From an uncultured Opitutia bacterium (lineage in GTDB: Bacteria > Verrucomicrobiota > Verrucomicrobiia > Opitutales > Opitutaceae): a stretch of DNA of 59,148 bases. Below, in pieces: positions 1-59,148 of the stretch. The stretch spans positions 1 through 59,148 of the forward strand of contig CAIOAO010000032.1 in NCBI GenBank assembly GCA_903855985.1, given 5' to 3'. Under the pieces are notes generated by a model. The model saw only the letters and a program-made list of their open reading frames with translations, was not told the DNA's origin and searched no databases. Made by a program: the position numbers and the translations under genes. The first letter of the stretch is position 1. Each line of letters starts with the position of its first letter.

Positions 1-1284
1 AAGCCGCTCAAGGGCGTCCGCATCACCGGCTCGCTGCACATGACGATCCAGACGGCCGTGCTGATCGAGACGCTCAAGGAACTCGGCGCCGACGTGCGCT
101 GGTGTTCGTGCAACATCTTTTCAACCCAGGACCACGCCGCGGCCGCCATCGCGAAGTCCGGCACACCTGTCTTTGCCTGGAAGGGCGAGACGCTTGAGGA
201 ATACTGGGATCTCACGCTCCGCGCCATCGCGTTTCCCGGTAACAAGGGCCCGCAGCTCGTCGTGGACGACGGTGGCGACGTCACGCTCCTGATTCACAAA
301 GGTTGCGAACTCGAGGAGGGCAGTGACTGGGTCAACACGCCTTCCGGCTCCCACGAGGAGCAGGTCATCAAGAACGTGCTCAAGCGCGTCCACAAAGAAG
401 ATCCGCTGCGCTGGACGACGATCGCCAAGGAATGGCGCGGCGTCTCCGAGGAGACGACCACCGGCGTCCACCGCCTCTACCAGATGCTCGAGAAGGGCAA
501 ACTCCGCGTGCCCGCGATCAACGTCAACGACTCGGTCACGAAGTCGAAGTTCGACAACCTCTACGGCTGCCGCGAGTCGCTCGCCGACGGCCTGAAGCGC
601 GCCACCGACGTCATGATCGCCGGCAAAGTCGCCTGCGTCTGCGGCTACGGCGACGTCGGCAAGGGCTCGGCGTTCTCGCTCAAGGGCTTTGGCGCCCGCG
701 TCGTTGTCACCGAGATCGACCCCATCAACGCCCTGCAGGCCGCGATGGAGGGCTTCGAGGTCAACACGATCGAGTCCACCCTCGGGGTCGCCGACATCTA
801 CGTCACGACGACCGGCAACAAGGACATCATCACCCTGGAGCACATGCGCCAGATGAAGGACCAGGCCATCGTCTGCAACATCGGCCACTTCGACAACGAG
901 ATCCAGGTCGACAAGCTGAACACGTCGGATGCCAAGCGCATCAACGTGAAGCCGCAGTACGACCTCTACACGTTCCCCAAGGGCAACAGCATCTATCTGC
1001 TGGCCGAGGGCCGGCTGGTGAACCTCGGCTGCGCGACGGGCCATCCGTCGTTCGTCATGTCGAACAGCTTCACCAACCAGACGCTTGCCGCGCTGGACCT
1101 CTGGAAGAACAAGGACACGTACAAGGTCGGCGTTTACCGCCTGCCGAAGCACCTCGACGAGGAAGTCGCCCGCCTGCACCTGGAGAAGATCGGCGCTAAG
1201 CTGACCACGCTCACCAAGGACCAGGCCGCCTACCTCGGCGTGCCCGTCGGCGGGCCGTACAAGCCCGAGCACTACCGGTACTGA
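1..1284 (+). CDS. ahcY: Adenosylhomocysteinase (S-adenosylhomocysteine hydrolase), 5' end outside window
   Basis: Cytosolic NAD-dependent enzyme that splits S-adenosylhomocysteine into adenosine and homocysteine, removing the product of SAM-dependent methylation. The frame is open from base 1 (KPLKG...), so the true start lies upstream; the ATG at 40 falls inside the conserved SLHMTIQTA segment and is not the start. Visible family signatures are [25 protein letters not shown], the Rossmann loop GYGDVGKG, and the C-terminal PYKPEHYRY ending. About 427 residues are present, so only the N-terminal few dozen are missing. It is followed by a strong terminator, so it appears to end its transcription unit. 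Identification is secure. Confidence 0.98.
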
Positions 1285-1309
1285 GCCGGTCGATCTGCCC
1301 GTTATTTCA

Positions 1310-1338
1310 AACCCGCGCCCTCACCGGCGCGGGTTTTT
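1310..1338 (+). terminator. Rho-independent terminator after ahcY
   Basis: The arms ACCCGCGCC and GGCGCGGGT flank a short loop (CTCACC) and are followed directly by a run of T residues. The hairpin sits about 25 bases after the ahcY stop codon, as expected for an intrinsic terminator. Confidence 0.85.
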
Positions 1339-1411
1339 TGTCTCCCAGGCGGGCTGATCCCGCCGTCGCTTCCGGGCTTGGCGGGCCCGGGGATTTGTTC
1401 AACGTGCGGGC

Positions 1412-2728
1412 GTGAACGAGAACGTCCCGCAGGTCCTCTGGAGCATCGCCGGGGTGCTGACCTTGGTACTGCTCGGCTTTGCGATCCGCGCGGGCCGCCG
1501 ACTGCGCTTTCTCACCGACACGCCCACCTCCAAGGCGAAGGGCGTTTTTATCGGGCAGGTGGAGATCACGGGTCGCGCCACGCTGGCGCCGCCGGTGCGA
1601 TCCTTTCTGGCCGGGGCCGAGACGGTCTGGTTTCGCTACGCGGTGGAGGAGGAGTGGTCACGCTGGGAGACGGAAACCACCACCGACAGCAAGGGCCGCA
1701 CCCAGACGCGCCTCGTCCACAAAACCGGTTGGACGACCATTGACCGGGGCGGCGAGGAGCCGCCTTTTACCGTCGTGGACGACACCGGGTCCGTGTTGGT
1801 GCGCCCGGGTGGCGCGGAGCTGGAAGCAGTGGAGGTTTACGACGAGACCGTGAATCGCAGCCAGCCCCTCTATTTTGGCAAGGGACCAGCGGACGAAATT
1901 GCCGACTCCAATCACCGCCGGCGGTTCCGCGAGCAGGCGATTACCAATGGCGCGACGGTCTTTGTCGCGGGCCGCGCCCGGGAACGGGCTGACGTCGTCG
2001 CGCCGGAGATCGCGGCGGACAAGACGGCGGACCTTTTTCTCATCAGTTGCCGGTCGGGATCAAAGGTGGAGGGCAGCTACCGCCTGCATTTCTGGCTGCT
2101 GAGCACCCTGGCGCTGTTCCCGCTGCCGGCCGTCGGTTGGGTCAACGCCTACGCCGCCGGGTTGCCGCCCGACTGGCCTCTGCTGGCGGGACTGGTTTTT
2201 GGCGTGGCGGCATTGTGGGCGCTGGCGTGGCTCTGGATGTCATTCAACAGCCTGGTGCAGTTGCGCAACCGCACGGAACAGGGATGGTCGCTTGTGGATG
2301 TGCAGCTCAAGCGGCGCGCGGACCTGATTCCCCGGCTGGTCGGCGTTGTTTCGGGTCTGCGGGACCACGAGCAACGCGTGCAGAAGGAGATTGCGGCCCT
2401 GCGCGCCCAGGCGGAGGCGACAGCGCCATGGCAGCCGGGGCCGGATGTCGCCGCGGTCCAAACGACGCTGCGGATGGTGGTGGAGCGCTACCCGGAGCTG
2501 GTCGCGAACGAAGCCTTTCTGGACCTCCAGCGGGAACTGACGGACACGGAGACGCGGGTGGCGCTGGCGCGCGACTATTACAACGAGATCGCCACGCAGC
2601 ATAACACCCGCCTGGAAATAGTGCCCGACCGCTGGCTGGCGCCGCTGGCGGGGCTGAAACCGCGACCATTGCTCACGGCGGAAAGCTTCGAGCGGGCGCC
2701 GGTGACGGTGCAGCTGGCGCGGGGGTGA
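1412..2728 (+). CDS. GIDE-like / LemA fusion membrane protein
   Basis: A 438-residue protein starting at GTG. It has an N-terminal hydrophobic segment (about residues 8-26), then a region resembling the GIDE domain of MULAN-type proteins (WFRYAVEEEW..., a W-TT-I segment, then the PF-V-DDTGSVLVRPGGAE pattern near residues 110-140). Two further hydrophobic segments follow near residues 225-275. The C-terminus resembles LemA (FNSLVQLRNRTEQGWSLVD, then VQLKRRADLIPRLV and the late YYNEIATQHN segment). Both families are membrane associated and neither has a settled biochemical role. The LemA part is clear; the GIDE call rests on pattern recognition. It stands alone between a terminator and the tRNA. 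Confidence 0.8.
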   Translation: MNENVPQVLWSIAGVLTLVLLGFAIRAGRRLRFLTDTPTSKAKGVFIGQVEITGRATLAPPVRSFLAGAETVWFRYAVEEEWSRWETETTTDSKGRTQTRLVHKTGWTTIDRGGEEPPFTVVDDTGSVLVRPGGAELEAVEVYDETVNRSQPLYFGKGPADEIADSNHRRRFREQAITNGATVFVAGRARERADVVAPEIAADKTADLFLISCRSGSKVEGSYRLHFWLLSTLALFPLPAVGWVNAYAAGLPPDWPLLAGLVFGVAALWALAWLWMSFNSLVQLRNRTEQGWSLVDVQLKRRADLIPRLVGVVSGLRDHEQRVQKEIAALRAQAEATAPWQPGPDVAAVQTTLRMVVERYPELVANEAFLDLQRELTDTETRVALARDYYNEIATQHNTRLEIVPDRWLAPLAGLKPRPLLTAESFERAPVTVQLARG

Positions 2729-2752
2729 GGGGTGCGGGGCGGCGGAGCGGAG

Positions 2753-2780
2753 GCCCTCCTTCGCTGAAGCTACGGAGGGC
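2753..2780. repeat. Short palindromic repeat, copy 1
   Basis: Inverted repeat with arms GCCCTCC (2753-2759) and GGAGGGC (2774-2780) around a 14-base loop. Read on the opposite strand, the copy at 2845-2870 matches it at about 20 of 26 positions, so the two look like inverted copies of one intergenic element between the LemA-type gene and the tRNA. Confidence 0.55.
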
Positions 2781-2833
2781 ATCCTTCGCCGCATTAGGCG
2801 CGCTCAGCCCCCCGGGGACCCAATAGTCAGGTA

Positions 2834-2870
2834 GGATGGCCGCGCCATCCGAAGCCTTGGCGAAGGATGG
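2834..2870. repeat. Short palindromic repeat, copy 2, with nested hairpin
   Basis: CCATCC (2845-2850) and GGATGG (2865-2870) form one inverted repeat that resembles copy 1 in inverted orientation. GGATGGC (2834-2840) and GCCATCC (2844-2850) form a second, perfect 7-base-pair hairpin sharing the same middle arm, so the two structures are mutually exclusive. The right end overlaps the CCA end of the tRNA-Ser gene. Confidence 0.55.
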
Positions 2871-2961
2871 CGGAGGGGGGGGGATTCGAACCCCCGATAG
2901 GGATTTAAACCCCTATAACGCTTTAGCAAAGCGCCGCTATCGACCACTCAGCCACCCCTCC
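2868..2961 (-). tRNA. tRNA-Ser(GCU)
   Basis: The minus strand folds as a class II tRNA. The acceptor stem is GGAGGGG with CCCCTCC, followed by discriminator G and an encoded CCA (2868-2870). The anticodon stem GCGCT/AGCGT holds the loop TTGCTAA with anticodon GCT. A long variable arm (AGGGGTTTAAATCCCT) and a T-arm with TTCGAAT complete it. The long variable arm and anticodon both fit serine. It follows no protein gene closely and appears to be transcribed alone. Confidence 0.95.
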
Positions 2962-3026
2962 GAAATCAGGTGGTCGAGGCAAACGCGGCGGCCTGAAAGT
3001 GCAAGGCGGATTTCTCCGCGGCCGGC

Positions 3027-3719
3027 TCAGCTTTCCTCGTCCACCGGGCGGTCCAACTCCTCGCGGCACTCGTTGATGACGCGCAGCCAGATCTCGCGGA
3101 GGTCAAACAGCCGCGGGAGGGTGTCCTCGCGGTAGGCCATCACCGCGCGATGCGCGGTGGCGGTGTCGGCGTTGAGCAGGCTCAGCGACTCGTTCAGGGC
3201 GCTCAGGGCCCGCTTGAAGAGGCTGACGGCCATTGCGAAATCACCGAAATCGAGGGCGTGGATCGCCTGCACCGCCTGCTCTTCGCCGCGGTGGAGCGAC
3301 GCCAGCAGCGCGAGCGCGAGCGGGGCCGGGACCTTGGTGCTGTCACCGGCGTTCAACTCCCACTGGCGTTTGGCACCGAGGTAGATGGCCTTGGTCGCGA
3401 TGAAAATCGGGTTCTTGTGCAGCGTGTAGATCTCGGCCTGGCCATAATCCGGCGCGTCTGCGGCCGTGTCCTCGTCGGTGGAAGGAGAGGAGTCATCATC
3501 CTCGGCCTCGCTCCAGTTGCCCTGGCCCCAGCCCATCTGTTCGGCGACGGCGTCGATGCGGTTGGGGTTGTGGCGGAACGCCTCGTAGAAGCCCAGGTAG
3601 CGGTGGATCGTGTCGTCCTGCTCGCGGAGATAGCGCTCCCAATCAAATTCATTCCACGCCAGCTCACCGCGCTCCTCCCACTCGTTGTCCGGGCCGCTGT
3701 CAGGATCGTGATCGCTCAT
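3027..3719 (-). CDS. Conserved hypothetical acidic protein, 230 aa
   Basis: I do not recognise a family. The N-terminal half is acidic and aromatic (WEERGELAWNEFDWERYL), followed by a low-complexity acidic linker (EDDDSSPSTDEDTAADAPD, about residues 73-92). The C-terminal half is probably helical, with a segment rich in Ala and Leu (APLALALLASLHRG). There is no signal peptide or membrane segment, so it is probably cytosolic. It begins at an ATG at 3719 and is divergent from acyP, with about 120 bases between the two starts. Length and composition look like a real gene; function is unknown. Confidence 0.8.
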   Translation of the reverse strand: MSDHDPDSGPDNEWEERGELAWNEFDWERYLREQDDTIHRYLGFYEAFRHNPNRIDAVAEQMGWGQGNWSEAEDDDSSPSTDEDTAADAPDYGQAEIYTLHKNPIFIATKAIYLGAKRQWELNAGDSTKVPAPLALALLASLHRGEEQAVQAIHALDFGDFAMAVSLFKRALSALNESLSLLNADTATAHRAVMAYREDTLPRLFDLREIWLRVINECREELDRPVDEES

Positions 3720-3839
3720 TCGGTAGGCCGAAACTGAGTCCGCCGCTTCCGGGAAAGCAAATCAAAATCCGACTCTGCCGGTTACGGTATTTTTGCGAAT
3801 TGCTGCCCGTGGCGGGCCGGGGTATTCCGGCAGGCTCGC

Positions 3840-4115
3840 ATGAGTGAGGTTCACCACGAAGCAGTCTATTTCACCGGCCGGGTTCAGGGCGTGGGCTTTC
3901 GCTACACGGCCCTGCAGGTGGCCAAGGAGTTCGAGGTGGCGGGCTTTGTCTGCAACCTGCCCGACGGCCGGGTGCACCTGGAAGTCGAGGGCCGCGCGGC
4001 GGAGGTGGCGGCGTTTGTGACGGCGCTGGAGGAGCGGATGCATGGTTATATTCGGAAAACTGAGCGCAGCGCCCGCGTCCGTCCGCCGGAGTTCCGCGGC
4101 TTTGGCATCAAGTGA
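3840..4115 (+). CDS. acyP: Acylphosphatase
   Basis: A small (91-residue) cytosolic enzyme that hydrolyses carboxyl-phosphate bonds such as that of acetyl phosphate. The defining motif GRVQGVGFRYT is at residues 13-23 and contains the catalytic Arg; the later N-LPDGRVHLEVEG segment supplies the catalytic Asn. The length is typical. Its 3' end overlaps the next gene by 74 bases, implying translational coupling with the ABC transporter genes. The functional link to the transporter is unknown. Confidence 0.93.
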   Translation: MSEVHHEAVYFTGRVQGVGFRYTALQVAKEFEVAGFVCNLPDGRVHLEVEGRAAEVAAFVTALEERMHGYIRKTERSARVRPPEFRGFGIK

Positions 4116-4851
4116 GCCCGCGGTCGAACTGGAGCTGCTGACCAAGGATTTCTCCATCGGCCTGCAGGGGCTGCGCCTGCGGGCGGTGGACAGTCTCAAC
4201 CTGCGCATCGGGCGCGGCCAGGTGTACGGTTTGTTGGGCCCCAATGGTTCCGGCAAGAGTACCACGATCAAACTCATCCTCGGCTTACTGGAACCGACGG
4301 TGGGCCACTGCCGGGTGTTTGGCGTGCCCTGTGGCGAGGTGGAGGCGCGGTGCTTGATCGGCTACCTGCCGGAGTCGCCGTATTTCTACAGCTATCTGAG
4401 CGGGCGCGAGCTGGTGCGGTTTTATGGCCGCATGGCGAGGCTGGAAGGCGCCAGGTTGAACGCCCGGGTGGAGGAGGTCATGGCGTGGACTGGACTGGCG
4501 GACGCGGCGGACCGGCGCGTGGAGACCTACTCGAAGGGCATGCTGCAGCTCATCGGTCTCGCGCAGGTGCTGGTGCACGAGCCGGAGCTGGTGATCCTGG
4601 ATGAGCCGACCACGGGATTGGACCCGGCGGGGGTGGAGGCGGTGAACACGCTGATTCTAAGCCTGAAGGACGAGGGCAGGACGGTCCTGATCACCACGCA
4701 CCTGACGGCCCAAATCGAGGAGGTGTGCGATCGCATCGCGATCCTCGATCGCGGCCGACTGAACGTGGAGTGCGCGGTGTCCGACCTCCCGGTGAACGAC
4801 AGCCGGGGCCTGCTGGACCTCAGCCGACGGACGCGTGGCCTGTGCGCGTAG
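4042..4851 (+). CDS. ABC transporter ATP-binding protein
   Basis: A cytosolic nucleotide-binding subunit of about 269 residues. It has Walker A (GPNGSGKST), the Q-loop region, an ABC-signature-like segment (YSKGMLQLIGLAQ), Walker B (ELVILDEPTTGLDP) and the switch His (ITTHLT). Its start lies inside acyP: the ATG at 4042 has a good GGAGGA eight bases upstream (4028-4033). A TTG at 4102 is an alternative that would shorten the overlap. The permease follows after 17 bases, so the two form an exporter of the ABC-2 type. The substrate cannot be told from sequence. Confidence 0.93.
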   Translation: MVIFGKLSAAPASVRRSSAALASSEPAVELELLTKDFSIGLQGLRLRAVDSLNLRIGRGQVYGLLGPNGSGKSTTIKLILGLLEPTVGHCRVFGVPCGEVEARCLIGYLPESPYFYSYLSGRELVRFYGRMARLEGARLNARVEEVMAWTGLADAADRRVETYSKGMLQLIGLAQVLVHEPELVILDEPTTGLDPAGVEAVNTLILSLKDEGRTVLITTHLTAQIEEVCDRIAILDRGRLNVECAVSDLPVNDSRGLLDLSRRTRGLCA

Positions 4852-4868
4852 TGCCGGCGGGAAGGAAC

Positions 4869-5705
4869 ATGAACCGGCTGCGCTATTCCCTGCTCCGGCT
4901 GCTGTTCATCGCCCAGAACACCCTGCGTGAGGCGGTGCGCCAAAAGATCTTTATCCTTCTGCTCGTCCTGGCCCTCGGGTTGGTGGCCGGGGCGCAGTTT
5001 TTCCGCGAATTTCACTTCGGGTCGCACGAACTGAAATTCCTCACGGACGTCGGGTTTGGTGCGATGGCCGGGTTTGGGGCGGTGCTGGCGGTTGTGGCCA
5101 CGGCCCAGCTGTTCTTCAGTGAAATCGAGCGCCGCACGATTCTGACGCTGCTGGCGAAGCCGGTGTGGCGGGCAGAGTTTGTCTTGGGAAAATTTGCCGG
5201 CGTGGCGGTGCTCACCGCCGTGTTCTGTGGCGGGCTCACGGCGCTGCTGGCCGGCGTGCTTTGGGTGCGGGAATCCGCCCTGATGCGGGAGCTGCCCGAC
5301 GCGTTTGCGGGTGGCGGGATGATCAGCTATGCCCAGGTGGCGCTCGTGGGGCTGCTGCAGTGGGTAAAGCTGCTTCTGCTGTCGGCGCTCACCCTGCTGG
5401 TGGCGAGTTATGCGCAGACGCAGCTGTTCACCGTGGTGATGGGCTTCGTGGTTTGGGTGAGCTGTCATCTGCAACACCTTGCCCAGGCGGCGAGTGCGCG
5501 GGGTGGTGCTTCGGCTGCCCGGGTGATCATGGGCTGGGCCGCACACGTGCTGCATGATTTTCAGGTGTTCAATCTGGGCGAGATCCTGGGCGGTGAGAAG
5601 GCACTGCCATGGAGTTATCTGGGGCGGGTGCTGCTCTATGCCGGCGCCTATATCGTGGTGGGATGTGCGCTCGCGGTGTTCTGTTTCCGGCGCCGTGAGC
5701 TCTAG
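4869..5705 (+). CDS. ABC-2 type transporter permease
   Basis: A 278-residue integral membrane protein with about six hydrophobic segments (for example ILLLVLALGLVAGAQFF near the N-terminus and LYAGAYIVVGCALAVFCF near the end). The ATG at 4869 was chosen: GGAAGGA lies just upstream, and starting earlier would put a non-membrane stretch inside the ATPase gene. It partners the preceding ATP-binding subunit. The early segment SEIERRTILTLLAKPV followed by W-EF--GKF is typical of ABC-2 permeases. The last codons overlap the start of the TPR gene. Confidence 0.9.
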   Translation: MNRLRYSLLRLLFIAQNTLREAVRQKIFILLLVLALGLVAGAQFFREFHFGSHELKFLTDVGFGAMAGFGAVLAVVATAQLFFSEIERRTILTLLAKPVWRAEFVLGKFAGVAVLTAVFCGGLTALLAGVLWVRESALMRELPDAFAGGGMISYAQVALVGLLQWVKLLLLSALTLLVASYAQTQLFTVVMGFVVWVSCHLQHLAQAASARGGASAARVIMGWAAHVLHDFQVFNLGEILGGEKALPWSYLGRVLLYAGAYIVVGCALAVFCFRRREL

Positions 5706-6495
5706 GGCCGTCACCGCGCTTGTGCTGGCCGGATGGTGGGCGGTTGCCGGCTGGGTGCTGCGACCGGTTGTGCTCCCCGTGTGGGCCGCGATGGCCGCGA
5801 TGGAGCCGGCGCTGCGGCTCGACTCGGGGGGCGGATCGAGCGAACCGGCGGTCGTGTCGGGGTTGCTGGGCGGGTTTCGCGCGCCCATTGCAGATATCGC
5901 CTGGCTGGAGATGGCGGAGGCGGCGGAAGCGCGCGACCTTGCGGCGACGGAATCACTGCTTCACCTGGTCACGGTCATCGATCCCCGGCCGCTGTATTTC
6001 TGGGTGAATGGTGCGCGGATCATGGCCTATGACATGCCGGCATGGCAGCTGGAGGCGGCGGGAGGTGAAGGGCGGGTGTCAGTGGCGGTGAGGGAACGGA
6101 TTACACAGGGTCAGGCGAGGCGGGCACTGGAGCTGCTGGCGAAGGCGAGGCGGTTTCACCCGGATAGCGCGGCGTTGTGGATCGAGCAGGCCGATATCGA
6201 GCTCAACCGCCTCGGCGACACCGCGGCAGCGGCGGAGAGTTACCGGCACGCGTGGGAGCAACCTGGCGCACCTTACTTTGCGGCGCGGTTGCATGCGGTG
6301 CTGCTCCGGCGACTTGGCCGGAAAGCCGAGGCGCTGGCCTGGCTGGTGAAACTCCATCCGCAACTGCCCGCCGCCGACGAATCGGCCGGCGCAGACCTGG
6401 TGCTCGCGCGGATCCGGGAACTGGAACGCGAATTGGGAGTTTCACCCGGGCAGGGGTATGGCGAACGGGCGGTACGCCGGGCGGATCCCGCTTGA
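5695..6495 (+). CDS. Tetratricopeptide-like protein with N-terminal membrane anchor
   Basis: A 266-residue protein starting at a GTG that overlaps the permease stop. It has an N-terminal hydrophobic segment (ALVLAGWWAVAGWVL) and later helical pairs of TPR type (ARRALELLAKARRFHPDSAA, then AAAESYRHAWEQPGAPYFAARLHA, broken here). The context suggests an accessory part of the ABC transporter, probably exposed outside the cytoplasmic membrane. No family name can be given with confidence. Confidence 0.75.
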   Translation: MSSRAVTALVLAGWWAVAGWVLRPVVLPVWAAMAAMEPALRLDSGGGSSEPAVVSGLLGGFRAPIADIAWLEMAEAAEARDLAATESLLHLVTVIDPRPLYFWVNGARIMAYDMPAWQLEAAGGEGRVSVAVRERITQGQARRALELLAKARRFHPDSAALWIEQADIELNRLGDTAAAAESYRHAWEQPGAPYFAARLHAVLLRRLGRKAEALAWLVKLHPQLPAADESAGADLVLARIRELERELGVSPGQGYGERAVRRADPA

Positions 6496-6584
6496 GCGGA
6501 GGCGCCCGCCGTTGACCTCGCTCGCCGGGCGCGCTTTCGTGGCGCGGTGTCGAAACGTTACTCCACACTTCCGGGAGCGAGGGT

Positions 6585-7481
6585 ATGAGCGAACCGCGCT
6601 GGAAAATCTGGGCGGCGGCGGCGCGTCCGCGGACGCTGCCGGCGGCCGTCGCGCCGGTGCTCGTCGGTTCGGGGCTGGCCTGGCGGGACGGGCATTTTGA
6701 CGGCCGTGCGGCGGGGCTGTGCCTCGGGTTTGGGCTCCTCGTGCAGATCGGCACGAACTTCGCCAACGATTACTACGACTTCATCAAGGGCGCGGACACG
6801 GCGGCGCGGGTCGGCCCGCGCCGGGCGGTGGCGGCGGGACTGATTTCGCCCGGCACGATGCGGGCGGCAATGTGGGGCACGCTTGCCGCCGCGTTTCTCT
6901 GTGGGTTGAGCCTGATCGCCTGGGGCGGACCAGGGCTGATCGCCATCGGGGTCGTGAGCATCCTGTGCGGCGTGGCCTACACCGGCGGGCCCTGGCCGCT
7001 GGGGTATCACGGGCTGGGGGATGTCTTCGTGTTTATCTTTTTCGGGCTGGTCGCGGTGTGCACCACCTACTTTGTCCAAGCGGGGAGGGTGAGCCTGGAT
7101 GCGATCCTGGTGGCGGTGCCCATCGGATTGCTCACGGCCAATATTCTGGTGGTGAACAATTATCGGGACATGGAAACGGATGCGGCGGCCGGCAAGCGGA
7201 CGCTGGTCGTGCGGTTTGGGCGCGGATTTGCCCGCGGGCAATTCACCGGGTCGCTCCTGATCGCGCTGATCGCGGTGCCGGTCATCCTGGCCCTGCGCGA
7301 CCATCACGCGTGGCGGTTGCTGCCGCTGGCGTTGCTGCCAATGGCCGGACGGCACCGCGGGCGGTTGCGCACGCAGACGGAGCCGTCGCAGCAGATCGCA
7401 CTGCTGGGTGACACCGGCAAACTGCTCGCGCTCTACGCGCTGCTGCTGACGGCGGGACTGGTGCTGGACTGCGGACAATAA
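6585..7481 (+). CDS. menA: 1,4-dihydroxy-2-naphthoate polyprenyltransferase
   Basis: An integral membrane UbiA-family prenyltransferase that attaches the polyprenyl tail to 1,4-dihydroxy-2-naphthoate in menaquinone synthesis. The two prenyl-diphosphate binding motifs are visible: NFANDYYDFIKG (about residues 63-74) and NNYRDMETD (about residues 186-194). It also has the family start RPRTLPAAVAPVLVGSG. Length 298, about nine hydrophobic segments. menF, menD and menB occur elsewhere in the window, which supports MenA over other UbiA members. The ATG has GGGAGCGAGGG upstream. Confidence 0.93.
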   Translation: MSEPRWKIWAAAARPRTLPAAVAPVLVGSGLAWRDGHFDGRAAGLCLGFGLLVQIGTNFANDYYDFIKGADTAARVGPRRAVAAGLISPGTMRAAMWGTLAAAFLCGLSLIAWGGPGLIAIGVVSILCGVAYTGGPWPLGYHGLGDVFVFIFFGLVAVCTTYFVQAGRVSLDAILVAVPIGLLTANILVVNNYRDMETDAAAGKRTLVVRFGRGFARGQFTGSLLIALIAVPVILALRDHHAWRLLPLALLPMAGRHRGRLRTQTEPSQQIALLGDTGKLLALYALLLTAGLVLDCGQ

Positions 7482-7483
7482 AA

Positions 7484-7507
7484 AGGCGGGGTCCGAAGAC
7501 CCCGCCT
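7484..7507. terminator. Bidirectional terminator between menA and trxA
   Basis: A perfect 10-base-pair stem, AGGCGGGGTC (7484-7493) and GACCCCGCCT (7498-7507), encloses the tetraloop CGAA. It lies between two convergent genes. A-rich sequence on the left gives a T tract for the minus-strand transcript; the plus-strand side has only a weak tract. Confidence 0.8.
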
Positions 7508-7532
7508 GAAAGGATAAACGACTGCGCCGGCC

Positions 7533-7859
7533 TTAGATGTGGGCTGAGACCTTGGCCTTGAGCGCGGCCTTGGGCATCATGCCGACGATCTGCTCGGCGA
7601 CCTGGCCGCCCTTGAAGAGGAGCATCGTGGGAATCGCGCGGATGCCGTACTCGACGGCGATGGCGTCATTCTCGTCGATGTTGACCTTAGTGACCTTGAG
7701 CTTGCCGTCCAGCTCCGTGGCGAGCTCCTCGAGGATCGGGGCGATGGCCTTGCACGGCCCGCACCAGGGCGCCCAGAAATCGACCAGCACCGGCGTGGTC
7801 GCGCCGGTGATAGTGGCTTTGAATGTATCAGTGGTCAGGTTGGTGATTTTATCGGACAT
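7533..7859 (-). CDS. trxA: Thioredoxin
   Basis: A 108-residue cytosolic disulfide reductase. The active site WCGPCK is near residues 31-36, preceded by VLVDFWAP, and the cis-proline motif is IPTM. The length is standard. The conserved KVNIDEND segment precedes the second half of the fold. The start ATG at 7859 has no obvious Shine-Dalgarno. It is convergent with menA and shares the terminator with it. Confidence 0.97.
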   Translation of the reverse strand: MSDKITNLTTDTFKATITGATTPVLVDFWAPWCGPCKAIAPILEELATELDGKLKVTKVNIDENDAIAVEYGIRAIPTMLLFKGGQVAEQIVGMMPKAALKAKVSAHI

Positions 7860-7930
7860 GGTAGTAGGTGGTTAAAAGAGAAGGGTAGTCAGGAAAGGGC
7901 GGGTTGCAAACCGGACGCCCAAGAAGGCAG

Positions 7931-8188
7931 TCAGCGGGGCGTGGCGCGATGCAAAATTTCCGCCAGCTCCTTGGGCTCGACCTGCTCGAGCTGTTTGCCG
8001 CGGGTCTTCAGCACCTCGAAAGTCTTCACGACGGTCTCCGTCATGCGCCCGTGGGTTTCCTCGGACCCGCCCACGATGGCAAAACGCTCCCCGGTGGTGA
8101 TGCGCTTGTGGCCGTCGGCATTGTCGAGGCCCACCCCGAGCAGACCGGCGGCGGGCGCGGGCTTGGGCTGCTGTTTCTTTTTGCTCAC
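7931..8188 (-). CDS. Small conserved hypothetical protein, 85 aa
   Basis: A basic N-terminus (MSKKKQQPKP) is followed by a compact segment with GERFAIVGGSEETHGRMTE and a helical C-terminus. No family recognised and no membrane segment. It begins four bases after the scpA stop codon, so it is almost certainly cotranscribed with scpA. Confidence 0.65.
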   Translation of the reverse strand: MSKKKQQPKPAPAAGLLGVGLDNADGHKRITTGERFAIVGGSEETHGRMTETVVKTFEVLKTRGKQLEQVEPKELAEILHRATPR

Positions 8189-8192
8189 GCGG

Positions 8193-8966
8193 TCACCGTG
8201 CTCGGGTTTGTCGCGGTTTCAAGTGGGATTCCTCTTCCACCGCGGAGCAGGCAATATCGGAAAAGGCCTCGTCCTGGCGCAGCCGGAGCTTCTTCAGGCG
8301 GGTGAGCTCCAGCACGGCCAGGAAGGTCGCCACGAGCTTCCGCAGGGTGACCTTGTCGGGAAAAATCGCGGAGAAGAGGAAGGATTTCTCGGTGCGGAGA
8401 CGCTCCAGCAGATACTCCATCTGGTCGGCAACGGTGACCTGTTCGTCGTGAATCTCGCCGACGACGAGTTTCTCGGCGAGGCGGCGGAGCACGATATTGA
8501 AGGCGTTCCAGAGCTCGATGCGGTCCACGTTCTTCAGCGGCCGGTCGAGCGGATCGCCGGAGAGGCTGGAGACGTAGCGCTCCATCAAATCCTGCCGCAG
8601 CGTCGCGAGTTCGCCGAGCTTGGCGGCTGCCTCCTTGAATTTCTTGTACTCGAGCAGCTGGTGCACGAGTTCCCAGCGCGGGTCGATTTCCTCGTCCTCG
8701 GCGTTGGGATCAACGGCGTGCTGGCCCTTGGGCAGCAGCATGCGGCTCTTGATCTCCATCAACGTGGCCGCCATGACGAAAAATTCGCCCGCCAGGTCGA
8801 GGTCGAGCTCCTGCATCGCATGGAGCGCATCGATGTACTGCCGCGTCACCGACTCGATCGGGATGTCGTAGATATCCAGCTCGTTCTTGCGGATGAGGAA
8901 CAGCAGGAGGTCGAGCGGGCCTTCAAAGACCTGCAGCTTGATGCGATAATCGGAATCGGGAACCAC
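8193..8966 (-). CDS. scpA: Segregation and condensation protein A
   Basis: The kleisin subunit of the bacterial Smc-ScpAB condensin, needed for chromosome compaction and segregation. The N-terminal signature F-GPLDLLLFLIRKNELDIYDI is clear (residues about 14-33, quoted with one residue left open), followed by the LAGEFFVMAATLMEIKSRML segment. The length of 257 is typical. It starts at GTG. It lies downstream of the rsmB-like gene with a gap of 41 bases. I see no scpB in this window. Confidence 0.95.
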   Translation of the reverse strand: MVPDSDYRIKLQVFEGPLDLLLFLIRKNELDIYDIPIESVTRQYIDALHAMQELDLDLAGEFFVMAATLMEIKSRMLLPKGQHAVDPNAEDEEIDPRWELVHQLLEYKKFKEAAAKLGELATLRQDLMERYVSSLSGDPLDRPLKNVDRIELWNAFNIVLRRLAEKLVVGEIHDEQVTVADQMEYLLERLRTEKSFLFSAIFPDKVTLRKLVATFLAVLELTRLKKLRLRQDEAFSDIACSAVEEESHLKPRQTRAR

Positions 8967-9007
8967 GGGGCAATCGTTGGGGCGGCGCGGGGCGCGGCAA
9001 GGGAAAA

Positions 9008-10207
9008 TCAGCGCCGCCGCAGGGAGGCGACGAAGAAGCCGTCCGTGTCGTGGCGGGCCGGCAGGAGGGTCAGGCCCGCGTCGCCCGGGGTGAATCCGAA
9101 CGTCTGCGCGAAGGGCGCCACTTCAAACTCCCGGTGGGCCGCCAAAAAGCCCTGCACGATGGCGGCATTCTCCCGGTGGCTGAGGGAACAGGTCGCATAG
9201 ACCAGCTGGCCGCCAACCCGGACCCGCGCGGCATAGTGGGAGAGGAGTTTCTGCTGCAATTCGGCGCGGGTGGCGATGAGCGCGGGGGTGGTCACCCATT
9301 TCAAGTGGGGGGAACGCCGCCAGGTGCCGGAGCCGCTGCAGGGGGCATCCACCAGCACGCCATCGTACTCCCCGGTCGGGAGCTGGGCGAGGGTGTGGAG
9401 ATTCCCCATCCGTGCCCGCACGGCGCGGGCCTGTAATTCCGCCAGGGCCGCGGGGCGGATGTCGTAGGCGTCCACCCGGCCGGTGGACCCGAGCAGGTGG
9501 GCCAGCTGCAGGGATTTGCCGCCCGCGCCGGCACAGGCGTCGAGCCAGCGGCCGCCGGGGGCGATGCCCACGGTCTCCAGGATCATTTGGGAGCCGAGGT
9601 CCTGAACCTCGAACTGGCCATTGGCGTACGATGACGACTTGGTGACGTCGACCTCGCCGGGCACCTGCCAGGCGGACGGGAGCAGAACCGACGGCGTGAA
9701 GCGCCAGCCGTTCACGTCAAAATCGGCCGCGACCCCTTCCGGGTCGTCGGTCTGCAGCCGCAGCCAGAGCGGGGCGCGGGCGAGCTGGGCCTCGAGCTCG
9801 GCCGGGGCGAACACTTCCGGGCACTCGGCGCGAAACCAGGCGGGCAGCAGGGCGCTGGCGTCCCCCTCGAGGAACTTGGCGCGCTCGGGGAGTGAGGCGA
9901 CGGCCGGCCAGTCGGCGCACAGTTCGGCGCGGTAGGCCCGGGTGTCGCGGGTCTCCGCGGCGAGCCAGGCGGCGATCTTGGCGGCGCGGGCGGGGTCGCG
10001 TTCCAGCGCCGGCTCGATCCAGGGCAGGTAGCGCAGCGTCGTGTAGATCAGCTCGCGGTACAGGCGCCGGTCGCGGGAGCCGAAGGCCCGGTCCCGGGCG
10101 AGCAGGTGCTGGATGCGCTGGGGCAGATTGAAATCACGGCGCCAGTCCGGCGACAATTGCCGGAGCAGGCGCAGGAAAACCTGCTGCTGGCTGCCAACGA
10201 CACTCAT
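9008..10207 (-). CDS. RsmB/NOP2/Sun-family RNA m5C methyltransferase
   Basis: A 399-residue SAM-dependent cytosine-5 methyltransferase, probably acting on rRNA. An N-terminal NusB-like helical region is suggested by RDRRLYRELIYTTLRYL. The catalytic domain shows the SAM motif WLDACAGAGGKSLQLA, the motif IV DAPCSGSGTWRR with the releasing Cys, and the motif VI YATCS with the nucleophile Cys. It lies between lptD (9-base gap) and scpA. RsmB is the most likely specific member, but the target base cannot be fixed from sequence alone. Confidence 0.9.
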   Translation of the reverse strand: MSVVGSQQQVFLRLLRQLSPDWRRDFNLPQRIQHLLARDRAFGSRDRRLYRELIYTTLRYLPWIEPALERDPARAAKIAAWLAAETRDTRAYRAELCADWPAVASLPERAKFLEGDASALLPAWFRAECPEVFAPAELEAQLARAPLWLRLQTDDPEGVAADFDVNGWRFTPSVLLPSAWQVPGEVDVTKSSSYANGQFEVQDLGSQMILETVGIAPGGRWLDACAGAGGKSLQLAHLLGSTGRVDAYDIRPAALAELQARAVRARMGNLHTLAQLPTGEYDGVLVDAPCSGSGTWRRSPHLKWVTTPALIATRAELQQKLLSHYAARVRVGGQLVYATCSLSHRENAAIVQGFLAAHREFEVAPFAQTFGFTPGDAGLTLLPARHDTDGFFVASLRRR

Positions 10208-10216
10208 GGGTGCGGC

Positions 10217-12367
10217 TCAGAAACCGATCGCCTGCACCTGGACGTTGAAGCCGAAGCGGCTCTCGCGCCGGGGGCCATCGTAAAGGGTGACGGCGTATTC
10301 GACGAGCCAGAGATCGGACAGATTCTGGCGGATGCCGTAGAACTGCTCGTTAAAGCGGCGCGTGCGGAAGTCGTAGCGCACGCGGGCGATGGCCTCGTAG
10401 GCCTCGTTGATCCGGCGGCGACCCTCGATGAAATAGTCATCCAGCTGGTGCCGCAGGAAATTGCTCGAAAGGCGCACCGCCCACTGGTCGCCATCGTGGA
10501 TGGTCAGCCCGGTGTTGAATTCCTTCATCGTGAAGGTCTGCGGGGCGAAGCTGTTGTAGAGGTCGAACTGCAGCCACCGTGCGGGCATGAAGGCGATCTC
10601 GTTGTGCAGCTCCGACACATCGCTCTCACCGGCCGCGCGGCGGAGGTGGAGGTCAGCCGCCAGGTTGAAGACCATCAGGTCCCGCGACCCGTAAACGGAA
10701 TCCCGCGTCTGGAAGGTGTTGTCGAGTTCGAGGCGCACGGTGTTGGTCGCGTGGAGTTGGTCCACATTGCGCAGGTCGCCGAGGCCCAGCGGCTGGAGGT
10801 ACGTGCTGAAAGTCTGCCGGTCGATCGGCGGGATGTAGGCCTGGCCCTTGTCCGCCTCGGGGATGTAGCGGTAGAGAAGACGCGGGGTCATCAGGTGGCG
10901 GATGCCGTCAATCCCCCAGGCCTCGTTCTTGTAGTCATAGGTCGCGCTGGTGCGAAGCGCGGCATCGAAGCCCACCTCACCGAGCGTCCGGGTGTAGGTG
11001 CTGCGTCCACCGGTGGCCTGGTCGTAGTAGGTCAGGCGGCCGCCGGCAACGGGCGTGAAGGTCAGCCACGGCTGCGGGGCGAACGTGCGGCTGAGCGAGT
11101 AATAGGTGTCGAAGCGGGTGCTCTTCAGCGTCGGCCCGCCGGAGGGCGGTTCCTCGCGCAGGGACACCACGCTGGCGTTGAAGCGCTCGGTGAAGCCGTT
11201 GCCGACCGCGAGCGGGAGGAGGTCAAAGCGCAGCTCGGGGAGGCGTTCCTGGACGGGATGGAAGGAGTTGGGCTGGAACCGGCTGAACGCGGAAACGAAG
11301 TAATTGTTCCCGGTGTAGACTGACTCAAGGAAGGTGTCCGGCTCCTGCACGGCGAAGAATTCCTTCGGCCGGAAGTCGCGCAGGATCTCGGAGTCCTTCC
11401 AGTAATTCACTTCCCCCACGAGGGTGAGGTTGCTGTTGATCTGTTGCTGGTGCTGCCACTCGACGTAGCCGCGGTTTTTCGGAACCGGGTTGCCGAGGAC
11501 GTCCGTGAGCCGGTCACCATGATCGCTGATAAAACCCGAGCGGATATAACCTTGGAACGTATTGTCGTCGGCCTTGCCGCCGTAGCTGGCGGCGGGCCCG
11601 AACATGACGCCGCGGTTGGTATAGATGCCGAGGTCGGCGCCGAAGCGGAAGCCATCGGCCACGGGCAGGTGCAGGCCGCTCTCGAGGAAGACCCCGAGGG
11701 AAGCCCGGTAGCCGCCGGTCAGCGAAACGTAGGAGAGGAGGGGCTCCTTCAGGTTTTGTTGGAAGAGACTGAAGGTGATGGGCCGCATGCCGCCGATGCC
11801 CACGCTGGCGCTTTCGGCCTGGAGTTTCTGGCCGGGGGCATAAACCAGCTTGTCGGCGCGCAGGGTGGGGACAAAGGCGCCCGGCTCGTGAAACGTGGCC
11901 CGGGCCCCGTTCAGCGTGATGGTGTGCTTGTCGCCTGTGGCGCTCGTGCCGGTGATATTGAGCGGGTACTCCCCCATGCGCAGGTTTTCTACGTGGTAGG
12001 TGCCGTCGACCAGGTTGAACGTGAGGGTATCCGCGAGCAGCCGGCGCTGGCCTTGCGTCAGGATCGCGTGGCCGTGGGCGACCGCGATCTTGGTCGAGGT
12101 ATTGTAGCGGATCTCGTCCGCGGTCAGCAGCAGGTCGCCGTAGGCCAGCTGGGCGTTGCCGATGCCCACCGCTTCCTTGGTGTTGCCGTCAAAGTAGGTG
12201 GGCTGCTCGCTGGAAAAGACCATCTGCGGCTTGTCCGCCGCCCGCAGCAGGGGCGGGCAGGCGAGGAGGAAGGCGGAGAGCGCTAGGATCAGGCGGCGGG
12301 TCACGGACCCGCAGCAAAGGCGGCGCGGTGCGGGCAAGCAAGCCTCGGCGTTGATGTGTGTCTTCAC
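10217..12367 (-). CDS. lptD: LptD-like outer-membrane LPS assembly protein
   Basis: A 716-residue outer-membrane protein. The signal peptide (RRLILALSAFLLACPPLLRA) is followed by an OstA/LptA-like segment (residues about 45-150: TADEIRYN, GHAILTQGQRRLLADTLTFN) and a long beta-barrel ending in F, as expected for BamA-dependent folding. LptD is the final pore that delivers LPS to the cell surface; lpxK elsewhere in the window agrees. The start is uncertain: GTG at 12367 leaves 21 residues before the signal peptide, while GTG at 12304 gives a conventional leader. The cysteine pattern of E. coli LptD is not seen. Confidence 0.85.
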   Translation of the reverse strand: MKTHINAEACLPAPRRLCCGSVTRRLILALSAFLLACPPLLRAADKPQMVFSSEQPTYFDGNTKEAVGIGNAQLAYGDLLLTADEIRYNTSTKIAVAHGHAILTQGQRRLLADTLTFNLVDGTYHVENLRMGEYPLNITGTSATGDKHTITLNGARATFHEPGAFVPTLRADKLVYAPGQKLQAESASVGIGGMRPITFSLFQQNLKEPLLSYVSLTGGYRASLGVFLESGLHLPVADGFRFGADLGIYTNRGVMFGPAASYGGKADDNTFQGYIRSGFISDHGDRLTDVLGNPVPKNRGYVEWQHQQQINSNLTLVGEVNYWKDSEILRDFRPKEFFAVQEPDTFLESVYTGNNYFVSAFSRFQPNSFHPVQERLPELRFDLLPLAVGNGFTERFNASVVSLREEPPSGGPTLKSTRFDTYYSLSRTFAPQPWLTFTPVAGGRLTYYDQATGGRSTYTRTLGEVGFDAALRTSATYDYKNEAWGIDGIRHLMTPRLLYRYIPEADKGQAYIPPIDRQTFSTYLQPLGLGDLRNVDQLHATNTVRLELDNTFQTRDSVYGSRDLMVFNLAADLHLRRAAGESDVSELHNEIAFMPARWLQFDLYNSFAPQTFTMKEFNTGLTIHDGDQWAVRLSSNFLRHQLDDYFIEGRRRINEAYEAIARVRYDFRTRRFNEQFYGIRQNLSDLWLVEYAVTLYDGPRRESRFGFNVQVQAIGF

Positions 12368-12420
12368 GTGTTTTTAGTCTTTTGCGGCAGCCGGCCGCCT
12401 TCCATCGTTCGCGCGCGCCT

Positions 12421-15189
<2,769 letters not shown>

Positions 15190-15223
15190 ACCGGCGGGAG
15201 CGACTGGGGCACGGTAACCCACC

Positions 15224-17437
15224 TTGAGCCGCGTGATCATCCCGAAGACCGACCTCCACGCGCTCCTGCAGGCCCGCCACGCCTCGCCCCACGCGGTGCT
15301 GGGCATGCACCCCCACACCAAGGGACGCAGCAAGGGCGTGGTCGTCCGGGCGCTGCTACGGCAGGCCGGCGAATGCGCAGTCGTGGAGGTGGCGAGCGGG
15401 GTGGCCTGGCCGATGGAGTCGGTTTCACCCGACGGCATCTTCGAGGTCTTTATCCCGAAGCGACCGTCGGTGTTCCGCTACCAGTTGCGCGCCACGTATC
15501 CCGGCGGCGAGGTCCGCCAGTTTTACGACGCGTACTCGTTTCTGCCGACGCTGGGAGAGCAGGATCTTTACCTGTTCAACGAGGGCAACGAGCACCGCAT
15601 CTATGAAAAGCTGGGCTCGCACCTGCGCGTGATCGACGGCGTGAGCGGCGCGTCCTTCGCCGTGTGGGCGCCGGCGGCGGTCCAGGTTTCACTGGTGGGG
15701 AATTTCAACCACTGGGACTCACGCTACCACCCGATGCGCTCGCTGGGGGCGTCGGGAGTGTGGGAGGTGTTTGTCCCCGGCATCGCCGAGGGGGAGGTCT
15801 ACAAATTTGCCATTCGCGACCAGGCGGGAAACGTGCGGCTGAAGAGCGATCCGTACGGCACGTATTTCGAGGCGCCGCCGAACAATGCCTCGGTCGTCTG
15901 CGACACGACCCAGTTCCAGTGGAACGACGGGCCCTGGCTGGAGCGGCGGCGGGCGGCGGCGGGCCAACTGGACCGCGCGGTGTCCATCTACGAGGTTCAC
16001 CTCGGCTCCTGGCGGCGCAAACCCGAGGATGCGAACCGCCCGCTGAGTTACCGCGAACTGGCGCCCGAGTTGGCGGACTACGTGACGGAGATGGGCTTCA
16101 CGCATGTCGAGTTCATGCCGCTGGCGGAGCATCCGTTTGACGGCTCGTGGGGCTACCAGGTGACGGGTTTCTTTGCCCCGACGCACCGCTACGGCCACCC
16201 GGTGGATTTCGCCTGGCTCATTGACTACCTGCACCAGCGCGGCATCGGCGTAATCCTCGACTGGGTGCCGGCCCATTTTCCCCGCGACAGCTTTGCGCTC
16301 GGCGAGTTCGACGGCACGCACCTCTACGAGCATGCCGACCCGCGGCTGGGCGCGCACATGGACTGGGGCACGCTCATCTTCAACTACGGCCGCAACGAGG
16401 TGCGCTGCTTCCTCGTGGCCAATGCGCTGTCGTGGATGGAGCGCTACCACATTGACGGCCTGTGGGTGGATGCGGTGGCGTCGATGCTGTACCTCGACTA
16501 CTCCCGCGAGGCGGGCCAGTGGATCCCGAACAAGTATGGCGGCCGCGAAAACCTCGAGGCGATTGCCTTCCTCACGCAGGTGAACGAGCAGGTGCACCAC
16601 TACCATCCCGGGGCCCTGATGATCGCCGAGGAAAGCACGTCGTTCGACGGCGTGACCCGCGCGGTGAAGGACGGCGGGCTGGGCTTCGACTACAAGTGGA
16701 ACATGGGGTGGATGCACGACATGCTGCGCTATTTCGGCAAGGAGCCGGTCTATCGCAAGTGGCACCAGAACGACCTCACGTTTGGCATGCTGTACCAGTA
16801 CGCGGAGAACTTCGTGACGGTCTTTTCCCACGACGAGGTGGTGCACGGCAAGGCCTCGATGCTCTACAAGATGGGGGCATGGCACATCGCGGAAAAGGCG
16901 GCGAACCTGCGGGCGCTCTACGCGCACATGTGGGCCTATCCGGGCAAGAAGCTGCTCTTCATGGGCGGCGAGTTTGCGCAGTCGCGGGAGTGGAACCACG
17001 ACGCGAGCCTCGACTGGCACCTCTGCCAGTATCCCGACCACGAAGGCGTGCGGCTGCTGGTCCGCGACCTGAACCGGCTGTACGTCAGCGAACCCGTGCT
17101 GAGCCAGAACGATTTCAATCCCCAGGGCTTCCGCTGGACCAACTGCCAGGACGGCGACGCGAGCCTGATCGCGTACCTGCGCCACGACGCGGCGGAAAAA
17201 ACCTTTTTCGTCGTGGTCGGTCATTTCTCCGGGGCGACGCGCACCTATCGCGTCGGCGTGCCGCGGCGCGGCCGCTGGCTCGAGGTGATCAACAGCAACA
17301 GCGAGTTCTACGGCGGCACCGGCCTGGGCAACCAGGGTGGGCGCGCGACCGAGGACGTGGCCTGCGACGGGTTTGACCAGTCCATCGACCTCACACTCCC
17401 GCCGCTCTGCACGCTGATCTTCAAGTGGCAGGCGTGA
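15224..17437 (+). CDS. glgB: 1,4-alpha-glucan branching enzyme (GH13)
   Basis: A 737-residue cytosolic enzyme that introduces alpha-1,6 branches into glycogen. An N-terminal carbohydrate-binding module (HASPHAVLGMHP) is followed by a second module (SFAVWAPAAVQVSLVGNFN), then the GH13 barrel with GLWVDAVASMLYLDY (nucleophile Asp), IAEEST (acid Glu) and FSHDEVVHGK. The length and two N-terminal modules match the full-length type. The start is TTG at 15224 or GTG at 15233. It lies 34 bases after ppc in the same direction. Confidence 0.97.
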   Translation: MSRVIIPKTDLHALLQARHASPHAVLGMHPHTKGRSKGVVVRALLRQAGECAVVEVASGVAWPMESVSPDGIFEVFIPKRPSVFRYQLRATYPGGEVRQFYDAYSFLPTLGEQDLYLFNEGNEHRIYEKLGSHLRVIDGVSGASFAVWAPAAVQVSLVGNFNHWDSRYHPMRSLGASGVWEVFVPGIAEGEVYKFAIRDQAGNVRLKSDPYGTYFEAPPNNASVVCDTTQFQWNDGPWLERRRAAAGQLDRAVSIYEVHLGSWRRKPEDANRPLSYRELAPELADYVTEMGFTHVEFMPLAEHPFDGSWGYQVTGFFAPTHRYGHPVDFAWLIDYLHQRGIGVILDWVPAHFPRDSFALGEFDGTHLYEHADPRLGAHMDWGTLIFNYGRNEVRCFLVANALSWMERYHIDGLWVDAVASMLYLDYSREAGQWIPNKYGGRENLEAIAFLTQVNEQVHHYHPGALMIAEESTSFDGVTRAVKDGGLGFDYKWNMGWMHDMLRYFGKEPVYRKWHQNDLTFGMLYQYAENFVTVFSHDEVVHGKASMLYKMGAWHIAEKAANLRALYAHMWAYPGKKLLFMGGEFAQSREWNHDASLDWHLCQYPDHEGVRLLVRDLNRLYVSEPVLSQNDFNPQGFRWTNCQDGDASLIAYLRHDAAEKTFFVVVGHFSGATRTYRVGVPRRGRWLEVINSNSEFYGGTGLGNQGGRATEDVACDGFDQSIDLTLPPLCTLIFKWQA

Positions 17438-17501
17438 GGACGCCGGGGAACGCGTCACGCTCCTGAAGGAGACCCTCGCATTCGACAATCCGTTTGGCGA
17501 G

Positions 17502-18071
17502 ATGGTGGCCCAGTCGGAGGCTTCGGCCCTCAAGGACAACCAGCTGCTGAAGAACCTGGCGAAGCTCGAGATCCCCGAGAATTTCCCCATCGGGCTCACG
17601 GCGCTGTCCTCGGACACGATCGAATTCTGCAAGCTCGAGCATCTCCAGACGCTCGGCGAGTTCTGCATCTTCGCCCAGGGCATGTCGCAAAACGTCATCG
17701 TGGGCGGCGATTTTCGGAAACTGCTCAATGCGCTGTCGCACATCGACGAGTCCTCCCTCGCCGAGACGCTGCCCTTCCGCATGGGCGCCCGCGGGCTACA
17801 CCTGCCCGAGGCGCTGGTACAGGCCTCCAAGGCCACGGCGCCGCTGAAACGCGCGACGCAGGCGGTCGAGTGGTTCAGTGCGGAGTTCGAGCAGTTCAAG
17901 AAGGACCTGAAGGCGGGCGGCACGATGGAGCGCTACCTTTCCGTGCTGGCCAACCCGGCGGCGGAGAAGCGCGCGGCGGAAATGCTGGCTCCACTTCTGA
18001 AATCCGGCGGCGCGGCGGGGACAAAAAAGGGTGGGTTTTTCGGTTCGCTTGGCCGGATTTTCGGTAAATAG
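17502..18071 (+). CDS. Conserved hypothetical protein, about 189 aa
   Basis: No known family recognised. It is predicted to be helical, with a central IPENFPIGLTALSSDTIEFC segment and a C-terminal KKGGFFGSLGRIFGK tail that could be amphipathic. The chosen ATG has no Shine-Dalgarno, and the same frame is open upstream (reading AFDNPFGE just before it) with a GGAG at 17468-17471; the natural start may be further upstream at a rare codon. It is followed by the coiled-coil gene after six bases, so the two are probably cotranscribed. Confidence 0.7.
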   Translation: MVAQSEASALKDNQLLKNLAKLEIPENFPIGLTALSSDTIEFCKLEHLQTLGEFCIFAQGMSQNVIVGGDFRKLLNALSHIDESSLAETLPFRMGARGLHLPEALVQASKATAPLKRATQAVEWFSAEFEQFKKDLKAGGTMERYLSVLANPAAEKRAAEMLAPLLKSGGAAGTKKGGFFGSLGRIFGK

Positions 18072-18077
18072 TCAGGT

Positions 18078-18794
18078 ATGGCCGAAACCACGCCGCCCGT
18101 TCCACCTCCCGGGCCCATCAAATTTCCCGTCTCGAATCCCGGTGGTGCGCCCCGGCCCCTGGTCCTCACCCGCCGGCGGCGGGGCATGAGCAAGTCGCCC
18201 TATGAGATTTCGGAAAGTACGGTAGCCGCCCGGGAATCCATCAAGGCGGTCGTGGCGGCGACCCGGTCGCCCTTTGGCGGCGGTCCGGCGCTGGACCGGA
18301 CCCAGGCCAGCGAGCTGGAGCGTTCGCTGCGGCATCTGGAAATGTCCCTGGCCGAGCGTGAGCGCAACGTCGTGGAGACCGAGATCAAGCTGTCCGAGCA
18401 CGAGCGCGACCTGGCCGAGATGGAGGCGCTGCTGATTGCCCGGGAACAGCTGCTGATCGCCGCGCGGACGGCGAGCCCCAAGAAGGTGGCACTTTCGAAG
18501 GAGGAGCAGACCGCGCTGGAACGCCTGCGCGAGGAACTCGAGCGGCAGGAGGCCAGCCTCAAGGAAGCCCGGGTCGCCATCAAGGAGCGCGAGCAGTTCC
18601 TCGAGGAAAGCGAGACCCGGCTGTTTCAGAAGGTGCAGCTGCAGCAGGAAAAGGAAACCGAGCTGGAACAGCGGGAAGAGGACCTGCGCACCCGTTCGAA
18701 GGAATTCCGGGAGAAAGTGGCGGCGATCGACCCGGCCGCGGCCGCGGCGTTCAAGGAAGAGCCCGTCAAGAAGATGGACGAATTCAACGAGTGA
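18078..18794 (+). CDS. Coiled-coil protein, 238 aa
   Basis: A proline-rich N-terminus (residues 1-30) and a short basic patch (TRRRRG) precede a long, highly charged coiled coil (about residues 75-215). There is no signal peptide, so it is likely cytosolic. Residues 171-214 are nearly identical to residues 56-99 of the small protein at 21676. It starts six bases after the preceding gene. The function is unknown; a structural or scaffold role would be a guess. Confidence 0.75.
   Translation: MAETTPPVPPPGPIKFPVSNPGGAPRPLVLTRRRRGMSKSPYEISESTVAARESIKAVVAATRSPFGGGPALDRTQASELERSLRHLEMSLAERERNVVETEIKLSEHERDLAEMEALLIAREQLLIAARTASPKKVALSKEEQTALERLREELERQEASLKEARVAIKEREQFLEESETRLFQKVQLQQEKETELEQREEDLRTRSKEFREKVAAIDPAAAAAFKEEPVKKMDEFNE
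18588..18719 (+). repeat. Coiled-coil coding module, copy 1
   Basis: Encodes residues 171-214 (REQFLEESETRLF... to ...FREKV). The module at 21841-21972 encodes a 44-residue stretch identical at about 37 positions, with clear nucleotide similarity as well. This points to duplication of one coding module inside two different proteins. Confidence 0.8.
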
Positions 18795-18912
18795 GGGCCT
18801 GCTTTGCCCCGGCTGGTAATCCCGGTGTTGACCTGCCGGCAGCCGACCCTGAAGCTTTTTGAAACATTTTCGCTTTCTGCCCGTCCTAGTCTTCTTACCC
18901 GCATCCCATTTC

Positions 18913-20175
18913 ATGAAACTTCTCCTCCCCACGCTCGGCCTCCTGTCGCTTGCCATGTGCACCGTGGCGCACGCCCAGGAAGAAGGTCAGCTGTCGGCCC
19001 CGCCGGACGAAATCATCACCGACTTCGGCATCGAGGAGTACCTCGCGATCCCGAAATACACCCTTTCCATCGGCGTGCGCACCCTGAGCGGGGCGAAGAG
19101 TTCCTTCACCGGTCGCGGCTATGTTTCCTCCTTCCAGCCGGGCAGTGACTTCACGACGCCGGGCGTGACTCGGATCTATCAGGATGGTAACGTCTTGGCC
19201 AATACCCCTGATTACGGTTTTGTCATCACCCATGGGGACGGAACAACCACGCCCTACAACGCGGCACCGACCCCCGCGGGCTTTACCAACACCTGGTCAT
19301 TTCTGAAGCTCGCCCAGGAGCGGCCCGACAATAACCTCGATTTCCATTCTTATGCGGCCGATGTCGTTGACTCTGGGCTGCATCAAAAAAACCCGGGCAT
19401 GGGCACCGGCATGGAATTGCTCGTGCTGCGCGACATGGGAAACCTGGGCAAGAAGATCGAGTGGAAGCTGCTCTTTGGGGCGAGCCTGACGGACCTCAAG
19501 TCCCGCACGAGTGACACCCTGGCGGCCTCGGTGACGACGATCACCGACACCTACCTTACCAATCTTAATGGTGCGACGGCCCTGCCGGCCTTGCCGCCTT
19601 ACACGGCGCCGTCCTTCAAGCAGATCCCGCGGGTGGATTCGACCGGCTTTCCCGTCTACGACTCGAGTGGCGCGCAGATCATCGACTACAGTGAGACCAC
19701 GATTTACCTGGGCGATCATCCCCTGAGCCGGACAACCACGATCAGCCCCGGCACCGTCCTCAACCAATGGGAGCTGAAGGGCGCGTATTTCACCTTCCGC
19801 CTTGGGCCGTCCATCAGCTACCTGATCACCGACCACCTGCGCTTCACGGTCAGCGCCGGCGCGGCCTTGGTCTATTCCGGCACGTCCTATAACGTCATCC
19901 AGACTTATCAGCCCGAAGGGGCGGATACCGTGGTTTCGACGGCCAATGACGAGGAGGCCAAGCTGCTGGCCGGTTACTTCGTCGACGTGACCATGCAGTA
20001 CGACTTTACCGACCGGACGGGCATTTATGCCGGTGCCGGCTTCCAGGACACCGGCAGCTACACGCAGACGGCGGACCTCACGGATAGCTACACGGGAAGT
20101 CACGCCAGCTACAAAGCGGCGATTGACCTCAGCGGCCTCTCCGGTTTCCGGATGGGCATGACGTTCCGGTTCTGA
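18913..20175 (+). CDS. Predicted outer-membrane beta-barrel protein
   Basis: A 420-residue exported protein. The ATG at 18913 gives a textbook signal peptide (MKLLLPTLGLLSLAMC... cleaved near AHA-QEE); the TTG further upstream would put 18 extra residues before it. The remainder alternates polar and hydrophobic residues in strand-like fashion and ends GMTFRF, a C-terminal aromatic typical of outer-membrane barrels. No substrate or family can be assigned. It stands alone and is closed by a strong terminator. Confidence 0.8.
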   Translation: MKLLLPTLGLLSLAMCTVAHAQEEGQLSAPPDEIITDFGIEEYLAIPKYTLSIGVRTLSGAKSSFTGRGYVSSFQPGSDFTTPGVTRIYQDGNVLANTPDYGFVITHGDGTTTPYNAAPTPAGFTNTWSFLKLAQERPDNNLDFHSYAADVVDSGLHQKNPGMGTGMELLVLRDMGNLGKKIEWKLLFGASLTDLKSRTSDTLAASVTTITDTYLTNLNGATALPALPPYTAPSFKQIPRVDSTGFPVYDSSGAQIIDYSETTIYLGDHPLSRTTTISPGTVLNQWELKGAYFTFRLGPSISYLITDHLRFTVSAGAALVYSGTSYNVIQTYQPEGADTVVSTANDEEAKLLAGYFVDVTMQYDFTDRTGIYAGAGFQDTGSYTQTADLTDSYTGSHASYKAAIDLSGLSGFRMGMTFRF

Positions 20176-20201
20176 GCGCGTCGCGCCGTCGGAATCTTTC
20201 C

Positions 20202-20230
20202 AGGCCGGACCCCGGGTCCGGCCTTTTTTG
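20202..20230 (+). terminator. Rho-independent terminator
   Basis: The arms AGGCCGGACC (20202-20211) and GGTCCGGCCT (20215-20224) form a perfect 10-base-pair stem with a three-base loop, followed by a T run. It ends the outer-membrane protein transcript. Confidence 0.9.
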
Positions 20231-20279
20231 TCCGGTTCTGGCTTCCCAAGTTCGCGGGGCTCCGGCTTGCTGAGGCGAC

Positions 20280-21533
20280 GTGAAGAACGACGCCAAGCCG
20301 CTCTGGCCGGTGGCCACCCTGGTGGCGCTGACGGGCCTCAATCTGCTGGACTACCTCGACCGCCAGCTGCTTTCGGCCGTGCTCCCGGCGCTGCAGGCGG
20401 ACTTGCACATCGGGGATCAGAAGGCGGGGACGATCGCGACGGCCTTCATGCTCGGTTATTTTCTCACTGCGCCGATTTTCGGCTGGCTGGGCGACCGGGT
20501 GTCACGGCGCTGGCTGATCGCAGGCGGGGTGTTTGTCTGGAGCCTCGGCACGCTCCTTTCCGGTCATGCGAACGCCTTTATATCGCTGCTTTGTTTCCGG
20601 GTGCTGGTGGGGTTTGGCGAAGCCAGCTTTGGGACGATCAGCCCGGGCTGGATCGCCGACCTGTTTCCGCCGCAGCGGCGCAACAACGCCATCACGATTT
20701 TCTACTTCGCCATCCCGGTGGGTTCTGCGCTCGGGTACCTGATGGGTGGCTACCTCGCCGTGCATTACGGGTGGAGGTCGGCGTTCCTGTGGGCGGGTTA
20801 TCCCGGCCTGGTGCTGGCGTTCACGCTTTTCCTGTTTCGCGAGCCGGCCCGCGGGGCGAGCGAAACCACCGCCGCGGCGGTGCCGGTGGGGGCGGCGGCA
20901 CCGGCGGGATGGCGCAGCTATCTGTTGCTGCTGAAAATCCCCCGCTACCTGCTGGTGGTGGCGGGGTATGTGGCCCAGACGTTTGCGATGGGCGGCTTCT
21001 CGCTCTGGGCCCCGAGTTTCCTGTTCCGGGTGCACCACATGGCGTTGGACCAGGCGGCTTTTTTCTTCAGCGCATCGCTGGCCGCGACGGGCCTGGTGGC
21101 GACGCTGGCGGGGGGATTCTGCGCGACGCAGTGGCAACGCCGGACGGGCACCGGCTACGCCTGGGTGCTGGCGCTGAGCGCGCTGTTGGCGGCGCCGGTG
21201 GCGTTTGCGGCGTTCACGCTGCCCGATCTCGGCCAGGCCAAGGTGGCGCTGGTCGCCACGATGTTCCTGCTGTTCCTCTCCACCGGTCCGGTGAACACCC
21301 TGATCCTGGAAACCGTCCCCGTGGCCATGCGGGCGTGCGCGATGGCGGCGTCGATTTTCGCCATCCATCTTTTGGGCGACCTGGGGTCGCCGACGTTCGT
21401 GGGCTTTCTTTCCGACCGCTGGGGTGACCTGCGACTCGCGGTGCTGTGGACGCTGCCGGGTGCGTTGATCGTCAGTGCGTTTTTCTGGGGCTGGCTGCTG
21501 CTCCATACCCGCGCGAATCAACCGCGAGCCTGA
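20280..21533 (+). CDS. Major facilitator superfamily transporter (spinster-like)
   Basis: A 417-residue integral membrane transporter starting at GTG, with about 12 hydrophobic segments. The first helix LLDYLDRQLLSAVLP and the loop GWLGDRVSRRWLIAG (MFS motif A) place it in the MFS. The pattern DYLDRQ, FGEASFGTISPGWIADLFPP and the absence of sugar-porter motifs are like the spinster group. The substrate is unknown. No regulator is adjacent. Confidence 0.88.
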   Translation: MKNDAKPLWPVATLVALTGLNLLDYLDRQLLSAVLPALQADLHIGDQKAGTIATAFMLGYFLTAPIFGWLGDRVSRRWLIAGGVFVWSLGTLLSGHANAFISLLCFRVLVGFGEASFGTISPGWIADLFPPQRRNNAITIFYFAIPVGSALGYLMGGYLAVHYGWRSAFLWAGYPGLVLAFTLFLFREPARGASETTAAAVPVGAAAPAGWRSYLLLLKIPRYLLVVAGYVAQTFAMGGFSLWAPSFLFRVHHMALDQAAFFFSASLAATGLVATLAGGFCATQWQRRTGTGYAWVLALSALLAAPVAFAAFTLPDLGQAKVALVATMFLLFLSTGPVNTLILETVPVAMRACAMAASIFAIHLLGDLGSPTFVGFLSDRWGDLRLAVLWTLPGALIVSAFFWGWLLLHTRANQPRA

Positions 21534-21675
21534 AGAAAGCGGCGCGGGCGGGGCCGGTGGGGAAAATTGCGGGCGTAGGTCTATGCCCCATGGTTAACCT
21601 CCGGCGCAGCCTGTAGTCTGGCCCCGCAGTCAAATCCCGGGGTAACTCGCTCCTACTTGGCGGCCAACCAGCATC

Positions 21676-22014
21676 ATGGAAAATATCGCAATCATCCTGC
21701 CTGACGGAAGCGCCGCGCGCCTCCTGGATCTGAGTGTCGCCGACTTCACGGAGGATGATCGCATCTCACTTACCCGCCGCCTCGATGTGCTCTTTCGGCT
21801 GGAGGCGGCCTACAAGGAAGCGGGCGTGATCCTGCGGGCGCGCGAGCAGTTCCTGGACGAAAGTGAGACCCGGCTGTTCGAAAAGGTGCAGGAGCAGCAG
21901 GAAAAGGAGACGGAGCTGGAGCAACGCGAGGAAGACCTCTGCACCCGCTCGCGCGAGTGGCGGGAACGGGTCGAGACGACCAGCCCGCTGCCGATACTGC
22001 TGGCCACCGGCTAG
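21676..22014 (+). CDS. Small coiled-coil protein sharing a module with the 18078 gene
   Basis: A 112-residue protein. Residues 1-50 (MENIAIILPDGSAARLLDLS...) are unlike the upstream paralogue, while residues 56-99 are almost identical to its coiled coil. The start ATG follows a region of about 140 bases after the MFS gene, so it probably has its own promoter. Predicted to be cytosolic and helical. No known family. Confidence 0.75.
   Translation: MENIAIILPDGSAARLLDLSVADFTEDDRISLTRRLDVLFRLEAAYKEAGVILRAREQFLDESETRLFEKVQEQQEKETELEQREEDLCTRSREWRERVETTSPLPILLATG
21841..21972 (+). repeat. Coiled-coil coding module, copy 2
   Basis: Encodes residues 56-99 of the small protein (REQFLDESETRLF... to ...WRERV). 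It matches copy 1 at 18588-18719 in 37 of 44 residues, and many differences are conservative (Glu/Asp, Lys/Arg, Phe/Trp). Confidence 0.8.
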
Positions 22015-22031
22015 GATCGCCCGCAGCGAAG

Positions 22032-23768
22032 TCAGGGCGTGGCCGCCTCGAGATCACGCAGCACGTCACCCACGCTACGGAGCCGGTCCGGCGGAAAAAA
22101 GCCGTTTATCCGCGTGATCACCTGCTGGATGATCCCGTCGGGGCAACTCGCGCCACCGGTGATGAGCACCCGCTTCGGCACGGCACCCGGGGGCTCGTCC
22201 GCCCACAGCGGCCGCGGATCCGTGCGGCCGGCGCCGCCGCCGACATAGTGATGATGCTCCACGGCACAACGGGAGAGGATGTTGCGCTCGGACTGGATGA
22301 AGAACGCGTGGCCATCGAGCCGTTGCTCGCACAGCCGGTAGAGCTGGTAGGTGTTGGAGGAATTTTTTCCCCCGAGGACGAAGGCCGCGTCGAGCGGCTC
22401 GGCCAGGGCCCGGCTGAGGGCGTCCTGGTTGACCTGGGTGGCGTAGCAGAGTGTGTCGCGGCGACCGCCGCCGCCGACATGCGTGTCATCGCCGAACTTC
22501 GCCCGGAAAACGGCGCGCAGGTGCTCGATGATGCCGAGGGTCTCGTTCATCAGCAGGGTGGTTTGGTTGACCACGGCGACGCGTTCCAGATGCTGCGCGA
22601 CGTCAAAGCCGGGCGTATGCCGGCCGGCAAAGAGCTCGTAGAATTTCTGCCGCGCGGCAGGATCGCCGCTGGCAATGATGTCCCCGAGCTGGCGCGCCTC
22701 CTCGAGGTTGCGGACGATGACCGCGTGGGCATAGCGGCGGGTGTTGGAGAACGTGGCCTTGGTTTCCTCGTGCTCCTGCTTGCCGTGGATGATCACGGTG
22801 TAGCCCTCGCGGCCGTAAACTCGCGCGGCCTTCCAGACCTTTTCCACCAGCATGCAGGTGGCGTCGTAATGGCAGACGGCGATGCCCTTGCGGACCAGGC
22901 GGCGTTTGTCGTCATCCGTGGCGCCAAAGGCCGGGATGATGACGATGTCCTCGGGGGTGAGGGTATCCCAGAGCAGCGGGACGCCGGCCGCCGCGGTCGC
23001 GGCGCGGCCGTCGGTCGTATACGGCACGCCTTTGTCGGTCTGAAGGTAGCGGAGACCGCGGCGGAGGAGGTCCTCATTGACGAACGGGTTGTGGATCAGC
23101 TCGGAGAGCATGAACACCCGCCGCGCGGGGTTTTCGGCGAGGGTCTCATAGGCGCGCTCGATGGCGTTCTTCACGCCGAGGCAGAAGCCGAAATGGCTGG
23201 GAATGACGTACTGCACCGCCCCGAAATCCAGCGTGACCGGGGCGGCGGCGGAGCGCTCGTGCTGGCGGGCGATGGCCTTGATCGCGCCGCAAAGCTGCGA
23301 CTGATAGAGCGCACCGGCCGTGGCATCCTGGGCATAGATGGCGGTGTTGCGCTCCTGGGCGGGGCGGAACTTGTAGATAAAGTCGTTTTCGCCGAGGTGC
23401 AGATAGGGAATCTCGACGAGATAAGGTTCGAGTTGCCCCAGCACCGCCGCGAGACCGGGGGTCAGCTTGGTCTGCAGGGCGGCCAGGGCATCGAGCGAGT
23501 GAAAGACAAGGTCGGGGACCAGCGGCGCGCCGCTGACCTGCGCAAAGCAGACCCGGCAGGTCCGGCCGTCAGCCTCGGTCGTGAAGTATTCCGCGGGCGG
23601 GGTGTGCCCGGGAAAGGCGGCCTCCAGTGCGCCCGCCGCGCGGGTAAGGTCGGCACCCGTGAAAGCCAGGTCGAGGCGCAGGCCGGACGAGCGCACCGCC
23701 AGCTGGTTGCTCGCGTTGAAGGCGAGGACAGCGGTGAGGGCGGGTGATTCCACGGCGGCCGAGGGCAT
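22032..23768 (-). CDS. ispH: 4-hydroxy-3-methylbut-2-enyl diphosphate reductase with N-terminal extension
   Basis: Iron-sulfur enzyme of the final MEP-pathway step, producing IPP and DMAPP for polyprenyl and quinone synthesis. The three cluster Cys are visible: C196 in FGFCLGVKNAIE, C305 in YDATCMLVEKVW and C542 in GGASCPDG. The HGKQEHEETKAT segment is of the long (plant/cyanobacterial) type. At 578 residues it is much longer than the usual 310-400. Residues 1 to about 178 form an extension I cannot assign; it has its own Cys pair (CRVC, 71-74). It is convergent with the coiled-coil gene. Confidence 0.93.
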   Translation of the reverse strand: MPSAAVESPALTAVLAFNASNQLAVRSSGLRLDLAFTGADLTRAAGALEAAFPGHTPPAEYFTTEADGRTCRVCFAQVSGAPLVPDLVFHSLDALAALQTKLTPGLAAVLGQLEPYLVEIPYLHLGENDFIYKFRPAQERNTAIYAQDATAGALYQSQLCGAIKAIARQHERSAAAPVTLDFGAVQYVIPSHFGFCLGVKNAIERAYETLAENPARRVFMLSELIHNPFVNEDLLRRGLRYLQTDKGVPYTTDGRAATAAAGVPLLWDTLTPEDIVIIPAFGATDDDKRRLVRKGIAVCHYDATCMLVEKVWKAARVYGREGYTVIIHGKQEHEETKATFSNTRRYAHAVIVRNLEEARQLGDIIASGDPAARQKFYELFAGRHTPGFDVAQHLERVAVVNQTTLLMNETLGIIEHLRAVFRAKFGDDTHVGGGGRRDTLCYATQVNQDALSRALAEPLDAAFVLGGKNSSNTYQLYRLCEQRLDGHAFFIQSERNILSRCAVEHHHYVGGGAGRTDPRPLWADEPPGAVPKRVLITGGASCPDGIIQQVITRINGFFPPDRLRSVGDVLRDLEAATP

Positions 23769-23798
23769 GGGATAAAGCTGTCCCGGACGGTCGCAGCG

Positions 23799-24896
23799 TC
23801 AAACCTGCAGCAGGAAGCCCTGCCGGCCCAGGATGAGCCCGTTGACCTGGATCTCGAGGTGATGGCGGCCGGGGTAATGCCGGCGGGTGGTGAAATCCCG
23901 GATCATCTGGCGGCGGGCGAGGCGGACAGTCTGGCCGGGTTCCAGGCGGACTTCGCGGAGCTTGAAGACCTTGGGAGCCGTGCCACCGGAGGCCTTGACG
24001 TAATGCAGCCGATAATCGACGGCGAGTTGCTGGGGCCGGCGGGAGGTCGAGGTGAGGGTGAAGGAAAACTCGAGCGTTTGCCCGAGTTTCAAGCGGGCCG
24101 GGGTGAGTCGGAAGGCGCTGAGTTTGACGGCGGGCCGGCCGGTGAAATTGAAGAGGCGGAGCGCGGGCTGATGACCGGCCTTGATGAGGGTGCGGGCGGC
24201 GTGCTTGGCAATCCACTGCGTGTGGGGGTGGGTGAGATCCCACGAGGCGAGCCGGGCGAGCATCCAGTCCGGATGGTCCTTGGAGATATCGTTGAGGTGA
24301 TTGGCGACCGACTTGCGGACGTAGAGACTCGGGTCGGCGCGGAGGTGGTGGAGGATGGGGGCGGCGGGCGAAGGATCGGCGACGAGGGCGTCGAGGCGAA
24401 ACGACCACGGCAGTCGCGGGCGGCAGCCTTCGCTGGCCAGCCGGCGAACGTGTTCGTCGGCGTCGAGCGACCAGTGCTCCATCACGGCGAGGGTGCGCGC
24501 GAGATCGCGACGCAGGAATTCCCGGATGGCGAATTCGGCGGAGGAATGGCGCGTGAGAAAACCCAGGGCGTCGAGCGAGGTGTCGAAATCATGGGTCCCG
24601 TAAACGCCGACAAAGTCCGGCAGCATCATGCCGGTGAAGTCACCGGCCAGCCGGGGGGCCAGTTTACGCAGCACCGCGAGGGCGTCCGCGTAGCCGGGTG
24701 GCAGGGTGGCGTGCAGGGCGTGCGTGCCATGGCGCAGGCGCTGGAGCAGGGAGAGCGGCTCAAGCCCGGTGGTTGTGAGTCGAATGAAGCGCTTCCGGTC
24801 AAAGTCCGGGTGCACCTCCGCGACGAGGCCGGCGATCTGGCGGAACCGGGCCGCGCTGAAGATATCCTTGAGCGCGGGCTGGGCGATTTCCGCCAT
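23799..24896 (-). CDS. AlkC-like DNA alkylation repair protein (HEAT-like repeats plus Ig-like domain)
   Basis: A 365-residue protein. The N-terminal two thirds are a helical HEAT-like repeat (for example LHHLRADPSLYVRKSVANHL and DHPDWMLARLASWDL), as in the AlkC/AlkD glycosylase superfamily that excises N-alkylated bases. The region after about residue 255 is strand-rich and Ig-like (LKLGQTLEFSFTLTST), as in some AlkC proteins. It lies six bases after the alaS stop codon and is probably cotranscribed. The family is fairly sure; the exact substrate is inferred. Confidence 0.82.
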   Translation of the reverse strand: MAEIAQPALKDIFSAARFRQIAGLVAEVHPDFDRKRFIRLTTTGLEPLSLLQRLRHGTHALHATLPPGYADALAVLRKLAPRLAGDFTGMMLPDFVGVYGTHDFDTSLDALGFLTRHSSAEFAIREFLRRDLARTLAVMEHWSLDADEHVRRLASEGCRPRLPWSFRLDALVADPSPAAPILHHLRADPSLYVRKSVANHLNDISKDHPDWMLARLASWDLTHPHTQWIAKHAARTLIKAGHQPALRLFNFTGRPAVKLSAFRLTPARLKLGQTLEFSFTLTSTSRRPQQLAVDYRLHYVKASGGTAPKVFKLREVRLEPGQTVRLARRQMIRDFTTRRHYPGRHHLEIQVNGLILGRQGFLLQV

Positions 24897-24902
24897 GACG
24901 GG

Positions 24903-27584
24903 TCAGCCCTTCAGGACCTCGGCCAGCTTGGTGCCATCCTTGCCGCCACCCATCGCGAAGTCGGGTTTGCCGCCACCCTTGCCGTCGAGTTTGGCGGCGA
25001 GTTCGGCCACGCGCTTGCCGGCCTGATGGCCGGCCTTGATGGCGGCGGGAGAGCAGAACACCGCGAGGCTGGCGCGGCCCTCGAAGACGGCGCCCACGGT
25101 GACCATGCCTTCGCCGATCTTGGCGAGGATCTGCGAGCCGAGGGAACGGAGCGCCTCGGGGGCGTCAACCGACACCACGGCGGAGACGAACTTGAGGCCG
25201 TCACGCTCGGCGGCATGCGCGGCGAGTTCTTCGGCGATGCCGGCGGCGGCCTTCTGCTGGAAGACTTTCAGCTGCTTCTCGATTTCCTTCTGATGGGCGA
25301 GCAGCGACTCGAGTTTCTTGGCGACATCAACCGGGCCGGCGGAAAGGTGCGCGCTGACGGCGGCCAGGGCGGCCTCGCGATGGACGATGAAGTCGAGGGC
25401 GGGCTGGCCGGCGACGGCCTCGATGCGGCGGGTGCCGGCGGCGATGGCCATCTCGGCGGCGATCTTGATCACGCCGATCTCCCCGGTGGTCGCCACATGC
25501 GTGCCGCCACAGAGTTCCTTGGAATAGCCGCCGATGTCCACGACGCGGACGTACTTGCCGTATTTGTCGCCGAAGAAGGCGAGGACGTCCTCGGGCTTGT
25601 TCGCGTACTCGATGTCGGTGGAAACGACCGGGGCGTTGTCGATGACCTTCGCGTTGACGAGCTGCTCGATCTCGAGGAGCTGGGCAGCGGTGACGGCCTC
25701 GAAGTGGGAGAAGTCGAAGCGCAGGCGCTCGGGCGTCTTGTGCGTGCCGGACTGGCGAACGTGCGTGCCCAGCACCTTGCGCAGGGCCCACTGGAGCAAG
25801 TGCGTGGCCGAGTGGTGGCGCGCAATGGCCCGGCGGCGGTGGTAGTCCACGTGGAGCGTGGCCGGAGCGCCCACGCTGACCGCGGAAAGTTGCTCGCTGG
25901 CCGCCACCTTGTGGAGGTGCCGGCCGGATTTGTCCTTGATGCAGTCGGTGATGACCACCTTCGCGCCGCCGATGATGGCGTGGCCGGTGTCGCCGACCTG
26001 ACCGCCCATCTCGGCGTAGAACGGGGTCTGGTCGAACACGAGGAAGGTGTCCTTTGCGGTCTTCACCACATCCACGACCTTGGCGTGGGTGACGGAGGTC
26101 GGGGTGAGGTCGTAGCCGGCGAACTTGGTGGCCTCGGCGGTGGCCGTGCCCTCGGTGGCGCCGACGATGACGTCCTTCTTTTGGGCGGCGCGACCGCGCT
26201 CGCGTTGTTTTTCCATCTCGGACTCGAAGCCGGCCACATCAACGGTCAAACCGCGTTCCGCCGCGAGCAGCTGGGTCATGTCGAGCGGGAAGCCGTAGGT
26301 GTCGTAGAGGAGGAAGGCCTGGGCGCCCGCGAGCACTTTCGAAGCGGGATTCGACTCGAGGGCGAGTTCGAACTGGCTCAGGCCCTTGTCCAAGGTGCGG
26401 CCAAACGACTCCTCCTCCGCGCGGATCGAGCGCTCCAGCATCACGCGCTGTGTCTTAAGCTCGGGGAAAACGTCGCCGAGCGACTCCACCACCGGGGCGA
26501 CGAGCGCCGAGAAGTCACCGATCCGGAGACCGAGCTTTTTGCCGTAGAGCACGCCGCGGCGAAGGATGCGACGAATGACATAGTTGCGGCCCTCGTTGCC
26601 GGGGAGGATGCCGTCGGCGATGGCGCAGGAGACGCAGCGGGCGTGGTCGGCGAGGACGCGGAAGGCGACGTCGGTCTGCTGCTGTTCGGAGAGTCCGACA
26701 TGGGACGCCGGCACGGTGCCGGTGTAGGTCTTGCCGGAGAGCGCGGCGAGCTGGTCGAAGGTCGGCTTGAAGAGGTCGGCGTTGTAGTTCGACGGCTCGG
26801 AGGTGAAGTCGGTGAAGCCCTTGCTCGTGGCGTAGATGCCGGCGACGCGCTCGAAGCCCATGCCGGTGTCCACGTGCTTCGCGGCGAGCGGGGCGAAGGA
26901 GCCGTCGGCGTTCGCGTTGAACTGGATGAAGACGTGGTTCCAGATCTCGATGCAGCGGGGGCTGCTGGAATTGACGAGCTGGCGGCCGGCCGCCTCGTCG
27001 TCGGAGGGCAGCAGGTTGAAATGGATTTCCGAGCACGGGCCGCAGGGGCCGGTGTCGCCCATCATCCAGAAGTTGTCCTTCTTGTTGCCGTTGACGATGT
27101 GGACCTTGGGGTCGAGCCCGGCGGCGGTGAAGAGGCCGGCCCAGATGTCGTAGGCCTCCTGGTCAAAATCCGCGGGATCGCCCTTGGCCTTGTTGGGCGC
27201 GTAGACGGTGGCGAAGAGGCGCTTGGGCGGGATGCCCCAGACCTTGGTGAGCAGTTCCCAGCCCCAGGTCAGCGACTCCTTTTTGAAGTAATCGCCGAAG
27301 GACCAATTGCCCAGCATCTCGAAGAGCGTGTGGTGGTAGGTGTCGTAGCCGACATCCTCGAGGTCGTTGTGCTTGCCGCCGGCGCGGATGCATTTCTGGG
27401 TGTCGGCCACGCGTTTCCACGGCGCGATCTGGTCGCCGAGGAAGTACGGCACGAACTGGTTCATGCCGGCGTTCGTGAACAGCAGGTTGGGGGCGGTCGG
27501 CAACAGCGAGGCCGAGGGCACGATGGTGTGCTGCTTCGACTGGAAGAAATCGAGGAACGATTGGCGGATCTCGGCGCTGGTCAT
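24903..27584 (-). CDS. alaS: Alanyl-tRNA synthetase
   Basis: An 893-residue class II synthetase charging tRNA-Ala. It starts MTSAEIRQSFLDFF at ATG 27584; a GTG six codons upstream is less likely because the family normally begins here. Motifs include LLFTNAGMNQFVPYFLG, the editing-domain zinc ligands RHHSATHLL and CGGTHV, and a C-terminal glycine-rich GKGGGKPDFAMGGG segment. Length and order of domains are normal. The AlkC-like gene follows in the same direction. Confidence 0.98.
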   Translation of the reverse strand: MTSAEIRQSFLDFFQSKQHTIVPSASLLPTAPNLLFTNAGMNQFVPYFLGDQIAPWKRVADTQKCIRAGGKHNDLEDVGYDTYHHTLFEMLGNWSFGDYFKKESLTWGWELLTKVWGIPPKRLFATVYAPNKAKGDPADFDQEAYDIWAGLFTAAGLDPKVHIVNGNKKDNFWMMGDTGPCGPCSEIHFNLLPSDDEAAGRQLVNSSSPRCIEIWNHVFIQFNANADGSFAPLAAKHVDTGMGFERVAGIYATSKGFTDFTSEPSNYNADLFKPTFDQLAALSGKTYTGTVPASHVGLSEQQQTDVAFRVLADHARCVSCAIADGILPGNEGRNYVIRRILRRGVLYGKKLGLRIGDFSALVAPVVESLGDVFPELKTQRVMLERSIRAEEESFGRTLDKGLSQFELALESNPASKVLAGAQAFLLYDTYGFPLDMTQLLAAERGLTVDVAGFESEMEKQRERGRAAQKKDVIVGATEGTATAEATKFAGYDLTPTSVTHAKVVDVVKTAKDTFLVFDQTPFYAEMGGQVGDTGHAIIGGAKVVITDCIKDKSGRHLHKVAASEQLSAVSVGAPATLHVDYHRRRAIARHHSATHLLQWALRKVLGTHVRQSGTHKTPERLRFDFSHFEAVTAAQLLEIEQLVNAKVIDNAPVVSTDIEYANKPEDVLAFFGDKYGKYVRVVDIGGYSKELCGGTHVATTGEIGVIKIAAEMAIAAGTRRIEAVAGQPALDFIVHREAALAAVSAHLSAGPVDVAKKLESLLAHQKEIEKQLKVFQQKAAAGIAEELAAHAAERDGLKFVSAVVSVDAPEALRSLGSQILAKIGEGMVTVGAVFEGRASLAVFCSPAAIKAGHQAGKRVAELAAKLDGKGGGKPDFAMGGGKDGTKLAEVLKG

Positions 27585-27693
27585 TTTCACAGGAGAAATC
27601 ACAGGACAAAGGCGGCGTGGGGGCGAGGCAAGAGGGGAATTGGCGAGGTGGCCCGCGTTGAGATCGTTCCACCCGGATGCCCGGGCAGGGCGT

Positions 27694-27715
27694 GGCCCGG
27701 CGGATTAGCCGGGCC
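27694..27715. other. Perfect stem-loop between the divergent alaS and sensor-kinase genes
   Basis: GGCCCGGC (27694-27701) and GCCGGGCC (27708-27715) form a perfect 8-base-pair stem with loop GGATTA. It lies in the short region between two divergent genes, where promoters are expected. It could be a regulatory structure or operator; there is no T tract on either side, so a terminator is unlikely. Confidence 0.45.
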
Positions 27716-27843
27716 GGCGATATGAATCGTACCCGCCAAATTCCCTAATTATGATGGTCGGGTGCAATTCCGCGGTTGGAAATTCCTCCGGGGCAACTAT
27801 TCCAGAGGTCGTCCTTGACTGCCGAGGACCATCCACCCCGCCC

Positions 27844-30326
27844 ATGCAACCTGCCGACCAGCTCAAGGCGTCGCTCAAGGAAATCGGCGACCTCAAGGCC
27901 GCCATCGACGAGCACGCGATTGTGGCGGTCACGGATCCGCAGGGGAAAATCACCTACGTTAACGATAAGTTCTGCGCGATTTCCCAGTATGCGCGGGAGG
28001 AGCTCATTGGGCAGGACCACCGCATCATCAACTCGGGCTATCATTCCAAGGAAGTCTTCCGGGACATGTGGACGACCATCGGGCGGGGCAAGGTCTGGAA
28101 AGGGGAAATCAAGAACCGGGCCAAGGACGGTTCCTTCTACTGGGTGGACGCGACCATCGTGCCCTTCATGGATGCGGAGGGCAAACCCCGCCAATATGTC
28201 GCCATCCGCACCGACATCACCGTGCTGAAGCAGCACGAGCAGGAGATCGCCCGGCTTACCCGCCTCTACACGGCCCTGAGCCAGATCAACCAGTCGATTG
28301 TCCTGAGCCGGGAACGCGGCGAACTTTTCACCAAGATCTGCCAGGCGCTGGTCTCTCATGGCGGATTCAAGATGGCCTGGATCAGCCTGGTAGAGCCGGC
28401 CACCCGCAAGGTCGTACCCGCCGGGGTTTGGGGCGATGACACCCATTATCTCGACCACGTGGATATTTATGCCGATGACCGGCCCCAAGGCCGAGGCCCG
28501 ACGGGCACGGCAATCCAGGAGGCGAGGACCTATATTTGCAGGGACTATGAACTCGACCCCAACACCGGGCCGTGGCGCGAGGCGGCCGCCCGCTCCGGAT
28601 TCAAAGCCTCGGCGTCCCTGCCCATCCGGCAGGGCGGGGTCGTGTGTGGGGCAGTCACCGTCTACGCGGGTGAAAAGGGTTTTTTCCAGTCCAAGGATAT
28701 CGCGCTCCTGGAGGAGGCCGCGGGGGATATTTCCTTCGCACTCGACAACCTCGCGCGCGAAACCGTGCGGCAGGAAGCAGAAAAATCCTCCCGCGAAAGT
28801 GCGGAACGGTTCCGGCAGATTACCGAGAGCATCAACGAGGTATTCTGGATGACCGATCCGCTGACCGGTGGGCTCATCTACATGAGTCCCGCCTATGAGA
28901 AGGTCTGGGGGCGCACCTGCGCCAGCCTCTACCAGGCCCCGGATCGCTGGGTGGACGCACTTTATCCGGAGGACAGCGAGCGGATCCAGGCCGCGGCCCG
29001 GACCAAGCAAATCAAAGGGGAATACAATGAAACCTACCGGATTATGCGCCCCGACGGGTCGGTGCGCTGGCTCCATGAGCAGGCGTTTCCCGTGCGGAAC
29101 GAGGCCGGGGTGATTTACCGGATGGTCGGCGTGGTCCAGGATATCACGGACAACAAGCTCCTGGAGGCACAGTTTTTCCGGGCCCAGCGGCTAGAGTCGA
29201 TCGGGACGCTGGCCAGCGGCATCGCGCATGACCTGAACAACATCCTTGCGCCGATCATGATGGCGGCGCCGCTGATCCGCCACAGCAAGACCCCCGAGAT
29301 CACCGAAAAATGCTGGGGACCATCGAGTCGAGCGTGCAGCGCGGCGCCCGGCTGGTGCGGCAGCTCCTGACCTTCGGCCGCGGGGCCGAGGGCGAGAAAC
29401 GATCCCTTGCCATCGGGACGGTCATCCGAGAGATGGTCACGATCGCGGAGCAGACTTTCCCCCGGAACATCCAGATCAGTGCGGCCATCGCCGAGGGCAT
29501 CCCACCCATCCTGGCGGATGCGACGCAGGTACACCAAGTGCTGCTGAACCTGTGCGTCAATGCACGCGACGCCATGCCGAACGGCGGCCTGCTCTCCCTC
29601 AGCGCGGAGAATGTGCACCTGGACGGCACCTTTGCGGCCGCCACGCCCGGCGCGAAGGAGGGTGATTATGTCCGGCTGAACGTCACCGACACGGGCACCG
29701 GCATGACGCCGGAAATCATCAACAAGATTTTCAATCCCTTCTTCACCACCAAGGAACCGGGCAAGGGCACCGGCCTGGGCCTGGCTACGGTGATGGGCCT
29801 CGTGAAGAGCCATGGCGGCTTCCTGACCCTCCGCAGCGAGCCGGGCAAGGGGACGACGTTCCAGGTTTATTTTCCGGCGGTGTCAAAAACCGACACGGCC
29901 ACGCCGTTTGCCCAGGTCGTGGCCCTGCCAGCCGGCCATGGCGAACTCATCCTGGTGGTGGATGACGAGGAGAATATCCGGGACATTATCCGCGGCATGC
30001 TGATCCAGCAGGGCTACACCGTGATCGTGGCCGAGGATGGGATTGATGGCATCTCGCGCTACGCCCTGGCCCAGAATGAAATCAAGCTCATCCTCACCGA
30101 CCTGGACATGCCGGCGATGGACGGCGTGACGATGATCCGGGTGCTCAAGCAGATGAGCCCGAAACTGAAGGTCATCGTCTCGAGCGGGGTTCTGCGCGGC
30201 AAGCAGCTGACGCGCAGCCGCACCTCCGAACTGACCGCCCTCGGCGTCAGCACTTTCCTGGACAAGCCCTACACCGCGGCGCAAATCCTGCAGGCGGTGC
30301 ACGACGAGCTGCAGACCGCGCCCTGA
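27844..30326 (+). pseudogene. Hybrid sensor histidine kinase (PAS-GAF-PAS-HisKA-HATPase-REC), split by a frameshift
   Basis: Two adjacent frames together encode one hybrid kinase. The first (from ATG 27844; ATG 27751 is an alternative) has PAS (ITYVNDKFCAISQY), GAF (GFKMAWISLVEP), a second PAS (LIYMSPAYEKVWG) and the phospho-acceptor H-box IGTLASGIAHDLNNIL, then runs off at a stop near 29370. The second frame, open from 29310, has N-box NLCVNARDAM, DTGTGM, FNPFFTTK, GKGTGLGL and a receiver domain (VVDDEE, LILTDLDMP, DKPY). One extra A in the AAAAA run at 29306-29310 would join them as ITEKMLGTIESS. Either a real frameshift or a homopolymer sequence error. No transmembrane segment. Confidence 0.85.
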
Positions 30327-31430
30327 TCAACCCAGTTGGGCGATGACGGCGTCGGCCATGGCCCGGGTGCCGACCGAGTTGCCACCGAAGGCGATGTCGG
30401 CGGTGCGGGTGCCGGCGACGACGGCGCGCTTCACGGCGGCCTCGATCCGGGCCGCGGGCGCTTCTAGGCCGAAGCTGTAGCGGAGCATCAGTGCGGCGGA
30501 GAGGATCTGGGCGCAGGGATTGGCGAGGTCCTTGCCGGCGAGGTCGGGGGCGGTGCCGCCGGCGGGCTCGTAAAGTCCGAAGGGCAGGCCGCGGGAATTT
30601 CGGCCGGCGCCGAGCGAGGCGGACGAGAGCATACCGAGCGAGCCGCAGACGACGGCCATCTCGTCGGAGAGGATGTCGCCGAACATGTTTTCCGTCACGA
30701 ACACGTCGAACTGGTTGGGATCGCGCACCAGCTGCATCGCGGCGTTGTCCACGTAGAGGTGGCTGAGCGTGAGGTCGGGCGCGTGCTGCGCGACATAGGC
30801 GGTGACAGTCTTGCGCCAGAGGACGGACGTCTCGAGGACGTTGGCCTTGTCCACCGAGCAGAGTTTCTTTTTGCGCGCGCGGGCGGCGGTGATGGCGGTC
30901 GCGGTGATGCGCTCGATCTCGCTCTTGCGGTACACCATCGTGTCCACCGCCTGCACATCGCCGTCGGGGAGCGTGGTGGTCTGCTTGGGCAGCCCGAAGT
31001 AGAGGCCGCCGGTCAGTTCGCGGATGCAGAGGATGTCGATGCCGTTGGGGATGCGGGCGGTCTTGAGCGGGGAGGCGTCGGTGAGCTCGCGGTAGAGCAG
31101 GCCGGGCCGGATGTTGGCGAAGAGGGTGAAGTGCTTGCGCAGCGGGAGGAGCGCGGCGCGCTCCGGCTGCTGGGCGGGCGGGAGCTTTTCCCACTTCGGG
31201 CCGCCGACGGAGCCGAACAGGATGGCGTCCGCGGCGGAGCAGATCCTCAGCGTGGCATCCGGCAGGGCGCTGCCGTGGCGGTCAATGGCGGCGCCGCCGA
31301 CGTCGGCCGGGGTGGCCTCGAGCGTGAGGTTTTCCTGGCGGGCGACGACCGCGAGGACGCGCAGGGCCTCGGACATGACTTCGGGTCAGATATAGTCTCC
31401 GGCGATGACGGCGAACTTGAGGGCGGGCAT
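30327..31430 (-). pseudogene. leuB: 3-isopropylmalate dehydrogenase, interrupted by a stop codon at codon 15
   Basis: NAD-dependent enzyme of leucine synthesis. The natural start is ATG at 31430, giving MPALKFAVIAGD; then come TAT ATC TGA where the family has Gly-Ile-Gly, followed in frame by PEVMSEALRVL. The body is otherwise intact: [42 protein letters not shown] and GTAPDLAGKDLANP are present. An internal ATG at 31376 could restart translation but would lose the first beta strand and the glycine loop. The TGA is at 31386-31388. Either a decayed gene or a local sequence error. It is convergent with the sensor kinase, the stops being adjacent. Confidence 0.9.
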
Positions 31431-31520
31431 CAGGGATAATGGGGTAGTCGGGAGGCGGGGAAAGGGAAGGGCATTTTTCGCGGTTGCGCGACGGTGAAAA
31501 GGGCATGGATTGGCGGACCA

Positions 31521-32156
31521 ATGAAGTTGCATGTCCTGCCCGCCGGCCCGATCCAGACCAACGCCTACCTGCTGACCGCCCCGGAGCGCGGGGAGGCGGT
31601 GCTGATCGACGCGCCCGGGGACATCTGGGCGCAGGTTGCGCCGATCCTGGCCCGGGAGAAATGCCGGCTGACGGAACTCTGGCTGACGCACGGGCACTGG
31701 GATCACACGCAGAGTGCAGCGGAGGTGGTGCGTCTCACGAAGGCCAAGGTTCGCGCGCACGTGGCGGACAAGGCTTTCTATGAGACTCCGCAGATCATGA
31801 GCGCGTTCTTGTCCGGGCGCATTAAGCTCGAGCCGGTGTTTGCGGACAGTTGGGTGGAGCAGGGCGAGATCCTGAACGCACTGGGCACGACGTTGGAGGT
31901 GCGGCATGTGCCGGGACACTGCCCGGGCAACGTGCTGTTTTATTCGGCCGCCCTGAAGGCCGTGTTTGTGGGGGATGCCCTGTTTGCCGGCAATGTGGGG
32001 CGCACGGATTTTCCCGGGGGCAGCATGGAAATGCTCGCCGACTCGATCCGCCGGCAGATCTACACGCTGCCCGACGAAACAGTGGTTTACCCGGGCCACG
32101 GGCGTGCTACGACGGTGGGTGAGGAGAAACAACACAACCCCCATGTCCGCGGCTGA
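31521..32156 (+). CDS. MBL-fold metallo-hydrolase (glyoxalase II-like)
   Basis: A protein of about 211 residues with the metallo-beta-lactamase metal-binding motif THGHWDHT, further ligands in GHCPGNVLF, GDALFAG and a late PGHG. It resembles small glyoxalase II-type hydrolases that cleave thioesters. ATG 31521 was chosen because the family begins MKLHVLPAGPIQTNAYL-type; nine further codons are open upstream. Its last 14 bases overlap the ribD-like gene, so the two are translated together. Substrate unknown. Confidence 0.9.
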   Translation: MKLHVLPAGPIQTNAYLLTAPERGEAVLIDAPGDIWAQVAPILAREKCRLTELWLTHGHWDHTQSAAEVVRLTKAKVRAHVADKAFYETPQIMSAFLSGRIKLEPVFADSWVEQGEILNALGTTLEVRHVPGHCPGNVLFYSAALKAVFVGDALFAGNVGRTDFPGGSMEMLADSIRRQIYTLPDETVVYPGHGRATTVGEEKQHNPHVRG

Positions 32157-33303
32157 ACACGAGACTTTTATGCGGCGCGCCCTGGAACTGGCGCGCCAGG
32201 GCTGGGGTGGCACGCACCCGCAGCCCATGGTCGGGGCCCTGATCGTGGAGGATGGGCAAATTGTGGCGGAGGGCTGGCAAGCCCGGGACGGCGGATTCCA
32301 CGCCGTGAAAACGGCGCTCGCCAAACTGGGCCGGGCCCCGCGGGAAGGTGCGCTGCTCGTGGTGACGCTGGAGCCGGGCGGAACCGAGGAAGAGCTGGCG
32401 GCGGGCGCGGAGTTGATCATTGGCGCCGGCCTCAAACAGGTGGTGGCCGGAGCGACGGACCCGAACCCGGCCCACGCGGGCAAGGGATTTGACCACCTGC
32501 GCGCGGCGGGCATCGAGGCCGTGACCGGCGTGCTGGAGCCGGAGTGCACGGAGCTGAATCTCATCTGCAACCACTGGGCGACGCTCGGCACGCCGCTGAT
32601 CGCGGCCAAGGCGGCCGTGACCCTGGACGGCCGCATCGCCTGCCGCTCGGGCGATTCGCGCGGGATCACGGGAGAGCTGGCGCGGGAGGATGTGATGCGC
32701 TGGCGCCGGTTGTTTCCCTCCATCGCGGTCGGGGCGGGCACGGTGATGGCGGAAAATCCCCGGCTGACGGCGCGTCTGCCGGGCGCGAAGGAATGGTGCC
32801 CGGTACGCTTCGTGTTCGACGGGCTGCTGCGGAGTGTGGCGGACCGGGCGATGCCGCACGTTTACACGGACGAATTCCGCGAGCGCACGATTGTGGTGAC
32901 CACGCCGCACGGCGGCATGGGTTATGTGCGCAAACTGCGCGACCTGGGCGTGCAGGTGTGGATCCTGCCCTCGGGCACGCAGCGCGTCCCGCTGGGGGAA
33001 TTCCGGAAACGCTGCGAGCAGGAGAAAATCTCCGGGGTGTATTTTGACGGTGACGCCGCGCTGGTGAGCCAGATTTTGCAGGAAAAGCAGATCGACTACC
33101 TGTTTGTCTACCGGGCACCGGTGCTGCTGGCGGACGACCGCGCCAAGCCGATGCTCAGCGGCCTGCGCACGGAAAAGCTCCTGAATGCGGTGCGGCTGGC
33201 GGAGGTCCGGCATGAGGTGCTGGGCGACGACACGCTCACGCGCGGGCGGGTGACCTATCCCGGGCAGATGTTCATCGATGAAACTACATTTAGCCTCGGG
33301 TAA
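32143..33303 (+). CDS. RibD-type protein with degenerate deaminase domain, probable pyrimidine reductase
   Basis: A 386-residue protein laid out as RibD: an N-terminal CMP/dCMP-deaminase-like domain (residues 1 to about 140) and a C-terminal DHFR-like reductase domain (from about 145: AAVTLDGRIACRSGDSRGIT, VGAGTVMAENPRLTARLPG). In active RibD the deaminase has HAE and a PC...C zinc site. Here these read FHAV (His53-Ala54-Val55, catalytic Glu lost) and TLEPGGTEEEL (both zinc Cys lost). It should therefore carry out only the reductase step of riboflavin synthesis, as in plant PyrR. It starts at ATG 32143 inside the previous gene and overlaps rdgB by 26 bases. Confidence 0.85.
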   Translation: MSAAEHETFMRRALELARQGWGGTHPQPMVGALIVEDGQIVAEGWQARDGGFHAVKTALAKLGRAPREGALLVVTLEPGGTEEELAAGAELIIGAGLKQVVAGATDPNPAHAGKGFDHLRAAGIEAVTGVLEPECTELNLICNHWATLGTPLIAAKAAVTLDGRIACRSGDSRGITGELAREDVMRWRRLFPSIAVGAGTVMAENPRLTARLPGAKEWCPVRFVFDGLLRSVADRAMPHVYTDEFRERTIVVTTPHGGMGYVRKLRDLGVQVWILPSGTQRVPLGEFRKRCEQEKISGVYFDGDAALVSQILQEKQIDYLFVYRAPVLLADDRAKPMLSGLRTEKLLNAVRLAEVRHEVLGDDTLTRGRVTYPGQMFIDETTFSLG

Positions 33304-33892
33304 CGCGCACAAGGCCGCCGAATTTGCGTCGCTCGCGGCGGAGGCGGACCTGCCCGTGGAGATCGTCGCGGCCACGGGTACCGGGGGCATGCCGGCGGTG
33401 GTGGAGGACGCGGGGACGTTTTCGGGCAACGCGCGGAAGAAGGCGCAGGCGCTGCGCGGGTTACTGCCGGCGGGCGCATGGGTGCTGGCGGACGACAGCG
33501 GCCTGTGTGTCGCGGCGCTCGACGGCGGGCCCGGCGTGGAATCGGCCTACTATGCCGGGCCGCAGGGCGACAGCGCGGCCAACCTGCGCAAGCTGGTGGA
33601 AACGATGCGCGGAGTGCCGGCGGAGCGGCGGCAGGCCTATTTTGCCTGTGTGTTGCTGGTCATCGACCCGCAGGGCCGGGAACACGGGTTTGAAGGTCGC
33701 TGCGAGGGATCGCTGCGGGAGACGGCGGGTGGCAGCGGTGGATTTGGCTATGATCCGCTGTTTGTGCCGGCGGGCCAGACGCTGACGTTTGCGGAGCTGC
33801 CCGAAGCGGCAAAGCACGCACTCAGCCACCGCGGCCGGGCCTGGGCCAAACTGGCGGCTTGGCTGCGGGACCGGCCCGACGTGTCGGCTTGA
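33278..33892 (+). CDS. rdgB: XTP/dITP diphosphatase (non-canonical purine NTP pyrophosphatase)
   Basis: A 204-residue Ham1/RdgB-family enzyme that removes dITP and XTP from the nucleotide pool. Signatures: LASGNAHKAAEF at the N-terminus, NARKKAQAL, LADDSGLCVAALDGGPGVESA with the metal-binding Asp pair, GGFGYDPLF and the C-terminal LSHRGRAW. Length normal. It begins within the last codons of the RibD-like gene, completing a three-gene run with the MBL-fold hydrolase. Confidence 0.95.
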   Translation: MKLHLASGNAHKAAEFASLAAEADLPVEIVAATGTGGMPAVVEDAGTFSGNARKKAQALRGLLPAGAWVLADDSGLCVAALDGGPGVESAYYAGPQGDSAANLRKLVETMRGVPAERRQAYFACVLLVIDPQGREHGFEGRCEGSLRETAGGSGGFGYDPLFVPAGQTLTFAELPEAAKHALSHRGRAWAKLAAWLRDRPDVSA

Positions 33893-33924
33893 AGGGGAGA
33901 CGCGGCAAGGGCGCCGCATCCCCT
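33893..33924. terminator. Imperfect hairpin between convergent rdgB and the gene fragment
   Basis: Outer arms AGGGGA (33893-33898) and TCCCCT (33919-33924) and inner arms GCGGC (33902-33906) and GCCGC (33913-33917) form an interrupted stem right after the rdgB stop. No T tract follows, so termination is only suggested by position. Confidence 0.35.
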
Positions 33925-33938
33925 CTCCTCGGGGCGAA

Positions 33939-34330
33939 TCAGTCCGACAGGAACCGGCCGAGCTCAAGCACGTCGATCGCCGCGTTGCGGTCGTCGGTCC
34001 AGATGAGCTGGGAGTTCACGAGCGGGGAAGTGACCGTGTTGACCGTGTGCTTGACGCGGCCGTTGTCCTCCTCGTCGGGGAACCAGGTCACGAGGTCCTT
34101 CGTCTGATCCGGCTTGGTGATGATGATGTAATCGGTGGGCGTGGGATCCCAGTCACGTTCCTTGCCGGGCTCGGTGACGTCCTTCTTGATTTCCGTGTGC
34201 ACCGCGATGGCCGCCAGGTTCAGGCTGCGGGCGGTGGCCTCGACGACCGGGTAAAAGTGCGAATAGCGGCTCGAAACGTGGACGATCAGCATGCCGTCCT
34301 TGCTATTCAGGCGGCGGGTGTAGATGCCCA
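33939..34330 (-). pseudogene. 3' fragment of a spermidine-synthase-like gene
   Basis: About 130 residues resembling the C-terminal part of spermidine-synthase-like (often MFS-fused) proteins: an YTRRLNSKDGMLIVHVSSRY segment with PVVEATARSL, then DYIIITKPD and the terminal LIWTDDRNAAIDVL, which matches the WTDD---N--SVL end of the family. The methyltransferase-like core that should precede it is absent: upstream the sequence turns into the coding strand of a different gene in another frame. No plausible start. Family call is by pattern recognition. Confidence 0.65.
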
Positions 34331-34561
34331 GGTGCCGCCGATCATGTCGCCGAGCTGGCGTTGGTACGACTCGTCCCACTCGTCCACCGGGCGGTTCAGG
34401 ATCTGCAGCACGGCGTCAAACTGCATCCGGCGCGCCTCGATCGCCTCGGCCCGCAGCCGCTGCGTCTGTTGCCGCAGCCAGCTCTGGGCCCCGAGGGTGG
34501 CCCCGAGGAACACCAGCAGCAGGAGCAGCGAATAGCCGATGAGGCGGGTGAGGGAGTTCAT
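34307..34561 (-). pseudogene. 5' fragment of a membrane sensor protein (probable histidine kinase)
   Basis: Begins MNSLTRLIGYSLLLLLVFLG, an N-terminal membrane segment (ATG 34561; the frame is open 21 codons further up), then a helical extracytoplasmic start with WDESYQRQLGDMIGGT. This looks like the first 75-80 residues of a sensor kinase whose sensing, second membrane, and kinase parts are missing. It ends at a stop just after running into the spermidine-synthase-like sequence at about 34330. Not a plausible complete gene. Confidence 0.6.
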
Positions 34562-34659
34562 GCGGCCGGGAGCCCGGGCCGCGAACCTGTGGCGGCAATC
34601 GGCCCGCGTCAAAACTTTCGACATTTCACCCGGGGCGGCTTTTGTTGGCGGGCTCCCGC

Positions 34660-36201
34660 ATGAAGCCGTTTTACCTCACCACCGCCATCGACTACGTGAA
34701 TGGTGCCCCGCACCTCGGCCACGCCTATGAAAAGGTGCTGGCCGACGTCATTGCCCGGTTCCGGCGGATGATGGGGGACGAGGTCTATTTCCTCACCGGC
34801 GTGGACGAGCACGGCCAGAAGGTCCAGATGGCCGCCCAGCAGCTCGGCATCCCGCCCCAGCAGTACGCCGACGAGACGAGCGCGGCCTTCCGCGCGCTGC
34901 TGCCGCAGCTCAGCATCTCCAACGACGACTTCATCCGCACGACCGAGCCGCGGCACAAGGCGGTCGTGAGCCGGCTGCTCCAGCAACTGTACGACAAGGG
35001 CGAGATCTACCAGGCCGAGTACAAGGGGTTCTATTCCACCCGGCAGGAGCAGTTCCTGCAGGAGAAGGACCGGCAGCCCGACGGCACGTGGCCGGAGATC
35101 TTCGGCGATGTGACCGAGATCACGGAGTCCAACTATTTCTTCAAGCTCGCGGGCTATCAGGCCTGGCTCGTGGATTTCCTGACGACGCACGAGGACTTCA
35201 TCTTCCCGCGCTACCGCCAGAAGCAGGTGCTGGAGTTCCTCAAGGACCCGCTGAACGACCTCTGCATCTCGCGCCCGCGCGAGCGGCTGGAGTGGGGCAT
35301 CCCGCTGCCCTTCGATGCAAATTACGTGACGTACGTCTGGTTCGATGCGCTCGTAAACTATTACTCGGCGGTGGCCGACACGGGGCAGTGGCCCGCGGAC
35401 CTCCATGTCATCGGCAAGGACATCCTCGTCCCGCCGCACGCGGTCTACTGGCCGATCATGCTGCACGCCCTCGGGCTGCCGCTGCCGAAGGCGCTGCTGG
35501 TGCACGGCTGGTGGTCGGTCAACGGCGTGAAGATGTCCAAGAGCACCGGCAATTTCATCGTGCCGGCGGACTACACCGGGGAGTTCGGCGTGGACGCGCT
35601 GCGTTATTTCCTGATCCGCGAGATGAACGTCGGCCAGGACAGCGATTTCACCCGCGCACAATTCCTCGTCCGCTACAACAGCGAGCTCGCGAACAACCTC
35701 GGCAACCTCATCAACCGCACGCTCAACATGACCACGCGCTTCGGCGCGGGCCTGATCCCCGCGGCCGGGCCGGCGGAGGACGCGGAGAAGGAACTCCAGG
35801 CGCTGTGGGAGAAGACCCGTGCCGAGGTCATCCCGCTCTGCGAGGGCTTCCAGTTTCACACCGCGCTCGACCGCACTTTTGCGTTCGTCACCGCGACCAA
35901 CGCCTACATCGAGAAACGTGCGCCGTGGAAGCTCGGCAAGTCCACCGCGGAGGCCGACCAGGTCCTGCTGCGCACCTCGCTCGCCACGATGGCGGAGGCG
36001 CTGCGGCTGGCCGCCGCCCTGTTGCAGGCGGTGATGCCGACCACCACGGAAAAGATCAACGGAGTGCTCGGCTACACGCCCGGCGCGATCTGGCGGGACG
36101 AACTGGCCTGGGGCACGCGGCTGACCGGCCGGAAGGTCGCGGAGGCCCTCGTGCTGTTTCCGCGGCCCCAGCCGGCGGACAAGGCGCCTGCCAAGCCGTG
36201 A
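34660..36201 (+). CDS. metG: Methionyl-tRNA synthetase (short form)
   Basis: A 513-residue class I synthetase that charges tRNA-Met. It has the HIGH-type motif APHLGHAYEKV near residues 15-25 and the KMSKSTGN loop. The connective-peptide region reads FYSTRQEQFLQEKD, without the zinc-binding cysteines of many MetRS. No C-terminal tRNA-binding (EMAP-like) domain is present, so it is the compact form. ATG 34660 was chosen because the family begins MKPFYLTTAIDYVNG. Its stop codon overlaps the menF start (GTGA). Confidence 0.96.
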   Translation: MKPFYLTTAIDYVNGAPHLGHAYEKVLADVIARFRRMMGDEVYFLTGVDEHGQKVQMAAQQLGIPPQQYADETSAAFRALLPQLSISNDDFIRTTEPRHKAVVSRLLQQLYDKGEIYQAEYKGFYSTRQEQFLQEKDRQPDGTWPEIFGDVTEITESNYFFKLAGYQAWLVDFLTTHEDFIFPRYRQKQVLEFLKDPLNDLCISRPRERLEWGIPLPFDANYVTYVWFDALVNYYSAVADTGQWPADLHVIGKDILVPPHAVYWPIMLHALGLPLPKALLVHGWWSVNGVKMSKSTGNFIVPADYTGEFGVDALRYFLIREMNVGQDSDFTRAQFLVRYNSELANNLGNLINRTLNMTTRFGAGLIPAAGPAEDAEKELQALWEKTRAEVIPLCEGFQFHTALDRTFAFVTATNAYIEKRAPWKLGKSTAEADQVLLRTSLATMAEALRLAAALLQAVMPTTTEKINGVLGYTPGAIWRDELAWGTRLTGRKVAEALVLFPRPQPADKAPAKP

Positions 36202-37613
36202 CCATCCTCCCGCTCCATCCGGCGAACAACGCCTCGCCCGAGGCGCTCGAGGCGTTCCTCGCGCAGTGCCGCGCGGCGGCGGTGAAGGATGGACACGCCA
36301 AGCTCGTGAGCATCTCGCTCGCGGTCGGCGCGCTCGATCCACTGGCGGTGCTGGAGTCCATCTTTGAGCCGGGCGAGCCGCATTTCTACGCGGAGCGCCC
36401 CAGCATCGAGAGCGCGATCGCGGGCGCGGAGGTCGCGGTGGCCCACGAGGCCCACGGGCCGGATCGCTTTGCGGAGATCCAGCGGTTCATCGATGAAACC
36501 CTCGCGCACACCATTGCGGTGGGTGACGTGGAGGCGCCGTTCGGCGGCCCGCATTTTTTCACGGCGTTCGCGTTCCAGAACGAGCCGGAGGCCGGCGGCG
36601 CGTTTCCGGCCGCCCGCGCCTTCGTGCCGCGCTGGCAGGTGGCGCGCGCGGGGGCGACCACGACCGCCGTGGCGAACCTGCTGGTCACGGCGGACGCCGA
36701 CCTGGCGCTGCTCGCCCAGCGCGTCTGGCGGGCGCACGGGAAGTTCGCGCAGTTCCGCTACCGGGAAACGAATCCGGCGGCGCCCACGGCCGGACCGGAA
36801 TTTTCCACGCGGGAGGCTGGAGACTACCGGACGGCCGTGACCCGCGCGCTGACGCGCCTCGCAGCGGGCGAGTTTGAGAAAATCGTGCTGGCCCGGGCGA
36901 TCGACCTGACGCTCCCGCAGCCGCTGCACCCGCTGCGCGTGCTCAACGGCCTGCGCCAGCTCTTTCCCGACTGTTATGCCTTCTCCCTGGCGAACGGGCG
37001 CGGCCAGAGCTTCATCGGGGCGAGCCCCGAGCAGCTGGTGCGCGTGAGCAAGGGCACCCTCGAGACCGCGGCGCTGGCCGGCACGACCGGCCGTGGAGTG
37101 GGTGCGAGTGAGGACGCTGCGCTGGGGGCGGCGCTGCTGCACAGCGAGAAAGACCTGCGGGAACACCGGTTTGTGGTGGATACCATCACCGGCCGCCTGG
37201 CGCAGCTCGGCCTCAAGCTGGAGTTTGCGGCACAACCGCGGCTGCGCCGGCTGGCCAACGTGCAGCACCTGCACACGCCCATCCGCGCGGCATTGCCGGA
37301 GAATGTCCGCCTGCTCCAGACCGTGGGCTGGCTGCATCCGACGCCGGCGGTCGGGGGGACACCCATGGACGCGGCCCTGGCCTGGATCCCGGCCCTCGAG
37401 GGCTTTCCGCGCGGACTGTACGGCGGTGCCATCGGCTGGGTGAATGCGCGCGGGGGCGGCGAATTTTTTGTCGGGATCCGCTCGGCGCTGGTGGACGGCG
37501 CCACGGCGCGGGTGTACGCGGGCGCCGGCATCGTGGCCGGCTCGACGCCGGAGAAGGAGTTTGCCGAAACGGAGCTGAAGTTTAAAGCCATGCTCGGCGC
37601 GCTTTGCGCCTGA
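36198..37613 (+). CDS. menF: Isochorismate synthase (menaquinone-specific)
   Basis: A 471-residue chorismate-utilising enzyme. The first step toward menaquinone converts chorismate to isochorismate. The catalytic half has FEKIVLARAIDL, FIGASPEQLV, ETAALAGTTGRG, SEKDLREHRFVVD, TPAVGGTP and YAGAGIVAGSTPEKE, all typical of the MenF/EntC group. It starts with a GTG overlapping the metG stop, and menD follows after 13 bases, which decides MenF rather than a siderophore or salicylate enzyme. The N-terminal half is less conserved, as usual. Confidence 0.93.
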   Translation: MTILPLHPANNASPEALEAFLAQCRAAAVKDGHAKLVSISLAVGALDPLAVLESIFEPGEPHFYAERPSIESAIAGAEVAVAHEAHGPDRFAEIQRFIDETLAHTIAVGDVEAPFGGPHFFTAFAFQNEPEAGGAFPAARAFVPRWQVARAGATTTAVANLLVTADADLALLAQRVWRAHGKFAQFRYRETNPAAPTAGPEFSTREAGDYRTAVTRALTRLAAGEFEKIVLARAIDLTLPQPLHPLRVLNGLRQLFPDCYAFSLANGRGQSFIGASPEQLVRVSKGTLETAALAGTTGRGVGASEDAALGAALLHSEKDLREHRFVVDTITGRLAQLGLKLEFAAQPRLRRLANVQHLHTPIRAALPENVRLLQTVGWLHPTPAVGGTPMDAALAWIPALEGFPRGLYGGAIGWVNARGGGEFFVGIRSALVDGATARVYAGAGIVAGSTPEKEFAETELKFKAMLGALCA

Positions 37614-37626
37614 CCAACGCCCGCCC

Positions 37627-39363
37627 ATGCTCGATTTCCGCAACACCAACAGTCTCTGGGGCAGCGTGCTGGTGGAAACCCTCCACCGCCTCGGCGTGAC
37701 ACATGCGGTGATCTCCCCCGGCTCGCGCTCGACGCCGCTGACGATGGCCTTCGCGCGGCACGCGGGGATCGAGTCCATCCCGGTGCTGGATGAGCGCTCC
37801 GCGGCATTTTTCGCCCTGGGTCTGGCGAAGCGGCACCGCCGCCCGGTGGTCCTGCTCTGCACCAGCGGCACGGCCGGGGCGAATTACCATCCCGCGGTGA
37901 TCGAGGCGCAGGAGAGCGGCGTGCCGCTGCTCATCCTCACCGCCGACCGCCCGCCGGAGATGCGCGAGTGCCGCTCGGGGCAGACGATCGACCAGCAGAA
38001 ACTCTACGGCAGCCACGTGAACTTTTATCACGAACTCGCGGTGCCGGTCGCGAGCCTGCCGCTGCTGCGGTACTTGCGGCAGACACTGACCCATGCCGTG
38101 GAGCGCACGCAGTTTCCCGTGTCCGGACCGGTGCATCTCAATGCGCCGTTCCGCGATCCCTTGCCGCCCATCGAAGATGGCAGCGCCGCCGCGCTCAAGG
38201 AAACCCTGCACGCGGAGGACTTTTTCAGCGGAGTGCAGCCGCCGCTGCGGGCCAACGCGCTGTTGGAGTCGCTCGATTTCCCCGCCGCCAGCCGCGGCAT
38301 CATCGTCGTGGGACCGTGCGAGGAAGGCCTGTCGCCGGTGGACATCGGCATCATCGCCGGTTTCGCGCGGGACACGGGCTGGCCGGTGCTGGCGGACACG
38401 CTGTCGGGTCTCCGCGGTGACGCCGGACATTTTCCCAACCTGGTCACGCGGTATGACTCGATAGTGCGCAGCGCTGCGGCAGGCGCGAAACTGAAGCCGG
38501 ATCTGGTGCTGTGCCTTGGCGGCTGGCCCACGAGCAAGCCGCTGCGCGCGTGGCTGGAGGCCTGCGCCCCCGAGGTCTGGCTGGTGACGGCGCGCGCGCA
38601 GAATCTCGATGCCCTGCACCTGACCACGCACCATGTCCGCGGCGGATTGCGGACGTTTGTGGGCAGCGTGGTGGTGGAAGGGAAGGGACCGGCGGACTAT
38701 GCCGAGGCCTGGTGCAAGGCGGAGGCGGCGGCCGGGGCGAGCCTCAAGCGCGCGCTGGCGAAGGCACCGGAAAATTTTGAAGGCCAGGCGACGGTGTCGC
38801 TGGCGCAGCACCTGCCCAAGCTGACGCCGGTGTTCGTGGCGAATTCCATGCCGGCGCGGGATGTGGAGTATTTCTGGCCGGGGACGGACCGGGCGCCGCA
38901 GTTTTTCTACAACCGCGGGGCAAACGGCATTGACGGCACGCTGTCCACGGCGCTCGGGGTGGCGCACCGCCACCGTCCCGCGGTGCTGCTGACGGGCGAC
39001 CTGGCGCTGTTGCATGACTCGAATGGTTTCCTGCTCGGGCCGAAGTTCCAGGGCAGCCTGACCATCGTCCTGATCAACAACAACGGCGGCGGAATCTTCG
39101 AGCACCTCCCGGTGGCGGCCTTCAACCCGCCGTTCGAGGAGTTTTTTGCCACGCCGCAGACGGTGGATTTCAAGAAACTCTGCGCGGCCCACGGGGTGGG
39201 CTATACCCTCGTCCGCGACGGAGCGCATTTCAAAGGGCTGATCGCCAAGCTGCCGCAGCGCGGGATCCGCGTGCTGGAGCTGCGGACTGACCGGAAGAAG
39301 GATGCCGCCCTGCGGAAGACGATTTTCGCCGCGGCGGCGAAGGCGGCGGAGCGGGCGGTCTGA
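37627..39363 (+). CDS. menD: 2-succinyl-5-enolpyruvyl-6-hydroxy-3-cyclohexene-1-carboxylate synthase
   Basis: A 578-residue thiamine-diphosphate enzyme performing the second menaquinone step, joining 2-oxoglutarate to isochorismate. Motifs are GVTHAVISPGSRSTPLT, LDERSAAFFALGLAK with the catalytic Glu, CTSGTAGANYHPAVIEA, LTADRPPE, and the thiamine-binding GDLALLHDSNG...NNNGGGIF region. Full length. It directly follows menF, so metG, menF and menD probably form one transcript. Confidence 0.97.
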   Translation: MLDFRNTNSLWGSVLVETLHRLGVTHAVISPGSRSTPLTMAFARHAGIESIPVLDERSAAFFALGLAKRHRRPVVLLCTSGTAGANYHPAVIEAQESGVPLLILTADRPPEMRECRSGQTIDQQKLYGSHVNFYHELAVPVASLPLLRYLRQTLTHAVERTQFPVSGPVHLNAPFRDPLPPIEDGSAAALKETLHAEDFFSGVQPPLRANALLESLDFPAASRGIIVVGPCEEGLSPVDIGIIAGFARDTGWPVLADTLSGLRGDAGHFPNLVTRYDSIVRSAAAGAKLKPDLVLCLGGWPTSKPLRAWLEACAPEVWLVTARAQNLDALHLTTHHVRGGLRTFVGSVVVEGKGPADYAEAWCKAEAAAGASLKRALAKAPENFEGQATVSLAQHLPKLTPVFVANSMPARDVEYFWPGTDRAPQFFYNRGANGIDGTLSTALGVAHRHRPAVLLTGDLALLHDSNGFLLGPKFQGSLTIVLINNNGGGIFEHLPVAAFNPPFEEFFATPQTVDFKKLCAAHGVGYTLVRDGAHFKGLIAKLPQRGIRVLELRTDRKKDAALRKTIFAAAAKAAERAV

Positions 39364-39381
39364 GTCGGAGCCGCGGGGCGC

Positions 39382-41286
39382 CTACAGCTGCAGCGGCAGG
39401 CCGATCTCGATGATCTGCGACGGCGTGATCTGGTAATAGTCCTTGGCGGGCCGGGCATTGCGGCTGAGGAAGGCATACAGGCTCTTCTGCCACTCCCACA
39501 TCTTGGCGTTGCCGCCGCTGATGATCATCTCGCGGTTGAAGAAATACGTCGTCGCCTGCGGGTTGATGGGGACGTGGAGCGCCTTGATCCGGTCCATGAG
39601 CTCGGCGACATTGGGCGACTGCATGTAGCCGTAGCGGCCCACCGCACGCCAGATGCCCTCGCCAACCTCGGTGAGGGTGAGCTGATCGGTCGCCGGCACC
39701 GTGGGCACCTCCTCGGTCATGATGCTGAGCAGCACGACGGTCTGGTGCAGGGCGCGGTTGGACTTGACGTGGTGCAGCAGCGCGATGGGCGTGCCCTTGG
39801 GCGAGCCGACCATGAAGACGGCGCTGCCGCCGACGCGGGTGACATGCTTGCTGCGGGCGATGGTGGTGAGCTCGGCCTCGGTGACGTTGTTGCCGTAGAC
39901 GCGCTGGAAGATCTCCGTGCGGCCGATCTTCCACGTGTACATGACGGCGAGCAGCGCGGTGCCGATGGCGAGGGGCAGCCAGCCGCCGTCGGCGATCTTG
40001 TGGGCGTTGGAGAGGAAGAAGGCCAGGTCGATGAGTAGGAAGCCGCCGCAGAGCGGGCCGGTGAACCACAGCGGCCAGTTCCAGTTGCTCCGTGTGACGA
40101 TGAAGAACGCGATGGTCGTGATGGCCATGGTGCCGGTGACGGCGATGCCGTAGGCGGCCGCGAGATGGCTGCTGGTGCCGAAGGCGATGACGGTGAAGAT
40201 CGCACCCAGGGCCAGCAGGGTGTTGACGAACGGCACATAGATCTGCCCGGAGTGCTCGGCATTGGTGTACTTGATCATCAGCCGGGGAAAGTAGCCGAGC
40301 TGGATGGCCTGGCGGGTGAGCGAGTACGCGCCGGAGATGAGTGCCTGGCTCGCGATGACCGCCGCCGCGATGGAGAGGCCGATGAGCGCGCCGCGGATCA
40401 GGCCCACCGGGGCGAGGGCAAAGAAGGGGTTTTCCACCGAGTGCGGATGGGCGAGGATATAGGCCCCCTGGCCGAAGTAATTCAGGACGAGGCCAGGAAA
40501 CGCGGCACCATACCAGGCCAGTGTGATCGCGCCGCGGCCGAAGTGGCCGAGATCGGCGTAGAGTGCCTCGGCCCCCGTGACGGAGAGCACGACGGCACCC
40601 AGCAGGGCGGACACCACGAGCGGGCTGTGTTCCAGCAGGGCGAGGCCGTAACGGGGATTGAGGGCGCGCAGGACCTCGGGGTTTTGGGCGATATGCCAGC
40701 CGCCGAGCGCGGCGAGCACCGCGAACCAGATGAGCATAATCGGGCCGAAGACTCCGCCGATCTGCTTGGTGCCCCGGTGCTGGAACCAGAACAGCGCGGC
40801 CAGGATCGCGCACGCGATCCAGACGACATACGGCGTGAAGGAGACACTCACGGCCTCGAAACCCTCGGCCGCACCGAGCACCGAGATGGCGGGCGTGATG
40901 ACCCCGTCGCCGTACAGGAGGGCGGCGCCGATGAGGATCAGCAGGACCGCAGCGGCGGAGGCCCGCTTTTTGCCCGAGGCGGCGTTGGTTTCCGAGCTGG
41001 CATGGATCAGCGCCAGCAGGGCAAAGATCCCGCCCTCACCGTGGTTGTCGGCGCGCGTGACGTAATAGAGGTACTTCACGCTGACGATCAGGAAGAGGGA
41101 CCAGAAGATGAGGGACAGGATGCCAAGGACGCCGTCGGCACGTTCCACGTTCGGCATGTGCGCGAGGCACTCCTTCATCGTGTAGAGCGGGCTCGTGCCG
41201 ATATCACCGAAGACCACGCCGAGGGCGCCGATGGTCAGCCCGATTCGGGCACTGGTGCGCAATGGCAAGGGGGGGCGGGTAGACAT
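39382..41286 (-). CDS. kup: KUP-family potassium uptake protein
   Basis: A 634-residue integral membrane potassium/proton symporter. The N-terminal signature [17 protein letters not shown] is exact, followed by [13 protein letters not shown] and about 12 membrane segments. The C-terminal soluble part (from about residue 480) is of normal length. It is convergent with menD and divergent from menB; the palindrome at 41372-41390 lies upstream of both. Confidence 0.97.
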
Positions 41287-41371
41287 TCGTTATGGTCCCC
41301 GACAGGGAAGCGGGCTTTGCGGGCGGTTTCCAGTCAAATGCCCCGCGCCGTCATGCCCGGCTAAGGCCCAG

Positions 41372-41390
41372 TGTAACCTATTGGGTTACA
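41372..41390. promoter_or_regulatory. Operator-like palindrome between kup and menB
   Basis: TGTAACC (41372-41378), spacer TATTG, GGTTACA (41384-41390): a perfect 7-base inverted repeat with a five-base spacer, AT-richer than its surroundings. It sits about 86 bases upstream of the kup start and 75 bases upstream of the menB start, a common place for a regulator to act. Symmetry suggests a dimeric protein; the protein is unknown. The spacing is compatible with dimer binding rather than a terminator, and there is no T run. Confidence 0.5.
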
Positions 41391-41464
41391 TAGCCACTCG
41401 GTTCGCTTCGTGGGTTTGGCGCGACGCCCATCGACAACGGCGGCTTTTTTTCTACCGTGGGAGC

Positions 41465-42301
41465 ATGAGCCTGCCCAAATGGAAGGTCGCGAAGACCTAC
41501 ACCGACATCCTGTACCACAAGGCCGACGGCATCGCGAAGGTCACGATCAACCGCCCGGCGAAGCGCAATGCCTTCCGGCCGGAGACGGTTTCGCAGATGT
41601 ATGAGGCCTTCTCGGATGCCCGGGAGGACCCGTCCATCGGCGTGATCCTGCTGACCGGGGCGGGTCCGCACACGGATGGCAAATACGCCTTTTGCGCCGG
41701 CGGCGACCAAAGCGTGCGGGGCCATGCCGGTTATGTCGGCGGCGACGGCGTGCCGCGGCTCAACGTCCTCGACCTGCAGAAGCTCATCCGTTCGATCCCG
41801 AAGGTCGTGATCGCGCTCGTGGCGGGCTACGCCATCGGCGGCGGGCATGTGCTGCATCTCGTGTGCGACCTGACGATTGCGGCCGACAACGGCATCTTTG
41901 GCCAGGTTGGCCCGAAGATGGGCAGCTTTGACGGCGGCTTTGGCGCGAGCTATCTGGCCCGCATCGTCGGCCAAAAAAAGGCGCGCGAGATCTGGTTCCT
42001 CTGCCGCCAGTATGACGCGAAGCAGGCGCTGGAAATGGGGCTCGTCAACACGGTGGTCACGGTGGCCGACCTCGAGGCCGAGGGAGTCAAGTGGGGGAAG
42101 CAAATCCTCGAGCACAGCCCGCTCGCGATCCGGCTGCTCAAGAGCGGCTTCAACGCCGAACTCGACGGCCAGGCCGGCATCCAGGAACTCTCGGGCAACG
42201 CCACGCTGCTTTACTACATGAGCGAGGAGGCGAAGGAATTTCACTCGGCCCAGCGCGAGAAACGGAAGCCCGACGCCAAGAAGTTTCCCTGGCTGCCGTG
42301 A
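41465..42301 (+). CDS. menB: 1,4-dihydroxy-2-naphthoyl-CoA synthase
   Basis: A 278-residue crotonase-family enzyme that closes the second ring in menaquinone synthesis. Family motifs are [38 protein letters not shown] (oxyanion hole) and [16 protein letters not shown], and the end [14 protein letters not shown] is typical. ATG 41465 has GGGAG just upstream. With menA, menF and menD elsewhere in the window, it belongs to the same pathway but is not in their operon. Confidence 0.97.
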
Positions 42302-42307
42302 ACCAGC

Positions 42308-42366
42308 GATCGGCTCTCAGCCGTCAGCGGGCGTTTCCGATCAAAGCTGAGCGCTGAGAGCTGATC
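42308..42366. repeat. Long imperfect inverted repeat between convergent menB and fba
   Basis: Arms 42308-42328 and 42346-42366 (21 bases each) match at about 18 positions, separated by a 17-base loop. The sequence is built from GCTGA/CTCAGC-like units. It lies between two convergent genes and may act as a bidirectional terminator or be a dispersed intergenic element. Confidence 0.6.
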
Positions 42367-42383
42367 GCAGACACCTTCCCAAA

Positions 42384-43334
42384 TTACTTGCCGAGGCTCT
42401 TGCGCAGGTCGGCCAGCTGGTTGGCGCTGCCGAGGAGGACATTGCGGCTGGCGATGAACTTCGCGTATTCCTCGATGAAAATCTTGCCGGCCGGGCGGAA
42501 GTCGAAGTCGCCGGGATTGTCGCGGAAGTACTCGCGGTGCACGCGCGTCCAGACGAGGCGGCCGTCGGTGTCGATATTGACCTTGGTCACGCCGAGCTTG
42601 GCGGCCGGGAGGTACTCGTTGGGATCCACGCCCATCGAGCCGGCGATCTTGCCGCCGGCGGCGTTGATGCGCGCGACCTCGTCCTGCGGGACGGAGGACG
42701 AGCCGTGCATGACGAGCGGGAAACCGGGGAGGAGGGCCTTGATCTTCTGCAGCACGTCGAAGTGGAGGGACTGCTTGCCCTTGAACTTGAACGCGCCGTG
42801 GGAGGTGCCGATGGCGCAGGCGAGGGAGTCGCAGCCGGTCTTGGCCACGAAATCTTTGGCCTCCTCGGGATTGGTGAGCATCGCATGGCCTTCGTCCACC
42901 TTGATGTCCTCCTCGACGCCGCCGAGCATGCCGAGCTCGGCCTCGACGGAGATGCCCGTGGCGTGGGCCTTGTCCACCACGCGCTTGGTGATGGCGACGT
43001 TCTGGTCGAAGGACTCGTGGGAGGCGTCGATCATCACGGAGCTGAAGAAGCCGGAGTCGATGCACTCGTAGCAGGTCTGCTCGTCACCGTGGTCGAGGTG
43101 GACGGCGAAAATGGCGTCAGGGAAAATTTCCCCGGCGGCGCGGATGATAGCCTCCAGCACGCGTTTGTCGGTGTACTTGCGCGCGCCCTTCGAAATCTGG
43201 ATGATGAACGGCGCCTGGGAGGAGATGCAGCCCTTGAAGAGGCCCATCGCCTGCTCGGCGTTGTTGATATTGTAGGCGCCAACGGCGTACTTGCCGTAGG
43301 CGTGTTTGAAGAGCTGGCCGGTGGTGACGATCAT
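42384..43334 (-). CDS. fba: Class II fructose-bisphosphate aldolase
   Basis: A 316-residue zinc enzyme of glycolysis and gluconeogenesis. The zinc-ligand motifs are FAVHLDHGDEQ (around residue 77), EAELGMLGG (around 155) and VMHGSSSVP (around 210), followed by GVTKVNIDTD. Full length. The start ATG 43334 is preceded by AGTCGGAAGG-type complement sequence and a hairpin. It is convergent with menB. Confidence 0.96.
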   Translation of the reverse strand: MIVTTGQLFKHAYGKYAVGAYNINNAEQAMGLFKGCISSQAPFIIQISKGARKYTDKRVLEAIIRAAGEIFPDAIFAVHLDHGDEQTCYECIDSGFFSSVMIDASHESFDQNVAITKRVVDKAHATGISVEAELGMLGGVEEDIKVDEGHAMLTNPEEAKDFVAKTGCDSLACAIGTSHGAFKFKGKQSLHFDVLQKIKALLPGFPLVMHGSSSVPQDEVARINAAGGKIAGSMGVDPNEYLPAAKLGVTKVNIDTDGRLVWTRVHREYFRDNPGDFDFRPAGKIFIEEYAKFIASRNVLLGSANQLADLRKSLGK

Positions 43335-43368
43335 AGTCGGAAGGATTAAACGATCCCCGCGACTATCC

Positions 43369-43386
43369 CGCGCTCAAAACAGCGCG
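43369..43386. other. Small stem-loop upstream of fba
   Basis: CGCGCT (43369-43374) and AGCGCG (43381-43386) form a perfect 6-base-pair stem with loop CAAAAC. It lies between the exported hypothetical gene and fba, both on the minus strand, and could attenuate transcription between them. No T tract, so weak. Confidence 0.3.
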
Positions 43387-43402
43387 ACAAGCGTTTTCGC
43401 TG

Positions 43403-44425
43403 TCATCCGCCGCCCGGGCCGATCTTGGCCGGCGGAGGCGTGGCGGTCGTGGGGGCCGGGCCGCCGGCCGTGCCGGCATTGCGAAACTGGTTGCGCATGG
43501 CGGCCTGCAACTGGGCCTGCGCCAGCTGGGTGGCCTGCAGCTGCTGCAGGGCGGTCACCTGGGCGGGGGCGAGAACGGTCTGGGCCTGGGTGATGGCGTC
43601 GTTGGTGATGGGGCTGGTCTGGCCGGGGCCGCCGATGCCGAAGGCCGTGGTGACCGTGGCGCGGATGTTGTTGGCGGTGGAATTGGTGGTGGAGGGCGTG
43701 TTGGCGGCGAGGATCGCGACCATCTGCTCGGTCTGGTCGGCGGAAAGCGGCGTGCTGGTGTAGCTCAGGGACTGCGAGAGCTGGTTCACCACGTTGCGCT
43801 GCGGCAGGGTCTGCTGGTATTGCTGGTACTGCGCGTAGCCAGCGTCGCCGAGCGTGGCCTTGATGCTGTTGTCGGCGTCGGCCTGGGCATCGGCGATCAA
43901 TTTCTGGAAATCCTCCGGGTCGGTGCGTGGGTTGATGCCCTGGGCGCGGGCGGCGGCGAGGGCGTCGGTCAGCGCGGTTTGTTTATCCACGAGGAGGTTC
44001 TTGAACTGCTCGAGCTGGGCGGGACTGAGGTTGAGGTTCTTGAAAAGGGCCGCGAAGCGCGCATCGAGTCCGGCGCGCTGCTGGATGGCCATGAGCTTCT
44101 GGATCTCAGGCTTGTCCATCATGGCCATGAAATTGCCGGCCATGTTATTGCGGTTGCCACCGCGGCGGTCGCCGCCGGGGCCGCCCTCCGGGCCGTCGGC
44201 AGGATCGCCGTTGCCGGGATCACGCTTGGCGGCGAGCGAGGCCTCGAGCTCGTGCTTGCGCTTTTCCGCCGCCCACAGGCGCTTCTGCAGGTCGGCGCGC
44301 TCGCCGTTGTTCAGGGCGGAGGCGCGCAGCGCGACCAGTTCCTGGTACTGACGCCAAGCGAGGGTGCCGCAGCCGAGTGTGGTCAGGACCAGCAGCAGGA
44401 TGAGGTAGTTTTTCGGGGTCTTCAC
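43403..44425 (-). CDS. Membrane-anchored exported hypothetical protein, 340 aa
   Basis: One N-terminal membrane segment (NYLILLLVLTTLGCGTLAW) carries a short coiled coil (residues 25-65), a low-complexity Gly/Asp linker (about residues 68-95), a helical region with NLNLSPAQLEQFKNLLVDKQ, and an Ala/Gln-rich tail ending in a Pro/Gly segment. The LSPAQ...FK repeat is reminiscent of Spy/CpxP-like stress proteins, but I would not assign it. Likely extracytoplasmic. Composition is unlike the surrounding enzymes. Confidence 0.75.
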   Translation of the reverse strand: MKTPKNYLILLLVLTTLGCGTLAWRQYQELVALRASALNNGERADLQKRLWAAEKRKHELEASLAAKRDPGNGDPADGPEGGPGGDRRGGNRNNMAGNFMAMMDKPEIQKLMAIQQRAGLDARFAALFKNLNLSPAQLEQFKNLLVDKQTALTDALAAARAQGINPRTDPEDFQKLIADAQADADNSIKATLGDAGYAQYQQYQQTLPQRNVVNQLSQSLSYTSTPLSADQTEQMVAILAANTPSTTNSTANNIRATVTTAFGIGGPGQTSPITNDAITQAQTVLAPAQVTALQQLQATQLAQAQLQAAMRNQFRNAGTAGGPAPTTATPPPAKIGPGGG

Positions 44426-44479
44426 GTGGAGGGAGAGACGCGGGCCCGCGCCGGAAGTTACCGGCGAGACCGGTTCGGC

Positions 44480-47275
44480 TTAGCGCGGCGGGAACTCGAA
44501 GTCGGCCTTGGCCTTGGTCTTCGAGAGCACCAGGAAGGCGCTGAACGGCTGCAGGCGCTTGGACATGAGTCCCTCGATGAGATTGGTGCGGCCGGTTTCC
44601 ATCAGCTGCTTGACCTCTTCGACGGGAATTTCCTTGGCGCAGATGTGGCGCTTCATCGTGAAGACGATGCGGTTGTCCTGCTCCGGCTTGCGCACGTAGT
44701 AGGAGTCGGCGGTCTGGACGAGCTCGCCGCCCTGGTGGGATTTGCTCGGGCCGATGAGGACGGCCTTGGAGAGATCAGGGGGAGTGCGGGCTTTCCGGGC
44801 GATGGGGTGGCCGTCCTTGTCGAGCTTCGGGGCGCGCGGCGGGAATTCCCACGAAATCTTGGGGCCCTCGCGCTTGAGGAAGGCGCTGAACGGCCGGCCC
44901 TTTTTCGAGGTGAAGTTCTCGATCAGGTCGGATTTTCCCTCGGAGACGATTTTGATGACCTGCTCCTGCAGGATAGGCTTCTGGCACATCAGGCGGCCGA
45001 TGCGGAAGGTCTGTTTCCAGGCGTCGGCCTCCTTTTCGCGCAGCACGTATTGCGAGCCGACCTCGCACAGCTCGGCGCCGGTCTTCGGATCGGTCCAGAA
45101 CGGCGTGAGCGTGGCGACGTCGAACTTGTCGCCGAAATCGTACTCGGTCTTCCATTTGCCCTTCTCCTCGTCCTTCACGAGCTTGAGGACGGCGTTGAAG
45201 CGGTTGCGGGTTTTGGCGGAGATGAAGCCGTCGAGGGGCCCGATGGAGCGGTTCGCGACGAGCGTGCGGATTTCCTCCTCCTCCATTTTGCGCCCGCCGA
45301 TGACCTTGTAGACCATGAACTCGCCGTCCTGGGACTTGTAGCCGCGGAGGGTTTCACGGAGCGGCTTGCCGTCGGTGGGCGAGGGGATGTCGGTGACGCG
45401 GGCGATGGAGTCGTCCTCCTCGAAGTTCTTCACGCGGTCGATGATGCCCTTGGTCTGCTCGATGACCTCGGCCATGAACTGGGTGCGGGAGAATTTATCA
45501 TGCTCCATCTGGCGGAGCTTGAACTCCCACTCGCCGGTCATGGCGGGCAGGGTGAGGGCGTCGGCCTTCACGGCGGAGAGGAACTGCAGGAGCTGCTCGG
45601 CCTTGGCGGTCGGCATCAGGTCGCGCTGGGCGCGGTCCATGTACTTCTGGTTGATGAGGCCGTCGATGGTGTCGGCGCGCGTGGCCGGGGTGCCCAGGCC
45701 GCGTTCCTTCATGGCCTCGGCGAGTTCCTCGTCGTCCACGAGCTTGCCGGCGCCTTCCATGGCGGACAGCAGCGTGGCCTCGTTGTAGCGCGGCGGCGGC
45801 TTGGTGGTCTCGGAGTGGAGCTTGGAGTCGGCCGTTTTCGCCTTGGCGGGCGAGCCGTCGGCGGCGGTGAGGGCGGGGAGGGCCTTGGCGTCGGGGGCGT
45901 CGTCGTCCACCGTGGTCTTGCCATAGACTGCGAGCCAGCCGGGGGCGGTGAGGACCTTGCCCTCGGTCTTGAACTCGTGTGACGCGACCGTGCTGGTGCG
46001 CGTGGTGATGTCGAATTCCGCCGCCGGGTAGAACGCCGCGACAAAGCGCCGGGCGATCATGTCGAACACCTTGGCCTCCATCTCATCGAGGTTCTTGGCC
46101 TCGTGGGCGGTCGGGATGATGGCGAAGTGGTCGGAAATCTGCGCATTATTAAAGATGCGCTTGTTGGGCCGCAGCCAGCCCTCGCTCAGGACCTTGTGGG
46201 CGTGCACGCCGAGCTCGCCGGGGAGGTTGTTGAGCGTCTCGCGCACGGTGGGAATATAATCCTCCGGCAGCGCCCGCGAGTCGGTGCGGGGGTAGGTGAT
46301 CATCTTGTGGCGCTCGTAGAGGGCCTGGGCGATCTGGAGCGTGCGGCGGGCGGGCAGGCCGTAGCGGTTGTTGGCCTCGCGCTGGAGGGTCGTGAGGTCG
46401 TAGAGGCGCGGGGCGGCCTGGGTGCTGCCTTTTTTCTCCTCGGTGACGCTGGCGATGGGCTGGCCGGCGCAGGCGGCGACGACGGCTTCGGCGAGGGCCT
46501 TTTCCCAGATGCGGTCAATGCGGTCGTGGTCGTCGTTCTCGGCCCGCTTGAAATTGGGCCGCTGATAGACGCCCTCGTAGCTGCCCTTGGTGACCGCGAA
46601 GGTGGCGGTGACGCGCCAGAAGGCGCGGGGCTTGAAATTCCGGATCTCCAACTCGCGGGCGTAGACGATGGCGAGGGTGGGCGTCTGGACGCGGCCGACC
46701 GAGGCGACGTTGCCGGCGCGGGAGCCAAACATGCGCTTGGTGAGGGCGCGGGTGCCGTTGATGCCGATGAGCCAGTCGCTCTCGCTGCGGCAGCGGGCGG
46801 CGTCGGCGAGGCCGGACATCTTCGCGCCATCGCGGAGGCTCTTGAAGGCCTCCTGGATGCCGCCGGTCGTCATGGTCTGCATCCACGCGCGCTTCACGGG
46901 CAGCTTGGATTTCGTCAGCTGGTAGAGGTAGGCGAAGATGAGCTCGCCCTCGCGGCCGGCGTCGCAGGCGTTGATGACCTGGTCGATGTCCTTCCGGGCG
47001 AGGAGTTTCTTCAGCGCGTTGTAGCGGTCCTTCGACTGCTCGATGGGCTTGAGGCCGAATTTCTTCGGGATGATGGGCAGCGTCTCGAGCCGCCAGAACC
47101 CGTAAAGTTTCTTGTCGATGTCCTCCGGCATCTCGAGTTCCACGAGGTGGCCGAGGGCGTAGGAAATGACAAATTCGTCGTTCTCGTAGTGCTCCCCCTT
47201 CTTGGGGATTTTGCCGAGGGCCTTGGCCAGATCGGCCGCCACGGACGGCTTCTCGGCGATGATGAGTGACTTCAT
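44480..47275 (-). CDS. topB: DNA topoisomerase III with long C-terminal repeat region
   Basis: A 931-residue type IA topoisomerase. The TOPRIM domain starts SLIIAEKPSVAADLAKALG; ACDAGREGELIF is the metal-binding motif; the active tyrosine is in ITYPRTDSRALPEDY. The C-terminus (from about residue 620) has three Topo_C repeat-like units, ending near LDGFISAKTRNRFNAVL, FSAFLKREGPKISWEFPPR and FSAFLVLSKTKAKADFEFPPR. At 931 residues it is clearly longer than the 650-residue E. coli enzyme. ATG 47275 was chosen because the family begins MKSLIIAEKPSVA. Confidence 0.94.
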   Translation of the reverse strand: MKSLIIAEKPSVAADLAKALGKIPKKGEHYENDEFVISYALGHLVELEMPEDIDKKLYGFWRLETLPIIPKKFGLKPIEQSKDRYNALKKLLARKDIDQVINACDAGREGELIFAYLYQLTKSKLPVKRAWMQTMTTGGIQEAFKSLRDGAKMSGLADAARCRSESDWLIGINGTRALTKRMFGSRAGNVASVGRVQTPTLAIVYARELEIRNFKPRAFWRVTATFAVTKGSYEGVYQRPNFKRAENDDHDRIDRIWEKALAEAVVAACAGQPIASVTEEKKGSTQAAPRLYDLTTLQREANNRYGLPARRTLQIAQALYERHKMITYPRTDSRALPEDYIPTVRETLNNLPGELGVHAHKVLSEGWLRPNKRIFNNAQISDHFAIIPTAHEAKNLDEMEAKVFDMIARRFVAAFYPAAEFDITTRTSTVASHEFKTEGKVLTAPGWLAVYGKTTVDDDAPDAKALPALTAADGSPAKAKTADSKLHSETTKPPPRYNEATLLSAMEGAGKLVDDEELAEAMKERGLGTPATRADTIDGLINQKYMDRAQRDLMPTAKAEQLLQFLSAVKADALTLPAMTGEWEFKLRQMEHDKFSRTQFMAEVIEQTKGIIDRVKNFEEDDSIARVTDIPSPTDGKPLRETLRGYKSQDGEFMVYKVIGGRKMEEEEIRTLVANRSIGPLDGFISAKTRNRFNAVLKLVKDEEKGKWKTEYDFGDKFDVATLTPFWTDPKTGAELCEVGSQYVLREKEADAWKQTFRIGRLMCQKPILQEQVIKIVSEGKSDLIENFTSKKGRPFSAFLKREGPKISWEFPPRAPKLDKDGHPIARKARTPPDLSKAVLIGPSKSHQGGELVQTADSYYVRKPEQDNRIVFTMKRHICAKEIPVEEVKQLMETGRTNLIEGLMSKRLQPFSAFLVLSKTKAKADFEFPPR

Positions 47276-47387
47276 GAGCCGCGAGCCGTTAGGCCCCGCG
47301 CGCGGCGATTTCAAGGATTAGTTTTCCTGCGCGCCAAACCCCCGGCCGCAATATTCACGCAATCCCAGAGGAGAAACGAGGCCCCGC

Positions 47388-48476
47388 TCAGGCCGGAAGT
47401 TTCGGTGTTTCGGCCAGGGCGGCGTCGAGCGAGCCGAGCAGCGCCGCGATGGTGGCGTCGGTTTCGTCGCCCATGTTCGAGATGCGGAAGGTCTTGCCCT
47501 TGAGCTTGCCGTAGCCGCCGTCGATCACGAGCGAGTGCTTCGTCTTCAGGATTTTGTTCAGCGCGGCGAGATCGTAGCCAAGGGTGTTCGCGAAGCAGTT
47601 CAGGGTGACCGAGCCGTAGCCGTCCTGGGGGAAGAGCTTGAAGCCCTTCGCCAGGCCCCAGTTTTTCACCTGCTGGTTGAGGCGGGCGTGACGGGCAAAC
47701 CGGGCGGGCATGCCCTCGGCCTTGAAATCCTCGAGCTTCGACTTGAGCGCGTAGATCAGCGGGATGATCGGCGTGCTGGGCGTCATGCCATTCTCGTGGT
47801 TCTTCTGGAACTCGAGGTAATCGAAGTAATAGCCGCGGTCGGAGACCGTCGCGGCGCGGGCGAGGGCTTTTTTCGAAACGGAGAGGAAGGACAGGCCGGG
47901 CGGCAGGGCGAAGGCCTTTTGCGAGCCGCTCACGAGCACGTCGATGCCGAGCTCATCCTTCGGGATCGGCATCCCACTGAGCGAACTGACGGTATCCACG
48001 ATGGCGATGACGTCGGGGAACTCCCGGATGACCTTCATCAGTGCGGGCAGGTCGCTCATGCAGCCGCAGGAGGTTTCGTTGTGGATGAGGGTGAGGGCAT
48101 CATACGCGCCGGTCGCGAGCTCGCGCCGGACGGCCGCGGGGTCCACGGGCTGGCCCCATTCGAACTTGAGCGCGGTGGCGGCCTTGCCGCAGCGCAGGGC
48201 GACGTCGTTCCACTTGTCCGAGAACGCGCCGTTCATGCAGTTGAGCACCTTCTTTTTGACGACATTGCGGATCGAGCCCTCCATCACGCCCCAGGCGCTG
48301 CTGGTGGAGAGATAGACGGGGTCCTGGGTGGACGCGACGGCCTGCAGGTCCGGCTGGATGGAGTTATAGAGCGCGACAAAGTCCGTGCTGCGGTGCCCGA
48401 TCATGGGCTGGGCCATGGCGCGGAGCGTTTTCTCCGAGACGGCGACGGGACCCGGGATGTAAAGTTTGTAGCTCAT
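47388..48476 (-). CDS. Class V aminotransferase (alanine-glyoxylate / phosphoserine type)
   Basis: A 362-residue PLP-dependent enzyme. The PLP-binding Lys is in VSGSQKAFALPPG (Lys187), preceded by the Asp of VDTVSSLSG (Asp161). The N-terminus YKLYIPGPVAVSEKTLRAMAQPMIGHRS is typical of the alanine-glyoxylate/serine-pyruvate group. A role in serine synthesis is possible but not decided. It begins at ATG 48476 and stands about 110 bases upstream of topB in the same direction. Confidence 0.88.
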   Translation of the reverse strand: MSYKLYIPGPVAVSEKTLRAMAQPMIGHRSTDFVALYNSIQPDLQAVASTQDPVYLSTSSAWGVMEGSIRNVVKKKVLNCMNGAFSDKWNDVALRCGKAATALKFEWGQPVDPAAVRRELATGAYDALTLIHNETSCGCMSDLPALMKVIREFPDVIAIVDTVSSLSGMPIPKDELGIDVLVSGSQKAFALPPGLSFLSVSKKALARAATVSDRGYYFDYLEFQKNHENGMTPSTPIIPLIYALKSKLEDFKAEGMPARFARHARLNQQVKNWGLAKGFKLFPQDGYGSVTLNCFANTLGYDLAALNKILKTKHSLVIDGGYGKLKGKTFRISNMGDETDATIAALLGSLDAALAETPKLPA

Positions 48477-48621
48477 GAGGGGCGGGGAAAGGGGAAGTGG
48501 GAGGAGGGTTCAACTGCAGGCGCCCGTTCGACTGGCTCAGGGCTGTCGACTCGCGGTTGGCGCCAGTCGCCAGAAAACAGTTTGCGCGCGGGGCGGCGTC
48601 AACCTTCATTAGCGTCACGGC

Positions 48622-49833
48622 ATGTCGCAATCCTGGCTGCAGAAGAAACTCAACGCCCTCGAGCTCTACACGATTGACGTGATCCTGGGGCGGCGCGCGG
48701 ACGCCAGCGCGGCGGTGTACGGGGCGTTCCTGCAGGCGCTGTCGTGGCTGTTCAATGCCCTCGTGCAGGCCCGGCTCTGGCTGTACGGGCACCGGATCCT
48801 GCATGACCAGCCCCTGGGCTGCCTGGTGGTGGTGGTGGGTAACCTCACGGTGGGCGGCACGGGCAAGACTCCCGTGGTGGAAAAATTTGCCCGGGCCCTG
48901 CAGGAACGCGGCCGCAAGGTCGCGATCCTCAGCCGCGGCTACAAGAGCAAGGCGCCGCCGTTCTGGAAGAAGTGGTGGTTTGCGCTGACGCACACCGACG
49001 AGCCGCCGCCGCGCATCGTGAGCGACGGCGAACGCGTGCTGCTCGACAGTGAGGAGGCGGGCGACGAGCCGTTCATGCTCGCGCGCAACCTGCCCGGCGT
49101 GATCGTGCTGGTGGACAAGAACCGGGTGAAGGCGGGGGCCTACGCGATCAAGCGGTTCGGCTGCGACACCCTCGTCCTCGACGACGGGTTCCAGTACCTG
49201 CCGCTCAAGGGCCGGCTCAACCTGCTGCTGGTGGACAAGACCAATCCCTTCGGCAACGGCCACCTGCTGCCCCGCGGCATTCTGCGCGAGCCGGTGAAGC
49301 ACCTGAAGCGGGCGAGCTATGTTTTCCTCACGAAATCGAACGGCCAGCGCGACCTGGAACTCGAGGCGCTGATCACGAAGCACAACCCGCACGCGGATAT
49401 CATCGAGTGCGCCCACCGGCCGCAGTATCTGCAGCGGTTCGGGCTGCCCGCGGCGGCGCCGGGAGCGCGGGAGCCGCTGACGTTCCTCAAGGACAAGCGG
49501 GTGGTGGCGTTCAGCGGCATTGCGACGCCGGAAAGCTTCGAGAAATTCCTCCGCGACCTCGGGGCCAAGCTGGTCGCGCGGGAGCGCTACCTCGACCACT
49601 ACCGCTATACGGACGAGGACTTTGACATGCTGTTTGACCTCGCGAAACGGGAGGGCGCGGACTGCCTCGTGACGACCGAGAAGGACGCTGTGCGCATTCC
49701 GGAACACCGGGGGTGGCCGCTGCCGCTGTATTACCTGCGCCTGGAGATCGACATCATCCGCGGCGCGGCGGATTTCGACGAGGCGGTGGGCCGCATCTGC
49801 TTTGCGCAAAGCGCCCCGCGGAACGATCCCTGA
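48622..49833 (+). CDS. lpxK: Tetraacyldisaccharide 4'-kinase (lipid A synthesis)
   Basis: A 403-residue inner-membrane-associated kinase that phosphorylates the lipid A precursor. The P-loop reads [17 protein letters not shown]; the later segments [30 protein letters not shown], and [10 protein letters not shown] are characteristic. One membrane segment near residues 35-55. It implies an LPS-containing outer membrane, in agreement with the lptD-like gene. Confidence 0.95.
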
Positions 49834-49915
49834 ATTGGCCGCGTGGCTTTAATCAGCCCGGGCTTAGGGCTACCTTTCGCTTGCGCGACTACCCGCGGGT
49901 GAGGTTAGCTGGGGC

Positions 49916-51040
49916 ATGATTATCGATCCCCGCATCACCCAGCTGGCCGAAGGCTTGATCGGCTTCTCCACCGACCTGAAGAAAGGCGAGCGCGTCCTGA
50001 TCGACGCGTTTGACGTGCCGGACTCCGTCATCATCGCCCTGATCCGCTCCGCCCGGAAACGCGGGGCCCATCCCTTTGTCCAGAACCACCGGGCCCGCAT
50101 CACCCGCGAGCTCGCTTTGGGGGCCGAGGAGGCGCAGTTCGCACCGCACGCGGACGTGGAGCTGGCCCGGATGCAGAAAATGGACGCCTACATCGCATTG
50201 CGGGGTGCGGACAATATCTTTGAGGGCTCCGACGTCCCGGCCGAGAAGGTGCAGCTGGTGAGCCGCCTGATGAAGCCGGTGCTGGACCACCGCGTCGGCA
50301 AGACGAAGTGGGTCGTGCTCCGCTGGCCAACCTCGTCCATGGCCCAGCAGGCGGGCATGAGCACCGAGGCGTTCGAGGAATTCTACCTCCGGGTCTGCAC
50401 GCTGGACTACAGCCTGCTTACACCCGGCATGGCGGCCCTCAAGAAGCTGATGGATGCCACGGACCGCGTGCACATCAAGGGCCCGGGCACGGACCTGCGT
50501 TTCTCGATCAAGGGCATCGGCTCCCAGCCCTGCGGCGGCCAGCGCAACATCCCGGACGGCGAGGTGTTCTCCTGCCCGGTGAAGGACAGCGTTGTAGGCT
50601 ACGTCCAGTACAATGCGCCGACGGTCTACCTCGGCACCTCGTTCGACAGCATCCGCCTCGGCTTCAAGCAGGGCAAAATCGTGGAGGCGACGTCGAGCAA
50701 CACCAAGCGCCTGAACGAAATCCTGAACAGCGACGCGGGCGCCCGTTACATCGGCGAATTCGCGATCGGCTTCAACCCGTACATTCTTGAGCCGATGCGC
50801 GACATCCTCTTCGACGAGAAGATCGCGGGCAGCTTCCACTTCACCCCGGGTCAGGCCTACGATGGCGTGGGCAACGGCAACAAGTCCCAGGTGCACTGGG
50901 ACATGGTTTGCATCCAGCGCCCGGAGTACGGCGGCGGCGAGATCTGGTTCGACGACGTGCTGATCCGCAAGGACGGCCTGTTTGTCCCGAAGTCGCTGCA
51001 CAAGCTGAACCCGGCCTACCTGCTCAGCAAGGTGGCGTGA
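49916..51040 (+). CDS. M29 family aminopeptidase
   Basis: A 374-residue metallopeptidase of the aminopeptidase T/AmpS type. Features of the family are the N-terminal [45 protein letters not shown] with metal ligand, EFAIGFNP (Glu ligand) and HWDMV near the C-terminus. No signal peptide, so it is cytosolic. It overlaps the next gene by ATGA. The pairing with a nucleoside deaminase has no obvious pathway logic. Confidence 0.88.
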
Positions 51041-52014
51041 TGCAGGCCTTCATCCAGGCGCTCCCGAAAACGGAGACCCACCTCCATGTCGAGGGCGCCC
51101 TGCCGTACGAGTTGCTGACGGCGTGGCAGCCGGCGCGCTACCCGGCGAACCCGCCGTTCCGCCGCGCGGACTACCGCTACGAGACGTTTCCGGACTTCGA
51201 GCGGATCCTGCTCGAGAACGCGCTGCCGTGGTTCACCACGCCGCAGCGCTACTACGAGGCGACCAAGGTGATGTTTGCGAAGCACGTCGCCCAGAATGTC
51301 CGCTACGTGGAGACGAGCTTCCACCTGCCGGTCACGAAATTCATCAACACCCCCGGCCCGGAGATCATCGCGGCGATCCGCGCGGCGGTGCCGGCGGGCC
51401 TCGAAGTGAGGATTTTCACCGGCATGCTGCGGAGCGACATCGCGGGCGACCTGCGGCCGACGATTGACCAGCTGCACACCTGGGACGGACTGGCGGGCGT
51501 GGACTTGCACGGCTTCGAGCAAATGCCCACCGAACCCGACACCGCGGCGGTGTGGGCCAAGCTGCGGGCGGCAGGCAAGGTCACCAAGTGCCACGCGGGC
51601 GAATTCGACGGCCCGGCCCGCGTGCGCGAGGCGATCGAGGTGCTGGGCGTCACGCGCATCCAGCACGGCGTCCGGGCGATCGAGGATCCCGCGGTCGTGC
51701 GGCTGGCGGCGGAGCGCGGCGTGACCTTTGACGTCTGCCCGATCAGCAACGTCCGCCTGAAGGTCGTCCCGAGCCTGGCCGCGCACCCGATCCGGCGGCT
51801 GATGCAGGCCGGGGTGAACTGCACGGTGAGCACGGATGACCCGCTGTGCTTCGCGAACGCGGTGAACGACGAATACGCCGCGCTGGCGGACGGATTGCAG
51901 TTTACGCGGGCCGAGCTCGCGCAGGCCGCCCGCAACGGCTGGGCGGTGGCGAATGTTTCGGCGACCACCCGCAAAGCCGCGCTGGACGAAATCGCGCGGG
52001 TGGAGAAGCTGTAG
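51040..52014 (+). CDS. Adenosine deaminase family protein
   Basis: A 324-residue metal-dependent deaminase. Zinc and active-site motifs are [13 protein letters not shown] (His pair), KCHAGE (catalytic Glu), IQHGV (His) and VSTDDPL (Asp pair). It lacks an N-terminal extension and is at the short end of the family. Likely substrate adenosine, but adenine or modified purines are possible. Its ATG at 51040 overlaps the aminopeptidase stop codon, so the two are translationally coupled. Confidence 0.88.
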
Positions 52015-52039
52015 GCGGCTCCGCCTGGGGCCGTTCCTC

Positions 52040-53071
52040 GTGAATACACTCTACACCGTACCCGACGGCATCCGCCAGCTGCGGGCCGACAAGGCGCTTT
52101 CCCTGTCCCACCGCGACCACAGCCGCGTGGCGTTTCGCCGCGCCTTTGACGCCGGCCTGGTGACGCGCCGGGGCCAGGTGCTCGTGCCGGACTCGCCGGT
52201 GGTGGGCGGCGACGTGCTGGAATTTTCGTTTCCCGACCTGAAGCCGGCCGACCTCAAGGCAGTGGACATTCCGCTTGATGTGATTTTCGAGGACAAGCAC
52301 CTGCTCGCGGTGAACAAGACCGCGGGCATGATCGTGCACCCGGGGGCGGGCACGGGGGAGGACACGCTGGTGCACGCGCTGCTGGCGCACTGCAAAGGCG
52401 GGCTCAGCGGCATTGGCGGCGTGGAGCGCCCGGGGATTGTGCACCGTCTCGACCGTGAGACGTCGGGCATCATCCTTGTGGCCAAGTCCGACAAGGCCCA
52501 CCGCGGGCTGGCGGAGCAGTTTTCCGAACGGGCGCTACAGAAGGAATATCTGGCCCTGGTCACGGGTGCCACCGCGCTGATGAGCGGCTCGATCCGCAAG
52601 GCCATCGGCCGTAACAAGCAGCACCGGCACAAGATGGCGACGGTGGAGACGGAGCAGGGCGGGCGCGATGCGCACACGGATTGGGAAGTGGTCGAGCGTT
52701 TCGGCCCGGTGGCCACGCTCGTGCGCTGCACCATCCACACCGGCCGCACCCACCAGATCCGGGTGCACCTGAAGTCGCTCGGCCATATTTTACTCGGGGA
52801 CGAAGTTTACGGCTGGAAGCCTGATTCGCGCCTGCCGAAGCAGCCGGAGCGCGTGATGCTCCACGCGGAGCACCTCGTGTTTGAGCATCCCATCACACAC
52901 AAGACCATTGATCTGCGCGCGCCACTCCCGCCGGACATGGCGGCGATGTTAAAGCAGCTGCGCAAGGTGGCGGCCGCCGGGGCGAAGGCCCGGAAGCTGA
53001 TCGCCCAGCCGGTCAAGCCGCGCGGCAAGCCCAAGCCGCCGCCGTTTCACCCGCATGAATCGCGGCTCTGA
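52040..53071 (+). CDS. RluA/RluD-family ribosomal pseudouridine synthase
   Basis: A 343-residue RNA pseudouridine synthase. The catalytic motif is RPGIVHRLDRETSGIILVAK (Asp in HRLD); an S4-like N-terminal part is suggested by LSHRDHSRVAFRRAFDAG...VTRRGQ. The final segment HTGRTHQIRVHL and a basic Pro-rich tail (KPRGKPKPPPF) follow. RluD, acting on 23S rRNA helix 69, is the closest match, but the target cannot be fixed by sequence. It starts at GTG 52040. Confidence 0.92.
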   Translation: MNTLYTVPDGIRQLRADKALSLSHRDHSRVAFRRAFDAGLVTRRGQVLVPDSPVVGGDVLEFSFPDLKPADLKAVDIPLDVIFEDKHLLAVNKTAGMIVHPGAGTGEDTLVHALLAHCKGGLSGIGGVERPGIVHRLDRETSGIILVAKSDKAHRGLAEQFSERALQKEYLALVTGATALMSGSIRKAIGRNKQHRHKMATVETEQGGRDAHTDWEVVERFGPVATLVRCTIHTGRTHQIRVHLKSLGHILLGDEVYGWKPDSRLPKQPERVMLHAEHLVFEHPITHKTIDLRAPLPPDMAAMLKQLRKVAAAGAKARKLIAQPVKPRGKPKPPPFHPHESRL

Positions 53072-53084
53072 ACCCCTTCCGGCC

Positions 53085-54755
53085 ATGGATCCACTGCGCC
53101 AGGCAACGAGCGATCTGACCAACGAGTGGGCGCGACTGCTGGCGCCGCATTTTGGGCCGAGTGGCAGCATGGATCTCGACCTGCGCGACTGGCCGCGCGC
53201 GGAGGGTCCGACGTATTACAACCAGTTCAGCCATTTTGCCTTCCTCCAGCTCGCGACCGGCGAGGTGCCCGGGGCGGAACCGGCGGAGCGGGCGCACTAC
53301 CTGCAACTCGCGCTGCACAACATCGAGTACGCGCTGGGTATCACGGCGGCGGATTTTCACACGCCGCATTTTTCCCGGGGGCGGGAGTGGGGCCGGCACA
53401 TCGGGGAGTGGCTCAATTACTACCTGCTCTGCTCCCTCGAGGTGATGGAGCGCCACCAGCTCGGCAGCGCGGAACTGCGCGCGCGGCTGAGTGCCGCCGT
53501 GGCGGGTGCGGTAGGTGCGCTCCACGCCCGGTTTGTGGCCAAATATGCCGCGACGCCGGCGGAGTTTGTCGGCAACCACGACACCTGGCACGGGCTGCTG
53601 TTCTACCGGGCGGGCCGGCATTTCCAGCGCCCCGACTGGCGGGAGTATGCCCGGGACTTTTTTGCCCGCTGCGTGCTGCCGTTTCAGACGGCGGACGGCT
53701 ACTGGCCCGAGGGTCATGGCATCGTGGTGGGTTATGCGCTGGTGACCGCGCAGGCGGTTTCACTCTACGCCGAGCTGTCGGGTGACGAGGCCGCGCATGC
53801 GGCGATCGGGCGGTTCTTCGGCTTCCATGAATTCTTCAGCCTGCCGGACGGCACGACGGCGGTGGCGGTGGACGTGCGGATGCGCGCCACCCGCATGCCG
53901 TTCCTGTTCCTGCCGCCCGGGTTTATCGGCTGTGACGAGGGGCGGGAACTGGTGCGGGCGCGGCTGGAGTCGGCGCGGGTTTATTTCCGGGAGGCGGGCG
54001 TGCACGACAACGGCGCCCAGAGTTTCGCCTTCTTTGCGTCGTTTGCAGAATATGTGTTCAACCCGGATATCCGGCCGCGGGAAATCAAGGTCGGCCGTCC
54101 GGTGACCCTGCCGGCCGCGCGGCTCTCCCGCAGTGACTGGCGGGCCTATCTGGGCTGGCAGTTGGTCCCTGAGCATCCGAGCCGCTTCGTGCTGGACAGC
54201 CAGAATTTCATCGAGCTCTGGCACCGGCGGGCCGGCTATCTGGCCGGGACGGGTGGGAGCAAGTTCATGCCGAGGTTTTCCACGCTCCGGCGTACCGACC
54301 AGGGCCGGGCTTACATTCCGGAACGGGCGGCCAGCGTCAAAGTCAGCCCGGAGGCGGCGGACGTGACCTTTGGTTTTGGCCCGGACGATATCGCGGTTGG
54401 CCTGGAGCTGGCCGGGGAAACCTGCCGGCTCACCGTTCGGTTGGCCCGCCCGGCCCAGGCCGGGTATGAAGCCGCGCTGTTGGTCGCGTTCCGCCCGGGG
54501 GAGATCCTGCGGCTGGACGGAGAGAGCCAGACCCTCGAGCCGACTACCCTGGTGCATTTCAATGGGGGTGGAAAACCCGTGCGAGAAATGCTGTGGCGCG
54601 GGCTGACCTGGCGGCTTCCCGCCGGCGCCGTGCTGGATTACCCCGTCGTACCACACAATTCCTACACACAGGACGGCCTGCCCAAGCCGGAGGAATATGT
54701 GGGGCGGATCAGTTTTCCCGTGTCGGTGACCGGGCAGGTGGTGGAGATCGCGTGA
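53085..54755 (+). CDS. Uncharacterised large soluble protein, toroid-like with C-terminal beta domain
   Basis: A protein of about 556 residues (an in-frame ATG at 53055 would add 10 residues and overlap the previous gene). The first 350 residues are helical and contain repeated Trp/Tyr/His-rich patches (GREWGRHIGEWLNYYLLC, NHDTWHGLLFYRAG, WPEGHGIVVGYALV), reminiscent of alpha/alpha-toroid enzymes acting on polysaccharides. After about residue 400 the sequence is strand-like (VTFGFGPDDIAVGLELAGETC). No signal peptide. It is not a recognisable family; a lyase or hydrolase is only a guess. Confidence 0.7.
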   Translation: MDPLRQATSDLTNEWARLLAPHFGPSGSMDLDLRDWPRAEGPTYYNQFSHFAFLQLATGEVPGAEPAERAHYLQLALHNIEYALGITAADFHTPHFSRGREWGRHIGEWLNYYLLCSLEVMERHQLGSAELRARLSAAVAGAVGALHARFVAKYAATPAEFVGNHDTWHGLLFYRAGRHFQRPDWREYARDFFARCVLPFQTADGYWPEGHGIVVGYALVTAQAVSLYAELSGDEAAHAAIGRFFGFHEFFSLPDGTTAVAVDVRMRATRMPFLFLPPGFIGCDEGRELVRARLESARVYFREAGVHDNGAQSFAFFASFAEYVFNPDIRPREIKVGRPVTLPAARLSRSDWRAYLGWQLVPEHPSRFVLDSQNFIELWHRRAGYLAGTGGSKFMPRFSTLRRTDQGRAYIPERAASVKVSPEAADVTFGFGPDDIAVGLELAGETCRLTVRLARPAQAGYEAALLVAFRPGEILRLDGESQTLEPTTLVHFNGGGKPVREMLWRGLTWRLPAGAVLDYPVVPHNSYTQDGLPKPEEYVGRISFPVSVTGQVVEIA

Positions 54756-54774
54756 CCCGGGGGACGCCCGCGTC

Positions 54775-55711
54775 TTACTTTGCGGCCAAGGCCTCCGCGA
54801 CGAGGCCGTAGCGAAGGTTAAAGAGTGAGTGACGGAAACACGTGAACCGACCGCGCTCGGCCAGGGCAATGAGCGTGGCGAGGGCCGTCGGAAACACATC
54901 GGCGCGTGCGGCTGGCAGTCCCGGCACCTGGCGGCGGGTTGCCAGCGGTAAAGCGCCGATCTCGTGCAACAGGGAACGCAGCGTGGCCAAGTCCACGTCG
55001 GGGGCCGTGGCTTCCAGGCCCACTCCGCGCCGGGCAGCCAGGATGGTGCGGACCGTGGTGACGGTTCCACCGGTGCCGACGGCGACGGAGCCGGAAGGCA
55101 GGTTGAATTCAAAGCCGGACTGGCTGAGCGCATCGGCGCAATGCGTGGCGATGCGCTGGGCGGATTCCGCGGTGAAGGGCGCGGCAGGATCGGGAAGGAA
55201 TTTTTCGGTGAGGCGCACGCAGCCGAGCTGCAGGCTCACGGCCTGGGTCACCTGGCGGCCGCGAAACTTCAGGCACTCGAGACTGCCGCCACCGAGGTCG
55301 AAGACGTAGAAATCCCGGAGTGTGGTGAGGGCGGGGTCGCAGGTGAGGCCGCGGCCAATGAGATTGGCCTCCTCGTCACCCGTCAGGATCCGGATGGTCT
55401 GGCCGGTGGCGGCGAGCACGCGTTCGCGGAATTCCGGTCCGTTCGTGGCATCGCGCACGGCGCTGGTGGCGACCAGCACGGTCCGGGCCGGACTAAAAGG
55501 GCGCGGCGTCGGCGAGCAGCGCGCGGATGGCCTCGAGGCCGCGGGTCATGCCGTCCTCGGCCAGGCGCGGGGTGGCGGAGCTGATCCCCGCGCTGATGCG
55601 GGTGTCGATCGTGCGGTATTTCAGGACTTCGACTCCGCCACTCGCGGCGCGCCGGGCCACGAGGATCTTGATCGAGTTGCTGCCGATATCGATGACGGCG
55701 ACGGAGGGCAT
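54775..55711 (-). pseudogene. Exopolyphosphatase/GppA-family gene with frameshift
   Basis: Two frames make one actin-fold Ppx/GppA phosphatase. The first, from ATG 55711, begins MPSVAVIDIGSNSIKILVA and ends at TAG (55495-55493) after ADAAPF. The second continues without a break: LVATSAVRDATNGPEF, then DLGGGSLEC, GCVRLTEKFL and GTGGTVTTV. The junction is a TTTT run (55498-55495); with three T residues the reading would be ADAAPFSPARTVLVATS. This is either a one-base insertion, a sequencing error or, less likely, a programmed +1 shift. The intact enzyme would degrade polyphosphate or (p)ppGpp. Confidence 0.85.
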
Positions 55712-55787
55712 GGTCACCACGAAAGACACTAAACCCACGAAAGGAAAGGCGGCAGAAGCTTTCGAGTGTTTGGGGTGCTTCGAGGCC

Positions 55788-56513
55788 TCACAATTGAAAG
55801 TCGGCCGGGGCGATCAGGAGGACGAATTCGCCCTTCAGGCTGGTTTTGGCGAGGCGGGACTGAACGTCGGCGGCCGGGCCGACAAGGAAGGTTTCGTGGA
55901 GTTTGGTGACCTCCTTGGCGACGCAGATGACGCGGGCCTGGCCGAGGGTGGCGACAATTTCGTCGACGGCCTTGTCAATGCGGTGGCAGCTCTCGAACAG
56001 GGCGAGGGTGTAGTCAAAGGCCCGGTGTTTTTCCAAAAACGTGATGCGCGCGGCGCTCTTGGGGGGCAGGAAGCCCACGTAGAGAAATCCATTGGTGGGC
56101 AGGCCACTGGCGCTCAGGACGGCGGTGAGGGCGCTCGGTCCCGGCACGGGCACGACGGGCAGGCCGCGGCGGCGGCAGGCGCGCACGAGGCGGAAACCGG
56201 GGTCGCTGAGGGCGGGGGTGCCGGCGTCGCTGACCACGGCGATGGATTTTCCGGCGGCGAGCTCGGTGGCGAGTCTCTCGGCCATCTCGGTCTCGTTGTG
56301 CTCGTGGTAGGCGACGAGGGGTCGGTGCAGGCCGAAACGCGTGAGCATGGCGCCGGTGGTGCGCGTGTCCTCGCAGGCGACCAGGTCAACCGAGCCCAGG
56401 ATGGCCCGGGCGCGTTCAGTGAGGTCCGCCAGGTTGCCGATCGGCGTGGCCACCACGTAGAGGTGGCCGGGCTGCGGGGTGAGCGACGCGTTGGGGGCGG
56501 GGGATTCGGTCAT
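55788..56513 (-). CDS. rsmI: 16S rRNA (cytidine-1402 2'-O)-methyltransferase
   Basis: A 241-residue SAM-dependent enzyme that 2'-O-methylates C1402 of 16S rRNA. The N-terminal LYVVATPIGNLADLTERA, the CEDTRTTGAML segment, AVVSDAGTPALSDPG and PVPGPSALTAVLSASGLP are characteristic. Full length. Its ATG at 56513 comes directly after the T tract of the upstream terminator, so it has no ordinary leader; transcription may start at or very near the ATG. Confidence 0.95.
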   Translation of the reverse strand: MTESPAPNASLTPQPGHLYVVATPIGNLADLTERARAILGSVDLVACEDTRTTGAMLTRFGLHRPLVAYHEHNETEMAERLATELAAGKSIAVVSDAGTPALSDPGFRLVRACRRRGLPVVPVPGPSALTAVLSASGLPTNGFLYVGFLPPKSAARITFLEKHRAFDYTLALFESCHRIDKAVDEIVATLGQARVICVAKEVTKLHETFLVGPAADVQSRLAKTSLKGEFVLLIAPADFQL

Positions 56514-56545
56514 AAAAAAATCCGGCCCAAGGCCGGATTTTAAAG
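56514..56545 (-). terminator. Rho-independent terminator downstream of the small lipoprotein
   Basis: AAATCCGGCC (56518-56527) and GGCCGGATTT (56531-56540) form a 10-base-pair stem with loop CAA. On the minus strand the stem is followed by a long T tract (complement of AAAAAAA at 56514-56520). It therefore ends the transcript of the lipoprotein gene, with the rsmI ATG immediately after. Confidence 0.85.
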
Positions 56546-56562
56546 GAGGGCAGGCGAAGGGA

Positions 56563-56721
56563 TCAATGTCCCGAGCCCATGCCGGGCATCTGGCCTTCCC
56601 AGTCGGCGGGACGGCTCCACGGGATGGAGGTATCCCGGGCAGTTTTGTTCGTGCAGCCGCCTAGGATCGCACCGAACGCGAGGAGGATCAGGGCCAGAAC
56701 GGGTTTCTTGAGCGTATTCAT
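56563..56721 (-). CDS. Small predicted lipoprotein, 52 aa
   Basis: Reads MNTLKKPVLALILLAFGAIL then GGCTN: a short basic start, a hydrophobic segment and a lipobox (AILGGC, Cys at residue 23). The mature part (KTARDTSIPWSRPADWEGQM...) is only about 30 residues and rich in Trp/Pro. It has its own terminator and precedes rsmI. Small Trp-Pro lipoproteins like this have no established role. Confidence 0.7.
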   Translation of the reverse strand: MNTLKKPVLALILLAFGAILGGCTNKTARDTSIPWSRPADWEGQMPGMGSGH

Positions 56722-56865
56722 GTCAGAAGGTTAATATGAGTGAATCGAGGTTGTGCAAGGCGCCATGCGCAAGAGGTGAGAAAGGGGGGCAACGATGGTG
56801 TTCCGTAAAGATTGGGGTGGAGTGGCTTGTCCCTAAGACGCTGGTTTGAAGCGCCTAGCTGATCC

Positions 56866-56887
56866 AACGCGTTAGGGATAACGCGTT
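56866..56887. repeat. Tandem pair of AACGCGTT palindromes
   Basis: AACGCGTT occurs at 56866-56873 and again at 56880-56887, separated by AGGGAT, six bases before the end of pgi. A further pair, TCCCTAA at 56830-56836 and TTAGGGA at 56872-56878, is inverted and overlaps it. The region 56722-56892 carries no gene that I can see. Confidence 0.5.
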
Positions 56888-56892
56888 CCACC

Positions 56893-58476
56893 TCAAGCCT
56901 TGGCGGAGTAGCGGGACAGGTGCCAGGGGGTTCGGGCGCGCTTTTTGACTCCGCTGCTTTTGTTGGCGGCGAGGTGCTCGAGAATCTTGAAGACGAGTTC
57001 GGTCCGGTCGGGCGAGCCCAGTTCGGCGGCCAGCTGCTCGGCGGTGAAAGCCTTGCCGGGAGCGGCCTTGAGGGCCGCGGCGATCTGGAGCTTGAGGGCG
57101 ATGACGCCACCGGCGGCCTTTTTACCCGCCTCGACGCCGGGCTGGTGGTAGGCGTTGATGCCGATCAGGGAGGCGTAGAGGCCGACGACGCGCTCGTAGA
57201 GGGCAATCAGCAGGCCGATGGTGCGAGGCGAGACGTCGGGAAGCGTGATGGTGACGGAGTGGCGGTCCTTCTCGCTCAGGGCATCGCGAGTGCCGAGGTA
57301 AAAGCCCTGGAGGTAGTCGCCGGCGGTGATGCCGGGCTCGACCTCGAGGGCGGTCTTGGCCTCGCGGTCCTTCAGGACCTCGAGGAAGGTGATGAAGAAG
57401 TTGTTCACGCCATCGCGGAGCTGCTGCACGTAGGCGTGCTGGTCGGTCGAGCCCTTGTTGCCGTAGACGGCGATGCCCTGGTTGACCACGTTGCCCTTGA
57501 GATCGAGCTCCTTGCCGAGGGACTCCATCACAAGCTGCTGCAGGTAACGCGAGAAGAGGAGCAGCCGGTCCTTGTAGGGGAGCACGACCATGTCCTTGGC
57601 GCCGCGTCCGTCGGTGGCGAAATACCACATCAGCGCGAGGAGCGCGGCGGGATTCTGGGCGACCGCGGTGTTGCGCGTGACGACGTCCATCGCGGCGGCG
57701 CCGTCGAGCATCGCCTGAATGTCGAGGCCCTGGAGGGCGGCGGGCAGCAGGCCGACGGCGCAGAGTTCGGAGGTGCGGCCGCCGACCCAGTCCCACATCG
57801 GGAAACGGGCAAGCCAGCCTTCGTTCACCGCGGTGACGTCGAGTTTGGAGTCGGCGCCGGTGACGGCGACGAAGTGTTTGGAGTGGTCGAGCTTGGCGGC
57901 CGAGAACGCGGCGATGGCCTCGAGCATGCCGTTGCGGGTTTCCGCGGTGCCGCCGGATTTCGAGATGACGACAACGAGGGTTTTGGCGAGCTGACCGCGC
58001 AAGCCGTCCAGGACGTAGTCGATGCCGTCGGGGTCGGTGTTGTCGAAGAAGTGGACCGCGAGCTTGTCCTTGCGCGGCTGACCGAGGGCGTGGCTGACGA
58101 ACTGCGGGCCGAGCGCGGACCCGCCGATGCCGATGACGAGGAGGTGCTTGAACTTGCCCTTGGGGCCGGAAATGGCGCCGGTGTGGACCTGGGAGGCAAA
58201 GTCCTTGATCGCGGAAAGGGTGGAGTTGATCTCGGAGGTGAGGGCGGAGGTCGGCGCCAGTTCCGGGGAGCGCAGCCAGTAATGGCCAACCATGCGCTTC
58301 TCATCCGGATTCGCGATGGCGCCCTTTTCGAGGGCAGCCATGTCGGTGAACGCCTGCTCCATCCGCGGCGCCATCGTCACGAGGAAATCATCCGGAAACG
58401 GGATCCGGCTGACGTCGAGGGAGACGCCGAGTTCCTCGACGTGGCAGAAGTGGGTTTTGAAGCGGGACCAGATCAT
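56893..58476 (-). CDS. pgi: Glucose-6-phosphate isomerase with C-terminal extension
   Basis: A 527-residue glycolytic enzyme interconverting glucose-6-phosphate and fructose-6-phosphate. The active-site segments [26 protein letters not shown] and [15 protein letters not shown] are clear, with [12 protein letters not shown] late. It is the plant/chlamydial-like form. After about residue 465 there is an additional helical segment ([21 protein letters not shown]) resembling a winged helix, ending in a basic tail. It is cotranscribed from the gene upstream (58487-58942). Confidence 0.95.
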
Positions 58477-58486
58477 GGGAGTGTCG

Positions 58487-58942
58487 TTATTTTAGAAACA
58501 GGTCTGAGTTAATCCGGAATCCATAGAACTTCCAATCGTCACCCACACGTTTGAGGGTAATTTTTACCTCCGCGGTGCCATGTTCAAAATAGGAATGGAC
58601 GGTGTAGATGCCGAAGGTCCCCGTGGGTCCATTGGAGTATGCCTGTGACAGCACCTGTCCGACCGGATCGTCGTGGGATTTGAGTTTTCCCAGCAGGCGA
58701 AATTTTTTCCAAAGTAGGTCCACCTCTTCCCGAGGCTGCAGCGTCGCCATTTCGGGGACGCTGTTTTTGAAGAACTCGTCCACATCCCACCGTTCAGCAA
58801 TCTTGGGTAATTCCCGATTGATGTAGGAGGTGGCCCCTGAACTCAGGATGAGGGCGCGGGGGATGAAAATTGCCCCAAGGACGATACCCAGGCCGATCAG
58901 GGATAGAAAAATAATCCCACAAACGCGCAGGAATTTATCCAT
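58487..58942 (-). CDS. Membrane-anchored hypothetical protein, 151 aa
   Basis: One N-terminal membrane segment ([18 protein letters not shown]) then a small soluble domain: a helical half ([17 protein letters not shown]) and a strand-like half ([34 protein letters not shown]), resembling small secreted domains of the NTF2-like fold. No family assigned. The coding sequence is slightly AT-richer than its neighbours. It begins only four bases from the end of ilvD and directly precedes pgi. Confidence 0.75.
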
Positions 58943-58945
58943 GGC

Positions 58946-59148
58946 TTACAGATTTTTGTCGGTCACCGCGCCCTCGGAGGCGCTGGTGACGAGCTTGGCG
59001 TATTTGGCGAGGACGCCGCGGGTTTCGCGCGGGGGGCGCGGCTTGAAGGCCTTCAGGCGCGCGGCGTAGTCGGCGTCGGGGATCAGCAGGCTGATGGTAT
59101 TTTTCACCGCGTCGATTTCGATGATGTCGCCGGTTTTCACGATGCCGA
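58946..59148 (-). CDS. ilvD: Dihydroxy-acid dehydratase, C-terminal end (5' end outside window)
   Basis: The last 67 residues of an iron-sulfur dehydratase of branched-chain amino acid synthesis. The end matches the family: GDIIEIDAVKNTISLLI, KPRPPRETRGVLAKYAKLV and SSASEGAVTD-like VTSASEGAVTD. The frame is open to the window edge, so the start lies beyond base 59148 and the GTG in view is internal. Confidence 0.9.
   Translation of the reverse strand, partial: GIVKTGDIIEIDAVKNTISLLIPDADYAARLKAFKPRPPRETRGVLAKYAKLVTSASEGAVTDKNL

Follow-up and report, generated by a model that had tools for sequence, protein, structure and literature searches.

The RibD protein encoded in the window, by which we mean the whole 59,148-nucleotide stretch analysed here, is most likely a conserved, catalytically crippled enzyme that, judged from its residues, has gone further than the plant protein PyrR. 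The RibD-like gene (32143..33303, + strand; 386 codons from the ATG at 32143 plus a stop) consists of an N-terminal deaminase-like half of about residues 4-143 (32155..32574, +), recognized from a PF00383 match to residues 4-102 and alignment to PDB 2b3z, and a C-terminal RibD_C reductase half (32593..33237, +; PF01872, E 1.8e-24). In profile searches the protein scored 42.8 bits against PF00383 and 85.3 bits against PF01872 and passed TIGR00326 with 221.4 bits (cut-off 156.35) over positions 1-341 of the 343 in the model. Residues 5-344 aligned with B. subtilis RibG (PDB 2b3z) at E 7.5e-58, so that homology to RibD is full-length and covers both domains. This is the only RibD in the 59-kb stretch, which comes from a contig of a 2.94-Mb, 110-contig assembly (G000).

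The gene lies in a tight row and overlaps both of its conserved neighbours. The upstream one, which we take from its sequence to encode an MBL-fold hydrolase (31494..32156, +), overlaps the start of ribD by 14 bases, and the downstream one, presumably encoding an RdgB/HAM1-like nucleotide pyrophosphatase (33278..33892, +), overlaps its end by 26 bases. A presumed leuB-like gene (30327..31376, −) often adjoins the ribD locus in relatives, and the MBL hydrolase and RdgB-like neighbours also flank the intact RibDs of relatives. That the window protein is the ordinary, ancestral RibD of an Opitutae family, still at its usual locus, is part of the fuller explanation given below, to which as a whole we assign roughly even chances. 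Elsewhere in the window, what we take to be a PAS/GAF sensor histidine kinase occupies two overlapping frames at 27751-30326 (+; 27751-29370 and 29310-30326); the same locus in the nearest relative (L037) is one continuous frame, so the window copy is either frameshifted or an assembly error.

To describe the active sites, we used A. baumannii RibD numbering (Asn28, Glu56, Cys79, Cys88, Trp174, Asp204, Glu290). In the alignment, the deaminase half of the window protein has Gln in place of Asn28 (32221..32223, +), a substrate-site residue according to the available part of PMC3668577. The HAE motif has become HAV (32299..32307, +), with loss of the catalytic Glu56 to Val, and the zinc-binding Cys79 (32377..32379, +) and Cys88 (32404..32406, +) are both Gly, so that the PC(x)8C region reads PGGTEEELAAG. 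A preliminary description of this DNA had stated that all of the zinc and catalytic residues were gone; this is correct for the Glu and the two Cys, but the zinc-site His is retained. Its description of the deaminase domain as dead agrees with the ruined site and with changes beyond those expected by chance. Among the 28 deaminase columns conserved at 97% or more in 46 intact RibDs, 7 were changed in the window protein, 6 in its counterpart from genome G005 and 8 in that from G003, whereas intact RibDs tested over the same columns by leave-one-out had a median of 0 changes and a maximum of 3. The counts are based on 72 rows in which none of the seven key columns is blank: 46 intact, 25 dead and the foreign RibD of G009, which was kept out of the intact set.

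We also looked for alternative zinc ligands. The deaminase half contains only two Cys residues, 134 and 141, both near its end; Cys134 is shared with an active RibD (P0004), in which position 141 is Phe, and inspection of the alignment by eye revealed no new ligand pattern in this half. An AlphaFold model of the protein, built on 4 sequences, had a mean pLDDT of 44 and was too poor for zinc-site geometry.

The reductase half was previously thought to keep its motifs, and here the alignment contradicts the preliminary description. While Lys156 and Arg211 are kept, Trp174 is replaced by Gly (32662..32664, +), Asp204 by Glu (32752..32754, +) and Glu290-Gly-Gly by Asp-Gly-Asp (33046..33054, +), which changes KWITG to RGITG, ADNP to AENP and VYFEGG to VYFDGD. 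In the accessible text of PMC3668577, Lys156, Ser172, Thr176, Asp204 and Glu290 are given as conserved active-site residues of A. baumannii RibD; section 3.4 describes how Trp174 sandwiches the pyrimidine, and Asp204 and Glu290 have each been proposed, by different groups, as the residue that starts the reaction. Among other rows that were not dead and had a letter at these positions, Asp204 was retained in 46/46 and Glu290 in 45/45, and each was retained in 13/13 rows from added genomes, which were fitted to the old alignment at fixed length so that single odd letters may be misalignments. Among all rows read, positions 204 and 290 were altered only in the window protein, G003 and G005 (204 also in G009). 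Trp174 is not invariant, as W was present in 54/60 non-dead rows with a letter there; the exceptions were three distant reductase-only rows (N, C or S) and three intact rows at the level of the order (R). Three of the 26 reductase columns conserved at 97% or more were changed in each of the window protein, G003 and G005; the median for intact rows was 0, but four distant intact rows had 2-5.

The identical substitutions occur in three assemblies, those of the window, G003 and G005. Loci L141 and L142 match G003 and G005 and were not counted as further cases, so the doubly altered RibD is known from three genomes only. The G003 and G005 proteins are 96% and 94% identical to that of the window, and the frame is intact in all three. 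Because all three carry the substitutions, the differences among them arose afterwards. Pairwise dN/dS within the trio was 0.11-0.20 for the deaminase half and 0.03-0.13 for the reductase half, which is 97-99% identical; values for intact genus mates were 0.05-0.21. When the window protein was paired with either relative, both halves had fewer nonsynonymous changes than expected under neutrality (four tests, p 5e-5 to 6e-15, nonsynonymous site fraction assumed to be 0.74). Purifying selection thus followed the loss of catalytic residues, as seen in these three genomes only. The recurrence of the same substitutions in G003 and G005, together with purifying selection on either half, strongly disfavours an error or a decaying gene, and the low dN/dS in both halves indicates that the protein is kept for something.

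We searched the window's own assembly for proteins that could supply the missing activities. It contained no second RibD_C, the one match being the window gene, and no second RibD-type deaminase, the sole other match to the RibD model up to E 10 being a presumably TadA-like protein at 44 bits. Three PF00383 matches were present besides the RibD in question, which we take from their sequences to be TadA-like, dCMP-deaminase-like and cytidine-deaminase-like. A promiscuous deaminase among these three, which might in principle act on the riboflavin precursor, was considered as a substitute and set aside; none was RibD-like beyond the TadA level. Lumazine synthase, GTP cyclohydrolase II and the coaBC domain PF04127 were likewise without a match in this assembly, which is nevertheless rated 100% complete. 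When the nearest relative's 8.8-kb coaBC-nad-rib stretch was used as a DNA query, with 40 of 202 first-look candidates scored, the assembly gave only the window ribD and a 35-base match. coaBC is nearly indispensable, and its loss in a free-living bacterium is implausible; because the coaBC stretch is also absent, a contig is probably missing from the assembly, which is a caution about completeness scores. Because the second RibD is absent alongside other riboflavin genes, the earlier proposal that another protein must perform the deamination could not be demonstrated in this assembly. No FMN riboswitch was found at the gathering threshold near the rib loci of the window, L044, L050, L053, L036, L040, L048 or L046.

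A second rib operon is present in both relatives with the doubly altered RibD. In G003 the order is coaBC-coaX-nadA-nadC-nadB-[reductase-only]-ribE-ribH, followed by ribBA cut near the contig end; in G005 it is nadB-[reductase-only]-ribE-ribH-ribBA-[intact deaminase domain, cut by the contig end]. Apart from RibD and RibH, which were identified by searches, the gene names are those we presume from sequence. The reductase-only protein has intact key residues in both genomes (K, W, D, R, E, G, G). Six genus mates whose RibD is intact have ribH and ribBA that share only 31-40% identity with these, so the G003/G005 operon was probably acquired from elsewhere. G005 additionally contains a shortened RibD deaminase remnant without the N-terminal part (L049:5945-6349); it is 80% identical to the second deaminase of that genome and was not counted as a partner.

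Other members of the genus differ. G009 has a different second cluster, ribE-ribH-ribBA-ribD (L053:2534-7053), with an intact, foreign-looking RibD; the cluster adjoins an integrase-like gene and a tRNA, which suggests that it was gained horizontally. A third form of damage in the genus was observed in G011, whose RibD (L035, 5938-7092, −) has the zinc His changed to Gln and the two Cys to Arg and Gly, retains the catalytic Glu, and reads EGD in place of EGG in the reductase half. Neither ribH nor a RibD partner was found in this 94% complete genome. Across the genus, ribH is present in 9/12 genomes and missing in G000, G011 and G006. Because G006 has an intact RibD and yet lacks ribH in its assembly (83% complete), the absence of ribH from an assembly is weak evidence.

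We classified 57 genomes by reading RibD motifs: nine had a ruined deaminase (G000, G003, G005, G009, G011, G019, G023, G029 and G047), 43 were intact, one was fragmentary (G022, two pieces resembling one broken gene) and four (G042, G045, G048 and G050) had no RibD, with best matches under 50 bits. A second RibD-type match above 100 bits was present in 7/9 genomes with a ruined deaminase (not in G000 or G011) and in 0/43 intact genomes, although few lineages are represented. We then surveyed 252 genomes of the family among the matches listed and read 69 more closely (37 + 32), so dead RibDs elsewhere may be missed. Low RibD scores among the matches listed drew attention to genera g9, g13, g19 and g64 (22 genomes). 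A low score alone is insufficient, because the low-scoring g54 genomes G150, G157 and G159 read as intact; of 13 further low-scoring genomes, 10 gave rows that looked intact where readable, several broken by contig ends (rows of G122, G250 and G253 were left out).

In these four genera, the residues lost and kept give good support for a bacterial PyrR/PyrD-like split. A RibD with dead deaminase and intact reductase residues was present in 20/22 genomes (the truncated G220 row shows Lys and Trp only), a deaminase-only protein with intact N, H, A, E, C and C in 21/22, and both together in 19/22, while no intact full RibD was found in any of the 22 among the matches listed. The missing items were RibD in G222 and G224 and the deaminase-only protein in G226. 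Both proteins are present in each of G217 and G227, which are listed as single-contig assemblies. The deaminase-only model match ran past the stop in G023, G168, G213, G224 and G225, and all motif residues precede the stop. The same arrangement, with its own substitutions, was found in G047, from another family of the order. The parallel to PyrR drawn in the preliminary description thus holds for these related genera; it fits the window protein poorly, which has lost the deaminase residues other than the zinc His and in addition has an altered reductase site, and whose two closest relatives encode a separate intact reductase. A separate RibD-type deaminase is present in G005 and was not found in the window's assembly, which appears to lack a contig.

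In a quick tree (119 columns), the deaminase-only proteins formed one clade (SH-aLRT 99) lying within the RibD deaminases of their own family, which suggests that they are duplicated RibDs that lost the reductase half. Reaching the dead deaminase takes a minimum of 4 changes on the reductase tree when G047 is included and of 3 on the deaminase tree; if only branches with good support are counted, the minimum falls to 1 and 2, respectively. In the genus of the window, G009 and G011 are scattered on the reductase tree, while all five rows group together on the deaminase tree; both are quick trees in which several rows are long. In G003, G005 and G009, where a second reductase is present, reductase residues of the old RibD are altered; where only a deaminase-only partner was found (g9, g13, g19, g64 and G047), they are kept. 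The activity predicted to be lost is the one that tracks the activity predicted to be supplied elsewhere.

Our best explanation, to which we give about even odds, is that an ancestral RibD with both sites altered was made redundant by the second operon and kept as a non-catalytic protein of the RibD fold. Both catalytic sites would have been altered in the window's sub-lineage, the second rib operon would remove the need for the old RibD's chemistry, and the old RibD would be retained under purifying selection on both halves in a role other than catalysis, such as that of an oligomer partner or a ligand-binding regulator. The window protein would then have lost both activities and may serve as a subunit or regulator, and its organism presumably also has the second operon, on the missing contig. 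For G003 and G005, reductase redundancy and selection can both be read from the sequences. RibD forms dimers or tetramers (PMC10366380, available part), and a RibD-enolase complex reported in Francisella (PMC12742849) suggests that RibD can have protein partners. Some observations speak against a pseudoenzyme. The swaps between Asp and Glu at 204 and 290 are conservative, and some reductase activity could remain; a working reductase would likewise account for the 97-99% identity of the reductase half; no second operon is seen in the assembly of the window; and in G011 the deaminase site is damaged, with neither partner nor ribH found. More tentatively, the doubly altered RibD can be placed as a regulatory or structural fold protein beside a second operon with separate reductase and deaminase; this possible reading includes a series in one order, from intact RibD, through a PyrR-like RibD with a deaminase-only partner, to the doubly altered form.

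The main rival holds that the conservative Asp/Glu swaps leave a working reductase: only the deaminase half would be dead, as in PyrR, with deamination supplied by a second RibD or a deaminase-only protein that has gone unseen. We think this rather doubtful. Such an arrangement, with intact reductase residues, does occur in 19/22 genomes of four related genera, the reductase half is strongly conserved within the trio, and mutation of zinc residues in E. coli RibD left the reductase unaffected (Magalhaes 2008, as cited in the available part of PMC3668577). However, the two residues proposed to start the reaction, 204 and 290, are altered only in the trio (204 also in G009), and G003 and G005 encode another intact reductase. 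An altered reductase pocket might instead act on another substrate, such as a pterin, a nucleotide or another pyrimidine, with the deaminase half purely structural. Conserved changes to pocket residues common to three genomes under purifying selection would fit this, as would the distant RibD_C proteins of g64 (L136-L138) with other residues at 156 and 174, but the neighbours are unchanged, the locus is that of intact RibDs and nothing points to a particular substrate, so we consider a new enzyme unlikely. It is quite unlikely that the organism has lost riboflavin synthesis, takes riboflavin up and carries RibD as a leftover. The absence of lumazine synthase, GTP cyclohydrolase II and a second RibD from an assembly rated 100% complete suggests this, but PF04127 (coaBC) and the coaBC-nad-rib stretch are missing too, which makes a missing contig probable; moreover, both closest relatives have the operon, and G006, with an intact RibD and 83% completeness, is also without ribH. 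Finally, two changed catalytic sites in a genome of 110 contigs, near a gene that is frameshifted relative to a relative, might indicate a decaying pseudogene or a sequencing artefact. We regard this as very improbable because the frame is intact in three genomes at 94 and 96% identity to the window protein, dN/dS is 0.03-0.20 and three assemblies carry the same substitutions.

Several known systems resemble parts of this picture. Plant PyrR (Arabidopsis; Hasnain 2013, via the available part of PMC9678776) is, like the window protein, a full-length RibD homolog whose deaminase-like half lacks catalytic residues, but the window protein has changes in the reductase site as well, and its assembly shows no partner. 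The RibDs of g9, g13, g19, g64 and G047 match PyrR in keeping the reductase residues, with the deaminase on another protein; their partner is a deaminase alone of about 150-178 residues, whereas plant PyrD is full-length with a dead reductase (PMC9678776). For the retention of dead halves in plants, the accessible text of that paper offers only possible explanations. In Aeromonas salmonicida, RibBA (RibBX) keeps a degraded RibA half, from which most critical residues have gone, while a separate, monofunctional RibA supplies the activity (PMC10012899, available part), although the enzyme is a different one and only one half is affected. Fungi and archaea use two monofunctional enzymes for the two steps (PMC3668577, available part), whereas here the dead domain is retained. 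Bifunctional RibD/RibG (PDB 2b3z, 3zpc and 2g6v) shares with the window protein its two-domain layout and full-length homology, and intact RibDs share its locus, but the two zinc Cys, the catalytic Glu, Asp204, Glu290 and Trp174 are changed in the window protein.

In Buchnera, ribD1 and ribD2 are separate genes. A literature search, limited to the titles and abstract openings of the matches listed and with coverage short of most subscription journals, retrieved no description of a dead-deaminase or deaminase-only RibD in bacteria. Genome annotation treats RibD as bifunctional, and because the window protein passes TIGR00326, automated annotation would probably call the doubly altered protein bifunctional and could wrongly declare the pathway complete. 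The group as a whole can be viewed as a graded series of a bifunctional enzyme coming apart (intact, half-dead with a partner, and altered at both sites yet conserved), and the bacterial examples may be easier to test than those in plants.

Three g64 genomes additionally encode a distant RibD_C protein: L137 (G219), L138 (G224) and L136 (G226). In G219 and G226 the RibD reductase residues are kept despite this protein, and in G224 RibD was unseen; a second RibD_C alone therefore does not predict a change in the reductase. At positions 156 and 174 the distant proteins do not have the usual Lys and Trp, and they may act in another pathway. In G219, L137:2689-4083 joins the distant RibD_C (28-30% identity) and a GTP cyclohydrolase II-like half in one open frame, and in L136 the RibD_C gene and a GTP cyclohydrolase II-like gene are adjacent.
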